Assembly (NCBI RefSeq): GCF_030053155.1
Contig: NZ_CP125640.1
Span: forward strand, 1,240,001-1,304,000
Length of the DNA: 64,000 nt
Direction of reading: 5' to 3'
Source of the DNA: Rhizobium sp. BT03
GTDB lineage: Bacteria; Pseudomonadota; Alphaproteobacteria; Rhizobiales; Rhizobiaceae
The notes below the pieces were generated by a model. It was not told the DNA's origin. It saw nothing but the letters and a program-made list of their open reading frames with translations, and searched no databases. Both the position numbers and the translations under genes were made by a program. Of this stretch, positions 1-64,000 are shown one piece after another; the stretch's first letter is position 1; each line of letters opens with the position of its first letter.

Positions 1-1022
1 GGCTGGCAACCGGCATCGGGCTGATCTCGAAATATAATTTCGCGCTGATGCCGGCCGCTGCCTTGATCGCCATCCTGCCGGATGCCGAATGGCGGCGCAG
101 GGCGTTCGACTGGCGCATGCTGGCGGCGATCACCGTCGCGCTCGTCATCATCCTGCCGCACGCAATCTGGCTGCGGGACAATCTCGCATTCGCCTCCTCC
201 GATACTCTGGTGAAGATGGCGGCCGGCAACGAACCGGCCGGCATCGCGCGGGCCGGCAAAGGCCTCATCGCCTTTGTCGTCGCCATCATCGCCTTTGCGG
301 CGCTGCCGGTCGCCATCTTTGCCGCCACCTTCCGCCGGGATTTTGTCCTGATGCTTTCGGCCGGCAACCGCTGGACCGCGATGATGGAGCGGATGATGCT
401 CGCAAGCCTTGCCGGCATCGTTCTCATCGTGCTCTTCACCGGCTCCACCACCGTGCGGGAGCGCTGGCTCGACCCGTTCCTGCTGGTGCTGCCGATCTAT
501 TTCCTGGCGAAGATGCAGGCTGCCGGCAGCGACCTTTCCGCCGGGCTGCGTCGCCTCCGCCCGGTGCTGCCGGTGCTGATGGCCTGCGTGCTGATCGCAC
601 TCGGCCTGCGTGTCGTCGGCGCCGGGACGATCGGCGTCTACGCCAGGCCGAACGTGCCGATGGCGGGGCTTTCCCGCGAGATGACGCGACAAGGGAAGCC
701 GGCGCTGGTGATCGCCTCCGATACCTATGTCGGCGGAAACATGCGGCTGCAATTTCCCGATGTTCCCGTGGTGATCCCGGATTTTCCGGCACCGGGCATT
801 CCGGCCTTTACCGAAGCGAAGGGACCGGTGCTGGTCGTCTGGCGCGGCAAGAAGACGGCGACGGCCGCGGATGCGGTCATGCCGGAGCGGTTTTCGTCGG
901 CACTGGCAACGGCGGGCATTGCGCCGCAGGAGATCGGCTCGCTGTCGCTTCCCTATTATTTCGGCCGCCAGGGTGACAATTTCGCGCTCGGCTACGCCTG
1001 GGTTCGGCCGGGGACCAGATAG
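1..1022 (+). CDS. ArnT-like glycosyltransferase family 39 membrane protein, C-terminal part
   Basis: The reading frame is already open at the left edge of the window, so the N-terminus lies outside. The visible part carries several hydrophobic segments followed by a C-terminal soluble region of about 130 residues. It aligns by eye over its whole length with the next gene: both share the SKYNFA/AKYNFA motif, the WLRDNL/WLKDNL motif, the RWLDPFL/RWLVPML motif and a C-terminal FGYAWV/LGYAWV ending. The family transfers sugars from polyprenyl-phosphate carriers at the periplasmic face of the inner membrane; the acceptor is unknown. The stop codon abuts the start codon of the downstream paralogue, so the two are one transcription unit. 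The fold assignment is inferred through the complete paralogue. Confidence 0.75.
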   Translation, partial: LATGIGLISKYNFALMPAAALIAILPDAEWRRRAFDWRMLAAITVALVIILPHAIWLRDNLAFASSDTLVKMAAGNEPAGIARAGKGLIAFVVAIIAFAALPVAIFAATFRRDFVLMLSAGNRWTAMMERMMLASLAGIVLIVLFTGSTTVRERWLDPFLLVLPIYFLAKMQAAGSDLSAGLRRLRPVLPVLMACVLIALGLRVVGAGTIGVYARPNVPMAGLSREMTRQGKPALVIASDTYVGGNMRLQFPDVPVVIPDFPAPGIPAFTEAKGPVLVVWRGKKTATAADAVMPERFSSALATAGIAPQEIGSLSLPYYFGRQGDNFALGYAWVRPGTR

Positions 1023-2510
1023 ATGACCGAAACCGACAGCCGCGACATTCGCTGGATTTTCGTCCTGCTGGCTGCCTATTTCGTGCTTCAGATCGGCGTG
1101 CGGCTGGCGACCTCGCATTCGCTCGACCTCGATGAGGCAGAACAGGCCTTCCGCTCGCAATGGCTTGCCGCCGGCTACGGCCCGCAGCCGCCCTTCTACA
1201 ACTGGCTGCAATATACCGTCTTCCAATTTACCGGCGTCTCGCTTGCCGCGCTTTCTCTCGTGAAGAACCTTCTGCTGTTCATGTCCTACCTGCTCTACGG
1301 CCTGACCGCGCGTCTTCTCCTGCGCGACAAGGCGCTGGTGGCGATATCAACACTCGGGCTGCTGACGATCCCGCAGATGGCTTTCGAGATGCAGCGCGAC
1401 CTCACCCATACGGTCGCCGTGTTCTTCTCGGCCAGCATCTTCTTCTACGGCTTCATCCGCAGCCTGAAGCAGCCGAGCCCTGCCTCCTATCTGGTCGCCG
1501 GCATCGGCATCGGTTTCGGCCTGCTTGCCAAATATAATTTCGCGATCCTGCCGGCGGCAGCGCTGATTGCCGCGCTGGCGGATGCGCGCCTGCGGGAGCG
1601 GATCTTCGACCGGCGGCTGCTGCTGACGGCTGTCGTGGCGCTCGTCATCGTCCTGCCGCATCTTTTCTGGCTGAAAGACAATCTCGATTTCGCCACCGCC
1701 CGCACGCTGGAGAAGATGACCGCGAGCGGCGATGCCAGCTATCCCATGCAGGTGGCCATGGGTGTCGGCTCGCTTGCTCTCGCCACCATCAGCTTTGCCG
1801 GATTGACGGTGGCGGTCTTCGCCATCGTCTTCGGCAAGGGCCTTCGTCCGGCGCTCACCTCAGGCTCGCAATGGACGCGGCTCATCGAGCGGATGATGCT
1901 CGTCTTCCTCGCCGGCATTCTGTTTCTGATCGTCTTCGGCGGCGCGGCCGGCATCAAGGACCGCTGGCTGGTGCCGATGCTCTTCATCCTGCCGCTCTAT
2001 TTCTGCCTGAAGATCGAGGCCGCCGATGTCGCGACAGGCAAAGCGTTCCGGCGTTTCATGGTCGCCGTCGCCATCATCATGATCGGCGTGCCGGCCGCCC
2101 TCTATGGCAGTGTCGCCGCCGCACGCTTCACCGGCCATTACGAACGATTGAACAGGCCCTATGCCACGATGCTGGAAAGCTTGCGCAAACAGGCCGAGCC
2201 GGCGGCAATCCTTGCCGGAGACAGCCTGCTTGCCGGCAATCTCAGGCAGGATATTCCCGGCGTGCCTGTCCTCTCCGTCGATTATCCCGGCTTCCACCCC
2301 AATATCGCCGACCGGCGACCGCTTCTCCTCGCGTGGCTGATCCCGCCGAAGGGCGGAAGCGAAGCGTTGCCGCCCGATATGGCTGAATGGCTGCAGGCCA
2401 ATCTCGGCGCATCCGCACCTGAGGCATTGGTGATCGACGTGCCCTATTTCTATCAGCGCGGCGACGACCGCTACCGATTCGGCTATGCCTGGGTCAATCG
2501 GCCGAATTGA
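1023..2510 (+). CDS. ArnT-like glycosyltransferase family 39 protein
   Basis: A 495-residue polytopic membrane protein. The N-terminal helix is followed by a periplasmic loop with an acidic LDLDEAE motif at about residues 32-38, as expected of the Asp/Glu metal and carrier-binding site in GT39/PMT_2 enzymes, then about ten hydrophobic stretches and a soluble C-terminal domain ending FGYAWVNRPN. It starts directly after the stop codon of its paralogue, with no spacer. The two proteins look like a tandem duplication that has since diverged. The probable role is adding a sugar to lipid A, exopolysaccharide or a membrane lipid; the sequence does not identify donor or acceptor. The gene ends 6 bases from the convergent aminotransferase gene. 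Confidence 0.8.
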   Translation: MTETDSRDIRWIFVLLAAYFVLQIGVRLATSHSLDLDEAEQAFRSQWLAAGYGPQPPFYNWLQYTVFQFTGVSLAALSLVKNLLLFMSYLLYGLTARLLLRDKALVAISTLGLLTIPQMAFEMQRDLTHTVAVFFSASIFFYGFIRSLKQPSPASYLVAGIGIGFGLLAKYNFAILPAAALIAALADARLRERIFDRRLLLTAVVALVIVLPHLFWLKDNLDFATARTLEKMTASGDASYPMQVAMGVGSLALATISFAGLTVAVFAIVFGKGLRPALTSGSQWTRLIERMMLVFLAGILFLIVFGGAAGIKDRWLVPMLFILPLYFCLKIEAADVATGKAFRRFMVAVAIIMIGVPAALYGSVAAARFTGHYERLNRPYATMLESLRKQAEPAAILAGDSLLAGNLRQDIPGVPVLSVDYPGFHPNIADRRPLLLAWLIPPKGGSEALPPDMAEWLQANLGASAPEALVIDVPYFYQRGDDRYRFGYAWVNRPN

Positions 2511-2516
2511 GCAAAA

Positions 2517-3884
2517 TCAGGATTTCAGCTCCTTCCAAGCCAAATCCAGCGCCAGCCTGGTGATCCTTGCCATCTCGTCCACCTCCGCATGGCTGATGAC
2601 GAGCGGTGGCGAGGCGAGCATCCGGTCGCCGGTGGCGCGCAGGACGAGGCCGTTCGCCAGCGCATGGTTGCGCACCAGCGCCCCGACCTGGTCGGGCTTC
2701 TCATAACGGCTGCGCGTGCTCTTGTCTGCGGCAAGCTGCAGGGCGCCCATCAAGCCGATGCTGACGGCCTCGCCGACCAGATCGTGGTCAGCAAGGGCCG
2801 CCCAGGCCTTGCCGAAATAGGGGCCGATATCGTCGCGCACGCGTTCAACCAGTTTCTCCTCCTCGATGATGCGCAGATTTTCGAGGGCGGCGGCGGCGCA
2901 GACCGGGTGGCCGGAATAGGTGAAGCCGTGATTGAACTCGCCGACCTCGTTGATCAGCACGTCGGCGATGCGGTCGCTGACGAGGACGCCGCCGATCGGC
3001 AGGTAGCCGGAGGACAGCCCCTTGGCGATCGGCGCCAGATCGGGCTCGACGCCGAAATGCTGATGGCCGAACCAGGCGCCCAGCCGGCCGAAACCGCAGA
3101 TCACCTCATCGGTCACCAGCAGGATATTGCGCGCCTTGCAGATGCGATCGATTTCCGGCCAGTAGCTCTCCGGCGGAATGATGACGCCGGCAGCGCCCTG
3201 CACCGGCTCGGCGACGAAGGCGGCGACATTCTCCTCGCCCAACTCGTCGATCTTCGCTTCGAGCTCGCGGGCGACCTTGAGGCCGAATTCATCGGGTGAG
3301 AGATCTCCGCCCTCCCCGTACCAGTAGGGCTGGCCGATATGGACGATTCCAGGGATCGGCAGGTCGCCCTGCTCATGCATGTATTTCATGCCGCCGAGGC
3401 TGGCGCCGGCGACGGTCGAGCCGTGATAACCGTTCTTTCGCGCGATCACGATCTTCTTCGACGGTTTGCCGACGGCGCTCCAGTAAACGCGGGCCATGCG
3501 GAACCAGGTGTCGTTCGCTTCCGAGCCGGAGCCGGTGAAGAAGATATGATTGAACCGCTCGCCGGCATGGGCGGTGACCTTCTGGGCCAGCAGCGTCGCC
3601 GGCGCCGAACTCGTGCCGAAGAAGGTGTTGTAATAGGGCAGCTCGTTCATCTGCCTTGCGACGGCCTCGGTGATCTCCCGGCGGCCATAACCGATATTGA
3701 CGCACCAGAGGCCGGCGAAGCCGTCGAGATATTTCCTACCGTGATTGTCGAAGATATGGACGCCCGCGCCGCGTTGGATGATGCGCGTGCCATCGGCATT
3801 CAGCTTCTTCATGTCGGCAAAGGGATGCAGGTGATGCGCGGCGTCGATCGCGGCAAGGTTCGAGGGTGGGGAAGTATCGGGCAT
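2517..3884 (-). CDS. Class-III PLP aminotransferase, probably putrescine/omega-amine:pyruvate type
   Basis: 455 residues, the usual length of class-III omega-aminotransferases. Visible landmarks are LWCVNIGYGR (about 59-68), the phosphate-binding GSGSEANDT (118-126), NGYHGST (151-157), TDEVICGFGR with the cofactor Asp259, and the Schiff-base lysine in LAPIAKGLSSG at Lys288. The LWCVN segment resembles enzymes of the SpuC (putrescine-pyruvate aminotransferase) group. The gene is divergent from, and 80 bases away from, a glutamine-synthetase-like gene. That pairing is typical of polyamine catabolism through gamma-glutamylated or direct transamination routes. The exact amine donor cannot be read from sequence; beta-alanine:pyruvate activity is an alternative. 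Confidence 0.85.
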   Translation of the reverse strand: MPDTSPPSNLAAIDAAHHLHPFADMKKLNADGTRIIQRGAGVHIFDNHGRKYLDGFAGLWCVNIGYGRREITEAVARQMNELPYYNTFFGTSSAPATLLAQKVTAHAGERFNHIFFTGSGSEANDTWFRMARVYWSAVGKPSKKIVIARKNGYHGSTVAGASLGGMKYMHEQGDLPIPGIVHIGQPYWYGEGGDLSPDEFGLKVARELEAKIDELGEENVAAFVAEPVQGAAGVIIPPESYWPEIDRICKARNILLVTDEVICGFGRLGAWFGHQHFGVEPDLAPIAKGLSSGYLPIGGVLVSDRIADVLINEVGEFNHGFTYSGHPVCAAAALENLRIIEEEKLVERVRDDIGPYFGKAWAALADHDLVGEAVSIGLMGALQLAADKSTRSRYEKPDQVGALVRNHALANGLVLRATGDRMLASPPLVISHAEVDEMARITRLALDLAWKELKS

Positions 3885-3964
3885 AAGGTGAGGACCCTCG
3901 CGGATTGAAAGGCTGCTATCGATGGGATAGGAGCTTGGCCTTGTCCCGGAGGATTTTCAAGGTC

Positions 3965-5317
3965 ATGGCGAGCGACAGGATGGACGGCAAGGCCGAGGGC
4001 GGCGACCCGCGTTTCGAAATCCTGATCGTCGGCATGAACGGCGAGCTGCGCGGCAAGCAGCTTCCTTCCGGCGCCGAAGGCAAGATCTGGGCCGGCGACA
4101 TTCGCCTGCCGACATCGACGCAGTCGCTCGACATCTGGGGCGACGACAATGACGACATTACCGGCCTGTCGCTGACGATCGGCGATCCGGACGGCAAGGT
4201 CGTCCCCGACCGGCGCAGCCTGGCGCCGATGCCCTGGGCGCCCGAGGGCTCGATGCAGGTGCTTGCCACCATGCATGAATTCGACGGTAGCCCGAGCTTC
4301 ATGGATCCGCGCGCCATCCTCGCTTCGGTGGTCGAGCGCTATGCGGCGCGCGGCCTGACGCCTGTGGTCGCCACCGAGCTGGAATTCTACGTGATGTCGG
4401 GGGACTGGCGCGAGACCGGGCGGCCTTCCCCGCCCGAAAGCCTTACCTATCGCGGCGAACCGAACGGTTTTCAGCTCTATGACATGAGCGCCGTCGATGC
4501 GCTCGACGGCTATCTCGGGACGCTGAGGGCCTATGCGAAGGCGCAGGGACTGCCGGCGGATGCGACGACGGCGGAGTTCGGCCCGGGCCAGTTCGAGGTC
4601 AATCTGCTGCACCGCCCCGATGCGCTGGCTGCCGCCGACGATTGCCTCTACCTCAAGCGCATCGCCGAGCAGGCGGCGCGCCGCCACGGGCTGAAATCGA
4701 CGTGCATGGCCAAGCCCTATTCCGATCATGCCGGCTCCGGCCTGCATGTGCATGCGAGCATCATCGACGGCGAAGGCCGCAACATTCTCGATGCCAAGGG
4801 CGGTGAGCCGAAACTGCTGAAATCGGTCGCGGCCGGCCTGCTTGCGACGATGCGCGAGGCGCAGCTTGTCTTTGCCCCCTTCGCCAATTCCTACCGCCGC
4901 TTCCAGCCGGGCTCGTTCGCACCGGTCGATCTGACCTGGGGCAGCGGCCATCGCGGCACGGCGATCCGCATACCCGACAAGGACGGGCCGGCCGCCCGCA
5001 TCGAGCACCGCGTCGCCGGCGCCGATGCCAACCCCTATCTGCTGCTTGCGGCGATCCTCGGCGGCATGCTCCGCGGTCTCGACGGCGAACTCGACCCCGG
5101 CGAAGAAACGACGCCCTCATTTACGCCTGCGAATACGGTGCGGCTGACGCATGATTTCCTGAGTGCGGTCGAGACCTTCCGCACCTCGCCCTTCATCGCC
5201 GATATCTTCGGCCCACGCTATCAGGCGCTTTATGGCGATACCAAGCGCAAGGAAGCGCTTGCGCATCTGCGCGCGGTTTCGGATTTCGACTATCGCACTT
5301 ATCTGCCGCGGCTCTGA
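3965..5317 (+). CDS. Glutamine synthetase family protein (gamma-glutamylpolyamine synthetase-like)
   Basis: I place the start at the ATG at 3965, because GGAGG lies about 11 bases upstream; the open frame itself reaches back 20 codons further. The product has 450 residues. It has a beta-grasp N-terminal domain and a catalytic domain with ELEFY, EFGPGQFEVN, GSGLHVHAS and RIEHR, which match the metal- and glutamate-binding motifs of glutamine synthetases. The N-terminus and length differ from classical GlnA (about 470 residues with a different N-terminus), and I see no GlnA-type adenylylation-loop tyrosine. With the divergent aminotransferase, gamma-glutamylation of an amine such as putrescine is the likeliest reaction. 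This substrate is inferred from context. Confidence 0.8.
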   Translation: MASDRMDGKAEGGDPRFEILIVGMNGELRGKQLPSGAEGKIWAGDIRLPTSTQSLDIWGDDNDDITGLSLTIGDPDGKVVPDRRSLAPMPWAPEGSMQVLATMHEFDGSPSFMDPRAILASVVERYAARGLTPVVATELEFYVMSGDWRETGRPSPPESLTYRGEPNGFQLYDMSAVDALDGYLGTLRAYAKAQGLPADATTAEFGPGQFEVNLLHRPDALAAADDCLYLKRIAEQAARRHGLKSTCMAKPYSDHAGSGLHVHASIIDGEGRNILDAKGGEPKLLKSVAAGLLATMREAQLVFAPFANSYRRFQPGSFAPVDLTWGSGHRGTAIRIPDKDGPAARIEHRVAGADANPYLLLAAILGGMLRGLDGELDPGEETTPSFTPANTVRLTHDFLSAVETFRTSPFIADIFGPRYQALYGDTKRKEALAHLRAVSDFDYRTYLPRL

Positions 5318-5336
5318 AGCTTACGCCGCAGCCGAC

Positions 5337-6281
5337 TCACACAGCCGGCTCGCGGCGTTCGGCCGCATCGACCTGGGCGGCAAGGCCCTGCTTGACGAGA
5401 ACCTTCAATTCGCCCGGATGCAGCCGGATCGAGACGTCGCGCTGGAGCGGCAGCAGCTCGCCGTCCATCACGCAATTGGCCTTGGAGCGCAGTTTCGGGA
5501 AATGCAGGTGCACTTCGGCCGGATGCATCACCATGACGTCGGCATTTTCGCGGACCTTGCCGCGCAGCATGTCGATGGCGAGGCGGGCGACGCCGATGGG
5601 TTTCAGCGGATTTGCCGTATAGAAGCCGAGTTCGCCGCTTCTCAGATTGTCGGCGTAAAGCAGCGCGTTCTCGCCGAAGGGATTGTTGGAGACGGAGATC
5701 GCCGAAACCCGGCGGCGCTCGCGCATGCCGGCCGCCTCGAATTCGACCTCGAATTCCGGCGGGTTGAAGATGACGCCCAAGGCTGCCTTTGTGCTCGCCC
5801 GGATCTTGCCGAGCCGCGATCGATAGCTGTAGGCGTTGCGGTAGCGCACCATGCGGGCATGCAAGCCGGCGGAAAACTGGTGGATGAACGGCCGGCCGTT
5901 GGCGCTGGCGATATCGACATTGTCGATCTCGCCTGATGCAAGCACATCGAGCGCCTGCCAGATATCGAGCGGCACGCGCAACGAGCGGGCAAAGAGGTTC
6001 ATTGTGCCGGCGGGTACGACGCCAAGGGCAATCCCGTTTTTCCAGGCGATCGACGCCGCCGCCGAAATCGTGCCGTCGCCGCCGCCGGCGACGATACCGT
6101 CGATATCGTCGCGCTTGGCCGCCCGCTCCATGGCGGGAATGATCTCTTTTCCGGAGAAGACGATAGCGTCGAAATCGTGCCCCGCGTCGCGGAACGCCTC
6201 CTCCGCCCTCTTTTCGTAGGCCAGCATGTCGGTGGTCCTGAAGGTGCCGCCGTCGCGATTGAAAAAGCCTACAAGCTTCAT
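5337..6281 (-). CDS. Diacylglycerol kinase-family lipid kinase (YegS/DagK-like)
   Basis: The start is chosen at 6281 (MKLVGFFNRDGG), where a GGGAG sequence sits close upstream; the frame is open 54 codons further back without coding character. The 314-residue protein has the DAGK catalytic fold: GGGDGT at about residues 60-65 for nucleotide binding, GTMNLFA at about 88-94, and a C-terminal beta-sandwich with the NNPFG motif. Enzymes of this family phosphorylate diacylglycerol or related lipids at the cytoplasmic membrane face. There is no membrane segment. It stands alone, convergent with the glutamine-synthetase-like gene and divergent from the MFS gene. Confidence 0.8.
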   Translation of the reverse strand: MKLVGFFNRDGGTFRTTDMLAYEKRAEEAFRDAGHDFDAIVFSGKEIIPAMERAAKRDDIDGIVAGGGDGTISAAASIAWKNGIALGVVPAGTMNLFARSLRVPLDIWQALDVLASGEIDNVDIASANGRPFIHQFSAGLHARMVRYRNAYSYRSRLGKIRASTKAALGVIFNPPEFEVEFEAAGMRERRRVSAISVSNNPFGENALLYADNLRSGELGFYTANPLKPIGVARLAIDMLRGKVRENADVMVMHPAEVHLHFPKLRSKANCVMDGELLPLQRDVSIRLHPGELKVLVKQGLAAQVDAAERREPAV

Positions 6282-6581
6282 GAGGGCTCCCGTCCCTGGC
6301 GCGGAAATGGTCCTGCCTTTGCCCTGAGATGGTTGCGGCATTGGCGATTTCAAGCGCATTCGCCTTTTCGCAAGGATATCGGAAATGCAAATATTGCAAC
6401 GGACATATGCACATAGCAGGACGCTGCACTGCGAAAAATGCACTCGACGCCTGCGGGTATATCACGGATAGATCAGATATCGGAGAGATCGTCTCCACCT
6501 CCCGCCATAGACCACGATCGCCTCGCGGCCGCGCTTGCGCCAGAGGCCGTTGCCAAGCAAAAACCGTCCCGAGGAGCTCTC
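6282..6581. other. Divergent intergenic region, 300 bases
   Basis: This region separates the lipid kinase gene (leftward) from the MFS gene (rightward). Around 6384-6425 the sequence is AT-richer than its surroundings, with TGCAAATATTGCA, an imperfect palindrome that could serve an operator. I see no convincing -35/-10 pair, no conserved RNA and no small gene. The GAGGAG just before 6582 is the ribosome binding site of the MFS gene. Confidence 0.4.
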
Positions 6582-7808
6582 ATGAGTGAGATCGCCATCA
6601 ATGATTCCATCGATAGCCGGGATGAAGGGCTGCCGTCGGCAACGACAGTGGCGCTGGTCCAGCTGGCGCTCGCCTGCGGTGGCTTCGGCATCGGCACCGG
6701 TGAATTTGCGATCATGGGGCTCTTGCCGAATGTCGCCGACACCTTCTCGGTGACGACGCCGCAGGCCGGCTATGTCATCAGCGCCTATGCGCTCGGCGTC
6801 GTCGTCGGGGCGCCCGTCATTGCCGTGCTCGCCGCCAAGATGGCGCGCCGCACGCTGCTCCTGACGCTGATGCTGGTCTTTGCCGTCGGCAATATATCAA
6901 GCGCCATGGCGCCGACTTTCGAATCCTTCACATTCCTGCGCTTCGTGACCGGACTGCCGCACGGCGCCTATTTCGGTGTCGCCGCCCTGGTCGCCGCCTC
7001 GATGGTGCCGATACATCGCCGCGCCCGTGCCGTCGGCCGCGTCATGCTCGGCCTCACCGTCGCGACTCTTCTCGGCACGCCGCTGACGACGTTTTTTGGC
7101 CAATCGCTCGACTGGCAGGTGGCGTTCTGGTCGGTCGGCATCGTCGGCCTGCTGACGGTGGCGCTGATCTGGTTCTACGTTCCCAAGGACAGGGTTTCCG
7201 AAGAGGCCAGCTTCCTGCGCGAACTCGGCGCCTTCCGCCGGCCGCAGGTGTGGCTGACGCTCGGCATCGCCGCCGTCGGCTACGGCGGCATGTTCGCGAT
7301 GTTCAGCTATATCGCCTCGACGACCACGCAGGTGGCGATGCTGCCGGAAACGGCCGTTCCGATCATGCTGGTGCTGTTCGGCGTCGGCATGAATGCCGGC
7401 AACTTCATCGGTTCCTGGCTCGCCGACAAATCGCTGCTCGGCACGATCGGCGGCTCGCTCGTCTATAATATCGCCGTGCTGACCACCTTCTCGCTGACCG
7501 CCGCCAATCCCTATATGCTCGGCCTCTCGGTCTTCCTGGTCGGCTGCGGTTTCGCCGCCGGCCCAGCGCTGCAGACCCGGCTGATGGATGTCGCCGCCGA
7601 TGCGCAGACGCTTGCGGCCGCTTCCAACCATTCCGCCTTCAACATCGCCAATGCGATCGGCGCCTGGCTCGGCGGTCTCGTCATCGCCTGGGGCTACGGT
7701 TTTGCGGCGACCGGTTATGTCGGCGCGGCGCTGTCTTTCCTCGGCCTCTTCGTCTTCGCAGCCTCCGTGCGGCTTGAGCGCCGCAGCCGGAGCACGCAGG
7801 CCGCGTAA
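6582..7808 (+). CDS. MFS transporter, DHA1 family (sugar/drug efflux type)
   Basis: The ATG at 6582 is chosen because GAGGAG precedes it by 5-6 bases. The 408-residue protein has about twelve hydrophobic segments. The first membrane segment ends in GIGTGEFAIMGLLP, a signature of the AraJ/YdhP/NepI group of DHA1 exporters, and a conserved loop with ARRTLL follows helix 2-3. Members of this group are proton-driven exporters of sugars, nucleosides or drugs; the substrate here is unknown. The gene is single, with its own divergent promoter region, and is followed by the mgtE leader region. Confidence 0.85.
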   Translation: MSEIAINDSIDSRDEGLPSATTVALVQLALACGGFGIGTGEFAIMGLLPNVADTFSVTTPQAGYVISAYALGVVVGAPVIAVLAAKMARRTLLLTLMLVFAVGNISSAMAPTFESFTFLRFVTGLPHGAYFGVAALVAASMVPIHRRARAVGRVMLGLTVATLLGTPLTTFFGQSLDWQVAFWSVGIVGLLTVALIWFYVPKDRVSEEASFLRELGAFRRPQVWLTLGIAAVGYGGMFAMFSYIASTTTQVAMLPETAVPIMLVLFGVGMNAGNFIGSWLADKSLLGTIGGSLVYNIAVLTTFSLTAANPYMLGLSVFLVGCGFAAGPALQTRLMDVAADAQTLAAASNHSAFNIANAIGAWLGGLVIAWGYGFAATGYVGAALSFLGLFVFAASVRLERRSRSTQAA

Positions 7809-7867
7809 AGCATCCCCGCCCGCAATGCGCGGGGGTGCGACATTCTGGCGTTAAGCATTGACCCCGC

Positions 7868-7927
7868 TTGACTTTTTTTTCGTTCGGGACCACCTAGCAC
7901 TCACGTGGACGGCACTCGTCTTCCACG
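7868..7927 (+). promoter_or_regulatory. Candidate promoter and 5' hairpin of the mgtE transcript
   Basis: TTGACT at 7868-7873 is a good -35-like hexamer. The -10 region about 17-18 bases later (around CACCTAGC) is weak. Downstream, CGTGGACG (7904-7911) can pair with CGTC-TTC-CACG (7917-7927), with three bases bulged, around the loop GCACT. It would form the first hairpin of a leader transcript ending at the mgtE start. Transcription start is not established. Confidence 0.35.
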
Positions 7928-7951
7928 GATTTCAACGGAGCCATCTTAACG

Positions 7952-8008
7952 ATGCCAAGCGACAGTAGCAGTCGATTGCCTTTGCCGTACGCGGCCCTCG
8001 TGCGCTGA
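7952..8008 (+). CDS. Putative mgtE leader peptide, 18 residues
   Basis: ATG at 7952 opens a frame reading MPSDSSSRLPLPYAALVR and stops at TGA 8006-8008, 63 bases before mgtE. A GGAG lies 13 bases upstream, which is distant but usable. The peptide has Pro and Asp early and a PLP motif. That composition resembles the Mg2+-sensing MgtL leader of Salmonella, where low Mg2+ destabilises ribosomes on Pro/Asp-rich codons and changes downstream RNA folding. The similarity is in design, not in homology I can prove. The stop codon is immediately followed by a hairpin and an SD-masking complementarity, the arrangement expected of a translational attenuator. It could still be a chance ORF. Confidence 0.5.
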   Translation: MPSDSSSRLPLPYAALVR

Positions 8009-8067
8009 CCGACTCCTGTCGGCTCGCCCGTTCGGGACGCTACGGCGGATCGACGGAAAGGCGAGCC
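8009..8067 (+). promoter_or_regulatory. Candidate attenuator: SD-sequestering helix before mgtE
   Basis: Directly after the leader stop, CCGAC (8009-8013) pairs with GTCGG (8018-8022). GGCTCGCC (8021-8028) is perfectly complementary to GGCGAGCC (8060-8067), which overlaps the AAGG Shine-Dalgarno region 5-12 bases before the mgtE ATG at 8072. The two helices share bases 8021-8022, and ribosomes on the leader would cover the first arm, so leader translation could decide which helix forms. These pairings are read directly from the sequence; their use in regulation is inference. Confidence 0.5.
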
Positions 8068-8071
8068 TCAC

Positions 8072-9445
8072 ATGAATATCAATCGCTTCCCTCTTCGGGC
8101 AGGCCATGCCGCCCGTGCCTTCATCAACAACAGCCGCGGCGCAACGATCGCCGAACGCGTCGATGCGTTGAACGCGCTCACCGTCCAGGATGCCGGCCGC
8201 GTGCTATCAGGCATGCCGCTCGACTACGCCGTCAACATCCTCGACCGGCCGGAGCTTCGCAACGCCGCGCAGATCCTGGCGCTGATCAGTGCCGAGGATG
8301 CCGCACGGCTGCTGCATGGCATGTCCAACGACCGTGTCGCCGACGTGCTGCTCGAACTCGACGGGGAGACCCGCGGCCGGCTGTTCGCCAGCCTCGACGA
8401 GCCGGTGCGCATCGCGATCCAGCACCTGATGGGCTATCCGCCGCGCACGGCCGGCGGCATCATGACGACGGAATTCGTCAGCGTGCCCGACAGCTGGACC
8501 GTCGCCCAGACGCTCGACCATGTGCGCCAGGTCGAACGCTCGCGCGAGACCGTCTACGCCATCTATGTGCTCGACGAGGTGAGCCATGCGCTGATGCATG
8601 TGGTGACGCTGCGCCGCCTCATCACCGGCGAGCCGGATGCTTCCATCCTCTCGGTGGCGCAGAAGGGCACGCCGGTTTCGGCGGATCCGCTGATGAAGCA
8701 GGAGGATGTCGCCCGGCTGATCCGCAAGCACGACCTGCTCGCTTTGCCGGTCACCGACGACCATGGGCAGGTGCTCGGCATCGTCACCGTCGACGACGTG
8801 ATCGACACGATGATCTCAGACACGACGGAAGCCGCCCAGAGGTTCGGCGGCATGGAGGCGCTCGGCCAGCCCTATATGAAGATCGGCTTTGCCGGCATGA
8901 TCCGCAAGCGCGCCGGCTGGCTCGCCGCACTCTTCCTCGGCGAAATGCTGACGGCAAGCGCCATGCAGCATTTCGAAGGCGAGCTTGAGAAGGCCGTGGT
9001 GCTGACGCTGTTCATCCCGCTGATCATGAGCTCGGGCGGCAATTCCGGTTCGCAGGCAACTTCGCTGATCATCCGGGCCCTGGCGCTCGGCGAGCTGAAG
9101 CTTTCGGACTGGTGGAAGGTGCTCCTGCGCGAACTGCCGACCGGCATCGTGCTCGGCGCGATCCTCGGGCTCGTCGGCTTCATCCGCATCGTCTTCTGGC
9201 AGTCGGCCGGCCTCTACGACTACGGCCCGCACTGGCAGATGGTCGCCGTCACGGTGTTTGCCGCCCTGATCGGGATCGTCACCTTCGGCTCGATCTGCGG
9301 CTCGATGCTGCCCTTCCTGCTGCAGAAGCTCCGGCTCGACCCGGCCAGCGCCTCAGCCCCCTTCGTCGCCACGCTGGTCGACGTCACCGGGCTCGTCATC
9401 TACTTCTCGGTGGCGCTGCTCATCCTCAGCGGGACGCTGCTGTAG
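8072..9445 (+). CDS. mgtE: Magnesium transporter MgtE
   Basis: The 457-residue protein has the full MgtE architecture: an N-terminal superhelical domain (about 1-130), two CBS domains (about 135-260; PVTDDHGQVLGIVTVDDVID marks the second), a connecting helix, and five transmembrane helices (about 290-457). The membrane part contains SSGGNSGSQATSLIIR, the conserved pore sequence of the family. MgtE is a dimeric Mg2+ channel of the inner membrane that closes when the cytosolic domains bind Mg2+. A 5' leader with a short ORF and complementary segments precedes it, suggesting control after transcription start. No partner gene is in the unit; a palindromic repeat follows. Confidence 0.95.
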   Translation: MNINRFPLRAGHAARAFINNSRGATIAERVDALNALTVQDAGRVLSGMPLDYAVNILDRPELRNAAQILALISAEDAARLLHGMSNDRVADVLLELDGETRGRLFASLDEPVRIAIQHLMGYPPRTAGGIMTTEFVSVPDSWTVAQTLDHVRQVERSRETVYAIYVLDEVSHALMHVVTLRRLITGEPDASILSVAQKGTPVSADPLMKQEDVARLIRKHDLLALPVTDDHGQVLGIVTVDDVIDTMISDTTEAAQRFGGMEALGQPYMKIGFAGMIRKRAGWLAALFLGEMLTASAMQHFEGELEKAVVLTLFIPLIMSSGGNSGSQATSLIIRALALGELKLSDWWKVLLRELPTGIVLGAILGLVGFIRIVFWQSAGLYDYGPHWQMVAVTVFAALIGIVTFGSICGSMLPFLLQKLRLDPASASAPFVATLVDVTGLVIYFSVALLILSGTLL

Positions 9446-9456
9446 GGCAAAAAGCT

Positions 9457-9597
9457 GCCCCTCAGCCTAACCCTCTCCCCGTAAGAACGGGGAGAGGGAA
9501 CGTGCCTTGCCAGAGGGATGCGAGGGACGGAGAGGTCGCGGCATATCCCCTTGTTCCCGTTTTACGGGGAGAAGGTGCCGGCAGGCGGATGAGGGGC
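9457..9597. repeat. Rhizobial palindromic intergenic repeat (RIME-like)
   Basis: The element begins GCCCCTCAGCCTAACCCTC and ends GGCAGGCGGATGAGGGGC, so the outer ends are inverted copies. Inside lies the smaller inverted repeat CTCTCCCC-GTAAGAAC-GGGGAGAG, and further on CCCGTTTTACGGG. Elements with the CTCATCCGCCTGCCGGCACCTTCTCCCC signature type are dispersed in Rhizobium genomes. It sits between mgtE and the convergent Lrp gene, where it may also act as a transcription barrier. Confidence 0.7.
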
Positions 9598-9622
9598 GGG
9601 CTCCGGGCACCGGACCGAGAAA

Positions 9623-10096
9623 TCATCTTCCCTCGGGCAGCTTCAGCGGCCCATGCGTCTTGATGCTGCGGATGGCGAAATTCGAGCGGATGTCGCTGAC
9701 ATTCGGCAGGGTCAACAGCGTCTCCGTCAGAAGCCGCTCATAGGCGGCGAGGTCCTCCACCACCACTTCGGCGAGGAAGTCGGCGGTGCCCGAAATCAGG
9801 AAGCAGGAAACGATCTCCGGGATGGCGAGCAGCGCCTTCTGCTGCGCCTCGGAATTCTCGCGGCTGTGATGGACGACCTTGAATTCGACGAAGACGGTCA
9901 GGCCGAGACCGACTTCCTTGCGGTCGATATCGGCCGTATAGCCGCGGATGACGCCGGAGCGTTCGAGATTGCGGATGCGGCGCAGGCAGGGCGACGGCGA
10001 GAGGTTCACCTTCTCGGCGATTTCGACATTGGTGGCCCGCGCATCCTCCTGCAGGCACTTCAGGATGGCAATATCGAATTTATCGAGATTTGGCAT
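9623..10096 (-). CDS. Lrp/AsnC-family transcriptional regulator
   Basis: The start is set at 10096 (MPNLDKFDIAILKCLQEDAR), the canonical beginning of Lrp proteins; the frame is open 16 codons upstream without family similarity. The 157-residue product has an N-terminal winged helix-turn-helix (about 5-60, with AEKVNLSPSPCLRRIRNLE as recognition region) and a C-terminal RAM/AsnC ligand-binding domain (about 70-145). These proteins form octamers and respond to amino acids. It is divergent from the EamA transporter gene with 143 bases between, so it probably controls that exporter, as in many Lrp/amino-acid exporter pairs. The effector is unknown. Confidence 0.9.
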   Translation of the reverse strand: MPNLDKFDIAILKCLQEDARATNVEIAEKVNLSPSPCLRRIRNLERSGVIRGYTADIDRKEVGLGLTVFVEFKVVHHSRENSEAQQKALLAIPEIVSCFLISGTADFLAEVVVEDLAAYERLLTETLLTLPNVSDIRSNFAIRSIKTHGPLKLPEGR

Positions 10097-10239
10097 TTTC
10101 GCGATTCCCGTCGGCACCAATTGGCAGAAGATTGCGCATATCATGTTTTTTGAGCCAGAGATAGCAAGGACATGCCCTGCCCTCCTGATCTAATCTTTTC
10201 CTCGACCGGAAGGCTCCGGATGAAGGAAGGGACAGGACG

Positions 10240-11145
10240 ATGAGCACCATTGCATTTACGAACGACAAGTCGCCATCGCAGGCACTGGGTTATGCCGGCG
10301 GCACTGTGACCGTGCTGATCTGGGCGACATGGTTTCTCGTCACCCGCCATAGTGCGGCAACGCCGCTCGGCTCGATCGATATCGGGCTGATCCGCTTCGG
10401 CATTCCGGCGCTGGTGCTTGCGCCGGTCTGGCTGAAGACCGGATTGCTGCCGAAGGCCGTGCCGCTGCATCTGCTGGCGATCATGGTGTCCGGCTCGGGC
10501 GCCGTCTTCTTCCTGCTGACCACGCTGGCAATCCATTCGACGCCGGCCGCCTCCTCAGGCATTCTGCTCGGCGGCTCGATGCCGCTCGCTGCGGCGCTGA
10601 TCGGCATTGCGCTGTTTGGCGAAAGACCTGATACCACCCGCATCGCCGGGCTCGTCGCGATCGTCGCCGGCGTGCTGATCCTGCTCACCCACAGCCTTGC
10701 GGACGCCTCGCTGCCATGGACGAGCTTCCTGCTGCTGCCGGCCGGCGCCGTTCTGTGGGCGAGCTATACGCATGCCTTCCGCCGCTCGGGCCTGACGGCC
10801 GTGCAGGCGAGCGCGCTGATCGCCGTCTGGTCCTTCCTGATCATGGGCGCGCTTGCCCTCATCTTCGGCATCTCGCTGCCGCAGGCGCCTCTGCCGGAAA
10901 TCGGCCTGCAGGTGCTGAGCCAGGGCGTTCTTTCCGGTCTCGTCGCCATGCTCGCCTACGGCACCGCCGTCAGAACGCTCGGCGGAACACAGGCAGCCGC
11001 CTTCACGGCACTGACACCGGTGCTGGCAACGCTCGGCGGCGGCTTGCTGCTTGGCGAGGCGGTCGGCCTGACGGAAATCAGCGCCGCCGTGATCACCGGC
11101 ATCGGCGTGGCACTTTCCACGGGGATCGCCGCCCGGCGCCGCTGA
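10240..11145 (+). CDS. EamA/DMT-family transporter
   Basis: 301 residues with ten predicted hydrophobic helices arranged as two EamA repeats of about 140 residues each. GILLGGSMPLAAALIG and TALTPVLATLGGGLLLGE are the equivalent glycine-rich segments of the repeats. Family members export amino acids or other small metabolites across the inner membrane. It is divergent from an Lrp-type regulator, which suggests an amino acid or related compound as substrate. A clear intrinsic terminator follows 26 bases after the stop codon. Import rather than export cannot be excluded. Confidence 0.85.
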   Translation: MSTIAFTNDKSPSQALGYAGGTVTVLIWATWFLVTRHSAATPLGSIDIGLIRFGIPALVLAPVWLKTGLLPKAVPLHLLAIMVSGSGAVFFLLTTLAIHSTPAASSGILLGGSMPLAAALIGIALFGERPDTTRIAGLVAIVAGVLILLTHSLADASLPWTSFLLLPAGAVLWASYTHAFRRSGLTAVQASALIAVWSFLIMGALALIFGISLPQAPLPEIGLQVLSQGVLSGLVAMLAYGTAVRTLGGTQAAAFTALTPVLATLGGGLLLGEAVGLTEISAAVITGIGVALSTGIAARRR

Positions 11146-11171
11146 CCGCCAGCCCAGGCCGACAAAAGTCG

Positions 11172-11205
11172 AAAGCCGCCGTAGCCATCGCTGCGGCGGC
11201 TTTTT
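11172..11205 (+). terminator. Intrinsic terminator after the EamA gene
   Basis: GCCGCCGTAGC (11175-11185) pairs with GCTGCGGCGGC (11190-11200) around the loop CATC, with one T-G wobble, followed by TTTTT at 11201-11205. The AAA before the stem mirrors the T tract, so it could also work for the converging L,D-transpeptidase gene. Confidence 0.85.
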
Positions 11206-11227
11206 CAATGAACGTGATTTTACCGGC

Positions 11228-11842
11228 TCAAGCCTGGATGACGACGACCCTGGCGCCGACTTCGACGCGGCTATAGAGATCGATCACGTCGTGGTTCATC
11301 ATGCGGATGCAGCCGCTCGACATGGCAAGTCCGATCGATTGCGGCTGGTTGGTGCCATGAATGCGGAAATGCGTGTCGCCGCCGCCGCGATAGAGATACA
11401 TCGCCCGTGCGCCAAGCGGGTTGTTCGGGCCGCCCGGCATACCGCCGGCGAGCTTGCGATAACGCTCTTCGCGGCGCTGCATGTTTTCGGTGGGCGTCCA
11501 GCTCGGCCACTCGGCCTTGCGGCCGATATAGGCGTTGCCGGCAAAGGCCAGCCCCTCGCGGCCGACGCCGACGCCGTAGCGCACTGCCCTGCCGTCACCG
11601 AGGACATAGTAGGCGCGCCGTGCCGGGGTATCGACGACGATCGTGCCCGCTGCATGGGTGGTTTCATAGGCCACTTCCTGACGGCGAAGCTCCGGCTTGA
11701 TCTTGTCGATCGGCACCTGCTTCAAGGGGAATTTTTCATCCGGAAGTGCGGCATAATTCGTCTGGCTGTTCAGGCCGGTCGAAGAGCAGCCGGCGACAAA
11801 CAGCGGCAGAGCGATCAGGAAGCTCCGTCGGGAGATCGTCAT
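11228..11842 (-). CDS. L,D-transpeptidase (YkuD domain), lipoprotein
   Basis: The 204-residue protein starts MTISRRSFLIALPLFVAGC, a twin-arginine-like signal (SRRSF) leading into a lipobox (VAGC), so it is probably an envelope lipoprotein, perhaps Tat-exported. The YkuD catalytic domain spans about residues 70-204, with the active-site signature HGTNQ and, downstream, SSGCIRMMN containing the nucleophilic cysteine. Such enzymes form 3-3 peptidoglycan crosslinks or attach proteins to the wall. Rhizobiales rely heavily on L,D-crosslinks during polar growth. A TTAG-N7-TTAACCAT motif about 50 bases upstream suggests CtrA control. Confidence 0.9.
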   Translation of the reverse strand: MTISRRSFLIALPLFVAGCSSTGLNSQTNYAALPDEKFPLKQVPIDKIKPELRRQEVAYETTHAAGTIVVDTPARRAYYVLGDGRAVRYGVGVGREGLAFAGNAYIGRKAEWPSWTPTENMQRREERYRKLAGGMPGGPNNPLGARAMYLYRGGGDTHFRIHGTNQPQSIGLAMSSGCIRMMNHDVIDLYSRVEVGARVVVIQA

Positions 11843-11889
11843 GAATGTGTCCTTAGTGCGTCAACATGATGTCGCAAGCTAAGGAATTT

Positions 11890-11908
11890 ATGGTTAACGA
11901 ACGGCTAA
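11890..11908 (-). promoter_or_regulatory. Candidate CtrA binding site upstream of the L,D-transpeptidase
   Basis: On the minus strand the sequence is TTAG-CCGTTCG-TTAACCAT. It matches the alphaproteobacterial CtrA consensus TTAA-N7-TTAACCAT at all but one position. It lies about 48 bases upstream of the start codon at 11842, a position fit for promoter regulation. No binding data are available, and a one-mismatch site can arise by chance in AT-rich spacers. Confidence 0.45.
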
Positions 11909-11979
11909 CGGCGGCCCGCTGCAAGCGATCACGAAGGCGTCAGCACGCAAAAATTGTCGGCGGCGGAGATAATCCGATC

Positions 11980-13644
11980 TCACATGTTCGGATAGACCGG
12001 CCCCTCACCGCCCTGCGGCGGCACCCAGTTGATGTTCTGGTTCGGGTCCTTGATGTCGCAGGTCTTGCAGTGCACGCAGTTCTGGGCGTTGATGACGAAG
12101 GTGTCCTGACCGTCCTTCTCCACCCATTCGTAGACCCCGGCCGGACAGTAGCGCGTCGACGGGCCGGCATAGATGTCGTGCTCCGAACGCTTCTGCAGGC
12201 CCATGTCCTTGACCTGCAGATGCACCGGCTGGTCCTCCTCGTGATTGGTGTTCGACAGGAACACCGAGGACAGGCGGTCGAAGGTCAAAACGCCATCCGG
12301 CTTCGGATAAGCGATCGGCTTGTGCTGCGAGGCCGGCTCCAGCGACTGCGCATCGGTCTTGCCGTGACCCAGCGTGCCGAAGAAGGAGAAGCCGAACAGG
12401 GTGTTGGTCCACATGTCGAGACCGCCGAGCGCCACGCCGAGCGCCGTGCCGAACTTCGACCAGAGCGGCTTGACGTTCCTGACCCGCTTGAGATCCTTGC
12501 CGATGTCGCCATGGCGCCATTCATTCTCGATCTCGACCACCTCGTCATGGCTGCGGCCGGCCTCGATGGCGGCGGCGATCTTCTCGGCCGCCAGCATGCC
12601 CGACAGCACCGCATTGTGGCTGCCCTTGATACGGGGAACGTTGACGAGACCGGCCGAACAGCCGATCAGCGCCCCGCCGGGGAAGGAAAGCTTCGGCACC
12701 GACTGGTAGCCGCCCTCGGTGATGGCCCGGGCGCCATAGGACAGCCGCTTGCCGCCCTCGAAGGTGCCTCGAATGGCAGGATGCGTCTTGAAGCGCTGGA
12801 ACTCCTCGAAGGGATAGAGATAGGGGTTCTTGTAATTCAGGTGGACGACGAAGCCGACCGCCACCAGATTGTCTTCGAGATGATAGAGGAAGGAACCGCC
12901 GCCGGTCTTCATCCCCAGCGGCCAGCCGAAGGAGTGCTGCACCAGGCCCGGCTTGTGGTTCTCCGGCTTGACCTGCCAGAGCTCCTTGATGCCGATGCCG
13001 AACTTTTGGGGTTCGCGGTCCTTCTGCAGATCGAACTTGGCGATCAGCTGCTTGGCGAGCGAGCCGCGCACGCCTTCGCCGATCAGCACATATTTGCCGA
13101 GCAGTTCCATGCCGCGGGTATAGTTCGGGCCGGGCTCGCCATTCCTCTCGATGCCCATGTCGCCGGTGGCGACGCCGATGACCGCACCCGCATCATCATA
13201 GAGCACTTCGGTTGCGGCAAAGCCTGGATAGATCTCGACGCCGAGCTCTTCGGCCTTGCCGGCCAGCCAGCGACAGACAAGCCCAAGCGATACGATGTAG
13301 TTGCCGTGATTGTTCATCAGCGGCGGCATCAAAAAATTCGGCAGGCGGATGGAGCCGGCCGGGCCGAGCACCAGGAAGTGATCTGCCGTCACCTCGGTCT
13401 TGAAGGGATGATCGCCATCCTCGCGCCAACCGGGCAGCAGCCGGTCGATGCCGATCGGATCGACGACGGCGCCGGAGAGAATATGGGCGCCGACCTCAGC
13501 CCCCTTCTCCAGCACGACGACCGACAGTTCCGGATTGACCTGCTTCAGCCGGATCGCCGCTGAAAGACCCGCCGGACCACCGCCGACGATCACAACGTCG
13601 AATTCCATGCTCTCGCGTTCAGGCAACTCAGTCGTCTCGGTCAT
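11980..13644 (-). CDS. Electron transfer flavoprotein-ubiquinone oxidoreductase
   Basis: 554 residues, the usual size. An N-terminal FAD-binding Rossmann motif (DVVIVGGGPAGLSAAIRL, about 14-31) is followed by the long FAD/ubiquinone domain and a C-terminal 4Fe-4S ferredoxin-like domain with CPAGVYEW and NCVHCKTCDIKDP, which provide the cluster cysteines. The ending GGEGPVYPNM is typical for ETF-QO. The enzyme passes electrons from ETF, reduced by acyl-CoA and other dehydrogenases, to the quinone pool at the inner membrane. It is transcribed alone; the ETF subunit genes are not in the window. Confidence 0.95.
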   Translation of the reverse strand: MTETTELPERESMEFDVVIVGGGPAGLSAAIRLKQVNPELSVVVLEKGAEVGAHILSGAVVDPIGIDRLLPGWREDGDHPFKTEVTADHFLVLGPAGSIRLPNFLMPPLMNNHGNYIVSLGLVCRWLAGKAEELGVEIYPGFAATEVLYDDAGAVIGVATGDMGIERNGEPGPNYTRGMELLGKYVLIGEGVRGSLAKQLIAKFDLQKDREPQKFGIGIKELWQVKPENHKPGLVQHSFGWPLGMKTGGGSFLYHLEDNLVAVGFVVHLNYKNPYLYPFEEFQRFKTHPAIRGTFEGGKRLSYGARAITEGGYQSVPKLSFPGGALIGCSAGLVNVPRIKGSHNAVLSGMLAAEKIAAAIEAGRSHDEVVEIENEWRHGDIGKDLKRVRNVKPLWSKFGTALGVALGGLDMWTNTLFGFSFFGTLGHGKTDAQSLEPASQHKPIAYPKPDGVLTFDRLSSVFLSNTNHEEDQPVHLQVKDMGLQKRSEHDIYAGPSTRYCPAGVYEWVEKDGQDTFVINAQNCVHCKTCDIKDPNQNINWVPPQGGEGPVYPNM

Positions 13645-13882
13645 TCACTCGTCTCCGCTTGGCGGCGCGCAGCCGTCATCCCTCTCAGGCACTTTCTTGT
13701 CAAAACGAGAAAGCATTGTCGAGCCGGGATACGACAGCCAATCTTCAATTCGCACAATGATATGCCGTGTACGCCAGAATTATATAACGCTTACGTCAAC
13801 GTCAATCAGCAAACGCCGCCGAAACGGTCCCGCTCTCTTTCCTTTTCCGCTGCGTACGCCTTATACATCGCTCGAAGATATC

Positions 13883-13926
13883 GAGCATGATGCCGAAAAG
13901 TGTGCGCGGTTTTCGGCATCATGCTC
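13883..13926. repeat. Inverted repeat of rhizobial type, 17-base arms
   Basis: GAGCATGATGCCGAAAA (13883-13899) is a perfect inverted copy of TTTTCGGCATCATGCTC (13910-13926), with a 10-base loop. Elements with this GAGCATGATGCCGAAAA core are, to my knowledge, dispersed many times in Rhizobium chromosomes. It lies in the 357-base gap between the ETF-QO and SDR genes. The rest of that gap (13645-13882) shows no gene. Confidence 0.75.
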
Positions 13927-13941
13927 TAACTCTATAATGTA

Positions 13942-13989
13942 GAACAGGATTCAGATTTTAGGCCGACTCGGCCTAAAATCCTCCTGTTC
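13942..13989. repeat. Nested palindrome immediately before the SDR gene
   Basis: The inner arms GATTTTAGGCCGA (13954-13966) and TCGGCCTAAAATC (13968-13980) are perfect inverted copies with one central base. The outer GAACAGGA (13942-13949) pairs with TCCTGTTC (13982-13989). The right edge lies directly against the AGGAGG ribosome binding site at 13990 of the SDR gene, so an RNA form of it could influence translation. It may simply be another dispersed rhizobial palindrome. Confidence 0.7.
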
Positions 13990-14001
13990 AGGAGGACAAT
14001 C

Positions 14002-14790
14002 ATGGATCTCGGCATCGAAGGCAAACGGGCGCTCGTCCTCGCCTCCTCACGTGGCCTCGGCCTCGGCATCGCCACGGCGCTGGCGCGCGAAGGCGCCAAC
14101 GTGCTGCTTTGCGGGCGCAGCGGCGAGCAGCTGGAGGCCAATTGCAAGGTGATCAACAGCGAGGGCAAAGGCCGGGCCGACTGGATCTGGGCAGACCTCG
14201 GAGATGAACGCTTCGTCGAGACGGTGACGACGGCGGTGAAGGAGAAGTTCGGCGGGCTCGATATCCTCGTCAACAATACCGGCGGGCCGACGCCCGGCAC
14301 GACCGAGGAGATGACGGGTGAAAAGCTCGAGACCTATTTCCTCTCCATGGTCGCCCGCGTCATCACGCTGACCAATGCCCTGCTGCCCGGCATGAAGGCG
14401 CAGGGCTGGGGCCGCATTCTGACGGTCGCCTCCTCAGGCGTGATCGAACCGATCGCCAATCTGGCGCTGTCGAATACGCTGCGCCCGGCACTGGCCGGCT
14501 GGAGCAAGACGCTTGCCTCCGAAGTGGCGGGCTTCGGCGTCACCACCAATCTGCTCCTGCCGGGCAGCATCCTGACGGCGCGGCTCGACGATCTCGACGG
14601 GGCGGCGGCAAAGCGGACGGGCAAGAGCCTCGAAGAGATCCGCACGGATAAGGAAGCGCGCATCCCGGTCGGCCGCTACGGCCGAGTGGAGGAATTTGCC
14701 GCGACGGCCGCCTTCCTGTGCAGCCAGCCGGCCAGCTACATCACCGGCTCGCTGATCCGCTGCGATGGCGGCGCGGCGCGATCCGTCTGA
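14002..14790 (+). CDS. SDR-family oxidoreductase with atypical active site (BKR-like)
   Basis: 262 residues with a Rossmann fold. The usual TGxxxGxG cofactor motif is replaced by ASSRGLGLGIA (about residues 14-24), and NNTGGP takes the place of NNAG. At the catalytic position, where YxxxK is expected, the sequence reads LSNTLRPALAGWSK, so the Tyr and Lys are not in place. This matches what is known of a BKR-like SDR subgroup that departs from the standard motifs. It probably has a redox or binding role, with an unknown substrate. AGGAGG about 7 bases upstream of 14002 is a strong ribosome site. It ends 8 bases before the convergent phosphotransferase gene. Confidence 0.8.
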   Translation: MDLGIEGKRALVLASSRGLGLGIATALAREGANVLLCGRSGEQLEANCKVINSEGKGRADWIWADLGDERFVETVTTAVKEKFGGLDILVNNTGGPTPGTTEEMTGEKLETYFLSMVARVITLTNALLPGMKAQGWGRILTVASSGVIEPIANLALSNTLRPALAGWSKTLASEVAGFGVTTNLLLPGSILTARLDDLDGAAAKRTGKSLEEIRTDKEARIPVGRYGRVEEFAATAAFLCSQPASYITGSLIRCDGGAARSV

Positions 14791-14798
14791 CCTCTGTT

Positions 14799-15680
14799 TC
14801 AGCCGGCATGGGCCGCAACAGCGGCCCAACTTGCCGCGCTTTGGACCATCGATCCGACATGGGCCGGATCGTCGGCAAGCTCAGCCAGCTCGGACAAACG
14901 ATGGAAGCCGGTCAGGATCGCGATGCGCCGCCGATCGAGCCTGCGTCCGGTCAGCATTTCATAGGCCGATATGATGCGGGCGGTCAGATCGGGCGAGATG
15001 AAGTTCGAATAGATGAACTCCTGATGCAACGGCCCGAAGCCCGAATCGGCGAAATCGTAAATGCCGTTGAGCCTGCCTTGCGCATGATTAAAGGCCATGT
15101 TCCAGCCATGACCGTCGAAGAAGCCGTAGATATTGCCGTGGGGATCGGGCGGCAAGGTTTCGAAATCTGAAATAACAGCCTCGGCAAAGCGCCTGATCTC
15201 GGGCGGCAGCAGCGGCAAAGCCTTTGCCCGCACCATCTCCGGCGATTGCCAGGGCTGGATCGGCCCAGCGCCGGCCGCGCGCATCCGATCGGCATCGAGC
15301 ACATGCAGCTCCGCGTAAAAGCGCGCCAGATCGTCGGCAAGGTGCTGACGATCGCCTTCGCCAAGCGCACCGTAATCTTCGGCAATGAGATGTTCGCCGT
15401 CGATCTTGGCATGGCTGGAGAAGATCGGCGGTCCGTCGTGAATGCGCATGTCGGGAACCGCCATCGACAGCGCCGGCCTGATGATGTCGAGCAAGGCGGC
15501 TTCCTTCACAAGCGCTCTTTCCGCGCCTGAATGGCGGGGAAATTTGAAGATCAGCGTGTCATCGACGTCGACGGCAAGCGAATCCCAGCCCTTCGCCGCC
15601 AGCTTGAAGACAGAGGCCGTGAGTTCAGGAAACACGCTTATGATGAGAGAGCGAAATTCGCTGGCGTTCAACTCGGTCAT
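14799..15680 (-). CDS. Aminoglycoside phosphotransferase-like kinase (APH fold)
   Basis: The start is taken at 15680 (MTELNASEF), the first methionine with coding-like context; the frame is open 27 codons more. The 293-residue protein shows an N-terminal lobe with KFPR as a likely ATP-site lysine, the Brenner-type catalytic motif FFDGHGWNMAF (Asp followed by Asn after four residues) and the metal-binding YDFADSG. APH-family kinases phosphorylate antibiotics, choline, homoserine or other small hydroxyl compounds. No neighbour indicates the substrate, so resistance should not be assumed. Confidence 0.75.
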   Translation of the reverse strand: MTELNASEFRSLIISVFPELTASVFKLAAKGWDSLAVDVDDTLIFKFPRHSGAERALVKEAALLDIIRPALSMAVPDMRIHDGPPIFSSHAKIDGEHLIAEDYGALGEGDRQHLADDLARFYAELHVLDADRMRAAGAGPIQPWQSPEMVRAKALPLLPPEIRRFAEAVISDFETLPPDPHGNIYGFFDGHGWNMAFNHAQGRLNGIYDFADSGFGPLHQEFIYSNFISPDLTARIISAYEMLTGRRLDRRRIAILTGFHRLSELAELADDPAHVGSMVQSAASWAAVAAHAG

Positions 15681-15949
15681 GACGACCTGCTTTCTCGGGT
15701 TTTTCCCGTGTTTTTCGCCGGGGCAACGAACTACACGCAGACCGACATCGTCCGCCGTCAAAGGGCACCAGGCTACACTGGGCCTATATTAGTACAGTTT
15801 GAATATTACGGAATATTCATTACAAAAATTTAAGCCGTTATAACCACTTAGTGATGGCGACCGGGAAATTATGTCTTTTTTGCGCCGCAATAGAAGCGGC
15901 TCAATCAGAGCATAAAATCGCAAACCCCTTCAACACTCCGGTCTCGCCC

Positions 15950-17254
15950 ATGAAGAAATTTTGGATCACTGTCAGCGTTATCGCAGTTGCCGCCGTCGGC
16001 GTCTGGCAATTCGGGAATCTGATCCCTTATGCCTCCCGCATTCCCTACCTCTCGCAGTTCATCAAACAGCCGGTTGGCGGCAATGGCGGACAGCCGGCAG
16101 AGGGCGATCAGGCGCAGGCCGATCAAGCGCAGAACGGTGGCCAACATCAGAGCGGCGGGCGCAGGCGCGGCGGCGGCCCGACCGTCGTCAAAACAGTCGC
16201 GGCGGTGAAAACGACGCTGCCGACGGATGTGACGGCGACCGGCTGGGCCGATGCCGATGACAACACGACCATTGCCGCACAGGAACAGGGCCTGATCGTC
16301 AGCATCCATGCGCAGGATGGGGCGACCGTCAAAGCCGGCGACCTGATCGCCAAGCTGGACGACCGGACGGCCAAGGCGGCGGTCGACAAAGACAATGCGA
16401 TGATCGTGCGCGACACGGCCACCCTTTCGGAATCCGAAACCGCATTGACGCGCGCCCAGGATCTTTTCGATCAGAAGGCCGGCACCCAGCAGAGCCTCGA
16501 CCAGGCGGTCGCTGCCCGCGATACCGCCGCCGCCACGGTTGACGCCGACAAGGCGACGCTCGCCTCCGATCAGATCATCCTCGAAAACACCGATATCCGC
16601 GCCCCCTTCGACGGCCGGCTCGGCGATATCGCCATCAGCAAGGGCGCTTTCCTCAGCGCCGGCGCGGCCATCGTCACCATCGCCAAATACGATCCGATCT
16701 ATGTAAAATTCCATCTGCAGGAGCGCTACCTGCGCACCCTGAAGAGCGCGCTCGCAGCCGGCCCGGTCGAGGTCAGCACGGTTCCCGCTTCCACCAAGGG
16801 GCAGGTCCGCAAGGGCGAGATCAGCTTCTACGACAACACGGTCGACACCGCCTCGGGCACGATCCTCGCCAAGGCGAAATTCGAGAATGCCTCCGGGGCG
16901 CTCTGGCCCGGCCAGTCGGTCAACATCGTCGTGCATTTCAACAATAGCGAACAGCAGGTGGTGGTGCCGACGGTTGCCGTCAGCCCCGGTCCGGACGGTT
17001 TCTTCGCCTTCGTCGCCAAGGACGGCAAATCGCGTCTGACGCCGGTCACCGTTGCCCGCGCCAATGGCGGCTTCACCGCCATCGAATCGGGTCTGTCGGA
17101 AGGCGACCATGTCGTCGTCGAGGGTCAGGGCCAGCTCAGCGACCAGCAGGCGATCAACGAGCAGTTCGATGAAAAGGCGCTTGACGTCGCCTCCGCCGAA
17201 GAGCCTCGGCAACAGCAGCAGTCCGAGACGATCGCGGTGGGAGCTCAGCAATGA
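15950..17254 (+). CDS. RND efflux periplasmic adaptor (membrane fusion protein)
   Basis: The start is set at 15950 (MKKFWITVSVIAVAAVGVW), which gives an N-terminal membrane anchor; the frame extends 33 codons upstream without a convincing signal. The 434-residue product carries a low-complexity linker rich in Gln, Gly and Ala (about 40-75), a barrel-sandwich hybrid domain (GLIVSIHAQDGATVKAGDLI), an alpha-helical hairpin (about 130-190) and a beta-barrel domain. It joins the inner-membrane pump to an outer-membrane channel. It overlaps the permease gene by four bases (ATGA), so they are translationally coupled. No outer-membrane factor gene is nearby, so TolC-like protein from elsewhere would be needed. 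Confidence 0.9.
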   Translation: MKKFWITVSVIAVAAVGVWQFGNLIPYASRIPYLSQFIKQPVGGNGGQPAEGDQAQADQAQNGGQHQSGGRRRGGGPTVVKTVAAVKTTLPTDVTATGWADADDNTTIAAQEQGLIVSIHAQDGATVKAGDLIAKLDDRTAKAAVDKDNAMIVRDTATLSESETALTRAQDLFDQKAGTQQSLDQAVAARDTAAATVDADKATLASDQIILENTDIRAPFDGRLGDIAISKGAFLSAGAAIVTIAKYDPIYVKFHLQERYLRTLKSALAAGPVEVSTVPASTKGQVRKGEISFYDNTVDTASGTILAKAKFENASGALWPGQSVNIVVHFNNSEQQVVVPTVAVSPGPDGFFAFVAKDGKSRLTPVTVARANGGFTAIESGLSEGDHVVVEGQGQLSDQQAINEQFDEKALDVASAEEPRQQQQSETIAVGAQQ

Positions 17255-20200
17255 TCCCCAATTTCTGTATCCAGCGCCCCGTCGCCACGACGCTGCTTGC
17301 CATCGGCGTCATTCTGGCCGGTCTTGCCGGTTACCGGCTCGTGCCGGTCGCGGCACTGCCGCAGGTCGATTTTCCGACAATCAACGTTTCGGCGCAGCTG
17401 AGTGGCGCCTCGCCGCAGACGATGGCGACCTCGGTCGCCACACCGCTGATCAAGCAGTTCGAGACCATTCCCGGCATCAGCGAAATCAGCGCCTCGAGTT
17501 CGCTCGGCAGCAGCAGCATCGTGCTGCAGTTCGACCTCAACCGCGATATCGACGCCGCTGCGGCCGACGTGCAGGCGGCGATCTCGCATGCGACAAGGCA
17601 GCTGCCCGACAATCTGACGACGCCGCCGAGCTACCGCAAGACCAACCCGGCCGATGCGCCGGTCATGCTGCTCTCGGTACAGAGCAACACCATGCCGCGC
17701 AGCAAGCTCGACGAGATCGCCGAAGATATCATCTCGCCGTCGCTGTCCACGCTGCCCGGCGTTGCCCAGGTGAGCGTCTATGGCGCGCAGACCTATGCCG
17801 TGCGCGTCGAGGTCGATCCCAACAAGCTTTTGACCCGCGGCATCGGCATCGATACCGTCAACAAGGCGCTGGCTGCGGCCAACAGCCAGCAGCCGGTGGG
17901 AACGCTGCAGAACAATTCGCAGAGCATGACCATCACGGCGAACACGCAGCGCACCAATGCCGAACAGTTCCGCTCGCTTGTGATCGCCAATCCCAACGGC
18001 GCGCCGATCCATCTCGGCGATATCGCCGATGTGCAGGACAGTGTCGAGAACCAGTATACCGGCAGCTGGTATGACGGCCAGCGCGGCATCATCCTCGCCA
18101 TCCAGCGTCAGCCGGATGCCAACACGGTCGATGTCGTCGATGCGATCAACGCCAAGCTGCCGCAGCTTCACGCCGAAATCCCGCCCTCGGTCAACACCGT
18201 CGTCATGAACGACGCGGCAAAACCGATCCGCGCCGCCATCGCCGACGTGAAGTTCACGCTGTTCCTGACGATCGGCCTCGTCGTTCTCGTCATCTACCTC
18301 TTTACCGGCCATGCCACGGCAACGATCATTCCGGGACTTGCCGTTCCGCTGTCGCTGATTTCGACCTTCGGCATGATGTATGTGCTCGGCTACAGCATCG
18401 ACAACATCTCGCTATTGGGGCTGACGCTCGCGGTGGGGCTGGTGGTCGACGACGCGATCGTCATGCTCGAAAATATCCTGCGCCATGTCGAAGAAGGCAT
18501 GCCGGTGCGGGAGGCGGCGATCAAGGGTGCCGGCGAAGTCAGCTACACCATCATTTCCATGTCGGTTTCGCTGATCGCGGTCTTCATCCCGATCCTGCTG
18601 ATGGGCGGCGTCGTCGGCCGCGTATTCAACGAATTCGGCATGGTGGTCGCCATCGCCATCATCTCGTCGGCGATCGTCTCGCTGACCGTGACGCCGATGC
18701 TCGGCTCGCGTCTCTCCAATAACCACAGCCGGCCGCCGCTTCTCATCCGCATCTTCGATGCGGGTTTCGAGCGGACGCTCAACGGTTATGACAGGGCGGT
18801 CGGCTGGTGCCTTCGCCATCGCCTGACGATCCTCGGGGTTTTCCTCGGCTCGGTGGCGCTGACGATCTATTTCTTCATGACGCTGCCGACGAGTTTCTTC
18901 CCGCAGGAGGATATCGGCCGCCTGACGATCAGCACGCAGGCGCGCCAGGATATTTCCTATACCGCCATGGAAGCGCTGCAGCAGCAGGCGGCAGCCGCCG
19001 TCAAGGCAAACCCGGCAGTCAACCACGTGATGTCGACGATCGGCGGCAACCCGAACAAACCGCAGAATAACGGCTCGATGTTCGTCGAGCTCAAGGACAA
19101 GAAGGAGCGTCCGCCGCTCGACCAGACGCTGCGCGAGCTGCGCACGGCGATCAACAAGATCCCCGGATTGCAGGCCTTCGTGACGCCGAACCAGAGCCTG
19201 CGCTTCGGCGGCCGCCAGACCGCTAGCCAGTACCAGCTGGTGGTGCAGGCGCTCAGCGCCGACCAGACCAACCTCTGGGCCGGCAAGATCCAGGCGGCGA
19301 TGCGTGGCGACCGCGGCCTGTTCACGGATGTGACCTCGGACGCCCAGAACAACGCCCTGCAGGCCAATATCGTCATCGACACCGAGCGGGCGGCCGCCTA
19401 CGGCATCGACAACGACACGCTGCGCACGACGCTGCAGGAATCCTTCAGCGGCTATGCGGCCGCCGAAATCCAGTCGACCGGCGACAGCTATGACGTCATC
19501 GTCGAATATGACACCAGCAAACCCTGGGACGACCAGAAACTGTCGGAAATCCGGGTCGCCTCCGCCAATGGCAGCCTGGTGCCGCTGTCGAACTTCGCGC
19601 ATGTGCAACGCACCACCGGCCCGGTGACCATCAACCAGACGGGCCAGCTCGTCTCGACCACGGTTTCCTTCAACCTGCCGGAAGGCGTCTCGCTCAGCGA
19701 CGCGACAGCGGCGGTCGAGCAGATCAAGAAGGATATCAGCGTGCCGGCCGACGTCTTCACCTCCTATGGCGGCACGGCTGAAATCTTCCAGCAGTCGCAG
19801 GGCAATACGCCCTATCTGATCCTGGCGGCGGTGCTGACCATCTATGTCGTGCTCGGCGTGCTCTACGAGAGCTTCATCCATCCGCTCACCATCCTCTCCG
19901 GCCTGCCGGCCGCGGCCTTCGGCGCGCTGCTGGCGTTGAAGATCATGGGCTTCGATCTGTCGATCATCGCCCTGATCGGCCTGCTGATGCTGATCGGCAT
20001 CGTCAAGAAGAACGCGATCATGATGATCGACGTGGCGGTGGAGACCATGCGCACAACAGGCGAAAAGGCCACAGTGGCAATCCACGAGGCCTGCGTGCGG
20101 CGCTTCCGGCCGATCATGATGACGACCTTCTGCGCCCTGCTCGGCGCCCTGCCGATCGCGCTCGGCACCGGCGCAAGCTCGGAGCTGCGCCAGCCGCTCG

Positions 20201-20370
20201 GCATCGCCGTCGTCGGCGGCCTGATCGTCTCGCAGATGCTGACACTGTTCATCACCCCGGTCATCTTCGTCGAGATGGACCGCTTCGGAAACTTCCTCGG
20301 CCGCCTGATGGGCGGAAAGAAGGTGGAGGAGCCGGTGGTGCACGAGGCAAGGGCAATGGCAGCCGAATGA
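17251..20370 (+). CDS. RND efflux permease (HAE1 family, MdtB/AcrB-like)
   Basis: The 1039-residue protein has the full RND layout: helix 1, a large periplasmic loop, helices 2-7, a second large loop and helices 8-12. GLVVDDAIVMLEN carries the paired aspartates of the proton relay in helix 4. The late segment LIGIVKKNAIMMID matches the conserved lysine-containing region of the second half. Such trimeric pumps export drugs, detergents, plant phenolics or lipids using the proton gradient. The permease follows its adaptor with an ATGA overlap. No regulator sits next to it. Sequence alone does not give the substrate. Confidence 0.93.
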   Translation: MIPNFCIQRPVATTLLAIGVILAGLAGYRLVPVAALPQVDFPTINVSAQLSGASPQTMATSVATPLIKQFETIPGISEISASSSLGSSSIVLQFDLNRDIDAAAADVQAAISHATRQLPDNLTTPPSYRKTNPADAPVMLLSVQSNTMPRSKLDEIAEDIISPSLSTLPGVAQVSVYGAQTYAVRVEVDPNKLLTRGIGIDTVNKALAAANSQQPVGTLQNNSQSMTITANTQRTNAEQFRSLVIANPNGAPIHLGDIADVQDSVENQYTGSWYDGQRGIILAIQRQPDANTVDVVDAINAKLPQLHAEIPPSVNTVVMNDAAKPIRAAIADVKFTLFLTIGLVVLVIYLFTGHATATIIPGLAVPLSLISTFGMMYVLGYSIDNISLLGLTLAVGLVVDDAIVMLENILRHVEEGMPVREAAIKGAGEVSYTIISMSVSLIAVFIPILLMGGVVGRVFNEFGMVVAIAIISSAIVSLTVTPMLGSRLSNNHSRPPLLIRIFDAGFERTLNGYDRAVGWCLRHRLTILGVFLGSVALTIYFFMTLPTSFFPQEDIGRLTISTQARQDISYTAMEALQQQAAAAVKANPAVNHVMSTIGGNPNKPQNNGSMFVELKDKKERPPLDQTLRELRTAINKIPGLQAFVTPNQSLRFGGRQTASQYQLVVQALSADQTNLWAGKIQAAMRGDRGLFTDVTSDAQNNALQANIVIDTERAAAYGIDNDTLRTTLQESFSGYAAAEIQSTGDSYDVIVEYDTSKPWDDQKLSEIRVASANGSLVPLSNFAHVQRTTGPVTINQTGQLVSTTVSFNLPEGVSLSDATAAVEQIKKDISVPADVFTSYGGTAEIFQQSQGNTPYLILAAVLTIYVVLGVLYESFIHPLTILSGLPAAAFGALLALKIMGFDLSIIALIGLLMLIGIVKKNAIMMIDVAVETMRTTGEKATVAIHEACVRRFRPIMMTTFCALLGALPIALGTGASSELRQPLGIAVVGGLIVSQMLTLFITPVIFVEMDRFGNFLGRLMGGKKVEEPVVHEARAMAAE

Positions 20371-20407
20371 TGATGGCCCTCTGAGTTCGACATCGCCAAT
20401 CCTTGCG

Positions 20408-20444
20408 GCGCACTTCTTCATTCCAACCGGAAGAAGAAGTGCGC
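20408..20444 (+). terminator. Stem-loop after the RND operon, possible terminator
   Basis: GCGCACTTCTT (20408-20418) is perfectly inverted at AAGAAGTGCGC (20434-20444), with a 15-base loop. No T tract follows, so it would be a weak or Rho-assisted terminator or an mRNA 3' stabiliser. Confidence 0.45.
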
Positions 20445-20588
20445 CTGCAGTCATATCAACCTTCAATTCCCTTGAATGTGTCACGCCCCTGTGGCATCAC
20501 CCGCCCTCCTGAATCCGGGGCGTGCTTACGCCCCTTCGCGGAGCCATGCTCCGCCTCCAATAACAATCGGCATGAAAGAGGTGCGGGC

Positions 20589-21881
20589 ATGGCTCAGGCG
20601 CTGGGTTTGGACTTCGGCACGACCAATACGGTTCTCGCCATGGCCGATGGCGGGGCGACGCGCTCGATGGCGTTTACGAACACGGCAGGCACGGCCGACA
20701 GCATGCGCACGGCGCTTTCCTTCATGAAGGACGCGCAGCTCGGCGCTTCGGCGCTGAAGGTGGAGGCGGGCCATGCGGCGATCCGGCAGTTCATCGACAA
20801 TCCCGGCGACTGCCGTTTCCTGCAATCGATCAAGACCTTTGCCGCAAGCGCGCTTTTCCAGGGCACGATCATCTTCGGCAAGCGGCAGAGCTTCGAAGAC
20901 CTGATGGAAATCTTCATCCGGCGCCTTCGCCATTACGCGGGCGAGAGCTGGCCCGATGATACCAGCCGCATCATCACCGGCCGCCCGGTGCATTTCGCCG
21001 GCGCCAGTCCAGACCCGGTGCTGGCGGTGCAGCGCTACAACGAGGCGCTGACGCGCTTCGGTTTTCCGGAAATTCACTATGTCTACGAGCCGGTTGCCGC
21101 CGCCTTCTACTTCGCGCAGAATCTGAAGTCCGATGCGACCGTGCTCGTCGCCGACTTCGGCGGCGGTACGACGGACTATTCGCTGATCCGCTTCGAGACC
21201 AGGGCCGGCAAACTGACGGCAACGCCGATCGGCCATTCGGGCGTCGGTGTGGCCGGCGACCATTTCGATGCGCGCATGATCGACAACATCGTCGCGCCGC
21301 AGATCGGCAAGGGCAGCCATTTCAAGAGCTTCGACAAGATCCTCGAGGTGCCGTCCAACTACTATGCGAGCTTCAGCCGCTGGAATCAGCTATCGATCTT
21401 CAAGACCTCACGGGAATTCGAGGATCTGAAGAAGCTAGTGCGCACGGCGCTGGAACCGGAAAAGCTGGAAATCTTCGTCGACCTGATCGACCATGACGAG
21501 GGCTATCCGCTCTACCAGGCGGTCTCGGCAACGAAGATGGCGCTTTCCTCCGCCGAGGAGGCTCCGTTCGATTTCGCCCCGCTCGGCCGCGCCGGCCATC
21601 GCACGATCAAGCGCAGCGATTTCGAAAGCTGGATCGTCGATGACCTCGCCCGTATCGAAGGCGCGCTCGACGACGTGCTGGAAAAGACCAACACCGATGC
21701 ATCCGGCATCGACAAGGTGTTCCTGACCGGCGGCACCTCCTTCGTGCCGGCGGTGCGGCGCATTTTCACCGAACGCTTCGACAGCGACAAGATCGAGAGC
21801 GGCGGCGAATTGTTGTCGATCGCCCACGGCTTGGCGCTGATCGGCGAGCGCGACGACATCGCGCAATGGACTGTGCGATAG
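20589..21881 (+). CDS. Hsp70-like ATPase without substrate domain (YegD-type)
   Basis: Translation is set to begin at 20589 (MAQALGLDFGTTNT), because the Hsp70 nucleotide-binding domain starts there; the frame runs on upstream for 62 codons of non-coding character. The 430-residue product shows phosphate-1 LGLDFGTTNT, phosphate-2 LVADFGGGTTDYS (about 180-192) and the adenosine motif VFLTGGTSFVPAV (about 377-389). It stops near the end of the ATPase domain, so the DnaK substrate-binding domain is absent. Function is unknown; YegD-like proteins are taken as putative chaperones. A uracil-DNA glycosylase gene follows after 69 bases. Confidence 0.85.
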   Translation: MAQALGLDFGTTNTVLAMADGGATRSMAFTNTAGTADSMRTALSFMKDAQLGASALKVEAGHAAIRQFIDNPGDCRFLQSIKTFAASALFQGTIIFGKRQSFEDLMEIFIRRLRHYAGESWPDDTSRIITGRPVHFAGASPDPVLAVQRYNEALTRFGFPEIHYVYEPVAAAFYFAQNLKSDATVLVADFGGGTTDYSLIRFETRAGKLTATPIGHSGVGVAGDHFDARMIDNIVAPQIGKGSHFKSFDKILEVPSNYYASFSRWNQLSIFKTSREFEDLKKLVRTALEPEKLEIFVDLIDHDEGYPLYQAVSATKMALSSAEEAPFDFAPLGRAGHRTIKRSDFESWIVDDLARIEGALDDVLEKTNTDASGIDKVFLTGGTSFVPAVRRIFTERFDSDKIESGGELLSIAHGLALIGERDDIAQWTVR

Positions 21882-21950
21882 CACTGGCAAAGGTGAGCAA
21901 TCCGTCGCCTGCCCTTTCCATGCCACAGTCTCTCCGCTAAACCTGTCCGT

Positions 21951-22853
21951 ATGATCTCCGCCAGCGACCTTTCCCCCGCCGAGCTTGCAGCACTTCTGCA
22001 TTTCCATGCGGATGCCGGCGTGGAATGGCTGCTGGAGGAAGAGGCGATCGACCGCTTCGCCGAGTTCGAAGCGATGAAGGCGGCCCGGCGCCCGTCAACG
22101 CAGGCGCAGCCGCAACCTGCCGCCGGGGAACGTGCGGGGTCCGGCGAAGGCCGGGCATCGCCGCGCCCGAATACAGCGGCACGCCCTGCCCCGGCCGAAC
22201 GCGCCGCTTCCGGCCCGCAACCGGCGATCCCGGACGGCGAGGCGGTGCAGCAGGCGCGTTTCGTCGCCGAATCCGCGCGGTCGCTGGCAGAGCTCAAGAC
22301 CGCGATCGAGGCCTTCAACGGCTGCAATCTCAAGCACAGCGCCCGCTCGACCATCTTTGCCAGCGGCGATGCCGAAAGCGGTATCATGGTGATCGGCTCG
22401 GCGCCGGGCGCCGAAGACGATCGCGAAGGCGTGCCCTTCTCGGGAAAATCCGGCCAGCTGTTCGACAAGATGCTGGCGGCGATCGGGCTGACGCGCTCGA
22501 GCGTTCTGCTGACGCAGGTCATCCCTTGGCGGCCGCCCGGCAATCGTGCGCCCTCGGCCGCCGAAATGGACATTTGCCGGCCCTTCATCGAAAGGCAGAT
22601 CGCGTTGGCCGAACCCAAGGCGATCCTGCTGCTCGGCAATTTTTCGGCCCGCTTCTTCTTCGGCGAAAACGACACGATTCACGGCCTGCGCGGCCGCTGG
22701 AAGGAGATTGCCGCTGCGGACTGTGTCATTCCTGCCATAGCCAGCCTGCATCCGCAGGATCTTTTGACCGCGCCCGTCAACAAACGGCTGGCCTGGAACG
22801 ACCTGCTCGCCTTCCAGGCGAAACTTAAGTCCCTCTCTTTGCTTAGAAATTAG
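21951..22853 (+). CDS. Uracil-DNA glycosylase, family 4-like, with incomplete Fe-S ligands
   Basis: 300 residues: a variable Pro/Ala-rich N-terminal stretch (about 45-95), then the UDG fold with the catalytic-type motif GSAPGAEDDREGVPFSGKSG, the RPPGNR loop and the C-terminal SLHPQDLL (HPS-loop equivalent). Family-4 enzymes excise uracil from DNA. Canonical members bind a 4Fe-4S cluster through CxxC, then KCRPP and ExxxC. Here the first pair has a single Cys (GCNLKHS) and KCRPP reads PWRPP, so at least two ligands are missing. I recall similar PWRPPGNR sequences in other alphaproteobacteria, so this is probably a lineage trait. The start is the first ATG of the frame. Confidence 0.85.
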   Translation: MISASDLSPAELAALLHFHADAGVEWLLEEEAIDRFAEFEAMKAARRPSTQAQPQPAAGERAGSGEGRASPRPNTAARPAPAERAASGPQPAIPDGEAVQQARFVAESARSLAELKTAIEAFNGCNLKHSARSTIFASGDAESGIMVIGSAPGAEDDREGVPFSGKSGQLFDKMLAAIGLTRSSVLLTQVIPWRPPGNRAPSAAEMDICRPFIERQIALAEPKAILLLGNFSARFFFGENDTIHGLRGRWKEIAAADCVIPAIASLHPQDLLTAPVNKRLAWNDLLAFQAKLKSLSLLRN

Positions 22854-22985
22854 CCAAAGTTGAATAATTTATGAATCAGCCTATGCGCCCTGCGCATAGC
22901 TGCATCCCGCCGTGACGCATTGCGGAATCGATGCTGCACCGCAATATGAGATGGTGTCTTGGGAGGAACCACAGGAACCAAGGCC

Positions 22986-23177
22986 ATGAACAAGCATTTT
23001 CGTCCTATCCATAGCGGGTTTGAAACCCTTCGCCTCGCCGGCGACCAAGTTCGTTCCACCCACGGCTACAGCCGTTTCGGCTTTGCCGCCAACGAACAGA
23101 TGACCGCCCGCGGCACCGGCATCAACGGCCGTACGGCGCGCCCCGACGCGATTTTCTCGGACTTCCAGCAATATTGA
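22986..23177 (+). CDS. Small hypothetical protein, 63 residues
   Basis: The frame begins MNKHFRPIHSGFETLRLAG and ends AIFSDFQQY. It contains many Arg, Gly and Phe, no membrane segment and no motif I recognise. AGGAA lies about 10 bases before the ATG. A TTG nine codons upstream, at 22959, could be an alternative start but lacks a ribosome site. A GGCAGGCG-TTTC-GCCTGCC stem-loop follows directly (about 23181-23198). Codon use looks like that of neighbouring genes, which supports coding. Function unknown. Confidence 0.55.
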   Translation: MNKHFRPIHSGFETLRLAGDQVRSTHGYSRFGFAANEQMTARGTGINGRTARPDAIFSDFQQY

Positions 23178-23213
23178 GCGGCAGGCGTTTCGCCTGCCTT
23201 TAAGAGTGACAAG

Positions 23214-23366
23214 ATGACGATCCTGATATCGCTTCTGCGCAACATCGAGACCTTCGAGCATATCCGCGTCGCGGTCTCAGCCGCGCGGGAATATGAGCGC
23301 GAGCTTTCGGTAAAGCCGGCCGATCCCGGCAATGGCGGCTCAAGCGCTGCCGCAATCGTTCTCTGA
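23214..23366 (+). CDS. Small hypothetical protein, 50 residues
   Basis: An ATG at 23214 opens a frame MTILISLLRNIETFEHIRVA ending in a Gly/Ser/Ala-rich tail and TGA at 23364-23366. The N-terminal 30 residues would form an amphipathic helix; no domain is recognised. The stop codon abuts the stop codon of the convergent gene at 23367 without any gap. It follows the 63-residue gene after a short stem-loop. Coding status is plausible from codon usage but not proven. Confidence 0.4.
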   Translation: MTILISLLRNIETFEHIRVAVSAAREYERELSVKPADPGNGGSSAAAIVL

Positions 23367-24239
23367 TCAGATGGCCATTTCCTCGAACTGGGCTTTCGCA
23401 CATTCGAAGGCTTCGTCGACATAGGCGAACTTGACCGCCTGCCAGGCGCAATATTGCTCGACGAAATCCCGCGATATCCAAAGATGCGCCTTACGTGGTT
23501 CGTCGTACCAGCCAACGCTGCCGCGTTGCGCCGCCTTTGCCAAGAGCCGCTGCAGATGGGTGCGCGACATCATGAAATCGGCCGCGAGCGCACGGGTTTC
23601 GACCCGGCCGACGGAAAACCTCTCCGGTTCGCTGCTTTCTATATCCATGCGGGCGATGAAGTTGTCGACGACGAGGCCGCCGGCTTCCGTCCAGAGAAAC
23701 ATCGCCACCTGTTCCGGCGGTTCGCGCCAGGCGGCATCTTCAAGGCAATGGCGGGCAATGCGCGGCTGAACGAGCCGCATCATGGATGGGTTTGCCTGAA
23801 AAAACGCCGCCCTTTGACCGCCGTCCAGCAGATCAAGCGCGCCGAGATTGGAATGAATCCAGGCAAACATCGCCTGATGGCTGACGTCGGCCGGCTCGAA
23901 ATGACGCGGCCGCCGCCGCTCGTCGCCGGGTGTATGAACGATGAAACGGTAGGTATAGAGCTCTTCGATGAAGGCGAGCACGGTGTTGCGGCTCGCCACC
24001 TTATGCGCGGTGATGCGCCCGGTCAGCCGGACGGCGGTGAAACCCGAGGTCGGGTCGCGCGGATCATATTCCAGATTGAGGGCATAGGCAGTCTGGGTCA
24101 GAAGCCAGCGCTGATGCGAGGCAAGCAATCGCGCCAGGCGCGGACCAGCATCGAACACGCCGCGCATCTGCCCAGCTAAAAAGCGGATGCTCAGCAGAAA
24201 GGAGCAGTTCGCCGCCAATTGCTCCGCCGTGAATGCCAT
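23367..24239 (-). CDS. Unknown protein with two winged-helix-like segments
   Basis: The ATG at 24239 is preferred because a GGAG lies 9 bases upstream; the frame reaches a GTG five codons earlier. In the 290 residues I see two segments that look like helix-turn-helix regions: TAHKVASRNTVLAFIEELYT near residue 80 and a second, RALAADFMMSRTHLQRLLAK, near residue 220. Between them is a helical stretch rich in Phe, Trp and Gln. It may be a transcriptional regulator or an adaptor. I do not recognise the family. It stands alone and is convergent with a small hypothetical gene. Confidence 0.6.
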   Translation of the reverse strand: MAFTAEQLAANCSFLLSIRFLAGQMRGVFDAGPRLARLLASHQRWLLTQTAYALNLEYDPRDPTSGFTAVRLTGRITAHKVASRNTVLAFIEELYTYRFIVHTPGDERRRPRHFEPADVSHQAMFAWIHSNLGALDLLDGGQRAAFFQANPSMMRLVQPRIARHCLEDAAWREPPEQVAMFLWTEAGGLVVDNFIARMDIESSEPERFSVGRVETRALAADFMMSRTHLQRLLAKAAQRGSVGWYDEPRKAHLWISRDFVEQYCAWQAVKFAYVDEAFECAKAQFEEMAI

Positions 24240-24483
24240 TACGCTTTTCTCCACCTCCCTCGCCGGCCGGCGATCGGAGCAACGACACCGAGCGCTCTTC
24301 CGGCATCAGCGGCCATTCAGACATGCACAGCTTCGAATAAATGATACTCTCTCATCTTCAACAAACATATTCCTTGAGATAGCGGTATCCCAAGAATTCA
24401 CCATTCTTTTCGCTCTTTGCGAGCAATTTTCCAGCCGCGGCAATCCTCGCATTAAAGCCTTTCATATCAGCAGCTTGCCGGGA

Positions 24484-25422
24484 TCAGGCCGGCGGCGTCG
24501 TGGCTTTGCGCGCCTCCCGCTGCTCGATGCCCAGCTGATGCTCGCGATAGATGATGAAGATGCCGGCGCCGACGACGATGACGGTGCCGATCAGCATGGT
24601 CACGCTCGGCACGTCGCCGAAGACGAAATAGGCGACGATGCCGCCGAGCAGGATCGAGGTATATTCGAACGGCGCGATGGTGGAGACATCGGCATGGCGG
24701 TAGCTTTCCGTCAGCAGGATCTGCGCGACGCCGCCGCAAAAGCCGGCGGCGATCAGATAGAGCGCTGCCGGCCATGCGAGGACGAGCCAGCCGAACGGCA
24801 GGGAGGCCAGCGAGAAGACCGAAGCGGTGAGCGAGAAATAGAGCACGATCGTCGCCGTCTTCTCCTCTTCGACGAGGCGGCGCACCTGGATCATCGCCAT
24901 GCCGCCGAGAACGGCCGAGAACAGCACTGTGAGCGCGCCGACGGCCTGCTCGGCCTCCATGCCGCCATTGCGGAACAGCGTAAGTTTCGGCCAGGAGACG
25001 ATGGCGACGCCGACCATGCCGACCAGGACGGCGCTCCAGCGATAGATGCGCACGGTCTCGCCGAGAAAAACCGCGGCGAAGATAACGGCGACGAGCGGCA
25101 GCGCATAGCCGAGCGCAATCGCCTCCGGCAGCGGCAGATGCAGCAGGCCGTAGAAACCGAACGCCATCGACAGAATGCCGATCGTGCCGCGCTTCAGGTG
25201 GCCGACCGGATTGGCGGTGTAGAAGGCGGCGCGCAGCTGCCCGATATAGGCGAGATAGGCCATGATCGGAAAGAGCGCGAAGAAGGACCTGCAGAAAGTG
25301 ACCTGACCCGGCGGGATGTCCGAACCGGCCAGCTTGATGAAGGTCTGCATGGCCAGGAAGACCACGACCGACGAGACCTTCAGCGCAATGCCTCTCATCG
25401 GGTTTTTGAGAACCGCGTGCAT
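24484..25422 (-). CDS. EamA/DMT-family transporter
   Basis: The start is set at 25422 (MHAVLKNPMRGIALKV); a later methionine at 25398 is possible, and the frame is open 41 codons upstream without hydrophobic or family character. The 312-residue product has ten hydrophobic helices in two EamA halves; CRSFFALFPI and FEYTSILLGGIVAYFVFGD are characteristic. The type resembles S-adenosylmethionine or riboflavin-like DMT carriers, but the substrate cannot be assigned. It is not linked to a regulator. Gaps of 244 bases before and about 340 after it contain no other gene I can support. Confidence 0.8.
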   Translation of the reverse strand: MHAVLKNPMRGIALKVSSVVVFLAMQTFIKLAGSDIPPGQVTFCRSFFALFPIMAYLAYIGQLRAAFYTANPVGHLKRGTIGILSMAFGFYGLLHLPLPEAIALGYALPLVAVIFAAVFLGETVRIYRWSAVLVGMVGVAIVSWPKLTLFRNGGMEAEQAVGALTVLFSAVLGGMAMIQVRRLVEEEKTATIVLYFSLTASVFSLASLPFGWLVLAWPAALYLIAAGFCGGVAQILLTESYRHADVSTIAPFEYTSILLGGIVAYFVFGDVPSVTMLIGTVIVVGAGIFIIYREHQLGIEQREARKATTPPA

Positions 25423-25760
25423 GATCCTGGCTCTTGATACCGACTTAACGGGACGGGAAGACGCGTTCGACTCGGGAACGCAGAGGATGACGTCTTCCAT
25501 CGTAGCGAAGAAAATCCGGATTGGCGAAAAATTCGCAGGCAGCACGGCAGAATCGCAAAATCACCGTCGACCGCTGGCCGGACGGAGCGGCATGCACGCC
25601 CACGCATCGAATTTTTCCGCTCTTCAGCCATTTCGCCCCAAAATGTTCACCTCTGACCGGCCGGTGTTAACCAATTGAAAACCATAGGCACGCATCGTTT
25701 TTGCTGATCTCGAAATTTTTCGCCCTGCAAACGATTGCCCGCCCCTTCCAGGATCATTTG
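25423..25760. other. Divergent intergenic region, 338 bases
   Basis: Between the EamA transporter (leftward) and the MCP-like gene (rightward). GTTAACC occurs at 25666-25672 but the second CtrA half-site is poor (AAAA in place of TTAA). No hairpin, RNA gene or small ORF with a ribosome binding site stands out. Confidence 0.35.
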
Positions 25761-26867
25761 ATGAAGCCGCTTAGCGCCGAAACCATTGCCCAGTCGCAGA
25801 ATGCGACACCGCGCTCGATGCGCGTCGTCACCGACGGCATCAGCACCGACCTCGAGCGCTTCAGCGCCGACAACACCAATATCGTCAAGCAGATCAAGCT
25901 GCTCGCCATCAATGCGCTAATCGAAGCGGCAAGAGCCGGCGAGACCGGAAAGGGCTTTGCCGTCGTTGCCAACGAGGTGCAGCGGCTGGCGCAGATCGCA
26001 ACCGACATCACCGGCAGGTTCGAGAGCAACGTGCTCGGCCGCATCGGCCTCAGCCGCGCCATGGCGGATTGCCTGGTCGAGGAGATGGAGGGCGTTCGCC
26101 TCACCGACCTGGCGCAGACGCTGGTGCAGCTCATCGTCCGCAATCTTTTCGAGCGCACCGCCGATGTGCGCTGGTGGGCGACGGATCCGGCACTCTGGCA
26201 GGCGCTTGAGAATCCGGATCGGGAAATCGTCGCCTTTGCGGCGGAGCGTCTCGGCGCCATCAACCGCTTCTACACCGTCTATCTCGATCTCGTCATGACC
26301 GATCTTTCCGGCAAGGTGATCGCATCCGCCAATCCCAAGTTCCAGCGCAAGCTCACCGGGTCAAGCCTTGCCGGCGATCCGTGGTTCCGCGCGGCGTCGG
26401 CCTGCTCCTCCGGCGACGCCTATATCGTCGACGAGGTCAAGGCGAGCCCGCTCCACGACAACAGGCATGCGCTCGTCTATGCCACAGGCATTCGCGAAGG
26501 CGGCAAGCTCGACGGACGGCTCATCGGCACGCTCGGCGTCTATTTCGACTGGCAGAACCAGGGCCAGGCGATCGTCGAAAAAGAGGCGAATCTGCCGCCG
26601 CAGCTGGCGGAAAAAACCACGGTCATGCTGCTCGACGGCAAGAGCCGGGTGATCGCCACCACCAATCCCGCCCTGCTGTTTTCGCATTTCGCCCTCGCCA
26701 ACCCCTCCGGCCGGGCCAAGGGCAGCTACTACGACAATAACGGCTCGATCGTCGCCTTCGCACGCACCCTCGGCTACGAGGATTACGACGGGCTCGGCTG
26801 GTACGGCGTCGTCGTCCAGCGGACGGAAAATGACGCGACGATCAAGGCAGCGCTCAATTTGAAATAG
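25761..26867 (+). CDS. Soluble MCP-like signalling protein with C-terminal Cache-like sensor
   Basis: The start is taken at 25761 ([11 protein letters not shown]); the frame also holds 20 codons upstream. Residues 50-77 ([20 protein letters not shown] and NEVQRLA) match the tip of the chemoreceptor signalling hairpin that contacts CheA and CheW. The remaining 250 residues resemble a double Cache (PDC) fold: [24 protein letters not shown], and further [17 protein letters not shown]. No transmembrane segment is present, so it is probably cytoplasmic. The order is reversed from normal receptors, where Cache precedes the signalling domain, and the signalling region is much shortened. No che genes are nearby. 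Confidence 0.7.
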
Positions 26868-26914
26868 CGCCATCCCGCCAGCAGCGGCGTTCATCCGCTC
26901 CAACCAGGATATTT

Positions 26915-26949
26915 TGCCCGCGAACTTGGTGTTCGCGGGCAATTTGCTT
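26915..26949 (+). terminator. Strong hairpin terminator after the MCP-like gene
   Basis: TTGCCCGCGAAC (26915-26926) is perfectly inverted as GTTCGCGGGCAA (26932-26943) around the loop TTGGT. It is followed by TTTGCTTT, a short T-rich tail. The stem lies 47 bases after the stop codon. Confidence 0.75.
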
Positions 26950-27054
26950 TAACTTTAGTTCAGACTTTAATGTAATCATGCCCGGCAAATTTATGGCAGA
27001 GTGCGCCCGCCTCTGTATTCCGCGGTTGTCAAATAACGGTCTTCAGGAAACACC

Positions 27055-29703
27055 ATGCGAACAGATACCGGCCAGATCATTCATCTGGCAGATTACCGTC
27101 CCACCGACTTCGTGCTGGAACGCGTGGACCTGACGTTCGAACTCGATCCGACGGAGACAAAGGTCGAGGCACGCCTGATCTTTCATCGCCGCCCGGGCGC
27201 CGATCCGGCGGCGCCGATCGTGCTTGACGGCGACGAGTTGACGCTGTCGGGGCTGCTCTTCGACCAGGTGGAGCTCGACCCTTCGCGGTATGACGCTACA
27301 GCGGAAAGCCTGACGGTGCGCGACCTGCCGGAAAGCGCTCCCTTCGAGCTGACGATCACCACGCTCATCAATCCCGAGGCCAACACCCAGCTGATGGGCC
27401 TTTACCGCACCGGCGGCATCTACTGCACGCAATGCGAGGCGGAAGGTTTCCGCCGCATCACCTATTTCCCCGATCGTCCGGACGTGCTTGCACCGTTCAC
27501 GGTCAATATCATCGCGGACAAGGACGCCAACCCGCTGCTCCTGTCGAACGGCAACTTCCTCGGCGGCGCCGGCTACGGCCCCGGCAAGCATTTCGCCGCC
27601 TGGTTCGACCCGCATCCGAAGCCGAGCTATCTCTTCGCGCTCGTTGCCGGCGATCTCGGCGTCGTCGAAGACACGTTCACCACCATGTCCGGCCGCGAGG
27701 TGGTGCTGAAGATCTATGTTGAGCACGGCAAGGAGCCGCGCGCAGCCTATGCCATGGATGCGCTGAAGCGCTCGATGGCATGGGACGAGGAGCGGTTCGG
27801 GCGCGAATACGATCTCGATATCTTCATGATCGTCGCCGTCTCCGACTTCAACATGGGCGCGATGGAGAACAAGGGCCTCAACGTCTTCAACGACAGATAC
27901 GTCCTTGCCGATCCTGAGCTCGCCACCGACGCCGACTACGCCAATATCGAGGCGGTCATCGCGCATGAATATTTCCACAATTGGACCGGCAACCGCATCA
28001 CCTGCCGCGACTGGTTCCAGCTCTGCCTCAAGGAAGGCCTGACGGTCTATCGCGATCAGGAATTCTCCTCCGATCAGCGCTCGCGCCCGGTCAAGCGCAT
28101 CGCCGATGTGCGCCACCTGAAATCCGAGCAGTTTCCTGAGGATGGCGGCCCTCTCGCCCATCCGGTGCGGCCGACGACCTATCGCGAGATCAATAATTTC
28201 TACACGAGGACCGTCTACGAGAAAGGCAGCGAAGTGACGCGGATGATCGCGACGCTGCTCGGCAAGGACGACTTCAAGAAGGGCATGGACCTCTATTTCG
28301 AGCGCCATGACGGCCAGGCCGTGACGATCGAGGATTTCGTCAAATGCTTCGAGGATGCGAGCGGCCGCGACCTCACGCAATTCTCGCTTTGGTACCATCA
28401 GGCCGGCACGCCGCTCGTCACCGCGTCGGGCAGCTATGATGCGGCGGCGGCCACCTTCACCCTGTCGCTCGAACAGATGACGCCTGCTACACCCGGCCAG
28501 TCGAGCAAGGAACCGATGCATATCCCGCTCAGCCTGGCGCTCTTCGGCGAAAACGGCGGCAAGATCGCGCCGAGCTCGGTCGAGGGCGCCGAATATGCCG
28601 GCGAGGTGCTGCACCTGACCGGCCGCACGCAGACGGCGGTGTTTCATGGCGTCGGCTCGCGCCCGGTCGTTTCGATCAACCGCAGTTTCTCGGCGCCGAT
28701 CAACCTGCATTTCGATCAGAGCCCGGCCGATCTCGCCCACCTCGCCCGCCATGAGACCGATCACTTCGCCCGCTGGCAGGCACTGACCGATCTGGCGCTG
28801 CCGAACCTGCTGAAAGCAGCGCGCGACGCCCGCGAGGGCAAGCCTGTTGTCTGCGAGGCGACCTTCGTCGAGACGCTGATTGCGGCAGCAGCCGACGACA
28901 GCCTCGAGCCCGCCTTCCGCGCCCAGGCGCTGGCGCTGCCGAGCGAATCCGACATCGCCCGCGAACTCGGCGGCAACAACGATCCCGATGCCATCCATGC
29001 CGGCCGGCAGGCGATCCTGAAGCAGATCGCCGATGCCGGAAAGGATGTTTTTGCCGGCCTCTACGCCGCAGCGACGACATCGGGCGATTTCAGCCCGGAC
29101 GCGAAAAGCGCCGGCCTCAGGGCGCTGCGCAATACGGCGCTGACCTATCTCTCATATGCCGAACAGACGCCGGCCCGCGCCAGGGCGGCCTTCGATGCGG
29201 CCAACAACATGACCGATCTCAGCCATGCGCTGACGATCCTCGCCCATCGTTTCCCCGACAGCGCGGAGACGGCCGAGGCGCTCGCCGCCTTCCGCGAGCG
29301 CTTTGCGGAGAATGCGCTCGTCATCGACAAATGGTTTGCGATCCAGGCCGGGATTCCCGGCGCGAAAACCCTGGATCGGGTCCGCGCCCTGATGAACGAT
29401 CCGCTGTTCAAGCGGACCAATCCGAACCGGATGCGGTCGCTGGTCGGCACCTTCGCCTTTGCCAATCCGACCGGCTTCGGCCGCGCCGACGGCGAAGGCT
29501 ATCGTTTCCTCGCCGGTCAGATTCTCGATATCGACGAGCGCAACCCGCAGCTTGCCGCCCGCATTCTGACGTCGATGCGCTCCTGGCGCTCGCTGGAACC
29601 GGGGCGGGCCGATCACGCCCGCGCGGCGCTGAACGAGATCGAGCAGGCCGCCGCTCTTTCGACCGACGTGCGCGATATCGTCGAGCGCACGCTTAAAGGG
29701 TAA
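27055..29703 (+). CDS. pepN: Aminopeptidase N
   Basis: 882 residues, typical of bacterial PepN (M1 family). The exopeptidase motif GAMEN is present (MGAMENKGLN), followed by the zinc site HEYFH (His304, Glu305, His308) and, 18 residues on, Glu327 in CLKEGLTVY. The C-terminal part is the helical domain of the family. The enzyme removes N-terminal residues from peptides in the cytoplasm during protein turnover. AGGAAA stands 5 bases before the ATG. A palindromic stem follows the stop codon. The neighbouring downstream gene pleC is on the same strand but has its own leader region. Confidence 0.95.
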   Translation: MRTDTGQIIHLADYRPTDFVLERVDLTFELDPTETKVEARLIFHRRPGADPAAPIVLDGDELTLSGLLFDQVELDPSRYDATAESLTVRDLPESAPFELTITTLINPEANTQLMGLYRTGGIYCTQCEAEGFRRITYFPDRPDVLAPFTVNIIADKDANPLLLSNGNFLGGAGYGPGKHFAAWFDPHPKPSYLFALVAGDLGVVEDTFTTMSGREVVLKIYVEHGKEPRAAYAMDALKRSMAWDEERFGREYDLDIFMIVAVSDFNMGAMENKGLNVFNDRYVLADPELATDADYANIEAVIAHEYFHNWTGNRITCRDWFQLCLKEGLTVYRDQEFSSDQRSRPVKRIADVRHLKSEQFPEDGGPLAHPVRPTTYREINNFYTRTVYEKGSEVTRMIATLLGKDDFKKGMDLYFERHDGQAVTIEDFVKCFEDASGRDLTQFSLWYHQAGTPLVTASGSYDAAAATFTLSLEQMTPATPGQSSKEPMHIPLSLALFGENGGKIAPSSVEGAEYAGEVLHLTGRTQTAVFHGVGSRPVVSINRSFSAPINLHFDQSPADLAHLARHETDHFARWQALTDLALPNLLKAARDAREGKPVVCEATFVETLIAAAADDSLEPAFRAQALALPSESDIARELGGNNDPDAIHAGRQAILKQIADAGKDVFAGLYAAATTSGDFSPDAKSAGLRALRNTALTYLSYAEQTPARARAAFDAANNMTDLSHALTILAHRFPDSAETAEALAAFRERFAENALVIDKWFAIQAGIPGAKTLDRVRALMNDPLFKRTNPNRMRSLVGTFAFANPTGFGRADGEGYRFLAGQILDIDERNPQLAARILTSMRSWRSLEPGRADHARAALNEIEQAAALSTDVRDIVERTLKG

Positions 29704-29713
29704 TTTGCTTCGA

Positions 29714-29742
29714 CCGGCCGCCGTGAAAAATTCGGCGGCCGG
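29714..29742 (+). terminator. GC-rich stem-loop after pepN
   Basis: CCGGCCGCCG (29714-29723) and CGGCGGCCGG (29733-29742) are perfect inverted copies around TGAAAAATT. No T tract follows, so termination would be weak; it may mainly protect the pepN mRNA end. Confidence 0.5.
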
Positions 29743-29788
29743 TTGCCGAGCAGATCGAATCGCCCGAAAAGCGCGAGATTATAAATAG

Positions 29789-29803
29789 TTAACGGATTTT
29801 TAC
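29789..29803 (+). promoter_or_regulatory. Candidate CtrA binding site upstream of pleC
   Basis: TTAA-CGGATTT-TTAC matches the TTAA-N7-TTAA consensus with one mismatch. It lies about 92 bases before the pleC start codon in an AT-rich stretch. CtrA feedback on pathway genes is known in alphaproteobacteria; here it is only suggested by sequence. Confidence 0.35.
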
Positions 29804-29894
29804 CTTTGCCTCTGGACAAGGCGAATCACCCATGATTCTCTAGGTCAGGTTCGAGCGAGCGGCGCGCGAATCACACGAGGGACAAGGCGAAGAG

Positions 29895-32204
<2,310 letters not shown>

Positions 32205-32227
32205 AATACGTCGCCGTTCATCCTGCC

Positions 32228-35185
32228 TCAGGCCGTTACGACCTTCAGGAAGATCTTCCTGACCGCCTTCGAAAGCCGCTTCAGCTCGCCTTCCAGCGTC
32301 CTGATGTCGGGGCAGTCGCCGGCGCGGCAGACAAGTTCGACGAGACCGGCCGGCGCGTCCTCAGGATCGAACAGGCCGTCGATCGAGAGGCGGATCAGCT
32401 GCGACAGGCCGGTATAAAGGGCGAAAGCCTCAAGGCATATGTCGAGATCGGCCGGCGCCATCAGCCGGTCGCCCAGCGCCTTCAGGGCCTCGCCGGTGCT
32501 CATGCCGTTCACGGCAATGCCGACGCCCCTGGTCGGTGCGATCAGCGCCAGGTACTGGGCGATGAACTCGAGATCGATGACACCGCCGGGGATCAGCTTC
32601 AGGTCCCATGGGCCGGAGGGCGGCTTTTCCGTGTCGATCAGTTCGCGCATCTCGGCGACGTCATGCGCCACCTTGGCAATGTCGCGATCCGACGTCAGCA
32701 CCTCGCGGATGATATGTTCCGCCTCGGCGATCAGGCTGTCATCGCCCGAGATCAGCCGGGCGCGGCTGAGCGCCATATGCTCCCAGGTCCATGCCTCCTC
32801 GCGCTGATATTTGCCGAAGGCATTGATGCGGGTGGCGACCGGTCCCTTGTTGCCGGAGGGACGCAGCCGCATGTCGACCTCATAAAGCACACCTTCGGCG
32901 GTCGGCGCCGAAAAGGCGGCGATCAGCCTCTGGGTGATCCGGGTGAAATAACGCGTCGCGTCGAGCGGTTTTGCCCCGTCGGATTCGGAGGCTGAATCGT
33001 CATAATCATAGAGCAGGATCAGGTCGATGTCGGACCCGGCCGTCAGCTCGAAGCTGCCGAGCTTGCCCATGCCTGCGATTGCGATACGGCCGCCGGGATA
33101 GTCGCCATGGGCTGCCCGCATCTCGCTCACCACGGCATCGAGTGCGGCTGATATGATCAGGTCGGCGAGATGAGTGAAGGCGCGGGCGGCCATCTGGCCG
33201 TTGATCGCGCCGGTGAGCAGGCGGATGCCGATCAGGAAACGCTGCTCGGCGGCAAAGATGCGCAACCGGTCGAGCACTTCCTCATAGTGGCGCGCCTGGA
33301 CAAGCGAGCCCTTCAGCCGCTCGCCGAGATAATCGCGGGTCGGCAGTTCGGCCATCAGGCCGGGATCGAGCATGCCGTCGAAGACATGCGGCTTGGCGGC
33401 GATCACTTCGGCAAGGCGGGGTGCCGAGGACATGATGTTGACGATCAGCGACAGGAGCGCCGGGTTGCTGCCGAGCAGCGAGAACAGCTGGATGCCGGAG
33501 GGAAGGCCGGAGATGAAGCTGTCGAAGCGCAGCAGCGCCTCGTCGGCGCGCTTGCTTTCTCCGAAAACCCGCAAAAGCTCCGGCGCCAGCTCCGTCAGCC
33601 TTTCGCGCGCTTCCACCGATTGCGTGGCGCGATAGCGGCCATAGTGCCAGGTGCGGATGATGCGGGAAATGTCGGACGGCCTGGTGAAGCCGAGCCTCTT
33701 CAGCGTCTCCAGCGTATCGGGATCGTCGCCCTGGCCGGTGAAGACGAGGTTGCCGGTGTCGGTGGAAAGCTTGCTTTCCTGCTCGAACAGATGGGCATAA
33801 CGCCGCTCGACCGTCTTCAGCACACCGACCAGCCGCTCGGCGAAGCTCGGCGTATCGGTAAAGCCCATCATGAAGGCGATGCGCTTCAGGTCGCCATCGG
33901 TCTCCGGCAGCAGGTGGGTCTGCTCGTCGCGCACCATCTGGATGCGATGCTCGACATTGCGCAGGAACCAGTAGGCCTCCGTCAGTTCGTCCCGCGTCTC
34001 GGCATCGATCCATTTCGCCTTGGTGAGTTCACCGAGCGTTTCCTCCGTCGCCCGGCCGCGCAAGGCCGGCATGCGGCCGCCGGCGATCAGTTGCTGGGTC
34101 TGGACGAAGAATTCGATCTCGCGGATGCCACCGCGGCCAAGCTTGACGTTGTGGCCTTTGACGGCGATGGCGCCGTGGCCCTTATGCGCGTGGATCTGCC
34201 GCTTGATCGAATGGATATCGGCGATCGCCGCATAATCGAGATATTTGCGGAAGACGAAAGGGGAAAGCCCGCGCAGGAACTCGCTTCCCGCCGCAAGGTC
34301 GCCGGCGACGGCGCGCGCCTTGATGAAGGCTGCCCGCTCCCAGTTCTGGCCCCTGCCCTCATAATAGATCATCGCCGCCTCGACCGGTATCGCCAGTGGC
34401 GTCGAGCCGGGATCGGGGCGCAATCTCAAATCGGTGCGGAAGACGTAGCCGTCGGCCGTGCGCTCCTGCAGGATGCGCACCAGCCGCCGCATCATCCGAG
34501 GGAACACCTCGATTGCGTCATCGGGGTCAGGCACGATGCCGGCCTCCTCACCGAAGAAGACGACCAGATCGATATCGGAGGAGTAGTTGAGCTCGCGGGC
34601 GCCGAGTTTGCCCATGCCGAGTACGATCAGTCCGGAGCCGTCGCTCGGGGCGGCCGGATCGCGCAGCCTGAGCTTTCCGCCCTCATGGGCCGCCAGCAGC
34701 AGATGGTCGATCGCGGCGGCGACCGACGCCTCGGCAAGCTCGCTCAGCCAGGCCGTCGTCGCCCGCCCGTCGAAGATGCGCGAGAGATCGGCGAGCGCGA
34801 CCAGGAAGGCGACCTTGCGCTTGATGATGCGCAGCCGGGTCATCACAGCCGATTCCGCCGGTGCGGCTCCCTCGCCCTCCGGCCGCCAGCAGACGCGCGC
34901 TTCGGCGACTAGCGCCTCGATCTGCGGCTCCAGCGGCTGCGTGATGGCGCCGGCGAGGATGGCGGAATCGAGATTGGCGATTTCGCGGAGATAGGGCGAC
35001 AGCGTCAGCGCAGCGGCAATGAAATCGCGCAGCGGGCCTTCCGTCTTGACCATAGCAGCCACCGACGGCTCGCTTTTGCCGGCCTCCTGAAGATCTGCCA
35101 TTGCCAGCTTCAGCTCCGTCTGGCTCAGCGGACGCAGCAGCCCTTCGGCCACATCCTTCAGGCCATGCGTCGATTTCGTCAGCAT
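32228..35185 (-). CDS. glnE: Glutamine synthetase adenylyltransferase/deadenylase
   Basis: 985 residues, with the two nucleotidyltransferase domains expected of GlnE: one around residue 200 (YSSDIDLVVFFGEE) and the second around 720 (GSDIDLILLYDYD), each followed by a helical PII-uridylyltransferase-type segment. GlnE adenylylates glutamine synthetase when nitrogen is rich and removes AMP when it is poor, under PII control. A ribosome site GGGAGAG lies just before the ATG. It is convergent with pleC (23-base gap) and begins upstream of a two-component pair transcribed the same way, with 134 bases between. Confidence 0.95.
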   Translation of the reverse strand: MLTKSTHGLKDVAEGLLRPLSQTELKLAMADLQEAGKSEPSVAAMVKTEGPLRDFIAAALTLSPYLREIANLDSAILAGAITQPLEPQIEALVAEARVCWRPEGEGAAPAESAVMTRLRIIKRKVAFLVALADLSRIFDGRATTAWLSELAEASVAAAIDHLLLAAHEGGKLRLRDPAAPSDGSGLIVLGMGKLGARELNYSSDIDLVVFFGEEAGIVPDPDDAIEVFPRMMRRLVRILQERTADGYVFRTDLRLRPDPGSTPLAIPVEAAMIYYEGRGQNWERAAFIKARAVAGDLAAGSEFLRGLSPFVFRKYLDYAAIADIHSIKRQIHAHKGHGAIAVKGHNVKLGRGGIREIEFFVQTQQLIAGGRMPALRGRATEETLGELTKAKWIDAETRDELTEAYWFLRNVEHRIQMVRDEQTHLLPETDGDLKRIAFMMGFTDTPSFAERLVGVLKTVERRYAHLFEQESKLSTDTGNLVFTGQGDDPDTLETLKRLGFTRPSDISRIIRTWHYGRYRATQSVEARERLTELAPELLRVFGESKRADEALLRFDSFISGLPSGIQLFSLLGSNPALLSLIVNIMSSAPRLAEVIAAKPHVFDGMLDPGLMAELPTRDYLGERLKGSLVQARHYEEVLDRLRIFAAEQRFLIGIRLLTGAINGQMAARAFTHLADLIISAALDAVVSEMRAAHGDYPGGRIAIAGMGKLGSFELTAGSDIDLILLYDYDDSASESDGAKPLDATRYFTRITQRLIAAFSAPTAEGVLYEVDMRLRPSGNKGPVATRINAFGKYQREEAWTWEHMALSRARLISGDDSLIAEAEHIIREVLTSDRDIAKVAHDVAEMRELIDTEKPPSGPWDLKLIPGGVIDLEFIAQYLALIAPTRGVGIAVNGMSTGEALKALGDRLMAPADLDICLEAFALYTGLSQLIRLSIDGLFDPEDAPAGLVELVCRAGDCPDIRTLEGELKRLSKAVRKIFLKVVTA

Positions 35186-35319
35186 GCGCTCTCCCTGGCT
35201 AAGCGGAAGAAAACGGCCACAGGGAATCGCGAACCGTCTGCTTCGATCGGCATTAAACTAGGGTCTTGGCGGCAAACCGCCAATACGCGATTCAGCCGAT
35301 GGTCAATCGGGAGAAGAGT

Positions 35320-36729
35320 TCACGCCGGCTTGGCCGGGAAGATCATGCTGACGGTCAGGCCTCGCTGTCCGGGTTTGTCCGGATCGGTATCGGAGAGCTC
35401 CAGCCGGCCGTTGTGCAATTCCATGACGGCTTCCACCAGCGAAAGACCGAGCCCCGTCCCGGGCTTCGAACGGCTTTCATCGAGGCGGACGAAACGCTTC
35501 ACCACGTCGTCGCGCCGCTCGGCCGGAACGCCCGGCCCATGGTCGGCCACCGAAAGGCAGATGCCGTCCGGGTGGCGGGCAAGTTTCAGCGACACCGTGC
35601 CTGCCCCTTCGGTATCGGAGGAATATTTGATGGCATTGTCGAGCAGATTGAAGATCGCCTGACCGATCAGCTCTCGATTGCCCTGCACCTCGACATCGGG
35701 CTCGATGCTGGAGCTGAGGCCAAGCCCGGCCTCCTCCGCCGCCGGCTCGTAAAGCTCGGCGCTGTCGGAGACGATCGCCGAAAGCTCCACAGGCGACATT
35801 TCGGCGGCGACCGATCCGGCCTCGACGCGGGAGATCATCAGCAGCGCGTTGAAGGTGCGGATCAGCTGATCCGATTCGGAAATGATGCCTTCGAGCGCGG
35901 CGCGCCGCGTCTCGCCATCGTTCATATCGAGCGCATCGGCCGCCTTGTTGCGCAGCCGCGTCAGCGGCGTCTTGAGATCATGGGCGATATTGTCGGAGAC
36001 CTGCCGCAGGCCCTCGTTTAGCTTCTCGATGCGCTCCAGCATAGTGTTCAAAGACATCGACAGCCGGTCGAACTCATCGCCGGATCCGCCGACCGGCAGC
36101 CGCTGCGACAGGTCGCCGGCCATGATCTTCTTGCTGGCATCCGACATGCGGTCGATGCGTTTCAGCGCATTGCGGCCAATCGCGAACCAGATGATGATGG
36201 CGCCGAGCCCCATGATCGCCAAGGCCACCATCAGCGCCTGGCGCACCAGCAGGCGGAAACGTTCGGGGTCGCCGAGGTCGCGGCCGATCAGGATCCTCAG
36301 GCCGTTGTCGAGCACGAAGATATTGGCGATCGCCTTGTGGCGACGCTCGACGCCGCTATCGGTATAACGCTGATAGATGAAGGGGGCGGAGGTCCAGCCG
36401 ATCTCCTCGAAGACACCCGGCTGCACCGAGGCGACGTTGCCGGCGAGGATATCGCCCGAAGGACCGGCGATGACATAAAGGTTGGCGCCCGGCTGGCGGG
36501 CGCGCCGCTCCATCGTGCGCAAGAGAAGGTTCATGCCGCCGGTGTCATAGGCGCGCTGCACCTGCTCCACCTCCTGCCTGACGGCATCGCGGATCTGGCC
36601 GGTCAGCAGCCGTTCCGACATCGCCGTCACATAGAAGACGAGCGTTGCGGCGCAGATGGCGAAAAGCAGGATGTAGAGTGCCGAAAGGCGGACTGCGGTG
36701 GACTTGAAGAGAACCCTGAAGCGGCTCAT
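35320..36729 (-). CDS. Sensor histidine kinase, EnvZ/OmpR-type
   Basis: 469 residues. A first hydrophobic helix (about 14-36) and a second around 160-180 bracket a periplasmic domain of about 120 residues, followed by HAMP (about 185-235), HisKA with NIAHDLKTPLTRL carrying the phosphorylated His, and HATPase_c with NLLDNAIKYS, DHGPGVP and GTGLGLSLV. The start overlaps the stop codon of the response regulator gene (ATGA), so translation is coupled. The orthologous pair sits beside degP in S. meliloti as I remember. Its signal is unknown; the neighbourhood (degP, ccm) hints at envelope stress. Confidence 0.9.
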   Translation of the reverse strand: MSRFRVLFKSTAVRLSALYILLFAICAATLVFYVTAMSERLLTGQIRDAVRQEVEQVQRAYDTGGMNLLLRTMERRARQPGANLYVIAGPSGDILAGNVASVQPGVFEEIGWTSAPFIYQRYTDSGVERRHKAIANIFVLDNGLRILIGRDLGDPERFRLLVRQALMVALAIMGLGAIIIWFAIGRNALKRIDRMSDASKKIMAGDLSQRLPVGGSGDEFDRLSMSLNTMLERIEKLNEGLRQVSDNIAHDLKTPLTRLRNKAADALDMNDGETRRAALEGIISESDQLIRTFNALLMISRVEAGSVAAEMSPVELSAIVSDSAELYEPAAEEAGLGLSSSIEPDVEVQGNRELIGQAIFNLLDNAIKYSSDTEGAGTVSLKLARHPDGICLSVADHGPGVPAERRDDVVKRFVRLDESRSKPGTGLGLSLVEAVMELHNGRLELSDTDPDKPGQRGLTVSMIFPAKPA

Positions 36730-37403
36730 CCCTCGTCCTTGATCATATACCCCGCGCCCCGGATGGTTTTCAGGAGCGGCTGGCTGAAGTCCTTCTCGAT
36801 CTTCGAGCGCAGGCGCGAGACATGGACGTCGATGACGTTTGTCTGCGGGTCGAAGTGGTAGTCCCAGACGTTTTCGAGCAGCATGGTGCGGGTCACCACC
36901 TGGCCGGCATTCTTCATCAGATATTCGAGCAGGCGGAATTCGCGCGGCTGCAGCGGGATTTCCTTGCCGCCGCGGCGCACCTCGTGAGAGAGCCGGTCGA
37001 GTTCGAGGTCGCCGACGCGGTAGACGACATCCTGCTCCGGCGTGCCCTTGCGGCGGCCGAGCACCTCGACGCGCGCCAGCAATTCGCTGAAGGCATAGGG
37101 CTTCGGCAGGTAATCGTCGCCGCCGGCACGAAGACCGGTCACCCGGTCATCGACCTGGCCGAGCGCCGAGAGAATGAGGACCGGCGTGTGGATCGCCTTG
37201 CGGCGCAGCTCGCTGATGACGGAGAGCCCGTCGCGGCGTGGCAGCATGCGGTCGATGACGATGACGTCGTAAGTATTTTCCGAGCCCATGAACAGGCCGG
37301 CCTCGCCGTCGCTGGCGTGATCGGCGACGATGCCCGCCTCGCGAAAGGCTTTCGTGAGGTAGACGGCGGCTTCGAGATCATCTTCGATGATGAGAATCTT
37401 CAT
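36726..37403 (-). CDS. OmpR/PhoB-family response regulator
   Basis: The start is set at 37403 (MKILIIEDDLEAA); the frame is open 26 codons beyond. 225 residues: a receiver domain with DD at 8-9, the phosphorylation site Asp51 in VIVIDRMLP, and a Lys in PKPYAFSELLARVE, then a PhoB-type winged helix (about 125-223) ending IRGAGYMIKDEG. It overlaps the sensor kinase gene by four bases and forms an operon with it. The degP gene follows 143 bases upstream on the same strand, so co-regulation is possible. Confidence 0.9.
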   Translation of the reverse strand: MKILIIEDDLEAAVYLTKAFREAGIVADHASDGEAGLFMGSENTYDVIVIDRMLPRRDGLSVISELRRKAIHTPVLILSALGQVDDRVTGLRAGGDDYLPKPYAFSELLARVEVLGRRKGTPEQDVVYRVGDLELDRLSHEVRRGGKEIPLQPREFRLLEYLMKNAGQVVTRTMLLENVWDYHFDPQTNVIDVHVSRLRSKIEKDFSQPLLKTIRGAGYMIKDEG

Positions 37404-37546
37404 GCGGCCGACATTACCCACCGGCTGCGTTTCGGCAAGGCTCAAAGCATCTTCCTGCTGGACGGCACCCATCGCGATCATCCTTCAAAGGTCAGAAGAA
37501 TCAAGCCGCGCGGACTGTCGTCCGCACGGCTCCGGTTTTCCTGAAA

Positions 37547-39136
37547 TCAGCCCTGGCCGTTGATCGGAAGTGCGACGAAGCGGCTTCCTTCACCGGACTG
37601 AATCTGGAACAGCGCGCGGGTGCGGCCGTCCTTCTTCGCCTGGTTCAGCACCTTGACGACATCGGCGGGGCTGGAGACCTCCTGGTTGTTGACCGAGGTG
37701 ATCTTCTCGCCTTCCTTGATGCCCTTGTCGGCGGCATCGGAGTCCGGGTCGATGCCGGTGATCGCCAGGCCCTTACCGTCATCGGAAGGACCGACCGTCA
37801 GGCCGAGATCGGCAAGAGCCTTCTCGGACGCCGGTGCCTCCGGCTGCTGCGGCTGGTTGTTGTCATCGGCGGACGCATCCTTCTGGTCGGCCGGCAGCGT
37901 GCCTAGCTCGACAGTCAGGGGCTGTGCCTTGCCGGCGCGCCAGACCGAAAGCTCGACCTTGCTGCCCGGCTGCATCGCACCGATGCGGCGGCTGAGGTCA
38001 CGCGCATCCTTGATTGTTTCGCCGTTCAGCGCGGTGACGACGTCGCCGGCCTTCATGCCGGCCTTGTCGCCGGGAGAGCCTGCCTGCGGGGCGACGACGA
38101 GGGCGCCGCTCGGCTCGGAAAGGCCGATCGATTCGGCGATGTCCTTGGTCACCGGCTGGATCTGGACACCCAGCCAGCCGCGCGAAACCTGGCCGTCCTT
38201 CATCAGATCGGCGACGACATCCCTGGCGGTCGAGGCGGGAATGGCGAAGGCGATGCCGACGCTGCCGCCCGACGGCGAGAAGATCGCGGTATTGATGCCG
38301 ACGACTTCGCCGCTGAGGTTGAAGGTCGGGCCGCCGGAGTTGCCGCGGTTCACGGCGGCATCCACCTGCAGGTAATCATCATAGGGGCCGGAGCCGATAT
38401 CGCGGCCGCGGGCCGAGACGATGCCGGCTGTGACCGTGCCGCCGAGACCGAAGGGATTGCCGACGGCGACGACCCAGTCGCCGACGCGGACATTGTTGTC
38501 GTCGGCCCAGTTGACGTAGGTGAACTTCTTGCCCTTGCCGTCGACCTTCAGCACGGCGAGGTCGGTGCGCGGATCCCTGCCGATCAGCTTGGCATCGAGC
38601 TCGGTGCCGTCATTCATGACGGCGACGAAGGCCTGGCCATCGGAAACGACGTGATTGTTGGTGACGATGTAGCCATCCTCGGAGATGAAGAAGCCGGAGC
38701 CTTGAGCGACCGGACGCAGACGGCCCTTGCCGGGGCCATTCGGGCCACCCGGTCCGTTCTGGCCGAAGCGCCGCTGATGGCCCTGCTGGCCGCCCGGATC
38801 CTGCTCGCCGAACTGCTTGAAGAAGCGCTTCAGCGGATGATCGTCGGGAAGGTCGTCAAAGCCGCGGCCGTTGAAATCGAAGGAGAAGCCGTCATTGTTG
38901 TCGGAGACGGGATTGACCCGGTTTTCGACCCGGACGGAAACGACGGCCGGCGAAACGGCATCGACGACATTGGCGAAGCTCGGGACGGCAGGTGCCTGAA
39001 CCTTGACGGCTTCGGCGTAAGACCGGGTGATTTCGAGCGGAACGCCGGTTGCAAGCACAGCGGCTGCAATACCGGCGACGGTAGAAGCCTTGAGCACAGT
39101 GGCGAGGGACGGACGTCCGTTGAAATTCTTGAGCAT
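37547..39136 (-). CDS. degP: Do/DegP-family periplasmic serine protease
   Basis: 529 residues with an N-terminal signal peptide or anchor (about 12-42, ending near SYAEA). The full catalytic triad is visible: His in TNNHVV, Asp in RTDLAVLKV and Ser in NRGNSGGP. Two PDZ domains follow (about 300-400 and 430-520). Gly/Asn/Gln-rich insertions lie near residues 105-130. DegP degrades or refolds misfolded envelope proteins. It is transcribed with the same polarity as the two-component pair. The window also holds a related protein without the triad (55847-56752), and the two can be compared directly. Confidence 0.92.
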   Translation of the reverse strand: MLKNFNGRPSLATVLKASTVAGIAAAVLATGVPLEITRSYAEAVKVQAPAVPSFANVVDAVSPAVVSVRVENRVNPVSDNNDGFSFDFNGRGFDDLPDDHPLKRFFKQFGEQDPGGQQGHQRRFGQNGPGGPNGPGKGRLRPVAQGSGFFISEDGYIVTNNHVVSDGQAFVAVMNDGTELDAKLIGRDPRTDLAVLKVDGKGKKFTYVNWADDNNVRVGDWVVAVGNPFGLGGTVTAGIVSARGRDIGSGPYDDYLQVDAAVNRGNSGGPTFNLSGEVVGINTAIFSPSGGSVGIAFAIPASTARDVVADLMKDGQVSRGWLGVQIQPVTKDIAESIGLSEPSGALVVAPQAGSPGDKAGMKAGDVVTALNGETIKDARDLSRRIGAMQPGSKVELSVWRAGKAQPLTVELGTLPADQKDASADDNNQPQQPEAPASEKALADLGLTVGPSDDGKGLAITGIDPDSDAADKGIKEGEKITSVNNQEVSSPADVVKVLNQAKKDGRTRALFQIQSGEGSRFVALPINGQG

Positions 39137-39316
39137 TGGAGCACCTTCTCTTGTTCTTAAATCTTCAGACCGGCGGCGCCGGATCAGTCGATGAATGCAG
39201 ATATAGGACGCCGCACCTTACTGCGAACTGTCCGGCCAATGAAAAGTTCGTAATGTTTGAGTTGTTCTGCTTGCCCGTGTTCGGGCCAACGCGACGAACG
39301 ATTGCCGTATTGTGTG

Positions 39317-39781
39317 TTACTTATCCAGAAGCTCGCTGAGCTTCGCCTGTTCGTCCGCCGTCAATTTGCTTCCCGTCGGCCTGCCAACCCTCTTGCGCGC
39401 AAAGACCAGCAGCGACAGCCCGCCGGCCAGCACCAGCAGCACCGGAGCGCCCCAGAGCAGCACCGTCTTCATACCGACACGCGGCTTCAGCAGCACGAAC
39501 TCGCCGTAGCGCGAGACGATATAGTTCAGCACTTCATCGTCGCTGTCGCCGTCTTTGATGCGCTCGCGCACAAGCAGGCGCAGATCCTTGGCGAGGTCGG
39601 CGTTGGAATCGTCGATCGACTGGTTCTGGCAGACCATGCAGCGCAGTTCCGCCGAAAGGGCGCGAGCGCGGGTCTCCAGCGCCGGGTCGGAGAGAACCTC
39701 GTCGGGATTGACGGCGAAGGCGGAGAAGGGCGTGAAGAGGATGAACAGGATGATGAGGAAACGGGAGAGAAAATACGACAT
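39317..39781 (-). CDS. ccmH: Cytochrome c-type biogenesis protein CcmH (CycL)
   Basis: 154 residues starting [16 protein letters not shown], a signal/anchor helix. The periplasmic domain contains the redox-active [10 protein letters not shown] (CxxC), and a second membrane helix lies near 107-128, the known layout of CcmH/CycL. It reduces apocytochrome cysteines for haem ligation together with CcmF. It is separated from ccmF by a 215-base palindromic repeat region rather than the usual tight spacing, so its expression may be partly uncoupled from ccmIEF. Confidence 0.9.
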
Positions 39782-39809
39782 CTGCGAGATGCGCCGAACC
39801 TCTCCTCCC

Positions 39810-39980
39810 CTCATTCCTGTCCTCGGGCTTGACCCGAGGATCGTCACAGGAATCCAGCCACGGCGCGTCTGCGCCGTGAATGAATCTATACCGCCACTCA
39901 AAGAGTCTTCCGCGCCCAAGGACTTGGGCGCGCTGGATTCCTGCGACGATCCTCGGGTCAAGCCCGAGGACAGGAATGAG
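39810..39980. repeat. Large inverted repeat between ccmF and ccmH
   Basis: Two 48-base arms (39810-39857 and 39933-39980) are inverted copies with one mismatch; they begin CTCATTCCTGTCCTCGGGCT and each contains the smaller palindrome CCTCGGG-CTTGAC-CCGAGG. The 75-base centre holds two further stem-loops, CACGGCGC-GTCT-GCGCCGTG and CGCGCCCA-AGGACT-TGGGCGCG. The structure resembles dispersed rhizobial palindromic elements. It lies inside the ccm operon. Confidence 0.75.
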
Positions 39981-39996
39981 GGAGGCCGTGGGGGCA

Positions 39997-41994
39997 TCAT
40001 TCCGCCGGCTCCATCGTGGGCGCTGCCGGCTTTGCCACCTTCGCCTTCCTCCGCGGCGCGCCGACGCGCAGGCGGCGGTCGCTGAGCGAAACCAGACCAC
40101 CGAAGGCCATGACCAGCGCGCCGCCCCAGATGCAGAGGATGAACGGCTTCCACCAGATGCGCACGACGATGCCGCCGTCCTTGGTGGCGTCGCCGAGCGA
40201 GACGTAAAGCTGGCTGAGCCCGAAGGTCAGGATGCCTGCTTCCGTCGTCGGCATCTGGCGGGCGGTGTAGAGGCGCTTGGCCGACCAGGTATCGGCAACC
40301 GCGACACCGGCGCGGCGGATGGTGAAGTGGCCGCGCTCCTCGGTATAGTTCGGCCCGGTCGCCGGCTGCATGCCGTCGAAATGCAGGCTGTAGCCGCCGG
40401 CATCGGCGGTCTCGCCGGGCTTCATCTCGATGACATGCTCGGTCTGGAACGTCGTCACAGCGACGATGCCGAGCACGCTGATGCCGAGTCCGGCATGGGC
40501 AAGGGCGGTGCCGAAGGCCGAACGCGGCAGGCCGGTCAGACGGCGCCAGGCGACAGCGCCCGCCACCTTGCCGATGCCGGCGCGATACCAGAGATCGGCG
40601 ATGGCCCCGAGCACCAGGAACAGCCCGGCCGCCAGCCCGAGCACTGATAGCACCGGCCCGCCATGCTGGAGATAGAAGAAGATCACCGCGGCAGCGAAGG
40701 CGAGGCCGGCCACCACATAGAGCCGCTGCAAAACGCCGAGCAGATCGCCGCGCTTCCAGGCCAGCAGTGGCCCGAACGGCACGATGACGATCAGCGGCGC
40801 CATCAAGAGGCCGAAGGTCAGGTTGAAGAAGGGCGGCCCGACGGAAATCTTGTCGCTGGTGATCGTTTCCAGCAGCAGCGGGTAGAGCGTGCCGGTCAAG
40901 ACCGTGCCGCAGGCGACCGTCAGGATCAGATTGTTGAGAACGAGCGCGCCCTCGCGCGAAATCGGCGCAAACAGCCCGCCGGCCGAAAGCTTCGGCGCGC
41001 GGAAGGCAAAGAGCGACAGCGCGCCGCCGATGAAGATCAGCAGGATGCAGAGAATGAAGACGCCGCGGGAGGGATCGCTGGCAAAGGCATGCACCGAGGT
41101 CAGCACGCCGGAGCGTACCAGGAAAGTGCCCATCAGCGACAGCGAGAAGGTCAGGATGGCCAGCAGCACCGTCCAGATCTTCAGCGCCTCGCGCTTTTCC
41201 ATGACGAGGGCGGAATGCAGCAATGCGGTGCCGGCAAGCCAGGGCATGAAGGAGGCGTTTTCCACCGGATCCCAGAACCACCAGCCGCCCCAACCAAGCT
41301 CGTAATAGGCCCAGTAGGAGCCCATGGCGATGCCGAGCGTCAGGAAGGTCCAGGCGGCGAGCGTCCAGGGCCGCACCCAGCGGGCCCAGGCGGCGTCGAT
41401 GCGGCCTTCCAGGAGTGCCGCGACCGCAAAGGAGAAGCAGACGGAAAAGCCGACATAACCGAGATAGAGCAGCGGCGGGTGGATCGCCAGACCGATATCC
41501 TGCAGGACCGGATTGAGATCGCGGCCCTCGGCCGGCGCCGGGTCCAGCCGCAGGAAGGGATTGGAGGTGAGCAGGATGAACAGGGTGAAGGCGACCGAGA
41601 TCCAGGCCTGGACGGCCAGCACATTGGCCTTCAGCGTCTCCGGCAGATTGCGCCCGAAGACGGCGACCAGGGCACTGAACAGCACCAGGATCAGCAGCCA
41701 GAGCATCATCGATCCCTCGTGATTGCCCCAGACGCCGGAATATTTGTAGATCAGCGGCACCAGCGAATGCGAATTCTCCCAGACGTTCTCGACGGAGAAA
41801 TCCGAGACGACATGGGCATAGGTCAAGACACCGAAGGAGAAGGCGACCAGCGCGAACATCGCCAGCGAACCTGATGTCGCCACATCCATCATCGCCCGGT
41901 CATGGCGGCGGGCGCCGATGACGGGCACGATCGAAAGAATGAGCGCCGTTGCCAGCGCCAGCACCAGCGCGTAGTGGCCGATCTCGATGATCAT
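39997..41994 (-). CDS. ccmF: Haem lyase CcmF (CycK)
   Basis: The start is taken at 41994 ([15 protein letters not shown]), overlapping the ccmE stop codon; the frame is open 18 codons upstream. The 665-residue protein has about 13-15 hydrophobic segments and the tryptophan-rich WWD domain ([17 protein letters not shown], about residues 230-247) that binds haem. CcmF is the core of the haem lyase that joins haem from CcmE to apocytochrome c on the periplasmic side. ccmE and ccmF overlap by four bases (ATGA), so they are translationally coupled. Confidence 0.95.
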
Positions 41995-42473
41995 GGCGTC
42001 GCCTTCGCCTCCTGGCCCTGACTTTCCTGGCCTTGTCCGTCTTTCCACAGCCCCTGCTGCTTCAGCCTGTCGGCCACGTCCTTCGGCATATAGGTCTCGT
42101 CATGCTTGGCGAGCACGGTATCGGCGGTAAAGATGTTGGTCCCCGGCGCAAACATGCCTTCGGTGACGACCCCCTGCCCTTCGCGGAAGAGATCGGGGAG
42201 GATGCCGGTATATTTAACCTTCACCGCATTGGCGCTGCCGTCGGTGACGGAAAATTCCACTGTCGAGCCGGCGCCGCGCACGACGCTGCCTTCGCCGACC
42301 AGGCCGCCGAGCCGGATTCGGGTTTCCGGCGCCACCGGCGTCTTTGCCAGATCGGCCGGCATATAGAAATAGGCGACCGACTGGCTGAAGGCGAACATCA
42401 CCAGCAGCACGGCGGCGGCAATGAAGCCCATGCCGCCCGCGATCACCGTAAGGCGCTTCTGCTTGCGCGTCAT
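41991..42473 (-). CDS. ccmE: Haem chaperone CcmE (CycJ)
   Basis: 160 residues: an N-terminal anchor (about 12-35), an OB-fold periplasmic domain and the haem-binding histidine in [11 protein letters not shown] (near residue 123), with a flexible Gln/Glu-rich tail. It receives haem covalently and passes it to the CcmF/CcmH lyase. It overlaps ccmI upstream and ccmF downstream by four bases each, making one tightly coupled operon. Confidence 0.95.
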
Positions 42474-43600
42474 TGCGTCGCTTCCTCCGTTGATATGCCG
42501 AGTTCCCTGGCCAGCGCCAGCAATTGCCTGCCCTGTTCGCCGGGTGGCGGGAAGGCCGCAAGCCCACGCTTCAGGGCGCCTGCGGCACGATCCTTGTCGT
42601 TCAATACGGCGTAAGAGCGGACGAGCCGCACCCAGCCTTCGAAATTGTTCGGATCGGCGCTGAGCTTGGCGTCGAGGCTCTCGACCATGCCGCGGATCAT
42701 CTGCTGCCGGTCGCCGGCGCTCATGTTTTCGGCCGCCGCCACATCTTCCGATGTCGGTCCGCCAGGCGCGGCCGGCTGGGCAGCCTCGCCGCCATTTCTG
42801 GCGATATGCTCATTGACCAGCGGCAGCCAGGGCGCATCGGCCGGCGATTGTTTTGCCAGCGCCTCGAAGGCCTGGCGGGCCTCGTCGGGCCGCCCCGCCT
42901 GCTCCATGCTCAGCGCGATATAAAAGCGAGCGCGCGGATTGTCGGGTTCCAGCGTCAGCGACTGTTCCAGCACCTGCCGCGTCTCCTCCGTCACCACGCC
43001 GTCGGAGACCGCCATCAGCGTTTCGGCAAGGCCGTCGAGCCGAGCCGGGCTTGGGCCGAGCAGCCGGATGGCATTGCGGTAGGCCAGTTGCGCGTCGTTC
43101 ACCCGCATGGTGCGCAGATAGATCGGCGCCAGCACGTCCCAGCCCTTGCCGTCATCGGGCTTCTCAACCAAGTGCCGTTCCGCCTTGGCGATCAGCACCG
43201 CCATGTCGTTGCCGGGATTTTCCAGCCGCGCTTCCAGCGGCTGCGAGGGCAGGTCCGGCCTGCCCGTCGTCAAATAAAGACAGAGTCCGAGAAGCGGCAA
43301 CGCCAGGAGCACAAAGGCTTCGGTGAAACGGTGATGCCGTGCAAGTTTCGGCGGCTCTTCCGGCCCGCCGGCGGAAACGGCGATCAGCCGACGGCCGATT
43401 TCGGCCCTGGCATAATCGGCTTCCTCAGGCGTGATCAGCCCGCCGTTGAGATCGCGGTCGAGTTCGCGCAACTGGTCGCGATAGACCGCCGCCTCACCCG
43501 CACGGATATTCTCCGCCGCCTTCGCACCGCGCAGAAGGGGGTAGAGCAGGACGGCAGCGACGACTGCCGTCAGAACGGCAACGAGAATCCAGAACAGCAT
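42470..43600 (-). CDS. ccmI: Cytochrome c biogenesis protein CcmI (CycH)
   Basis: The start is placed at 43600 ([18 protein letters not shown]); the frame is open 12 codons upstream. The 376-residue product has an N-terminal membrane helix, a cytoplasmic leucine-zipper-like loop ([17 protein letters not shown]), a second helix near 98-115 and a periplasmic TPR region (about 150-290). It presents apocytochromes to the haem lyase. It is the first gene of the ccmIEFH operon. Confidence 0.93.
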
Positions 43601-43690
43601 ATCGGCCCAAATACGTGAAGCGGGCCGCCATTCCAACTGCCAAAGCCGGAATGACGAAGATTTGAGGCTATAAGCCGCAATTCACCTGAT

Positions 43691-44116
43691 TTAGCCGAGC
43701 GGCGACCAGCTGCCATCCTCGTTGCGGCAGGCGGCACCCCGCACCACGGTGTCCTTGCCGTCAACGGTCAGTGTATGGGTATATTGCCGGCAGTTTTGCG
43801 AACCGACCTGATAGGGTGCGGCGGCGACCACCTTGCCGGTGACGTCCTTGCCGGTCCACAGCATCGGCTGGCCGACGGCAGCACCCTCCAGCGCCCGATA
43901 TTCGGCCTCGAGTGCCCGCTGCCTGTCGCTATCACCAAGCGTCACGCCGCTGCGGCCGACAAGGCCGCCCTGCAGCGCGGTGAGGAAGGCGGCCGAGGCC
44001 GAGGGCTTGCTCGAAAAAATGCCGCGTGAAGCGGCACCCTTCGTCGTCGTGCAGCCGGTGAGCGCGACGGCGACGAGGAGAGCGGAAGCGATCATGCCTT
44101 GCGAGCGTAAAATCAT
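43691..44116 (-). CDS. Surface-antigen-like small lipoprotein
   Basis: 141 residues. An N-terminal hydrophobic signal ends in ALTGC, a lipobox, so it is probably lipidated. The mature part has AEYRALE and, further on, GVTLGDSDRQ and NCRQYTHTLTVDGKD, resembling the rickettsial 17-kDa surface antigen/RT0821-type family of outer-membrane lipoproteins. The start could also be an internal Met at residue 8. It sits between ccmI and feuQ on the same strand. The function is unknown; envelope integrity is likely. Confidence 0.75.
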   Translation of the reverse strand: MILRSQGMIASALLVAVALTGCTTTKGAASRGIFSSKPSASAAFLTALQGGLVGRSGVTLGDSDRQRALEAEYRALEGAAVGQPMLWTGKDVTGKVVAAAPYQVGSQNCRQYTHTLTVDGKDTVVRGAACRNEDGSWSPLG

Positions 44117-44234
44117 TGCGTCGAACCACGATCAGGGGTCAATTTCAGCCGATCGAAGTGCAGCGTCCCCGTGTCAGCATTAAGGCAAAGCATGCTATAC
44201 ATTTGCCAGTATCTTTGTGACATCAAGCAGTTGC

Positions 44235-45638
44235 TCATGCAACATCCTTTGTGATGCCGGGCAGGATAAGCTTCGCTTTGAGCCCGCCCCATTCGCCGCG
44301 GGAAAGCTCCAGCCGCCCTTGATACTCACTCGATATCTCGGTGACGATCGACAGGCCAAGCCCGGTTCCGGGCTTGCTCTCGTCGAGCCTGCGGCCGCGC
44401 TTCAGCGCCTCGCGGATCTGATCGGGCTCCAGGCCCGGCCCGTCATCCTCGACGGCGAGCTCCACCCAGTGGCGGCGCGCGCTCGCCTCCGCTCCCCTGA
44501 CGTCGTCGCCGGCCTCGACGGCGGAAAGCCGGACCTTGCTCTTGGCAAAACGGGCCGCATTCTCCAGGAGGTTGCCGACGGTCTCCTCAAGATCCTGCTG
44601 CTCCATGGCGACGGCCAGATGCGGTGGCGAGATGACGAGATCGAATTCGGTATCGACGTTCAGCCGGCGCATGACGCGCACCAGCCGCTCCAGCGCCGGC
44701 TCGGCATCGGTGCGGGCGAGCACGGATTCGCGCTGCGCGGCGATGCGGGCCCGGTTGAGATAGGACTGCACCTGGCCCTGCATCGATTCCGCCTGGCTGC
44801 GCACCAGTTCGCCATGGGATTTTTCGAGCACGCGCGCCTCATTGAGGAGAACGGCGATCGGCGTCTTCAGCGAATGGGCGAGATTGCCGACCTGCATGCG
44901 AGCCCGCTCGACGATGCGGCGGTTGCTGTCGATCAGCGCGTTGACCTCATTGGCAAGCGGCAGAATCTCGCGCGGGAAGTCGCCCTTCAGCTGCTCGCTC
45001 TCGCCGGCGCGGATGCGCTCCAAGGCGGCACGCGCCTTGTCGAGTGGCTTCAGGCCATAGAGAATCGCCAGCGCATTGACGATCAGGCTGCCGACGCCGA
45101 AGCCGGCAAGCGCCAGATAGAGGCTGTGGGAAAAGGTGCGCACGTCGTCCTCGACGACATCGACATTGCCGGTGACGCGGACGCGCGCCGCGCGCCCGTC
45201 CGTGTCGAGCACAACTTCGGTTTCGGCCACCTGCACGCGGTTCCCGGAGGCATCCGTCACCTGGTAGTAGCGTTCGTAATTCTTGTCGAAGGGCGCCTCG
45301 ACGACCGAGGGCACCGGAATGAGCGCCGAGCCGAGCGAGGGCGACACCAGCGGCGCTGTCGTATAGGTGCCGAGTGGCTCCACCACCCAATACCAACCGG
45401 TCTTCGGCTGGGCAAAACGCAGGTCGCCGAGCTGCGGGCTGCCGCTGAGCGCGCCCTGATCGCCTATCGTCACCGAGTTGATGACGTTATAGAGCTGCGC
45501 CCGCAAGAGATCCTGGAAACCGCGCTCGGCGCTCTTGCGGTAAAGCGTGGAGATCAACAGGCCGATCACGACAAGCGCCACCGTCGACCAGACCGTGGTC
45601 AGCAGCAAGACACGTGCGGTGAGCGACTTAATTCGCAT
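44235..45638 (-). CDS. feuQ: Sensor histidine kinase FeuQ
   Basis: 467 residues. Hydrophobic helices at about 10-32 and 165-187 flank a periplasmic domain. HAMP, HisKA with NLAHSLKTPIAVL and HATPase_c with NLLENAARFAKS, EDDGPGL and GTGLGLSIV follow. The class is PhoQ-like. FeuQ forms a two-component system with FeuP; in S. meliloti it governs cyclic glucan export genes and osmoadaptation and is held in check by FeuN. The gene overlaps feuP by 11 bases. I assign the name from the conserved feuN-feuP-feuQ order. Confidence 0.8.
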   Translation of the reverse strand: MRIKSLTARVLLLTTVWSTVALVVIGLLISTLYRKSAERGFQDLLRAQLYNVINSVTIGDQGALSGSPQLGDLRFAQPKTGWYWVVEPLGTYTTAPLVSPSLGSALIPVPSVVEAPFDKNYERYYQVTDASGNRVQVAETEVVLDTDGRAARVRVTGNVDVVEDDVRTFSHSLYLALAGFGVGSLIVNALAILYGLKPLDKARAALERIRAGESEQLKGDFPREILPLANEVNALIDSNRRIVERARMQVGNLAHSLKTPIAVLLNEARVLEKSHGELVRSQAESMQGQVQSYLNRARIAAQRESVLARTDAEPALERLVRVMRRLNVDTEFDLVISPPHLAVAMEQQDLEETVGNLLENAARFAKSKVRLSAVEAGDDVRGAEASARRHWVELAVEDDGPGLEPDQIREALKRGRRLDESKPGTGLGLSIVTEISSEYQGRLELSRGEWGGLKAKLILPGITKDVA

Positions 45639-46299
45639 GTTTCGGCGCTTGAATGCGGTAACCGAGACCGCGCACCGTTTCGATCAGATCGACGCCCATC
45701 TTCTTGCGCAAACGGCCGACAAAGACCTCGATCGTGTTGGAATCGCGGTCGAAATCCTGGTCGTACATGTGCTCGACCAGTTCGGTGCGCGAGACGACCT
45801 CGCCCATGTGGTGCATGAGATAGGCAAGCAGGCGGTATTCGTGCGAGGTTAGCTTCAGCGTCGTACCGTTGACCGTCGCCTTCGAGGATTTTGTATCGAG
45901 CCGCACCGGGCCGCAGATGATCTCGGAAGAGGAATGCCCGGCCGCACGCCGGATCAGCGCCCGAATGCGCGCCAGCACTTCCTCGACATGGAAGGGTTTG
46001 GTGACGTAGTCGTCGGCGCCTGCGTCGATGCCGGCGACCTTGTCGCTCCAGCGGTCGCGCGCCGTCAGAATCAGCACCGGCACGCCGCGGCCGGCGCCGC
46101 GCCATTTTTCAAGAACGGAGACCCCGTCCAGCTCCGGCAGGCCGATATCGAGAATGATGGCATCATAGGGTTCGGTATCGCCGAGGAAATGGCCTTCCTC
46201 GCCGTCGAACGCCTGGTCGACGACATAACCCGCCTCCTTCAGCGTGTCGGCCAGCTGCCGGTTCAGATTGACGTCGTCTTCGACTACCAGAATACGCAT
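45628..46299 (-). CDS. feuP: Response regulator FeuP
   Basis: The start is set at 46299 (MRILVVEDDVNLNRQLADTL), where the receiver domain begins; the frame is open 67 codons upstream, overlapping feuN. 223 residues: a receiver domain with phosphorylation site Asp51 (AIILDIGLPELD) and a PhoP-type winged helix with LTSHEYRLLAYL and VRGLGYRIQ. In S. meliloti FeuP activates ndvA and related genes for periplasmic glucan export. The protein's operon context (feuN, feuQ) supports the name. Confidence 0.85.
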   Translation of the reverse strand: MRILVVEDDVNLNRQLADTLKEAGYVVDQAFDGEEGHFLGDTEPYDAIILDIGLPELDGVSVLEKWRGAGRGVPVLILTARDRWSDKVAGIDAGADDYVTKPFHVEEVLARIRALIRRAAGHSSSEIICGPVRLDTKSSKATVNGTTLKLTSHEYRLLAYLMHHMGEVVSRTELVEHMYDQDFDRDSNTIEVFVGRLRKKMGVDLIETVRGLGYRIQAPKHAN

Positions 46300-46352
46300 C
46301 GGTCCGCCTTCGTCCGCTTCAAATCGATCTGTCCTGAATAGACCGATTCCGC

Positions 46353-46601
46353 CTACATCGGAACCTTTACCGTCACCTTGCGTGGACGCTGTCCGTTGCC
46401 CGATACCAGAACGGTGATGATGCAGGTATCGCCCACCGGCTGCACGGAGAGAAGCTGGCCGCCCGTCTGCTCGACGACCTGGGCTGCCGCGGCGCTGCAA
46501 TCGCCTGCTACTCTATGAACGAGGGTGCCCGCGCCATCCGGTGAAGGCGCCGATACCACCAATCCGGCGGCCAATGCTGCGACGCTCAGAGGAAAGGCCA
46601 T
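46353..46601 (-). CDS. feuN: FeuN-like small periplasmic regulator
   Basis: 82 residues with a signal peptide (MAFPLSVAALAAGLVVSAPS) and a compact mature domain carrying two cysteines (GDCSAAAA and GDTCIITVLVSG), probably a disulfide. Its position just upstream of feuPQ and its length match FeuN, the essential small periplasmic inhibitor of FeuQ in S. meliloti as I recall. The ATG at 46601 is the first of the frame, since an in-frame TAG lies two codons before it. No strong ribosome site precedes it. Confidence 0.7.
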   Translation of the reverse strand: MAFPLSVAALAAGLVVSAPSPDGAGTLVHRVAGDCSAAAAQVVEQTGGQLLSVQPVGDTCIITVLVSGNGQRPRKVTVKVPM

Positions 46602-46919
46602 GTGCTATGCTTTCAAGGTAATGCCAACGTGGCCCGAATATGTACTCACGCGACCTGAATGGCAAATGAATGCGCTGTAATGCAGGGCATTTAGAACCAT
46701 TCTCGACTGCTGGCGGCAGCGGCTGAAACCCGCCGCCGCGCCCGGCTTCGGCAGCCTACTTCGCGTGGGAAAAGTCTGCAGCGCTAGGCACGCACGGAGT
46801 GCCGAGCGTGGACGAATAGCTGGGTGCCGCGGACCGCCGGGATTGCGATCGCAGCTTTTGCCGACCGGTCGAAGCTGTTATGTCCTTGCCGTTTCCGCAT
46901 TCAGGTCATTTCAGCACCA
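46602..46919. other. Divergent intergenic region, 318 bases
   Basis: Between feuN (leftward) and an MFS gene (rightward). It should hold the feuNPQ promoter. I see GC-rich and mixed sequence with no hairpin, small gene or RNA I can defend; GGCACGC-ACGGA-GTGCC around 46787-46802 is a short imperfect stem only. Confidence 0.35.
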
Positions 46920-48143
46920 ATGCCAAATTCTTTCCGCTTCCGCTCGGCGCAGACGGTCACCGTGCTTGCCATCACCCAGGTGATCGGCTGGGGCACGACG
47001 TTCGATATGCTCGGGGTGATGGGCCGCATCGTGGCGCCCGCTCTCGGTCTGCCGAACGAGGTGGTGTTTGCCGGCCTGACGATCATGATGATGATCAGCG
47101 CTTTCGTTGGTCCCGCGACCGGACGCTGGCTCGCCCGCTATGGCGCCGCCCGGGTGCTTTCGGCCTCATCGCTCATCTTTGCGCTCGGCTTGCTTCTGCT
47201 TTCAGCCGCAAACGGCATCATGCTTTATGCCGCCGCCTGGGTCGTCATCGGCATCGGCGGCGCCTGCGGCCTTTCGGCACCGGCCTATACGGCCGTCGTC
47301 GAGCGCGAAGGGGCGAACGGCAAACGCGTCATTGCCATCCTCATGCTGTTCACCGGGCTGTCGAGCACCGTCTTCTGGCCGATCCTCAGCCTGCTGAACG
47401 AAACCGTGGGATGGCGCATCACCTTCCTCCTCTGTGCCGGCCTGCAATTCTTCGTCTGCCTGCCGCTGCATCTTTTCGCCCTGCCGAAACCGATCGTAAC
47501 GCATATCGAAAGCGGCGCGGCAGACATTGGCCCGGTTGCGCTGTCGAAGGCGGGACGGCGCAAAGCCTTCCTGCTGATTGCGGCGGCGACGACGATCTCG
47601 ACCTTCATTACCTTCGGCATCTCGCCATCGCTGCTCGAAATCTTCCGCCAGTCCGGCGCTTCGCCGGCCTTCGCGCTGCAGCTCGGCGCGGCACGCGGCG
47701 TGCTCGGCATCTCGGCGCGTTTCCTCGACATGCTGCTCGGCCGGCGCGGCAACCCCATGCTGAGCGCGGTCATGGGCATCGGCTTGATGATGGTCAGTTT
47801 CCCGATCATGCTGGTCGCCGGTTCGTCGACACCGCTGCTCGTCACCTTCGTTCTGCTCTACGGCTTCGGCGCCGGCGTCATGACCGTCGCCCGCGCGCTT
47901 CTGCCGCTTGCCTTGTTTTCACCTGCCGAATACGGCCTGCAATCGGCCCGGCTGTCGCTGCCGCAAAACCTCGCCAACGCCATCGCTCCAGTCATCTTCA
48001 CCGCCATCCTCGACCGCGCCGGCGCCGGGCCGGCCCTCATCGCCTGCGCCGTTCTCGCGGCCTTGTCGCTGACCTTCGTGCTGATATTGATGGCGATGGT
48101 GCGCGGCGCCCACGCATCGCAACCGCGGCCGGCCATCTCGTGA
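46920..48143 (+). CDS. MFS transporter
   Basis: The start is set at 46920 (MPNSFRFRSAQTVTVLAI), giving a protein with normal N-terminus; the frame extends 32 codons back. The 407-residue product has twelve hydrophobic helices; the cytoplasmic loop with GRWLARYGAARVL is typical of the family. The first helix, ITQVIGWGTTFDMLGVM, resembles a class of proteobacterial MFS proteins of unknown substrate. It is divergent from feuN. No regulator gene is close. The downstream 269 bases (48144-48412) show no gene. Confidence 0.8.
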   Translation: MPNSFRFRSAQTVTVLAITQVIGWGTTFDMLGVMGRIVAPALGLPNEVVFAGLTIMMMISAFVGPATGRWLARYGAARVLSASSLIFALGLLLLSAANGIMLYAAAWVVIGIGGACGLSAPAYTAVVEREGANGKRVIAILMLFTGLSSTVFWPILSLLNETVGWRITFLLCAGLQFFVCLPLHLFALPKPIVTHIESGAADIGPVALSKAGRRKAFLLIAAATTISTFITFGISPSLLEIFRQSGASPAFALQLGAARGVLGISARFLDMLLGRRGNPMLSAVMGIGLMMVSFPIMLVAGSSTPLLVTFVLLYGFGAGVMTVARALLPLALFSPAEYGLQSARLSLPQNLANAIAPVIFTAILDRAGAGPALIACAVLAALSLTFVLILMAMVRGAHASQPRPAIS

Positions 48144-48412
48144 CCAACTCAGCCATTCTTAATATGTTTTGATTATCATCGGCATCAGGACGAGAGCAGC
48201 TTTCCGTCCGCGCACCGCGACTGCTGCGGCCACCTGACCATGGGCGCGCATCCGCTTTTGACGAATCTTTTGAATCGCTTGCAACGGCCTTTTCGAAAGT
48301 TGAGTCCGGCGGCTCAGAAGTTGAGCAAGCTTTGAAGCGATTTCACTTCGGAAAACCCGTCATCAATTTGAAATTTCAATGGAATGCGGCGGCAGCCGAA
48401 TGTTTGCGGAAT

Positions 48413-48718
48413 TCAGAGCGGCCGCGTCACCGCCGTGCGGCTGTCGTAATCGGCGGCGATGCGCTTTTCCCGGAGCGGCCGCACGCGATCGATCGAGAGC
48501 TGATAATCCGGATGGGCCTTGTAGGCGGCAAGGGCCGCCTCGTCGTCGAATTCGCCATAGACCACGAGATCGATCTCGGTGCCTAGCTGATCGGTCTTCA
48601 CATTGGTGCCGATCTCCAGCAGCCGCGCATGCGGGATGGCAGTCAGGATAGAAAGCCCTGCCCTCACTTCCTCCAGATGTTCCTCCTGCACGGTGAAGAA
48701 GACGATATGGCGGATCAC
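48413..48718 (-). CDS. Dabb (stress-responsive alpha/beta-barrel) protein
   Basis: A GTG start at 48718 is chosen: AGGAG lies 9 bases upstream and the sequence then begins MIRHIVFFTVQEE, the standard beginning of Dabb proteins. 101 residues with a ferredoxin-like fold, including IDLVVYGEFDDEAALAAY and AHPDYQLSID. Such proteins are dimers with poorly known roles. It follows the GH19 gene after 13 bases on the same strand and may share its transcript. Confidence 0.8.
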   Translation of the reverse strand: MIRHIVFFTVQEEHLEEVRAGLSILTAIPHARLLEIGTNVKTDQLGTEIDLVVYGEFDDEAALAAYKAHPDYQLSIDRVRPLREKRIAADYDSRTAVTRPL

Positions 48719-48731
48719 GCGGAAGCTCCTG

Positions 48732-49424
48732 TCAGACTTTAGAGGTTGGCCGGGCGATAACACGCGAGCCCCAGGCCTTCAACCGCGCGATCATCCCATG
48801 CGCAGCATTGGGACGCATCGCCGCATGGAAGGTCACGGCATAAGCCGCAAGCTTTTCCGCCCGGTCGGTGCCGTTGACGATACGCCGCGCGTTCACCCAG
48901 TCCTCGGTCGCCTCGTTCAGGTGATCGGCAAGCTTGTGGCCGGTAAAGCTGCCTTGCAGCATGCCGTCGATCAGGATCGTCACCGCCGCATCCATCTCCA
49001 TCGCCCGGTCGGGATCGGCAACGAGGTCGATGCCGGTCAGCGTACTCATCGCCTCGTAGTTCCGCTTATGGGTGAGCTGCACCAGGCCGCGCCCGAGCCA
49101 GCAGCGGCCATCTTCATCCGGCCGCCAGTAGGGCGTCTTCACCCAGGAAAGCCGGCCGGCGGCAAAGGCCGTTTCCAGGATCTCGACGGCGCGGGCATCG
49201 CTTTGCGCCAGGGTCTCGCGAACCGGCTGCATCGTATAGGCGGTCTCGTGATAGGCGGTTGCGAGGATATAGGCGAGCCACCGCCGGTCGGCATGGGAAA
49301 ACCGCTCTTCCCAGGCGTCGAGAATCGCCGTGATGCCCACCACCTGAGGATGTGTCATCTCTCCCTTGAAGAGTTCGCTCCGCACCGCATCGAAAAAGAA
49401 ACTTCGGTCCATGTGGACAACCAT
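48732..49424 (-). CDS. GH19 chitinase/lysozyme-like protein (endolysin type)
   Basis: 230 residues; the ATG at 49424 has GGGAAG 8 bases upstream. AYHETAYTMQP carries the catalytic-type Glu, and LGRGLVQLTHKRNYEAMS matches the GH19 substrate-binding segment; the C-terminal helices are typical. There is no signal peptide. Family members hydrolyse chitin or peptidoglycan; this short, signal-less form resembles phage endolysins. No other phage gene is adjacent. Two TTAA-N7-TTAA motifs lie directly upstream, suggesting CtrA control. It may be transcribed with the following Dabb gene. Confidence 0.75.
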   Translation of the reverse strand: MVVHMDRSFFFDAVRSELFKGEMTHPQVVGITAILDAWEERFSHADRRWLAYILATAYHETAYTMQPVRETLAQSDARAVEILETAFAAGRLSWVKTPYWRPDEDGRCWLGRGLVQLTHKRNYEAMSTLTGIDLVADPDRAMEMDAAVTILIDGMLQGSFTGHKLADHLNEATEDWVNARRIVNGTDRAEKLAAYAVTFHAAMRPNAAHGMIARLKAWGSRVIARPTSKV

Positions 49425-49449
49425 TCCGCGCTTCCCAGAAATATGATGG

Positions 49450-49483
49450 TTAAAACCGCCTTAATCGATTAAAATCCATTTAA
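49450..49483 (-). promoter_or_regulatory. Two tandem perfect CtrA-type boxes before the GH19 gene
   Basis: TTAA-AACCGCC-TTAA (49450-49464) and TTAA-AATCCAT-TTAA (49469-49483) both match TTAA-N7-TTAA without mismatch. Read on the minus strand, the site nearest the gene is TTAA-GGCGGTT-TTAACCAT, the full CtrA consensus. They lie 26-60 bases before the GH19 start and about 100 bases before the small plus-strand gene. Confidence 0.6.
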
Positions 49484-49580
49484 TCGTTTAAAGTCTTTAA
49501 GCCACTGATTTACACACCTTTTATCTTGTGCAATGCATCTTCTTGCCCTGAAGCCTTGCCGCGAAAAGAGGAGACTTCCG

Positions 49581-49712
49581 ATGCAGACGCCCGCCACTCC
49601 GCAAACCACCATTCCCCAGCACCTCGTAGACCAGATGGAAAACGAATGGCGCCAGATTCGCCTTGAACGGGAAAATCCGCGCCCGGCCCAGCAGCCTCAA
49701 CAGCAACGCTGA
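49581..49712 (+). CDS. Small Gln/Pro-rich hypothetical protein, 43 residues
   Basis: ATG at 49581 follows AAGAGGAGA at ideal distance, one of the best ribosome sites in the window. The peptide reads MQTPATPQTTIPQHLVDQME and ends in a Gln/Pro-rich tail, with a central helix likely. It is too short for a recognised domain. It is divergent from the GH19 gene, across the tandem CtrA-type boxes. Function unknown. Confidence 0.5.
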   Translation: MQTPATPQTTIPQHLVDQMENEWRQIRLERENPRPAQQPQQQR

Positions 49713-49750
49713 GAGATACAGGCAAAGCGGCGCGGATGTAAGGCCAGCCC

Positions 49751-50311
49751 TCATCGCGTCGCAGCCTCAAACCGCTTCGCCAGCGTTTCCAGCGAGCGGA
49801 TAAAGATCATTTCGTCTCCCAGCGCCCGCGCCAACACCAGCGCGCCTTGAATGCCGGCGACGCCCTCCTCCGCGAGCGCTTGCGCCTCTTCGTCAGAATA
49901 GCCTGCCCGGCTCAACGCCGAACGCAAGGCGCCGATCCAGCGGATGAAATAGTCGCCGATCGCCGCCGAAAACCGTTCCCTCGTGTCGGCAAGGGCGAAG
50001 GCGCCGACGAGGCAGATGCGGCGGCCGGATCTGAAATAATCATTCACATTGACCCACATCGCCGCGATCGCCTGACGGGCGTCATCCTGTCTCAGCGGCC
50101 GATAGATCGCCTGCTCGAACCAGGCGTCGATTTCGGCAAGCACGGCGTTAGCCATCTCCTCCTTGCCGCCGGGAAAGAAGTGGTAAAGGCTCCCCTTGCC
50201 GAGGCCGGTGCGTTCGGTGATGCGGCTGAGAGACGTCCCCTCATAGCCGAGTTCGCGGAAGATTTCCGCCAGCAGCGGCACGATGTCGGCGCGTTCGTAG
50301 ACGGTCTTCAC
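49751..50311 (-). CDS. TetR-family transcriptional repressor
   Basis: A GTG start at 50311 with AAGGAA 8 bases upstream is preferred over the TTG at 50350, which has no ribosome site. 186 residues: the TetR helix-turn-helix (about 10-50, ELGYEGTSLSRITERTGLGK and SLYHFFPGGKEEM) and a C-terminal ligand-binding domain. It follows a DUF1348 gene on the same strand after 28 bases; the pair is probably one operon. A perfect 32-base palindrome upstream of the operon is its probable operator. Confidence 0.85.
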   Translation of the reverse strand: MKTVYERADIVPLLAEIFRELGYEGTSLSRITERTGLGKGSLYHFFPGGKEEMANAVLAEIDAWFEQAIYRPLRQDDARQAIAAMWVNVNDYFRSGRRICLVGAFALADTRERFSAAIGDYFIRWIGALRSALSRAGYSDEEAQALAEEGVAGIQGALVLARALGDEMIFIRSLETLAKRFEAATR

Positions 50312-50339
50312 CGGCGGAGTTTCCTTGGCCTCGCTTGCG

Positions 50340-50801
50340 TCAAAGGCCAAGCTCGGTCAGGCCGGGATGATCGTCCGGCCGCCGGCCGAGTGGCCAGTGG
50401 TACTTGCGCTCCGATTCTCGGATCGGCAGGTCGTTGATGCAGGCGAAGCGGCGCTGCATCAGGCCGGCGGCATCGAATTCCCAGTTCTCGTTGCCATAGG
50501 AGCGGAACCAGTTGCCGCTGTCATCGTGCCATTCATAGGCGAAGCGCACGGCGATGCGATCATCGGTGAAGGCCCAGATCTCCTTGATCAGCCGGTAATC
50601 CAGCTCCCTGGCCCATTTGCGGGTGAGGAAGGCGACGATCTCGGCACGGCCGTTGACGAACTCAGCGCGGTTCCGCCAGCGGCTGTCCGGCGTATAGACG
50701 TGCGAGACGCGCTCGGGATCGCGGCTGTTCCAGCCGTCCTCGGCAAGACGGACTTTCCGGGTGGCGGTCTCAAGGGTGAAGGGTGGGATGAGGCTGGACA
50801 T
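50340..50801 (-). CDS. DUF1348 (SnoaL/NTF2-like) protein
   Basis: The start is placed at 50801 ([16 protein letters not shown]). 153 residues with the NTF2-like cone fold; [19 protein letters not shown] and [20 protein letters not shown] are diagnostic of DUF1348. Members of the superfamily act as small-molecule isomerases, hydrolases or binders; function here is unknown. It is the first gene of an operon with tetR, and lies 20 bases downstream of a perfect palindrome. Confidence 0.85.
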
Positions 50802-50821
50802 TGGCGCTCCTGTACTGAACG

Positions 50822-50853
50822 GCAATCATTGTACCGATCGGTACAATGATTGC
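50822..50853. promoter_or_regulatory. Perfect 32-base palindromic operator
   Basis: The half-sites GCAATCATTGTACCGA and TCGGTACAATGATTGC are exact reverse complements with no spacer. The centre TGTACCGATCGGTACA resembles known TetR-family operators. It lies 21 bases before the DUF1348 start codon, covering the likely promoter, so autorepression by the operon's TetR protein is the natural reading. Confidence 0.8.
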
Positions 50854-50909
50854 AAGATGGCCGAGGCGGCGTTCTGCCTTGGAAGTCGAGAGGCAGCCAA
50901 GCGGCCCCC

Positions 50910-51863
50910 TCAGCCGCGGGAACGGCGCAGCAGATCGGTGTTCTCCTTGCTCCATCGCAGCGGCAGGGCATCCGGGCGAAGCACGATCTCTGCGGGCGTG
51001 AAACGCCACAGCCTCTCCGCGTTTTGAAAGGCGGTGATGTCGGGCGAATCCAGCAATACCTCGACCGTTCCTGCCATCTGCAGCATGTCGCCGGTTTCGA
51101 AATCGATGAAGACCAGCCCGGCCTTCGGGTTGACCAGGAAATTGCCGAGAGTGTTGAAGAACCGATTGCCGGAAAAATCGGGAATGGTGAGGACGCCGTC
51201 GGCACCGAGATGCACGAAGCCGGCATATCCGCCGCGGTGCGACACGTCCACCTGCCGCTCGCCATGGTCGCGGTCGACATAGGAGGCGACGAAGAAGGTA
51301 TCGGCGTCCTCGATCATCCCACGCATGCGATCGTCGAGTTGAGCGGAATGCAGCGGCGCCGCCGTTGTCGGTCTGTCGGGATCGCGGACAAAGACGGAAG
51401 AGCGCGGCTGGATATATTGCGGGCAATTGCCGAAGCTCTGGCCGACGCGCAGGCGGAAAGCTTCGGCATCCGTTCTGCGGATGACGCCGTTCAGCCGGTT
51501 GCGCCGCCGGGTCTCGAGCTGGATGCCGAGCATGGCGATCGCGTCGCCATCCTCCATGCCGGCATCGGCGGGATCCGCCGGGTCGCGCGGCAAATCGACA
51601 TCGAGGACCTCCGGATCGGGCGAGGACATGAAGCCCGGTCGCCCAGCCCGCACCGTCGCCCAGACATCGCCGTTGGCATCGACGGCGCCGAGCACGAGGA
51701 AAGGCAGCATCGGAAAGAAAGCGCGGTGCTGCTCCGGCATTGCCTTGCGGACGAAATTGCGCCCGGGCCCATCCATGCGTTCGACAACGCCGACGCTGCG
51801 CTGCATGACGAGTTCACCCCGATGCCAGGGTGACGTCGCGTCCTGTCTTATCTGCTCCGGCAT
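50910..51863 (-). CDS. Pyridoxamine 5'-phosphate oxidase-family flavoprotein
   Basis: 317 residues. The FMN-binding split-barrel domain is seen in the second half (GFVHLGADGVLTIPDFSGNR and NRFFNTLGNFLVNPKAG), and an N-terminal half resembles a second barrel (FFPMLPFLVLGAVD, RAGRPGFMSSPD). Such fused proteins bind FMN or F420-like cofactors and reduce small compounds; the substrate is unknown. It reads in the same direction as GST upstream and DUF1348/tetR downstream, with about 60-110 base gaps. The TetR operator lies just past its 3' end. Confidence 0.8.
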   Translation of the reverse strand: MPEQIRQDATSPWHRGELVMQRSVGVVERMDGPGRNFVRKAMPEQHRAFFPMLPFLVLGAVDANGDVWATVRAGRPGFMSSPDPEVLDVDLPRDPADPADAGMEDGDAIAMLGIQLETRRRNRLNGVIRRTDAEAFRLRVGQSFGNCPQYIQPRSSVFVRDPDRPTTAAPLHSAQLDDRMRGMIEDADTFFVASYVDRDHGERQVDVSHRGGYAGFVHLGADGVLTIPDFSGNRFFNTLGNFLVNPKAGLVFIDFETGDMLQMAGTVEVLLDSPDITAFQNAERLWRFTPAEIVLRPDALPLRWSKENTDLLRRSRG

Positions 51864-51923
51864 GACGGCCTCCTTATGAGTACCATTTGGAAGACCGGGA
51901 CGGTGATCCGTCCCGGCGCAGTC

Positions 51924-52535
51924 TCAGGCGGCAAGGCCGATCTTCGTCTTGCGAAAGCCGACGAAACCCGGCAGCGCCTCGATGCGCGCAAGCCAGGCGC
52001 GGACGTTTGGATAGGCCGAGATGTCGACATTGCCCTCCGGCGCATTGGCGATGTAGCTGTAGAGCGCAACGTCGGCGATCACCGGATCGTCGCCGAGCAG
52101 GAAGCTGCGGCCGGAAAGCTCCGCCTCGATCAGCGCGAGAACGCGGTGCGCCCGGGCGATCACTTCGTCGGCGCGGAAATCGGCGCCGAAAACCGTGACC
52201 AGGCGGGCAGCGCACGGCCCATACGCAATCTCGCCCGCAGCGACCGACAGCCATTTCTGCACCCGCGCTGCGGCCAAGGCCCCTTCCGGCAGCCAATCGG
52301 TACGGCCATATTTGCGCGCGAGATAGACGAGGATGGCAGCGGAATCGGCAATGACCGTGCCGTCGTCGTCGAGCACGGGCACCTGGCCGAAGGGATTGAG
52401 CTTCAGAAACTCCGGCGCCTTGTGGGCGCCCGCCGCCAAGTCGACCTCGACCAGTTCATAGGGCACGCCGAGCAGCGATAGAAACAGGTGAGCCCGGTGG
52501 GCATGGCCGGAAAGCGGGTGATGGTAGAGTTTCAT
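51924..52535 (-). CDS. Glutathione S-transferase
   Basis: 203 residues: N-terminal thioredoxin-like domain ([44 protein letters not shown]) and C-terminal helical domain. Conserved Ser in the LSGHAHR segment is the likely glutathione-activating residue. It conjugates glutathione to electrophiles in the cytoplasm. It is divergent from a LysR gene, which probably controls it; the PNPOx gene follows 60 bases later on the same strand and may be co-transcribed. Confidence 0.88.
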
Positions 52536-52607
52536 GATGGTTTCCTTTGGTCTTCCCGAACGACGGGCTTGATGATGGCCTCTTGACCATCTGCGGGTAA
52601 TTTATTG

Positions 52608-52645
52608 CCTTCCATCTGATTGCAGTAGAATGCTAATATGGAAGG
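52608..52645. promoter_or_regulatory. Inverted repeat in the GST-lysR divergent promoter
   Basis: CCTTCCAT (52608-52615) and ATGGAAGG (52638-52645) are perfect inverted arms 22 bases apart. Wide dyads such as this fit two half-sites for a LysR tetramer at a divergent promoter. It lies 27 bases before the LysR start codon. Confidence 0.45.
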
Positions 52646-52672
52646 TATATTCCCAATTTTCGGAAGGATAGA

Positions 52673-53599
52673 ATGGACCGCCTCGATGCCATGACCGTGC
52701 TTCTTGCCGTTGTCGAACAGGGCAGCCTGTCGGCCGCCTCCCGGCATTTGCGCTCGCCGCTGGCAACCGTCAGCCGCAGGGTTTCCGAACTGGAAGCCCA
52801 TCTGAACGCCCGGTTGCTGCAGAGAAGCAACCGGAAGATCACGCTGACCGAGGCCGGCCGCTCCTATGTGGAGGCGGCCCGGGAAATTCTCGATCGGGTG
52901 GAAGAAGCGGAACGGGCGGCGGCCGGCGAATACAGTGTGCCGAAGGGCGAGTTGACGATGACCGCGCCGATCGTCTTCGGGCGGCTGCATGTGCTGCCCG
53001 TCGTGGTGGATTTCCTCAAAGCCTATCCCGATATCAATCTGCGGCTGATGCTTGGCGACCGGCTGTCGAACCTCGTCGAGGATCATATCGATGTGGCGCT
53101 CCGGATCGGCAATCTGCCGGACAGCAACCTGATCGCCGTCAGGCTCGGCGCGATCCGCCGGACCGCCTATGCCAGCCCGGATTATCTGACGCGGCATGTC
53201 ACGCCTCGGCATCCGGGCGATCTTTCAGCGCATGCCTGCATCACCTTCGAGAGCATGGCCTCGACGCTGAGCTGGACATTCACTGAGGGAAAACGCGATC
53301 TCACCGTGCCGATCCGTTCACGGCTTGCCGTCAACACCGCCGAGGCGGCGGTCGATGCCGCGGTCGCCGGCCTCGGCATCACCCGGGTCCTGTCCTACCA
53401 GGCCGCCCGCGCCGAGATGGCCGGGCTGCTCACGCCGCTGCTTGTCGATTTCGAACCGCCGCCGGTACCGGTGCATCTCGTCTATCCCGCGCAGGGATTG
53501 GTGCCCCTGAAATTGCGGGCGTTCATCGATTTCGCGACGCCACGCCTGCGCGCGACGCTCAACAGATCTCAGGCCAGTCTGCCCTCTTCCGCCTTGTAG
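52673..53599 (+). CDS. LysR-family transcriptional regulator
   Basis: 308 residues with a winged helix at 1-60 (MDRLDAMTVLLAVVEQGS, SAASRHLRSPLATVSRRVSE) and a periplasmic-binding-like effector domain (about 90-295). Its subgroup resembles regulators of GST and dehalogenase-type genes. It is divergent from GST, and should be its activator or repressor. Its last 31 bases overlap the 3' end of the convergent DUF983 gene. Confidence 0.9.
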   Translation: MDRLDAMTVLLAVVEQGSLSAASRHLRSPLATVSRRVSELEAHLNARLLQRSNRKITLTEAGRSYVEAAREILDRVEEAERAAAGEYSVPKGELTMTAPIVFGRLHVLPVVVDFLKAYPDINLRLMLGDRLSNLVEDHIDVALRIGNLPDSNLIAVRLGAIRRTAYASPDYLTRHVTPRHPGDLSAHACITFESMASTLSWTFTEGKRDLTVPIRSRLAVNTAEAAVDAAVAGLGITRVLSYQAARAEMAGLLTPLLVDFEPPPVPVHLVYPAQGLVPLKLRAFIDFATPRLRATLNRSQASLPSSAL

Positions 53600-53937
53600 A
53601 AATACTGGCTGGCGACCAGCCAGCCCTTCAGCGGCCTGAGCGGCGGAATGCAGGTGGCGAGCATGAAGGGGCCGGTGACCAGAAGCTGCACCCAGATCGG
53701 CGCGGTAAACGCCACCTCCAGCCAGACGCCGAGCAGCACGCTCGGTATGCAGGCAAAGCAGATGACGAAAAAAGCCGGACCGTCGGCCGGATCAGCAAAG
53801 GAATAATCGAGGCCGCAGGCCTCGCATTCCGGCTGCAAGGTCAGGAAACCCTTGAACATATGGCCCTGGCCGCAGCGCGGGCAGCGCCCCCTGATGCCGG
53901 TCTGCAGCGGAGGAAGCGGGGGATATTCGGTCTCCAT
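53569..53937 (-). CDS. DUF983 zinc-ribbon membrane protein
   Basis: 122 residues from the ATG at 53937. Two CxxC pairs (GRCPRCGQGHMF and CEACGLDYSF) form a zinc ribbon, followed by two transmembrane helices (FFVICFACIPSVLLGVWLEV and LLVTGPFMLATCI). DUF983 proteins are common in alphaproteobacteria; some are linked to cytochrome oxidase assembly, but a role here is unknown. It overlaps the 3' end of the lysR gene in the convergent sense by 31 bases. A 16-base palindrome lies 50 bases upstream. Confidence 0.8.
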   Translation of the reverse strand: METEYPPLPPLQTGIRGRCPRCGQGHMFKGFLTLQPECEACGLDYSFADPADGPAFFVICFACIPSVLLGVWLEVAFTAPIWVQLLVTGPFMLATCIPPLRPLKGWLVASQYFYKAEEGRLA

Positions 53938-53986
53938 GATGATCACACCTTATTCTGCGCGGGCATCAAACCAATCAATGCCCAAC

Positions 53987-54002
53987 ATTGAATGCATTCA
54001 AT
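53987..54002. promoter_or_regulatory. 16-base palindrome upstream of the DUF983 gene
   Basis: ATTGAATGCATTCAAT is a perfect palindrome without spacer in an AT-rich stretch, 50 bases before the DUF983 start codon. It may be an operator; the regulator is unknown. Confidence 0.35.
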
Positions 54003-54152
54003 ATAAATACATTGCCGGGACATTGCCAGTCAACTCGTCAGAATGCCGCAGATGTCGGCAGGGCGGCCGACCGCAGATCGTGCAGGACATTATTTGAAGG
54101 AGACGCAAGGACCGACAGCTTGGCTGAAAGGCTCAGCTGCGGCGTTACCGGG

Positions 54153-55556
54153 TCAGAAGAACGAGGCGGCCATTTCCGGCGGCCCCTCAAGCGCATGGGC
54201 CATGAATTCCAGCGCGCCCTGCAGTTTCTCCCGGGTGATTGGTCCGCCGAGGCAGACCCGCACGGCCTCGGGTGCGGCACCCTCGACCGTGAAGGCATCA
54301 CTTGCCACGACGCCGATGCCGGCGGAGCGCATGTGGCTGCCGAAGGTAGAGCGGGTCCAGCCGTTGGCGAGCGGCAGCCAGAGGTTGAAACTGATCGGAT
54401 CGGCGCGGCAGCTGCCTTCAGGCAGGATGGCGGCGACCATCTGCTGGCGGGCGGCGGCCTCGGTGCGGATGAAGCGCAGGATCGCATCGGCCGTGCCGTC
54501 CTCGATCCAACGGGTGGCAAGCGCCAGGGTCAGCGGCGAGGCCATGACATTGTTGGCGCGCATGGCGCTGACGAAGGGCCAGACGGCCTTGCTATCCGGC
54601 GCCACGACATAGGCAAGGCGCAAACCGGCGCCGATGCATTTCGCCAGGCCGCCGATATGCCAGGTGAGATCGGGGGCTATTGCCGCGAGCGGCGCCGGCC
54701 CCTGCTGCGGAATGAAGCCGTAGGCATCGTCTTCGACGATCGGCACGTGGTATTTGCGGGCAACGGCTGCGATTTCCTCGCGGCGCCTGGCCGGGATGGT
54801 CAGCGTCGTCGGGTTCTGCAATGTCGGATTAAGATAGAGCGCCTTCGGCTTCAGCCGTTCGCAGGCTTTAGCAAAGGCGTCCGGCAGGACGCCGTCCTCA
54901 TCCATCGCCAGGCCGGTCAGATTGAGCCGCAGCTGGGCAGCGATCGAGCGCATGCCGGGATAGGTGATGATTTCCGAAAGCACGGTTTCGCCCGGTTTCG
55001 CCAGCAGGCCGAAGATCGCCAGCAGGCCCGGATGGGCGCCCGGCGTGACGAAGATCCGCTCCTGCGAGGGCTTGAGCCCGCGGCGGCTGAGCCAGGCGGC
55101 GGCGGCCTCCTTATCGATATCGGAACCGCCGAAGCCCTGATAGCGCAGAAGCGGAATGAGGTTTGCGGCCACTGCCGCCATGCCCTCGCGCATGCGGGCA
55201 ATCAGATCAGGATCATCCGGTTCCGGCGGCATGTTCATCGAGAAATCGACGACGGATGCGCGGCGCGGATCGGGCGCGGCGCCGGGCGCGCAGCCCTGGC
55301 GCTCCCTGTCAGCGCCACCGGTGACGAAGGTGCCGCGGCCGACATGCGAATCGACAAGCCCGCGTTTCTGCGCCTCGACATAACCTCTCGCCACCGTGGT
55401 GAAATCGACATTCAGCCGCTTGGCGAGTTCGCGCTGCGGCGGCAGCCGGTCGCCGGCCACCAGATGGCCGCTGCGCAGATCCATTTCGATCACATCGGCG
55501 ATCGCCATATAACGGGGGCTGCTGCTGCGCCCGAGATCGGGATGCCAGTCTTTCAT
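54153..55556 (-). CDS. MocR-type regulator (GntR HTH fused to aminotransferase)
   Basis: The start is at 55556 (MKDWHPDLGRSSSPRYMAI); the frame is open 73 codons upstream. 467 residues: a GntR winged helix (about 12-80, with RLPPQRELAKRLNVDFTTVA), then an aminotransferase-I fold with the PLP lysine in GGLAKCIGAGLRLAYVV. MocR/PdxR proteins sense PLP or amino compounds and activate neighbouring genes. The neighbours here (DUF983; a pseudo-protease, divergent) give no clear target. A good promoter is visible upstream. Confidence 0.88.
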   Translation of the reverse strand: MKDWHPDLGRSSSPRYMAIADVIEMDLRSGHLVAGDRLPPQRELAKRLNVDFTTVARGYVEAQKRGLVDSHVGRGTFVTGGADRERQGCAPGAAPDPRRASVVDFSMNMPPEPDDPDLIARMREGMAAVAANLIPLLRYQGFGGSDIDKEAAAAWLSRRGLKPSQERIFVTPGAHPGLLAIFGLLAKPGETVLSEIITYPGMRSIAAQLRLNLTGLAMDEDGVLPDAFAKACERLKPKALYLNPTLQNPTTLTIPARRREEIAAVARKYHVPIVEDDAYGFIPQQGPAPLAAIAPDLTWHIGGLAKCIGAGLRLAYVVAPDSKAVWPFVSAMRANNVMASPLTLALATRWIEDGTADAILRFIRTEAAARQQMVAAILPEGSCRADPISFNLWLPLANGWTRSTFGSHMRSAGIGVVASDAFTVEGAAPEAVRVCLGGPITREKLQGALEFMAHALEGPPEMAASFF

Positions 55557-55595
55557 GTCGCAAATCCGTGCAGCCTGAGTCTTGATGGGATTGAC

Positions 55596-55624
55596 TGTAT
55601 ATTGTTGCACGATGACGCTGTCAC
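55596..55624 (-). promoter_or_regulatory. Candidate sigma-70 promoter of the mocR gene
   Basis: On the minus strand GTGACA (55624-55619) and TATACA (55601-55596) are separated by 17 bases, the ideal spacing, and lie 40-70 bases before the start codon at 55556. Short repeats of CACGA flank it (TGCACGATGACG, TGTCACGA, GTCGTGTGCACGAC), as seen at autoregulated MocR genes. Confidence 0.5.
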
Positions 55625-55846
55625 GAAAAATGTCGTGTGCACGACTTTGGTGCGGGCAGTAAATGGCGTGGTGCAGCTCTTTCCAAGCGATTTCATTGCG
55701 CATCGAATGCATTGCGCATCGGGTTCCAGCGGTTTGGAAATTCCATCGGCCATAGCCTTGCCGCCGCCCACCCATCTTCTTACCTATTCAAGACAGGGTG
55801 CGCCGGATTTTCCGCCTCTCGCGCCGGCGCCTATCGGGATGAAAGC

Positions 55847-56752
55847 ATGAATATCGATCCGATTTTGCGGTCAGTCGTGGCCGTTCGTTCTTCCATTCCG
55901 GAAGATGCCTTCACGGCGGAGACGCTGGGCACTGTCCGGGAGGGCAGCGGCGTGGTCATTCGCGACAATGGGCTGGTGCTGACCATCGGTTATCTCATCA
56001 CCGAGGCCGAAGAGGTCTGGCTGACCACCCATGACGGCCGCGTCGTTCCGGCGCATGCGCTTGCCTATGATCAGGAAACCGGTTTCGGCCTGGTGCAGGC
56101 GCTCGGGGTTCTCAATGCGCCGGCCGTGGCTCTCGGCGACGCGGCAAGCGCCAAGCCCGGCGATGCCGTCGTGCTTGCCGACGGCATCGGCGAATTCGTC
56201 GAGGCGAACATCGTCGCCCGGCAGGAATTTGCCGGCTATTGGGAATATCTGCTTGATGAAGCGATCTTCACGGCGCCGGCCCATCCCTCATGGGGCGGTG
56301 CGGCGCTGATCGGTTCGGACGGCAAGCTTCTCGGCATCGGTTCGCTTCGCCTGCAAATGAGCCAGGGCGACGAGGTCGCCGATATCAATATGGTCGTGCC
56401 GATCGACCTTTTACCACCGATCCTCGACGATCTGCTGAACCGCGGAAGCGTCAACAAGCCGCCGCGGCCCTGGCTCGGCGCTTTCTCCGCCGAGAGCAAT
56501 GGCGGCGTGGTGGTGATGAGCGTTGCCGAAGGCGGCCCGGCCGCGAAGGCGGGCCTGCGGCAGGGCGATATCATCTCGGAGATCCGCGACGAAGAGGTCG
56601 ATGGCCTGGCCGATTTCTACCGCAAGGTCTGGAGCAGCGGCCCGGCCGGCGCCGAGATTCCGATGCGGATCCTGAGAAACGGCCGGGAGGCCTGGCTGCG
56701 CATCAAATCCGCCGACCGCAACAGCTTTCTCAAGAAGCCGCAATTGCAGTAA
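55847..56752 (+). CDS. Catalytically inactive DegP/HtrA-like protein with PDZ domain
   Basis: The start is placed at 55847 (MNIDPILRSVVAVRSS), where similarity to the trypsin fold starts; the frame runs 70 codons upstream without coding character. The 301 residues contain a trypsin-like fold (REGSGVVIRDNGLVLTIGYL) and a PDZ domain (about 215-290, KAGLRQGDIISEIRDEEVDG). The triad is absent by direct comparison with DegP: TNNHVV reads TIGYLI (His to Tyr), RTDLAVLKV reads ETGFGLVQA (Asp to Gly), and GNSGGP reads PSWGGA (Ser to Trp). There is no signal peptide. It is probably a cytoplasmic PDZ scaffold or regulator rather than a protease. Confidence 0.75.
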   Translation: MNIDPILRSVVAVRSSIPEDAFTAETLGTVREGSGVVIRDNGLVLTIGYLITEAEEVWLTTHDGRVVPAHALAYDQETGFGLVQALGVLNAPAVALGDAASAKPGDAVVLADGIGEFVEANIVARQEFAGYWEYLLDEAIFTAPAHPSWGGAALIGSDGKLLGIGSLRLQMSQGDEVADINMVVPIDLLPPILDDLLNRGSVNKPPRPWLGAFSAESNGGVVVMSVAEGGPAAKAGLRQGDIISEIRDEEVDGLADFYRKVWSSGPAGAEIPMRILRNGREAWLRIKSADRNSFLKKPQLQ

Positions 56753-56772
56753 GTCGCGCCGCTTGCACGATT

Positions 56773-57660
56773 CTACCGTCGGAGATCTCCGGCGATCCAG
56801 CCGATCGCGGCCTTCACCCGTCGCGGCACGAATTGCCGCGACGGGTGCACGGCATGGATCGGCAGGCTGTACTTTTCCCAATCGATCAGCACCTCGGTCA
56901 GCCGCCCGGCGGCGATGTCTTCCTCTACCAGGACCAGCGGCGCATAGACGATGCCGGCGTCCTCAACCGCGGCAACGCGCATGGCTTCGCCATTGTCGAT
57001 ACCGATATTGCTGTCAATCTTTGCCGCCAGCACCCGTCCATCCTGATCTTCGAAGTGCCATTGATCGCGCGGGACGAGGTTGAGGCTGAGGATGCAGCGG
57101 TGCTGTTGCAACTGCTCGGGATGGGTCGGCACGCCGTTCTTGCCGAGATAACCGGGAGAGGCGCAGCAGACGAAGCGATAGGTGCCGATCCTTCTTGCGA
57201 TCAAGGACGATGGCCGCAGATGCGCCACCCGAACGGCAAGGTCATAGCCCTCAGCGATCAGATCGACGTTCCGGTCCGTCAGATTGAGCTCCAGACTGAC
57301 CGCGGGATGCTGATTGGCAAAGCGGGCAATGGACGATGCCAGCCGCTTGACGCCGAGCGTCGTCGGGCCACTGATACGGAGGTGGCCGGATATTTCGTGG
57401 TTGGCGGGGCCGGCAATATCGTTCAACTGCTCCAGTTCATCGATGACCCTGCTGGCTCTCTCCAGAAATTTGAGGCCGATCTCGGTGAGCCTCTGGGTTC
57501 GCGTGGTACGCTCGATCAGCTTGACACCATAGTCTGTTTCCAAAGCCTGAATGCGCCGACCGACCATGGCGGGCGACAGGTTGAGCCTGGCGGCAGCTTT
57601 GGCGAAACTACCTGATGTCGCGACGGCGACAAAAGTCTTCAAATTGGTGAGATCGGTCAT
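56773..57660 (-). CDS. LysR-family transcriptional regulator
   Basis: 295 residues: winged helix 1-60 (SGSFAKAAARLNLSPAMVGR, then RIQALE) and LysR substrate domain (about 88-290). The type with SPAMVGRRI is the large group near divergent oxidoreductase genes. It is divergent from the F420-reductase-like gene at 57763 with 102 bases between, and probably regulates it. It converges with the pseudo-protease gene, 20 bases apart. Confidence 0.9.
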   Translation of the reverse strand: MTDLTNLKTFVAVATSGSFAKAAARLNLSPAMVGRRIQALETDYGVKLIERTTRTQRLTEIGLKFLERASRVIDELEQLNDIAGPANHEISGHLRISGPTTLGVKRLASSIARFANQHPAVSLELNLTDRNVDLIAEGYDLAVRVAHLRPSSLIARRIGTYRFVCCASPGYLGKNGVPTHPEQLQQHRCILSLNLVPRDQWHFEDQDGRVLAAKIDSNIGIDNGEAMRVAAVEDAGIVYAPLVLVEEDIAAGRLTEVLIDWEKYSLPIHAVHPSRQFVPRRVKAAIGWIAGDLRR

Positions 57661-57762
57661 TCGATACTTTTATGCAATTATATACCGCCATTCAATGCCA
57701 TTCATGATGGGATCGCGGTCGGCTATATCGAACTCATTCAACTCGATGAAGGAACCGACCAC

Positions 57763-58380
57763 ATGAAAACCGCTATTATCGGAACTGGAAACATGGGCGC
57801 CGGCTTGGCGCGTCGCCTGGCAGGCAAGCGCGATCTCATCCTCGCGTCGCGGAATGAGGCCGCGGCAAAGTCGCTTGCAGAGGAGATCGGCGCTGCCAGC
57901 GCACCGATCGCCGCCGCCGTGGCAAACGCCGATATTCTGGTGCTGGCGCTGCCTTATGCATCGGCGCTCGAATTTGCCGAAACGGCGGCATTGCACGGCA
58001 AAATCGTCGTCGACATCACCAATCCGCTGAAGCCCGATTTCTCCGGCCTGCTGTTTGGTCACGACACGTCGGCAGCCGAGGAAATCCAGCACAGAGCCAA
58101 AGGCGCCAAGGTCGTGAAGGCCTTCAATACCATCTTTGCCGAGCTGTTTGCGGCTTCCCCAAAGCACAGCTCCACCATACCGGTCTTCCTGGCCGGGGAC
58201 GACGATGCTGTCGAAACCGCCGCAGCGCTGGTGACGGACGCCGGCTTTGCTGTCGAGAAAACCGGCTCGCTCGATGCCGCTCGCCTGCTCGAACCCTTGG
58301 GGATGCTGAATATCCGCCTTGGTTACGGCCTGGGTCGCGGTACCGGGATCGCCCCGAAATGGGTCGCCATCGACGGCTGA
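57763..58380 (+). CDS. NADP-dependent F420 reductase-like oxidoreductase
   Basis: 205 residues with an N-terminal Rossmann motif, AIIGTGNMGAGLARRLAG (residues 4-21), and the pattern of the F420-dependent NADP reductase / ProC-like superfamily; VKAFNTIFAELF is another conserved segment of that group. Rhizobia do not normally make much F420, so a NAD(P)H-dependent reduction of an unknown small compound is more likely. It is controlled, by position, by the divergent LysR gene. Confidence 0.8.
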   Translation: MKTAIIGTGNMGAGLARRLAGKRDLILASRNEAAAKSLAEEIGAASAPIAAAVANADILVLALPYASALEFAETAALHGKIVVDITNPLKPDFSGLLFGHDTSAAEEIQHRAKGAKVVKAFNTIFAELFAASPKHSSTIPVFLAGDDDAVETAAALVTDAGFAVEKTGSLDAARLLEPLGMLNIRLGYGLGRGTGIAPKWVAIDG

Positions 58381-58494
58381 GATCACGGCTGGTCTCCGCC
58401 CATGCGGGGCCAGTCATTCCTGCTTCCTGATTGAACGGCTGACCGAGTCGCTGAAAGCGATCGCCTAAATCAATGAACTGCCAAACCATATCGG

Positions 58495-58686
58495 CTAGAC
58501 CTGTTCCTGACTTGAGACGGCGGTTGAAAGATCGTGGCGTCGTTCGAAGCCTGGGCAAACCTCTGTCGTCTGATTGGCTTCGCCATCGACAAACAGCGCG
58601 GCCTCGCCGCGGAAGATCGCGCCCTCTCCAGGCTGCGCCGGCGGCCTCTTTAGATCGTCAATGCACTGAGATAAGCGGATCGCCAT
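58495..58686 (-). CDS. Small hypothetical protein, 63 residues
   Basis: ATG at 58686 follows GGGAGG with a six-base spacer, an excellent ribosome site. The protein begins MAIRLSQCIDDLKRPPAQPG and has two cysteines; no domain is known. It overlaps the previous small gene by 29 bases in another frame, suggesting translational coupling. It is the last gene of the apparent groESL-linked series. Confidence 0.5.
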   Translation of the reverse strand: MAIRLSQCIDDLKRPPAQPGEGAIFRGEAALFVDGEANQTTEVCPGFERRHDLSTAVSSQEQV

Positions 58687-58837
58687 CTGCCGCCTCCCGC
58701 GACGCGCGAGGACGCGTGCTGTCGTTGGCGACCTTCCTGTGCCCGTCGGCTGCGGCCTCGCGGATTTTCTGGAAGCGGTTGTCGCCAGCGTCTTCTGCGG
58801 CTGGCTGCGGGTCGCTCTTTTTTTCGAAACGGATCAT
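58658..58837 (-). CDS. Small charged hypothetical protein, 59 residues
   Basis: ATG at 58837 has AGGA about 10 bases upstream. The protein starts MIRFEKKSDPQPAAEDAGDN and is rich in charged residues and Ala, without hydrophobic segments, so it is probably soluble and partly disordered. An ATG at 58844 in another frame is a competing reading, but it gives low-complexity Arg/Pro-rich sequence typical of out-of-frame DNA. The gene is framed by a membrane protein gene upstream and the 63-residue gene downstream. Confidence 0.5.
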   Translation of the reverse strand: MIRFEKKSDPQPAAEDAGDNRFQKIREAAADGHRKVANDSTRPRASREAADGDPLISVH

Positions 58838-58861
58838 CGATCATTCCTGCGTCAACAGAGG

Positions 58862-58890
58862 GAGCGCCCCGCACAGGTGGCGGAGCGCTC
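58862..58890 (-). other. Stem-loop between two small genes downstream of groEL
   Basis: GAGCGC at both ends (GAGCGC and GCGCTC) with an inner CCGC/GCGG step closes around ACAGGTG. No T tract follows on the minus strand. It may limit transcription or protect RNA between the membrane protein gene and the two small genes. Confidence 0.4.
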
Positions 58891-58902
58891 TCGAAAACAG
58901 TG

Positions 58903-59295
58903 TCAGGCGGCAAGCGTGGTGGCGCAGGCTTGAACACTCCGGCTGTCGGGTGAGGTCTGCCCAGGCATGGTGGCCCAGCCGCCGGCCTCAACGAACTGAC
59001 GCTGCTTGTAGCCGTCGGCAATCGCCTTGAACTCGGTAAGCTTGGCGGCCGCATCCGGCGCTGCTTTGAACCGCTCGACGCAAATGGCCGACGCTAGATC
59101 TCCGCGTGCAACGTCGCCGGCGGCGGCTGCCGCTTTGCTTGACGTGCCGCCTGTTACCCAACCGCCCCAGCTGAAGCCGATAATCATCGTGGCGATCGCC
59201 GTGACGACGCAGGCCCAGACGAGAAGCGTCTTGGATGGCTGGTAACTGTCGAAACGCTGGGTGATCGATGTTTTACTGCTGCTCTGCACGGACAT
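58903..59295 (-). CDS. Small single-pass membrane protein, unknown
   Basis: 130 residues: a cytoplasmic N-terminus, one hydrophobic helix (LLVWACVVTAIATMIIGFSW, about 24-43), a Gly/Ala/Ser linker and a C-terminal domain with two cysteines (SAICVERFKAAPDA and SVQACATTLAA). I do not recognise the family. It follows groEL by 66 bases on the same strand, after a GTCCGGC-GAC-GCCGGAC stem, so it is probably part of the heat-shock transcript or controlled by read-through. The cysteine pair could bridge if the domain is periplasmic. Confidence 0.6.
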   Translation of the reverse strand: MSVQSSSKTSITQRFDSYQPSKTLLVWACVVTAIATMIIGFSWGGWVTGGTSSKAAAAAGDVARGDLASAICVERFKAAPDAAAKLTEFKAIADGYKQRQFVEAGGWATMPGQTSPDSRSVQACATTLAA

Positions 59296-59361
59296 TGGAA
59301 TTCTCCCTGTCTGTTGTTCAAGTTGCGCCGTCCGGCGACGCCGGACCGGTTCAGGCTGTTC

Positions 59362-61363
<2,002 letters not shown>

Positions 61364-61417
61364 AGAGGTCTTTCTGCTGCCGGCGCGTAGGGCGGCTGCA
61401 ACTCATAAATACCACTC

Positions 61418-61444
61418 GTGGCACTCGATTGATAGGAGTGCCAA
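61418..61444 (-). promoter_or_regulatory. CIRCE element (HrcA operator) of groESL
   Basis: On the minus strand the motif is TTGGCACTC-N9-GAGTGCCAC, close to the CIRCE consensus TTAGCACTC-N9-GAGTGCTAA and with exact 9-9-9 spacing. It predicts HrcA repression of groESL, relieved on heat shock. The hrcA gene is not in the window. Confidence 0.92.
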
Positions 61445-61874
61445 GAAATATTATTCACGCAGGAATTTTTTTGAGATATCCAGGAAATCAATCCGACCGA
61501 ATATTTTGTAATAATCGGGAAGTGAATAGAATTTTTTGCGCCATCGCGTCCGATTTTATTTGAATGAACAAAGAGTTAATTTGGCGTTTTTCATAGATAA
61601 ATCAGATTTCATCTTGATTTAAACGCAATCGAGGCGCAATGATAGGTCTCGTCGATTTAGCCGACCTGGCTTCGCGGTGTCAGAGACCTACGACCCGCCA
61701 TCACCACTGAATTCTCGACAGCGATCCATAACGTCGTTCCGGCGTTGAGTTCGCCTGTTCCGATCCGGAATGAGCTTGGCGCTGACCGCGGATGTACCGG
61801 CAGCCTCGAGTTCGTCGGGTTCGGATCTCAATGATACAGGAAACATATCGGTGTATCCTGCGGAGGCCTGAGCC
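61445..61874. other. Divergent intergenic region, 430 bases, AT-rich in its first half
   Basis: Between CIRCE-groES (leftward) and the small-protein cassette (rightward). 61447-61640 is clearly AT-richer than the window. AGGTCTC (61646-61652) is inverted as GAGACCT (61683-61689). GATAC/GTATC near 61834-61858 forms a short dyad just upstream of the cassette start. No gene or known RNA is supported; the two short leftward open frames there overlap each other and look non-coding. Confidence 0.4.
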
Positions 61875-62138
61875 GTGACAAGTCGCACCACACAAACCGT
61901 CGTCCGCTTTTCATCCCCATTCCGCCTGCCCGGTTTCGACAGAGCGCAGCCAGCCGGAGAATACCGCGTCGATTATGACGAGGAATTGATCGATGGCGTC
62001 TCCAGGCTTGCCTGGCGACGGGTCGGCGCCTTCATCCACCTGCCGGCGATAGCCGCCCAGAGTTCGACGCAGCAAATGATGCCTATCCACTTGTCAGATC
62101 TCGAAACCGTGCTCGAAAAGGACCAAAAACCGTCATGA
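61875..62138 (+). CDS. Hypothetical protein, 87 residues, first of a coupled cassette
   Basis: GTG at 61875 has GGAGG 10 bases upstream. The sequence has the pattern VVRFSSPFRLPGFDRAQPAG followed by EYRVDYDEELIDG and FIHLPAI, which I recall as a common small alphaproteobacterial family of unknown function. It has no membrane segment. Its stop codon overlaps the next start (ATGA), so translation is coupled. It may work with the next proteins of the series. Confidence 0.65.
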   Translation: MTSRTTQTVVRFSSPFRLPGFDRAQPAGEYRVDYDEELIDGVSRLAWRRVGAFIHLPAIAAQSSTQQMMPIHLSDLETVLEKDQKPS

Positions 62139-62470
62139 CCGCTACGCGCATCCCGCAACGCAATGGACGCTCCATCCGGCGCAAGGCAGCAACACATATC
62201 TTCACGGTGGGGCAGACCGTCCGGGTGAAGGACGGGTTCTTCGTCGTTCCCTCCAAGCTCCCCGAAACATACCGTGTTACCGCCACGCTGCCTCTCAGAG
62301 GAAATGTGCTGCAATACCGCATCCGCAGTGACGATGAACGTCATGAGCGGGTCGTGACGGAAGATAGCCTGGAATCGGTAAACCTATCGCCCGCCGGCAG
62401 CGGCGCAACACTGATCGAGAGGACGTTTGGCCAAGGCCGCGGCCCGAATGACGAAAGGTTGACATCGTGA
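62135..62470 (+). CDS. Hypothetical protein, 111 residues
   Basis: The ATG at 62135 overlaps the previous stop codon. A basic N-terminus (RNGRSIRRKAATH) precedes a beta-rich segment: FTVGQTVRVKDGFF, TYRVTATLPLRGNVLQYRIR, HERVVTEDSL. It looks like a small SH3-like or OB-like fold, but I do not recognise it with certainty. It overlaps the next gene by four bases (GTGA). Confidence 0.6.
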   Translation: MTATRIPQRNGRSIRRKAATHIFTVGQTVRVKDGFFVVPSKLPETYRVTATLPLRGNVLQYRIRSDDERHERVVTEDSLESVNLSPAGSGATLIERTFGQGRGPNDERLTS

Positions 62471-62763
62471 ACAGCCATGGAGACGAAGCCGAACGAAGAC
62501 GGAATGCCTTTGCCGTCCACACATGGGAAGCGCCCGGCCGCTACTCCATGGAGACCAAACACGACGGCCGGATCGAATCCGCCCGTTCGTGGACCGTCTA
62601 TCGTGTTTCTGCAAGCGTTCCCGTGCACGCCGGCCATACGGAAGCCGGGGAAGACATGATGTCCTTCAATTTCCTCAACATAGGATATCGGAAGGAATGG
62701 CTCAGGCTGTCGGGCACCGCTCGGAGTGCTCGGAAGAGCCCGCCGGTCCAACCATGGCGCTAG
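62467..62763 (+). CDS. Hypothetical protein, 98 residues
   Basis: The GTG start at 62467 overlaps the previous TGA. The sequence contains HTWEAPGRYSMETKHDGRIE, SWTVYRVSASVPV and FNFLNIGYRKEWLRL. The C-terminal 25 residues are Ser/Arg/Pro-rich, and overlap the start of the next gene. I do not know the family. The coupled arrangement supports it as a real gene, but the C-terminus could have been altered by a frameshift. Confidence 0.5.
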   Translation: MNSHGDEAERRRNAFAVHTWEAPGRYSMETKHDGRIESARSWTVYRVSASVPVHAGHTEAGEDMMSFNFLNIGYRKEWLRLSGTARSARKSPPVQPWR

Positions 62764-63029
62764 CTTTTCTGAACCTAAGCCGTAGCTTCGATCCGGCGAG
62801 AAATGCTGTGCGCTTCGTGGGCCATGACGGCATGTTCCAGGTGTTGTTCTTCATCGAGGTTGGCGCGCTGGCGAAATCCGACGCCGCATTGCAAGGAACC
62901 GAGCCTTCGGTAACGAGGTGGCTATCCTCCTTCGACGCCCTGCGCAACTCCATTCAGGAGGTGGCGCACAAAGCCTACTCCTACCGCCGCCGCGCCTTTT
63001 ATACTCTAACTGCGGCGGATTTCCGCTAG
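62754..63029 (+). CDS. DUF1488 domain protein
   Basis: The ATG at 62754 is chosen because the protein then begins MALAFLNLSRSFDPARNAVR, the standard start of the family; the frame is open 77 codons upstream. 91 residues: VRFVGHDGMFQVLFFIEVGA followed by a helical half with FDALRNSIQEVAHKAYSYRR and the ending LTAADF. DUF1488 proteins are small and of unknown function, found in proteobacteria. The start overlaps the previous gene by 10 bases. Confidence 0.75.
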   Translation: MALAFLNLSRSFDPARNAVRFVGHDGMFQVLFFIEVGALAKSDAALQGTEPSVTRWLSSFDALRNSIQEVAHKAYSYRRRAFYTLTAADFR

Positions 63030-63056
63030 ACGGATCCGGACGCGCGAGAACGCTCC

Positions 63057-63899
63057 ATGTTGATCCGTTACGGCTATGAAATGACGCTGACCTGCCCGCA
63101 GCCGACCGCATTGGTATGTCTGTTGTCGGTGCATGAGGATCGTGCGGCCGACATCAGAGTTCCGGAAACGGTATTCACCACGCCCAATGTTCCCACTTCG
63201 ACCTATCGCGACCTCTTCGGCAACCGCTGCCTTCGGCTGGTTGCCCCGACGGGCGACCTGACCATATGGGGCGATGCGACGATCGAAGACGACGGCAAAC
63301 CGGACAGGTCGCTGCCAGGCGCCAGGGAACTCCCAGTTTCGGAGTTGCCAGACGATTGCCTCGTCTACCTGATGGGCAGCCGCTATTGCGAAACGGATCG
63401 TCTCAGTCAGATTGCGTGGGATATGTTCGGCACCGTCGCACCCGGCTGGAGCCGCGTTCAGGCGATCTGCGACTTCGTTCACGGCCATATCCAATTCGAC
63501 TACATGCAGGCGCGATCGACGCGGACAGCCTTCGAGGCGTTCCACGAACGCGTCGGCGTCTGTCGCGACTTTGCGCATCTGGCGGTGGCGTTGTGCCGTT
63601 GCCTCAACATTCCTGCCCGATATATCAATGGTCATCTCGGCGACATCGGCATTCCCGTCGTTGATCCAATGGACTTCAGCGCCTGGATCGAGGTCTTCCT
63701 TGACGGTGCATGGCATGCATTCGATCCGCGCAACAACACACCGCGGATCGGTCGCATCGTCGTCGCCCGCGGGCGCGACGCTGCCGACATACCGCTCATC
63801 AATTCCTTCGGACCGCATGTGCTGAAGGCGTTTCGAGTCTGGACCTATGAGATGACGGACCTGCAGCAGATGCAAAGCGTCTCCGAGGGCGCTGTTTAG
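63057..63899 (+). CDS. Transglutaminase-like family protein
   Basis: 280 residues. An N-terminal beta-rich domain (about 1-110) is followed by a transglutaminase-like core with the nucleophile in GVCRDFAHLAVALCR and IPARYINGHLGDIG. Where the catalytic HAWxEV is expected, the sequence is FSAWIEVFLDG, so the His position is Ser, and the following FDPRNNTPRIGR has Asn at a place where I recall His in relatives. It has no signal peptide. The role (protease, crosslinking enzyme or binding protein) is open. It is the last gene of the coupled cassette. Confidence 0.8.
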   Translation: MLIRYGYEMTLTCPQPTALVCLLSVHEDRAADIRVPETVFTTPNVPTSTYRDLFGNRCLRLVAPTGDLTIWGDATIEDDGKPDRSLPGARELPVSELPDDCLVYLMGSRYCETDRLSQIAWDMFGTVAPGWSRVQAICDFVHGHIQFDYMQARSTRTAFEAFHERVGVCRDFAHLAVALCRCLNIPARYINGHLGDIGIPVVDPMDFSAWIEVFLDGAWHAFDPRNNTPRIGRIVVARGRDAADIPLINSFGPHVLKAFRVWTYEMTDLQQMQSVSEGAV

Positions 63900-64000
63900 A
63901 ACGGATGCGGCAGCAGCCTCACCGCCCCCGAGCCGGACTCTGCCCTCCCCAAAACCACGTGACAGCGGCTGGGCAGAATCACCGGCCATGAATGAGCAGG

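Follow-up and report, generated by a model that had tools for sequence, protein, structure and literature searches.

A conserved short ORF and interleaved RNA helices in the mgtE leader of Rhizobium point to control of translation initiation

The 5' leader of mgtE in Rhizobium sp. BT03 is probably a leader-ORF attenuator that acts on translation initiation; we put the probability of this reading at roughly 0.6. The calculations presented here give a conserved short ORF, three covarying helices (A, B and P3), and displacement of helix B when the ORF arm of helix A is free. Helix B covers the Shine-Dalgarno sequence of mgtE, which suggests that it is initiation that is controlled. The leader is not a chance feature: it is conserved in relatives and turns up again in one genus from another class. 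Overall it gives the impression of a widespread control switch, standing ahead of mgtE, corA and a number of uncharacterised genes for membrane proteins.

The window, that is the whole stretch of 64,000 nucleotides analysed here, holds mgtE at 8072-9445 (forward strand, as for all features below). The gene encodes a Mg2+ transporter of 457 aa that matches TIGR00400 with 344.7 bits, against a cut-off of 232.75, as well as PF01769. The leader ORF, MPSDSSSRLPLPYAALVR, has 18 codons and spans 7952-8008, from the ATG at 7952-7954 to the TGA stop at 8006-8008; the stop lies 63 nt before the mgtE ATG at 8072, just as a preliminary description of this DNA had read it. The ORF is preceded by a GGAG Shine-Dalgarno sequence (7937-7940), which is invariant in 21 genus sequences. 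Further upstream lies a probable promoter (7868-7896) with a -35 TTGACT (7868-7873), a 17-nt spacer and a weak -10 CACCTA (7891-7896). The promoter call draws on a TTGACT-like stretch that is conserved across the genus sequences shown; a consensus scan gave no sigma-70 match. Near the presumed transcript start a 5' hairpin, P0 (CGTGG/CCACG, 7904-7927), covaries within the genus: three of its five pairs are changed on both sides in the 21 genus sequences, with 13 double-changed cells against 4.8 when shuffled. The same genome has a second, distant mgtE elsewhere, and it contains one match to each of two covariance models, R1 and R2, both inside the window.

A scan of named records for mgtE gave 202 relatives, of which the best 80, all labelled Rhizobium, Rhizobiales or Rhizobiaceae, were retained; a leader of the form M[PS]xDSxSR precedes the gene in all 80 of these Rhizobium-type loci. 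A script placed the mgtE ATG 59-63 nt past the leader stop in 79 of them; in L060 the start is GTG. The family and order samples were anchored on mgtE, i.e. they were selected via the downstream protein and not via the leader. In the family sample (39 of the 199 genomes that encode a close MgtE) the leader is found at 24 of the 35 mgtE loci of Rhizobiaceae outside the genus, while 11 are without it. The order sample (33 of 259 genomes) has 24 loci outside the family; here the leader is clear at 19, diverged at three (L209, L212 and L221) and absent from two (L213 and L218). A pattern search gave extra loci, in 42 of 397 order genomes; eight of 30 pattern-search loci lacked a start codon and were taken as chance. 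A 20-mer pattern was abandoned as too specific to Rhizobium; among 10 of its 30 loci, a script that reads one strand showed a leader in five.

The properties of the ORF were calculated from 118 mgtE-anchored leaders, 64 of them distinct in nucleotides and 54 distinct in peptide. Of the 64, 44 are 18 codons long and the others 10-23. All 44 distinct 18-codon leaders start with ATG and end with TGA (31) or TAA (13); L217 uses TTG as its start. The conserved core, GAC AGT NNN AGT CGA or D4 S5 x6 S7 R8, lies at 7961-7975 in the window. Its four fixed codons are found, in this order, in 43, 43, 40 and 43 of the 44, and codon 6 is variable (S, H, Y, R, D or T). Position 4 is acidic in 53 of the 54 distinct peptides, usually as a single acidic residue, Pro2 is found in 48 and Pro12 in 47. 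The preliminary description had proposed to look for a conserved ORF containing PLP; the frame is indeed conserved, but the conserved part is D-S-x-S-R more than PLP.

The core codons AGT and CGA are rare: AGT makes up 4 of 178 Ser codons (2.2%) and CGA 6 of 183 Arg codons (3.3%) in eight genes of the window. Replacements in the core include D to E in L222 and AGC for AGT in L220 and L244, and whole codons are inserted or deleted in L151, L166, L219 and L249. Together with the TTG start, these changes favour a translated ORF. The tail (codons 9-18), which holds arm A, is not conserved as a peptide and shows no excess of synonymous change. Further, a CGAC/GTCG hairpin, PL, may form within the core (7961-7975); it is 98.4% paired and hardly varies. 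In L223 (genome G509) the leader MPSDSPDRSSVPMRRAG is followed by a frame of 57 aa and then by mgtE, so there the switch may act on the extra small ORF.

The RNA helices were studied in 53 curated loci chosen by us: seven from the genus, 18 of the 24 from the family, 17 from the pattern search and 11 order mgtE loci. Their mgtE start codons were assigned manually, going by the letters ahead of the ATG. The regular expression for the leader demanded that the core end on something like CGA; loci it did not match were inspected by eye, and leaders found in this way were added. Forty of the 53 loci were aligned with MAFFT, leaving out L104 and L153, the short forms L159, L161, L165, L206 and L207, and the diverged or odd L209, L212, L215, L216, L220 and L221.

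Helix A, which the preliminary description did not mention, joins an arm inside the ORF, TTTGCCGTA (7981-7989, with the extension GTCGAT at 7971-7976), to the arm A', TACGGCGGA (8041-8049, with an extension to 8054). Helix B joins GGCTCGCC (8021-8028) to GGCGAGCC (8060-8067) and overlaps the mgtE Shine-Dalgarno sequence, read from the sequence as GGAAAGG at 8055-8061. P3 is a hairpin at the stop codon (8007-8022) with the conserved register 8007-8011/8016-8020, and P5 (8030-8051) is a weak hairpin nested in B that overlaps A'; it is GATC/GATC in relatives and has one mismatch here. In the 40-sequence alignment six of the eight counted pairs are double-changed in helix A (83.6% of cells paired) and likewise in helix B (91.2%), compared with four of five in P3 (74.6%) and two of four in P5 (85.5%). 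Jointly, A, P3 and B have 104 double-changed cells against 40.2 when shuffled (0 of 500 shuffles) and 17-29 in slid controls. RNAalifold proposes, unaided, helix B and the core hairpin, and an enlarged alignment of 47 loci gives the same picture for B, P3 and P5. Given its composition, the stretch of 221 nt as a whole shows no unusual stability (z = -0.47), and a stability signal of the whole leader was rejected. When the duplex energies of matched arms were compared with swapped ones, the signal was weak, with a median rank of 0.12 for A and 0.13 for B; the arms are alike between loci.

The preliminary description had placed a hairpin of CCGAC (8009-8013) and GTCGG (8018-8022) right after the stop, and had noted that 8021-8028 is perfectly complementary to 8060-8067, which overlaps the Shine-Dalgarno region. 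Both are present, and the complementarity is conserved and covaries in relatives. It had also let the two helices share bases 8021-8022. This is real in the window but not kept by evolution, because the register slid by two (8007-8011 with 8016-8020) covaries better and leaves 8022 free: it has 24 double-changed cells, against 14 in the earlier register, where shuffling gives 6.4. The slid register takes in bases of the stop codon and barely touches B. That the position of the ribosome could switch mgtE agrees with our calculations in so far as it gates helix B in silico, but the gating goes via arm A and not via CCGAC/GTCGG. Competition between CCGAC/GTCGG and B was therefore rejected as the main switch, given the weak covariation in that register and the strong competitor in the ORF arm of A. 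Loss of the leader frame or of the complementarity in relatives had been named as a refutation; when this was examined, both turned out to be conserved, B with compensatory changes. Overall the earlier interpretation is partly supported.

The arms follow the order A-B-A'-B', so that A and B interleave without shared bases and both could form together as a pseudoknot. How much of helix B is formed at a given position of the ribosome was studied by a nested folding calculation in which RNA is freed by a ribosome at set codons, with arms A and B taken as the best stems in fixed regions. Over the 53 loci, the mean probability of helix B, P(B), is 0.31 for a ribosome at codons 3-6 and 0.70 for one at the stop. 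P(B) is higher late in 47 loci and not higher in six (p = 1.6e-8; the loci are related, so this and the following p-values overstate their independence). In the window it goes from 0.25 with an early ribosome to 0.94 at the stop.

Because a shorter RNA has fewer competitors, the ORF segment was also replaced as a control. With the ribosome at codon 4, P(B) over the 53 loci is 0.29 for the real segment, 0.81 when it is removed, 0.78 when it is dinucleotide-shuffled and 0.71 when it is taken from another locus; the real arm gives a lower value than the shuffled one in 46 of the 53 (p = 1.5e-8). The corresponding values for the window are 0.01, 0.94, 0.86 and 0.80. The calculation was repeated for 24 further loci outside the 53 (the target is another gene at 19, mgtE at one more, and mgtE of the other class at four), where P(B) is 0.21 with the real segment, 0.91 with it removed and 0.81 with it shuffled, real being below shuffled in 22 (p = 1.2e-6). 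In these calculations the second half of the ORF therefore behaves as an anti-sequestor. The start of the best arm A falls at codon 10.7-11.7 in 37 of the 53 loci, about half a footprint past codons 4-6; a ribosome lost or paused at D-S-x-S-R would thus leave A free, and one that moves past would cover it.

The mgtE ribosome-binding site is predicted to be open to nearly the same degree at both positions, 0.453 early against 0.411 late (higher early in 30 of 53 loci, p = 0.02), because the freed bases pair elsewhere in silico. The ORF arm left P(B) unaltered at two corA loci, L266 and L295, and had a slight effect at a third, L294 (0.76 vs 0.91). The switch is thus shown in silico for mgtE, but not for corA. 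In L251 helix B is retained with the arm free (0.99). In L203 and L204 the leader stop lies 2 nt before arm B, so that a terminating ribosome would mask B too.

A mechanism can be proposed along these lines. A ribosome would load on the Shine-Dalgarno sequence of the leader and translate the peptide beginning MPSDSSSR. If translated to the stop, the ORF arm of A would be covered and A' (8041-8054) left free; the P5/B hairpin could then fold and sequester the ribosome-binding site of mgtE, the OFF state. If instead the ribosome stalls or drops off within the first 4-6 codons, or never loads, the free ORF arm would pair with A' and displace helix B, and mgtE would be translated, the ON state. 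The weak spot may be the early codons, Pro2/Ser2, Asp4 and the rare AGT-NNN-AGT-CGA, where low intracellular Mg2+ could make the ribosome stall or dissociate. We infer that the leader is translated and that ON and OFF are assigned in this direction. The signal would be Mg2+: MgtE and CorA, two unrelated families of Mg2+ transporters, stand behind one leader type, which favours it.

Outside the loci anchored on mgtE the leader was followed with the covariance models. R1 matches in 53 of 297 order genomes and, in a class sample of 240 genomes, in the window's own genome alone; R2 matches in 33 of 151 family genomes. Its 10 matches in a phylum sample of 95 genomes comprise seven from the order, one chance-like (L307) and two from one genus of another class. 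Around that genus three of four genomes match, the first one recounted, and their leaders MPSDSKSRSRTTPAVTTA, MSSDSRSRPCSTPAMATA and MSSDSRSRPRSTPAMATA again stand before mgtE, with 11 bp in A and 8-9 bp in B. The MgtE proteins of this genus (L305, L306, L310 and L311) are 64-65% identical to that of the window, against 55-63% for other families in the order to which the window belongs, a hint of horizontal transfer of mgtE together with the leader cassette. Matches L297-L300, L307 and L309 were without a leader and were judged to be chance; L293 is an ambiguous case.

R1 gave 59 matches, of which 43 were examined for the downstream gene; the other 16 were at mgtE loci already counted. The commonest target is mgtE, in 18 of the 43. 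Small proteins of 65-99 aa with one TM segment apparent by eye follow in 11 (L236, L247, L249-L252, L254-L256, L258 and L263), each with its own copy of the leader; the six that were scanned have no Pfam match. An ABC permease, an OprB porin and an iron permease are each found twice, with one of each scanned against Pfam (PF00528, PF04966 and PF04120, respectively). A DUF1003 gene (PF06210, L246) and corA (PF01544, 1.1e-50, L266) are found once, the latter in a genome that also has an mgtE copy, L253. Two downstream genes, L261 and L262, have no Pfam match, and four matches, L267-L270, are without a leader and probably chance. In addition, R2 gave the CorA-like ORFs L294-L296, the DUF1003-like L291, and L308, these being named by likeness alone. 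The presence of DUF1003 (L246) and a DUF1003-like gene (L291) behind the leader suggests a link of DUF1003 to divalent-cation homeostasis. The leader variant at L246 and L291 is MPSNDxSR. Read by eye, the small proteins often have a VFAPV/VFAPI-like motif. Four genomes (G467, G522, G543 and G564) have a leader copy at a small protein and a separate mgtE copy, which is diverged in G467 and G543.

The strongest rival to the attenuator is a Mg2+-stabilised pseudoknot riboswitch, in which A and B together trap the Shine-Dalgarno sequence; Mg2+ would be sensed by the RNA itself, and the ORF would be a bystander or no more than tune the folding. A and B each covary and they interleave, the gap between arm B and A' in L310 is two bases, as suits a coaxial H-type pseudoknot, and the core GACAGT..AGTCGA is conserved at the nucleotide level. 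However, a pseudoknot needs neither a start codon, nor a leader Shine-Dalgarno sequence, nor a stop at a near-fixed place, and the exchanges in the core, the TTG start and the whole-codon indels fit a translated ORF; further, the shortest core, GACAGTCGACAG (L264), is too short for a 4-bp core hairpin. We consider this alternative unlikely. Among known riboswitches, the M-box (ykoK) Mg2+ riboswitch controls mgtE-type genes in other bacteria, but a search of the region against the Rfam covariance models gave no family match even at E up to 5, and a known riboswitch, the M-box included, was rejected on this ground.

The ORF-gated switch might also be the same but respond to another divalent metal, to envelope stress or to the charging of AGU/CGA tRNAs. 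The rarity of the AGU and CGA codons, the lack of an in silico switch at two of the three corA loci, and targets such as OprB porin, iron permease, DUF1003, ABC permease and small membrane proteins would agree with this. It is nevertheless quite unlikely, as mgtE is the most frequent target, corA is present too, and the identified targets include no amino-acid biosynthesis gene of the kind that marks an amino-acid biosynthesis attenuator. Translational coupling, where leader translation opens mgtE and the helices set the strength of coupling alone, would profit from the short stop-to-start gap of about 60 nt and from the masking of arm B by a terminating ribosome in L203/L204; but masking of the ORF arm by the ribosome raises helix B instead of lowering it, which makes coupling highly improbable.

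The attenuator reading can be extended, tentatively, to a mobile codon-level Mg2+ sensor, AGU-N-AGU-CGA after an N-terminal Asp (often with Pro), and to a Mg2+ regulon spanning two classes; this is possible, but we would sooner doubt it than rely on it. If true, the rare, wobble-read codons would be a built-in site of ribosome failure at low Mg2+, in a cassette that two classes of Pseudomonadota carry ahead of mgtE, corA and a number of genes for uncharacterised membrane proteins, and the DUF1003 proteins as well as the membrane-protein family of 65-99 aa would be assigned to Mg2+ homeostasis.

The logic of mgtL is known from enterobacteria, while the control of Mg2+ uptake in most alphaproteobacteria is, to our knowledge, open. 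Like mgtL of mgtA in Escherichia/Salmonella, the leader described here has a short ORF before a Mg2+ transporter, and ribosome progress picks between alternative RNA structures, complete translation being OFF (in our case in silico and with a presumed direction). Early acidic and proline residues occur in both, here usually with a single acidic residue whose destabilising effect is no more than possible. In the sections of PMC11282234 used here, early acidic and proline residues drive the response of mgtL, and drop-off at EPDP under low Mg2+ hides a Rho terminator. In contrast, the rhizobial core is DSxSR with rare AGT/CGA codons, the target genes and the bacteria are others, and the output appears to be sequestration of the ribosome-binding site where mgtL, in those sections, exposes a Rho-dependent terminator. 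The EPDP motif of MgtL is absent from the 53 curated and from 104 genus and family leaders, checked by script, and from further leaders read by eye. For corL of corA in Escherichia/Salmonella, the sections used of PMC11552253 describe two exclusive structures and, as for mgtL, leader translation that is inversely related to transporter expression; corL is there Rho-dependent with few acidic or proline residues, whereas in the present case a single leader type precedes both corA and mgtE.

The nearest published item, going by the text description in part of PMC11109978, is the 'mgtE motif' SRC-65-1. It too is a conserved structure directly before mgtE, in which the base of a long, imperfect stem holds the Shine-Dalgarno sequence and the AUG. 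In that part of the source, however, it is a riboswitch candidate with 32 representatives, from Thioalkalivibrio alone, and is not among the uORF candidates named. No description of the present leader was found among the matches listed in open-licence PMC, judged by titles and the starts of abstracts, and the main text of a S. meliloti Ribo-seq paper (PMC10117765) mentions neither magnesium nor mgtE.

If the attenuator reading is true, translational Mg2+ sensing would have a second and probably independent example, in a leader that lacks EPDP and applies a similar logic to mgtE. It would also provide a regulon that can be tested directly and that counts proteins of unknown function among its members, and would suggest that codon choice, beyond the peptide sequence, can be a sensor.

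Right after mgtE the window contains two related palindromic elements (9470-9576), made up of a perfect inverted repeat of 12 bp (9471-9482/9487-9498) and an imperfect inverted pair of 37 nt; they resemble small dispersed repeats or a terminator region.
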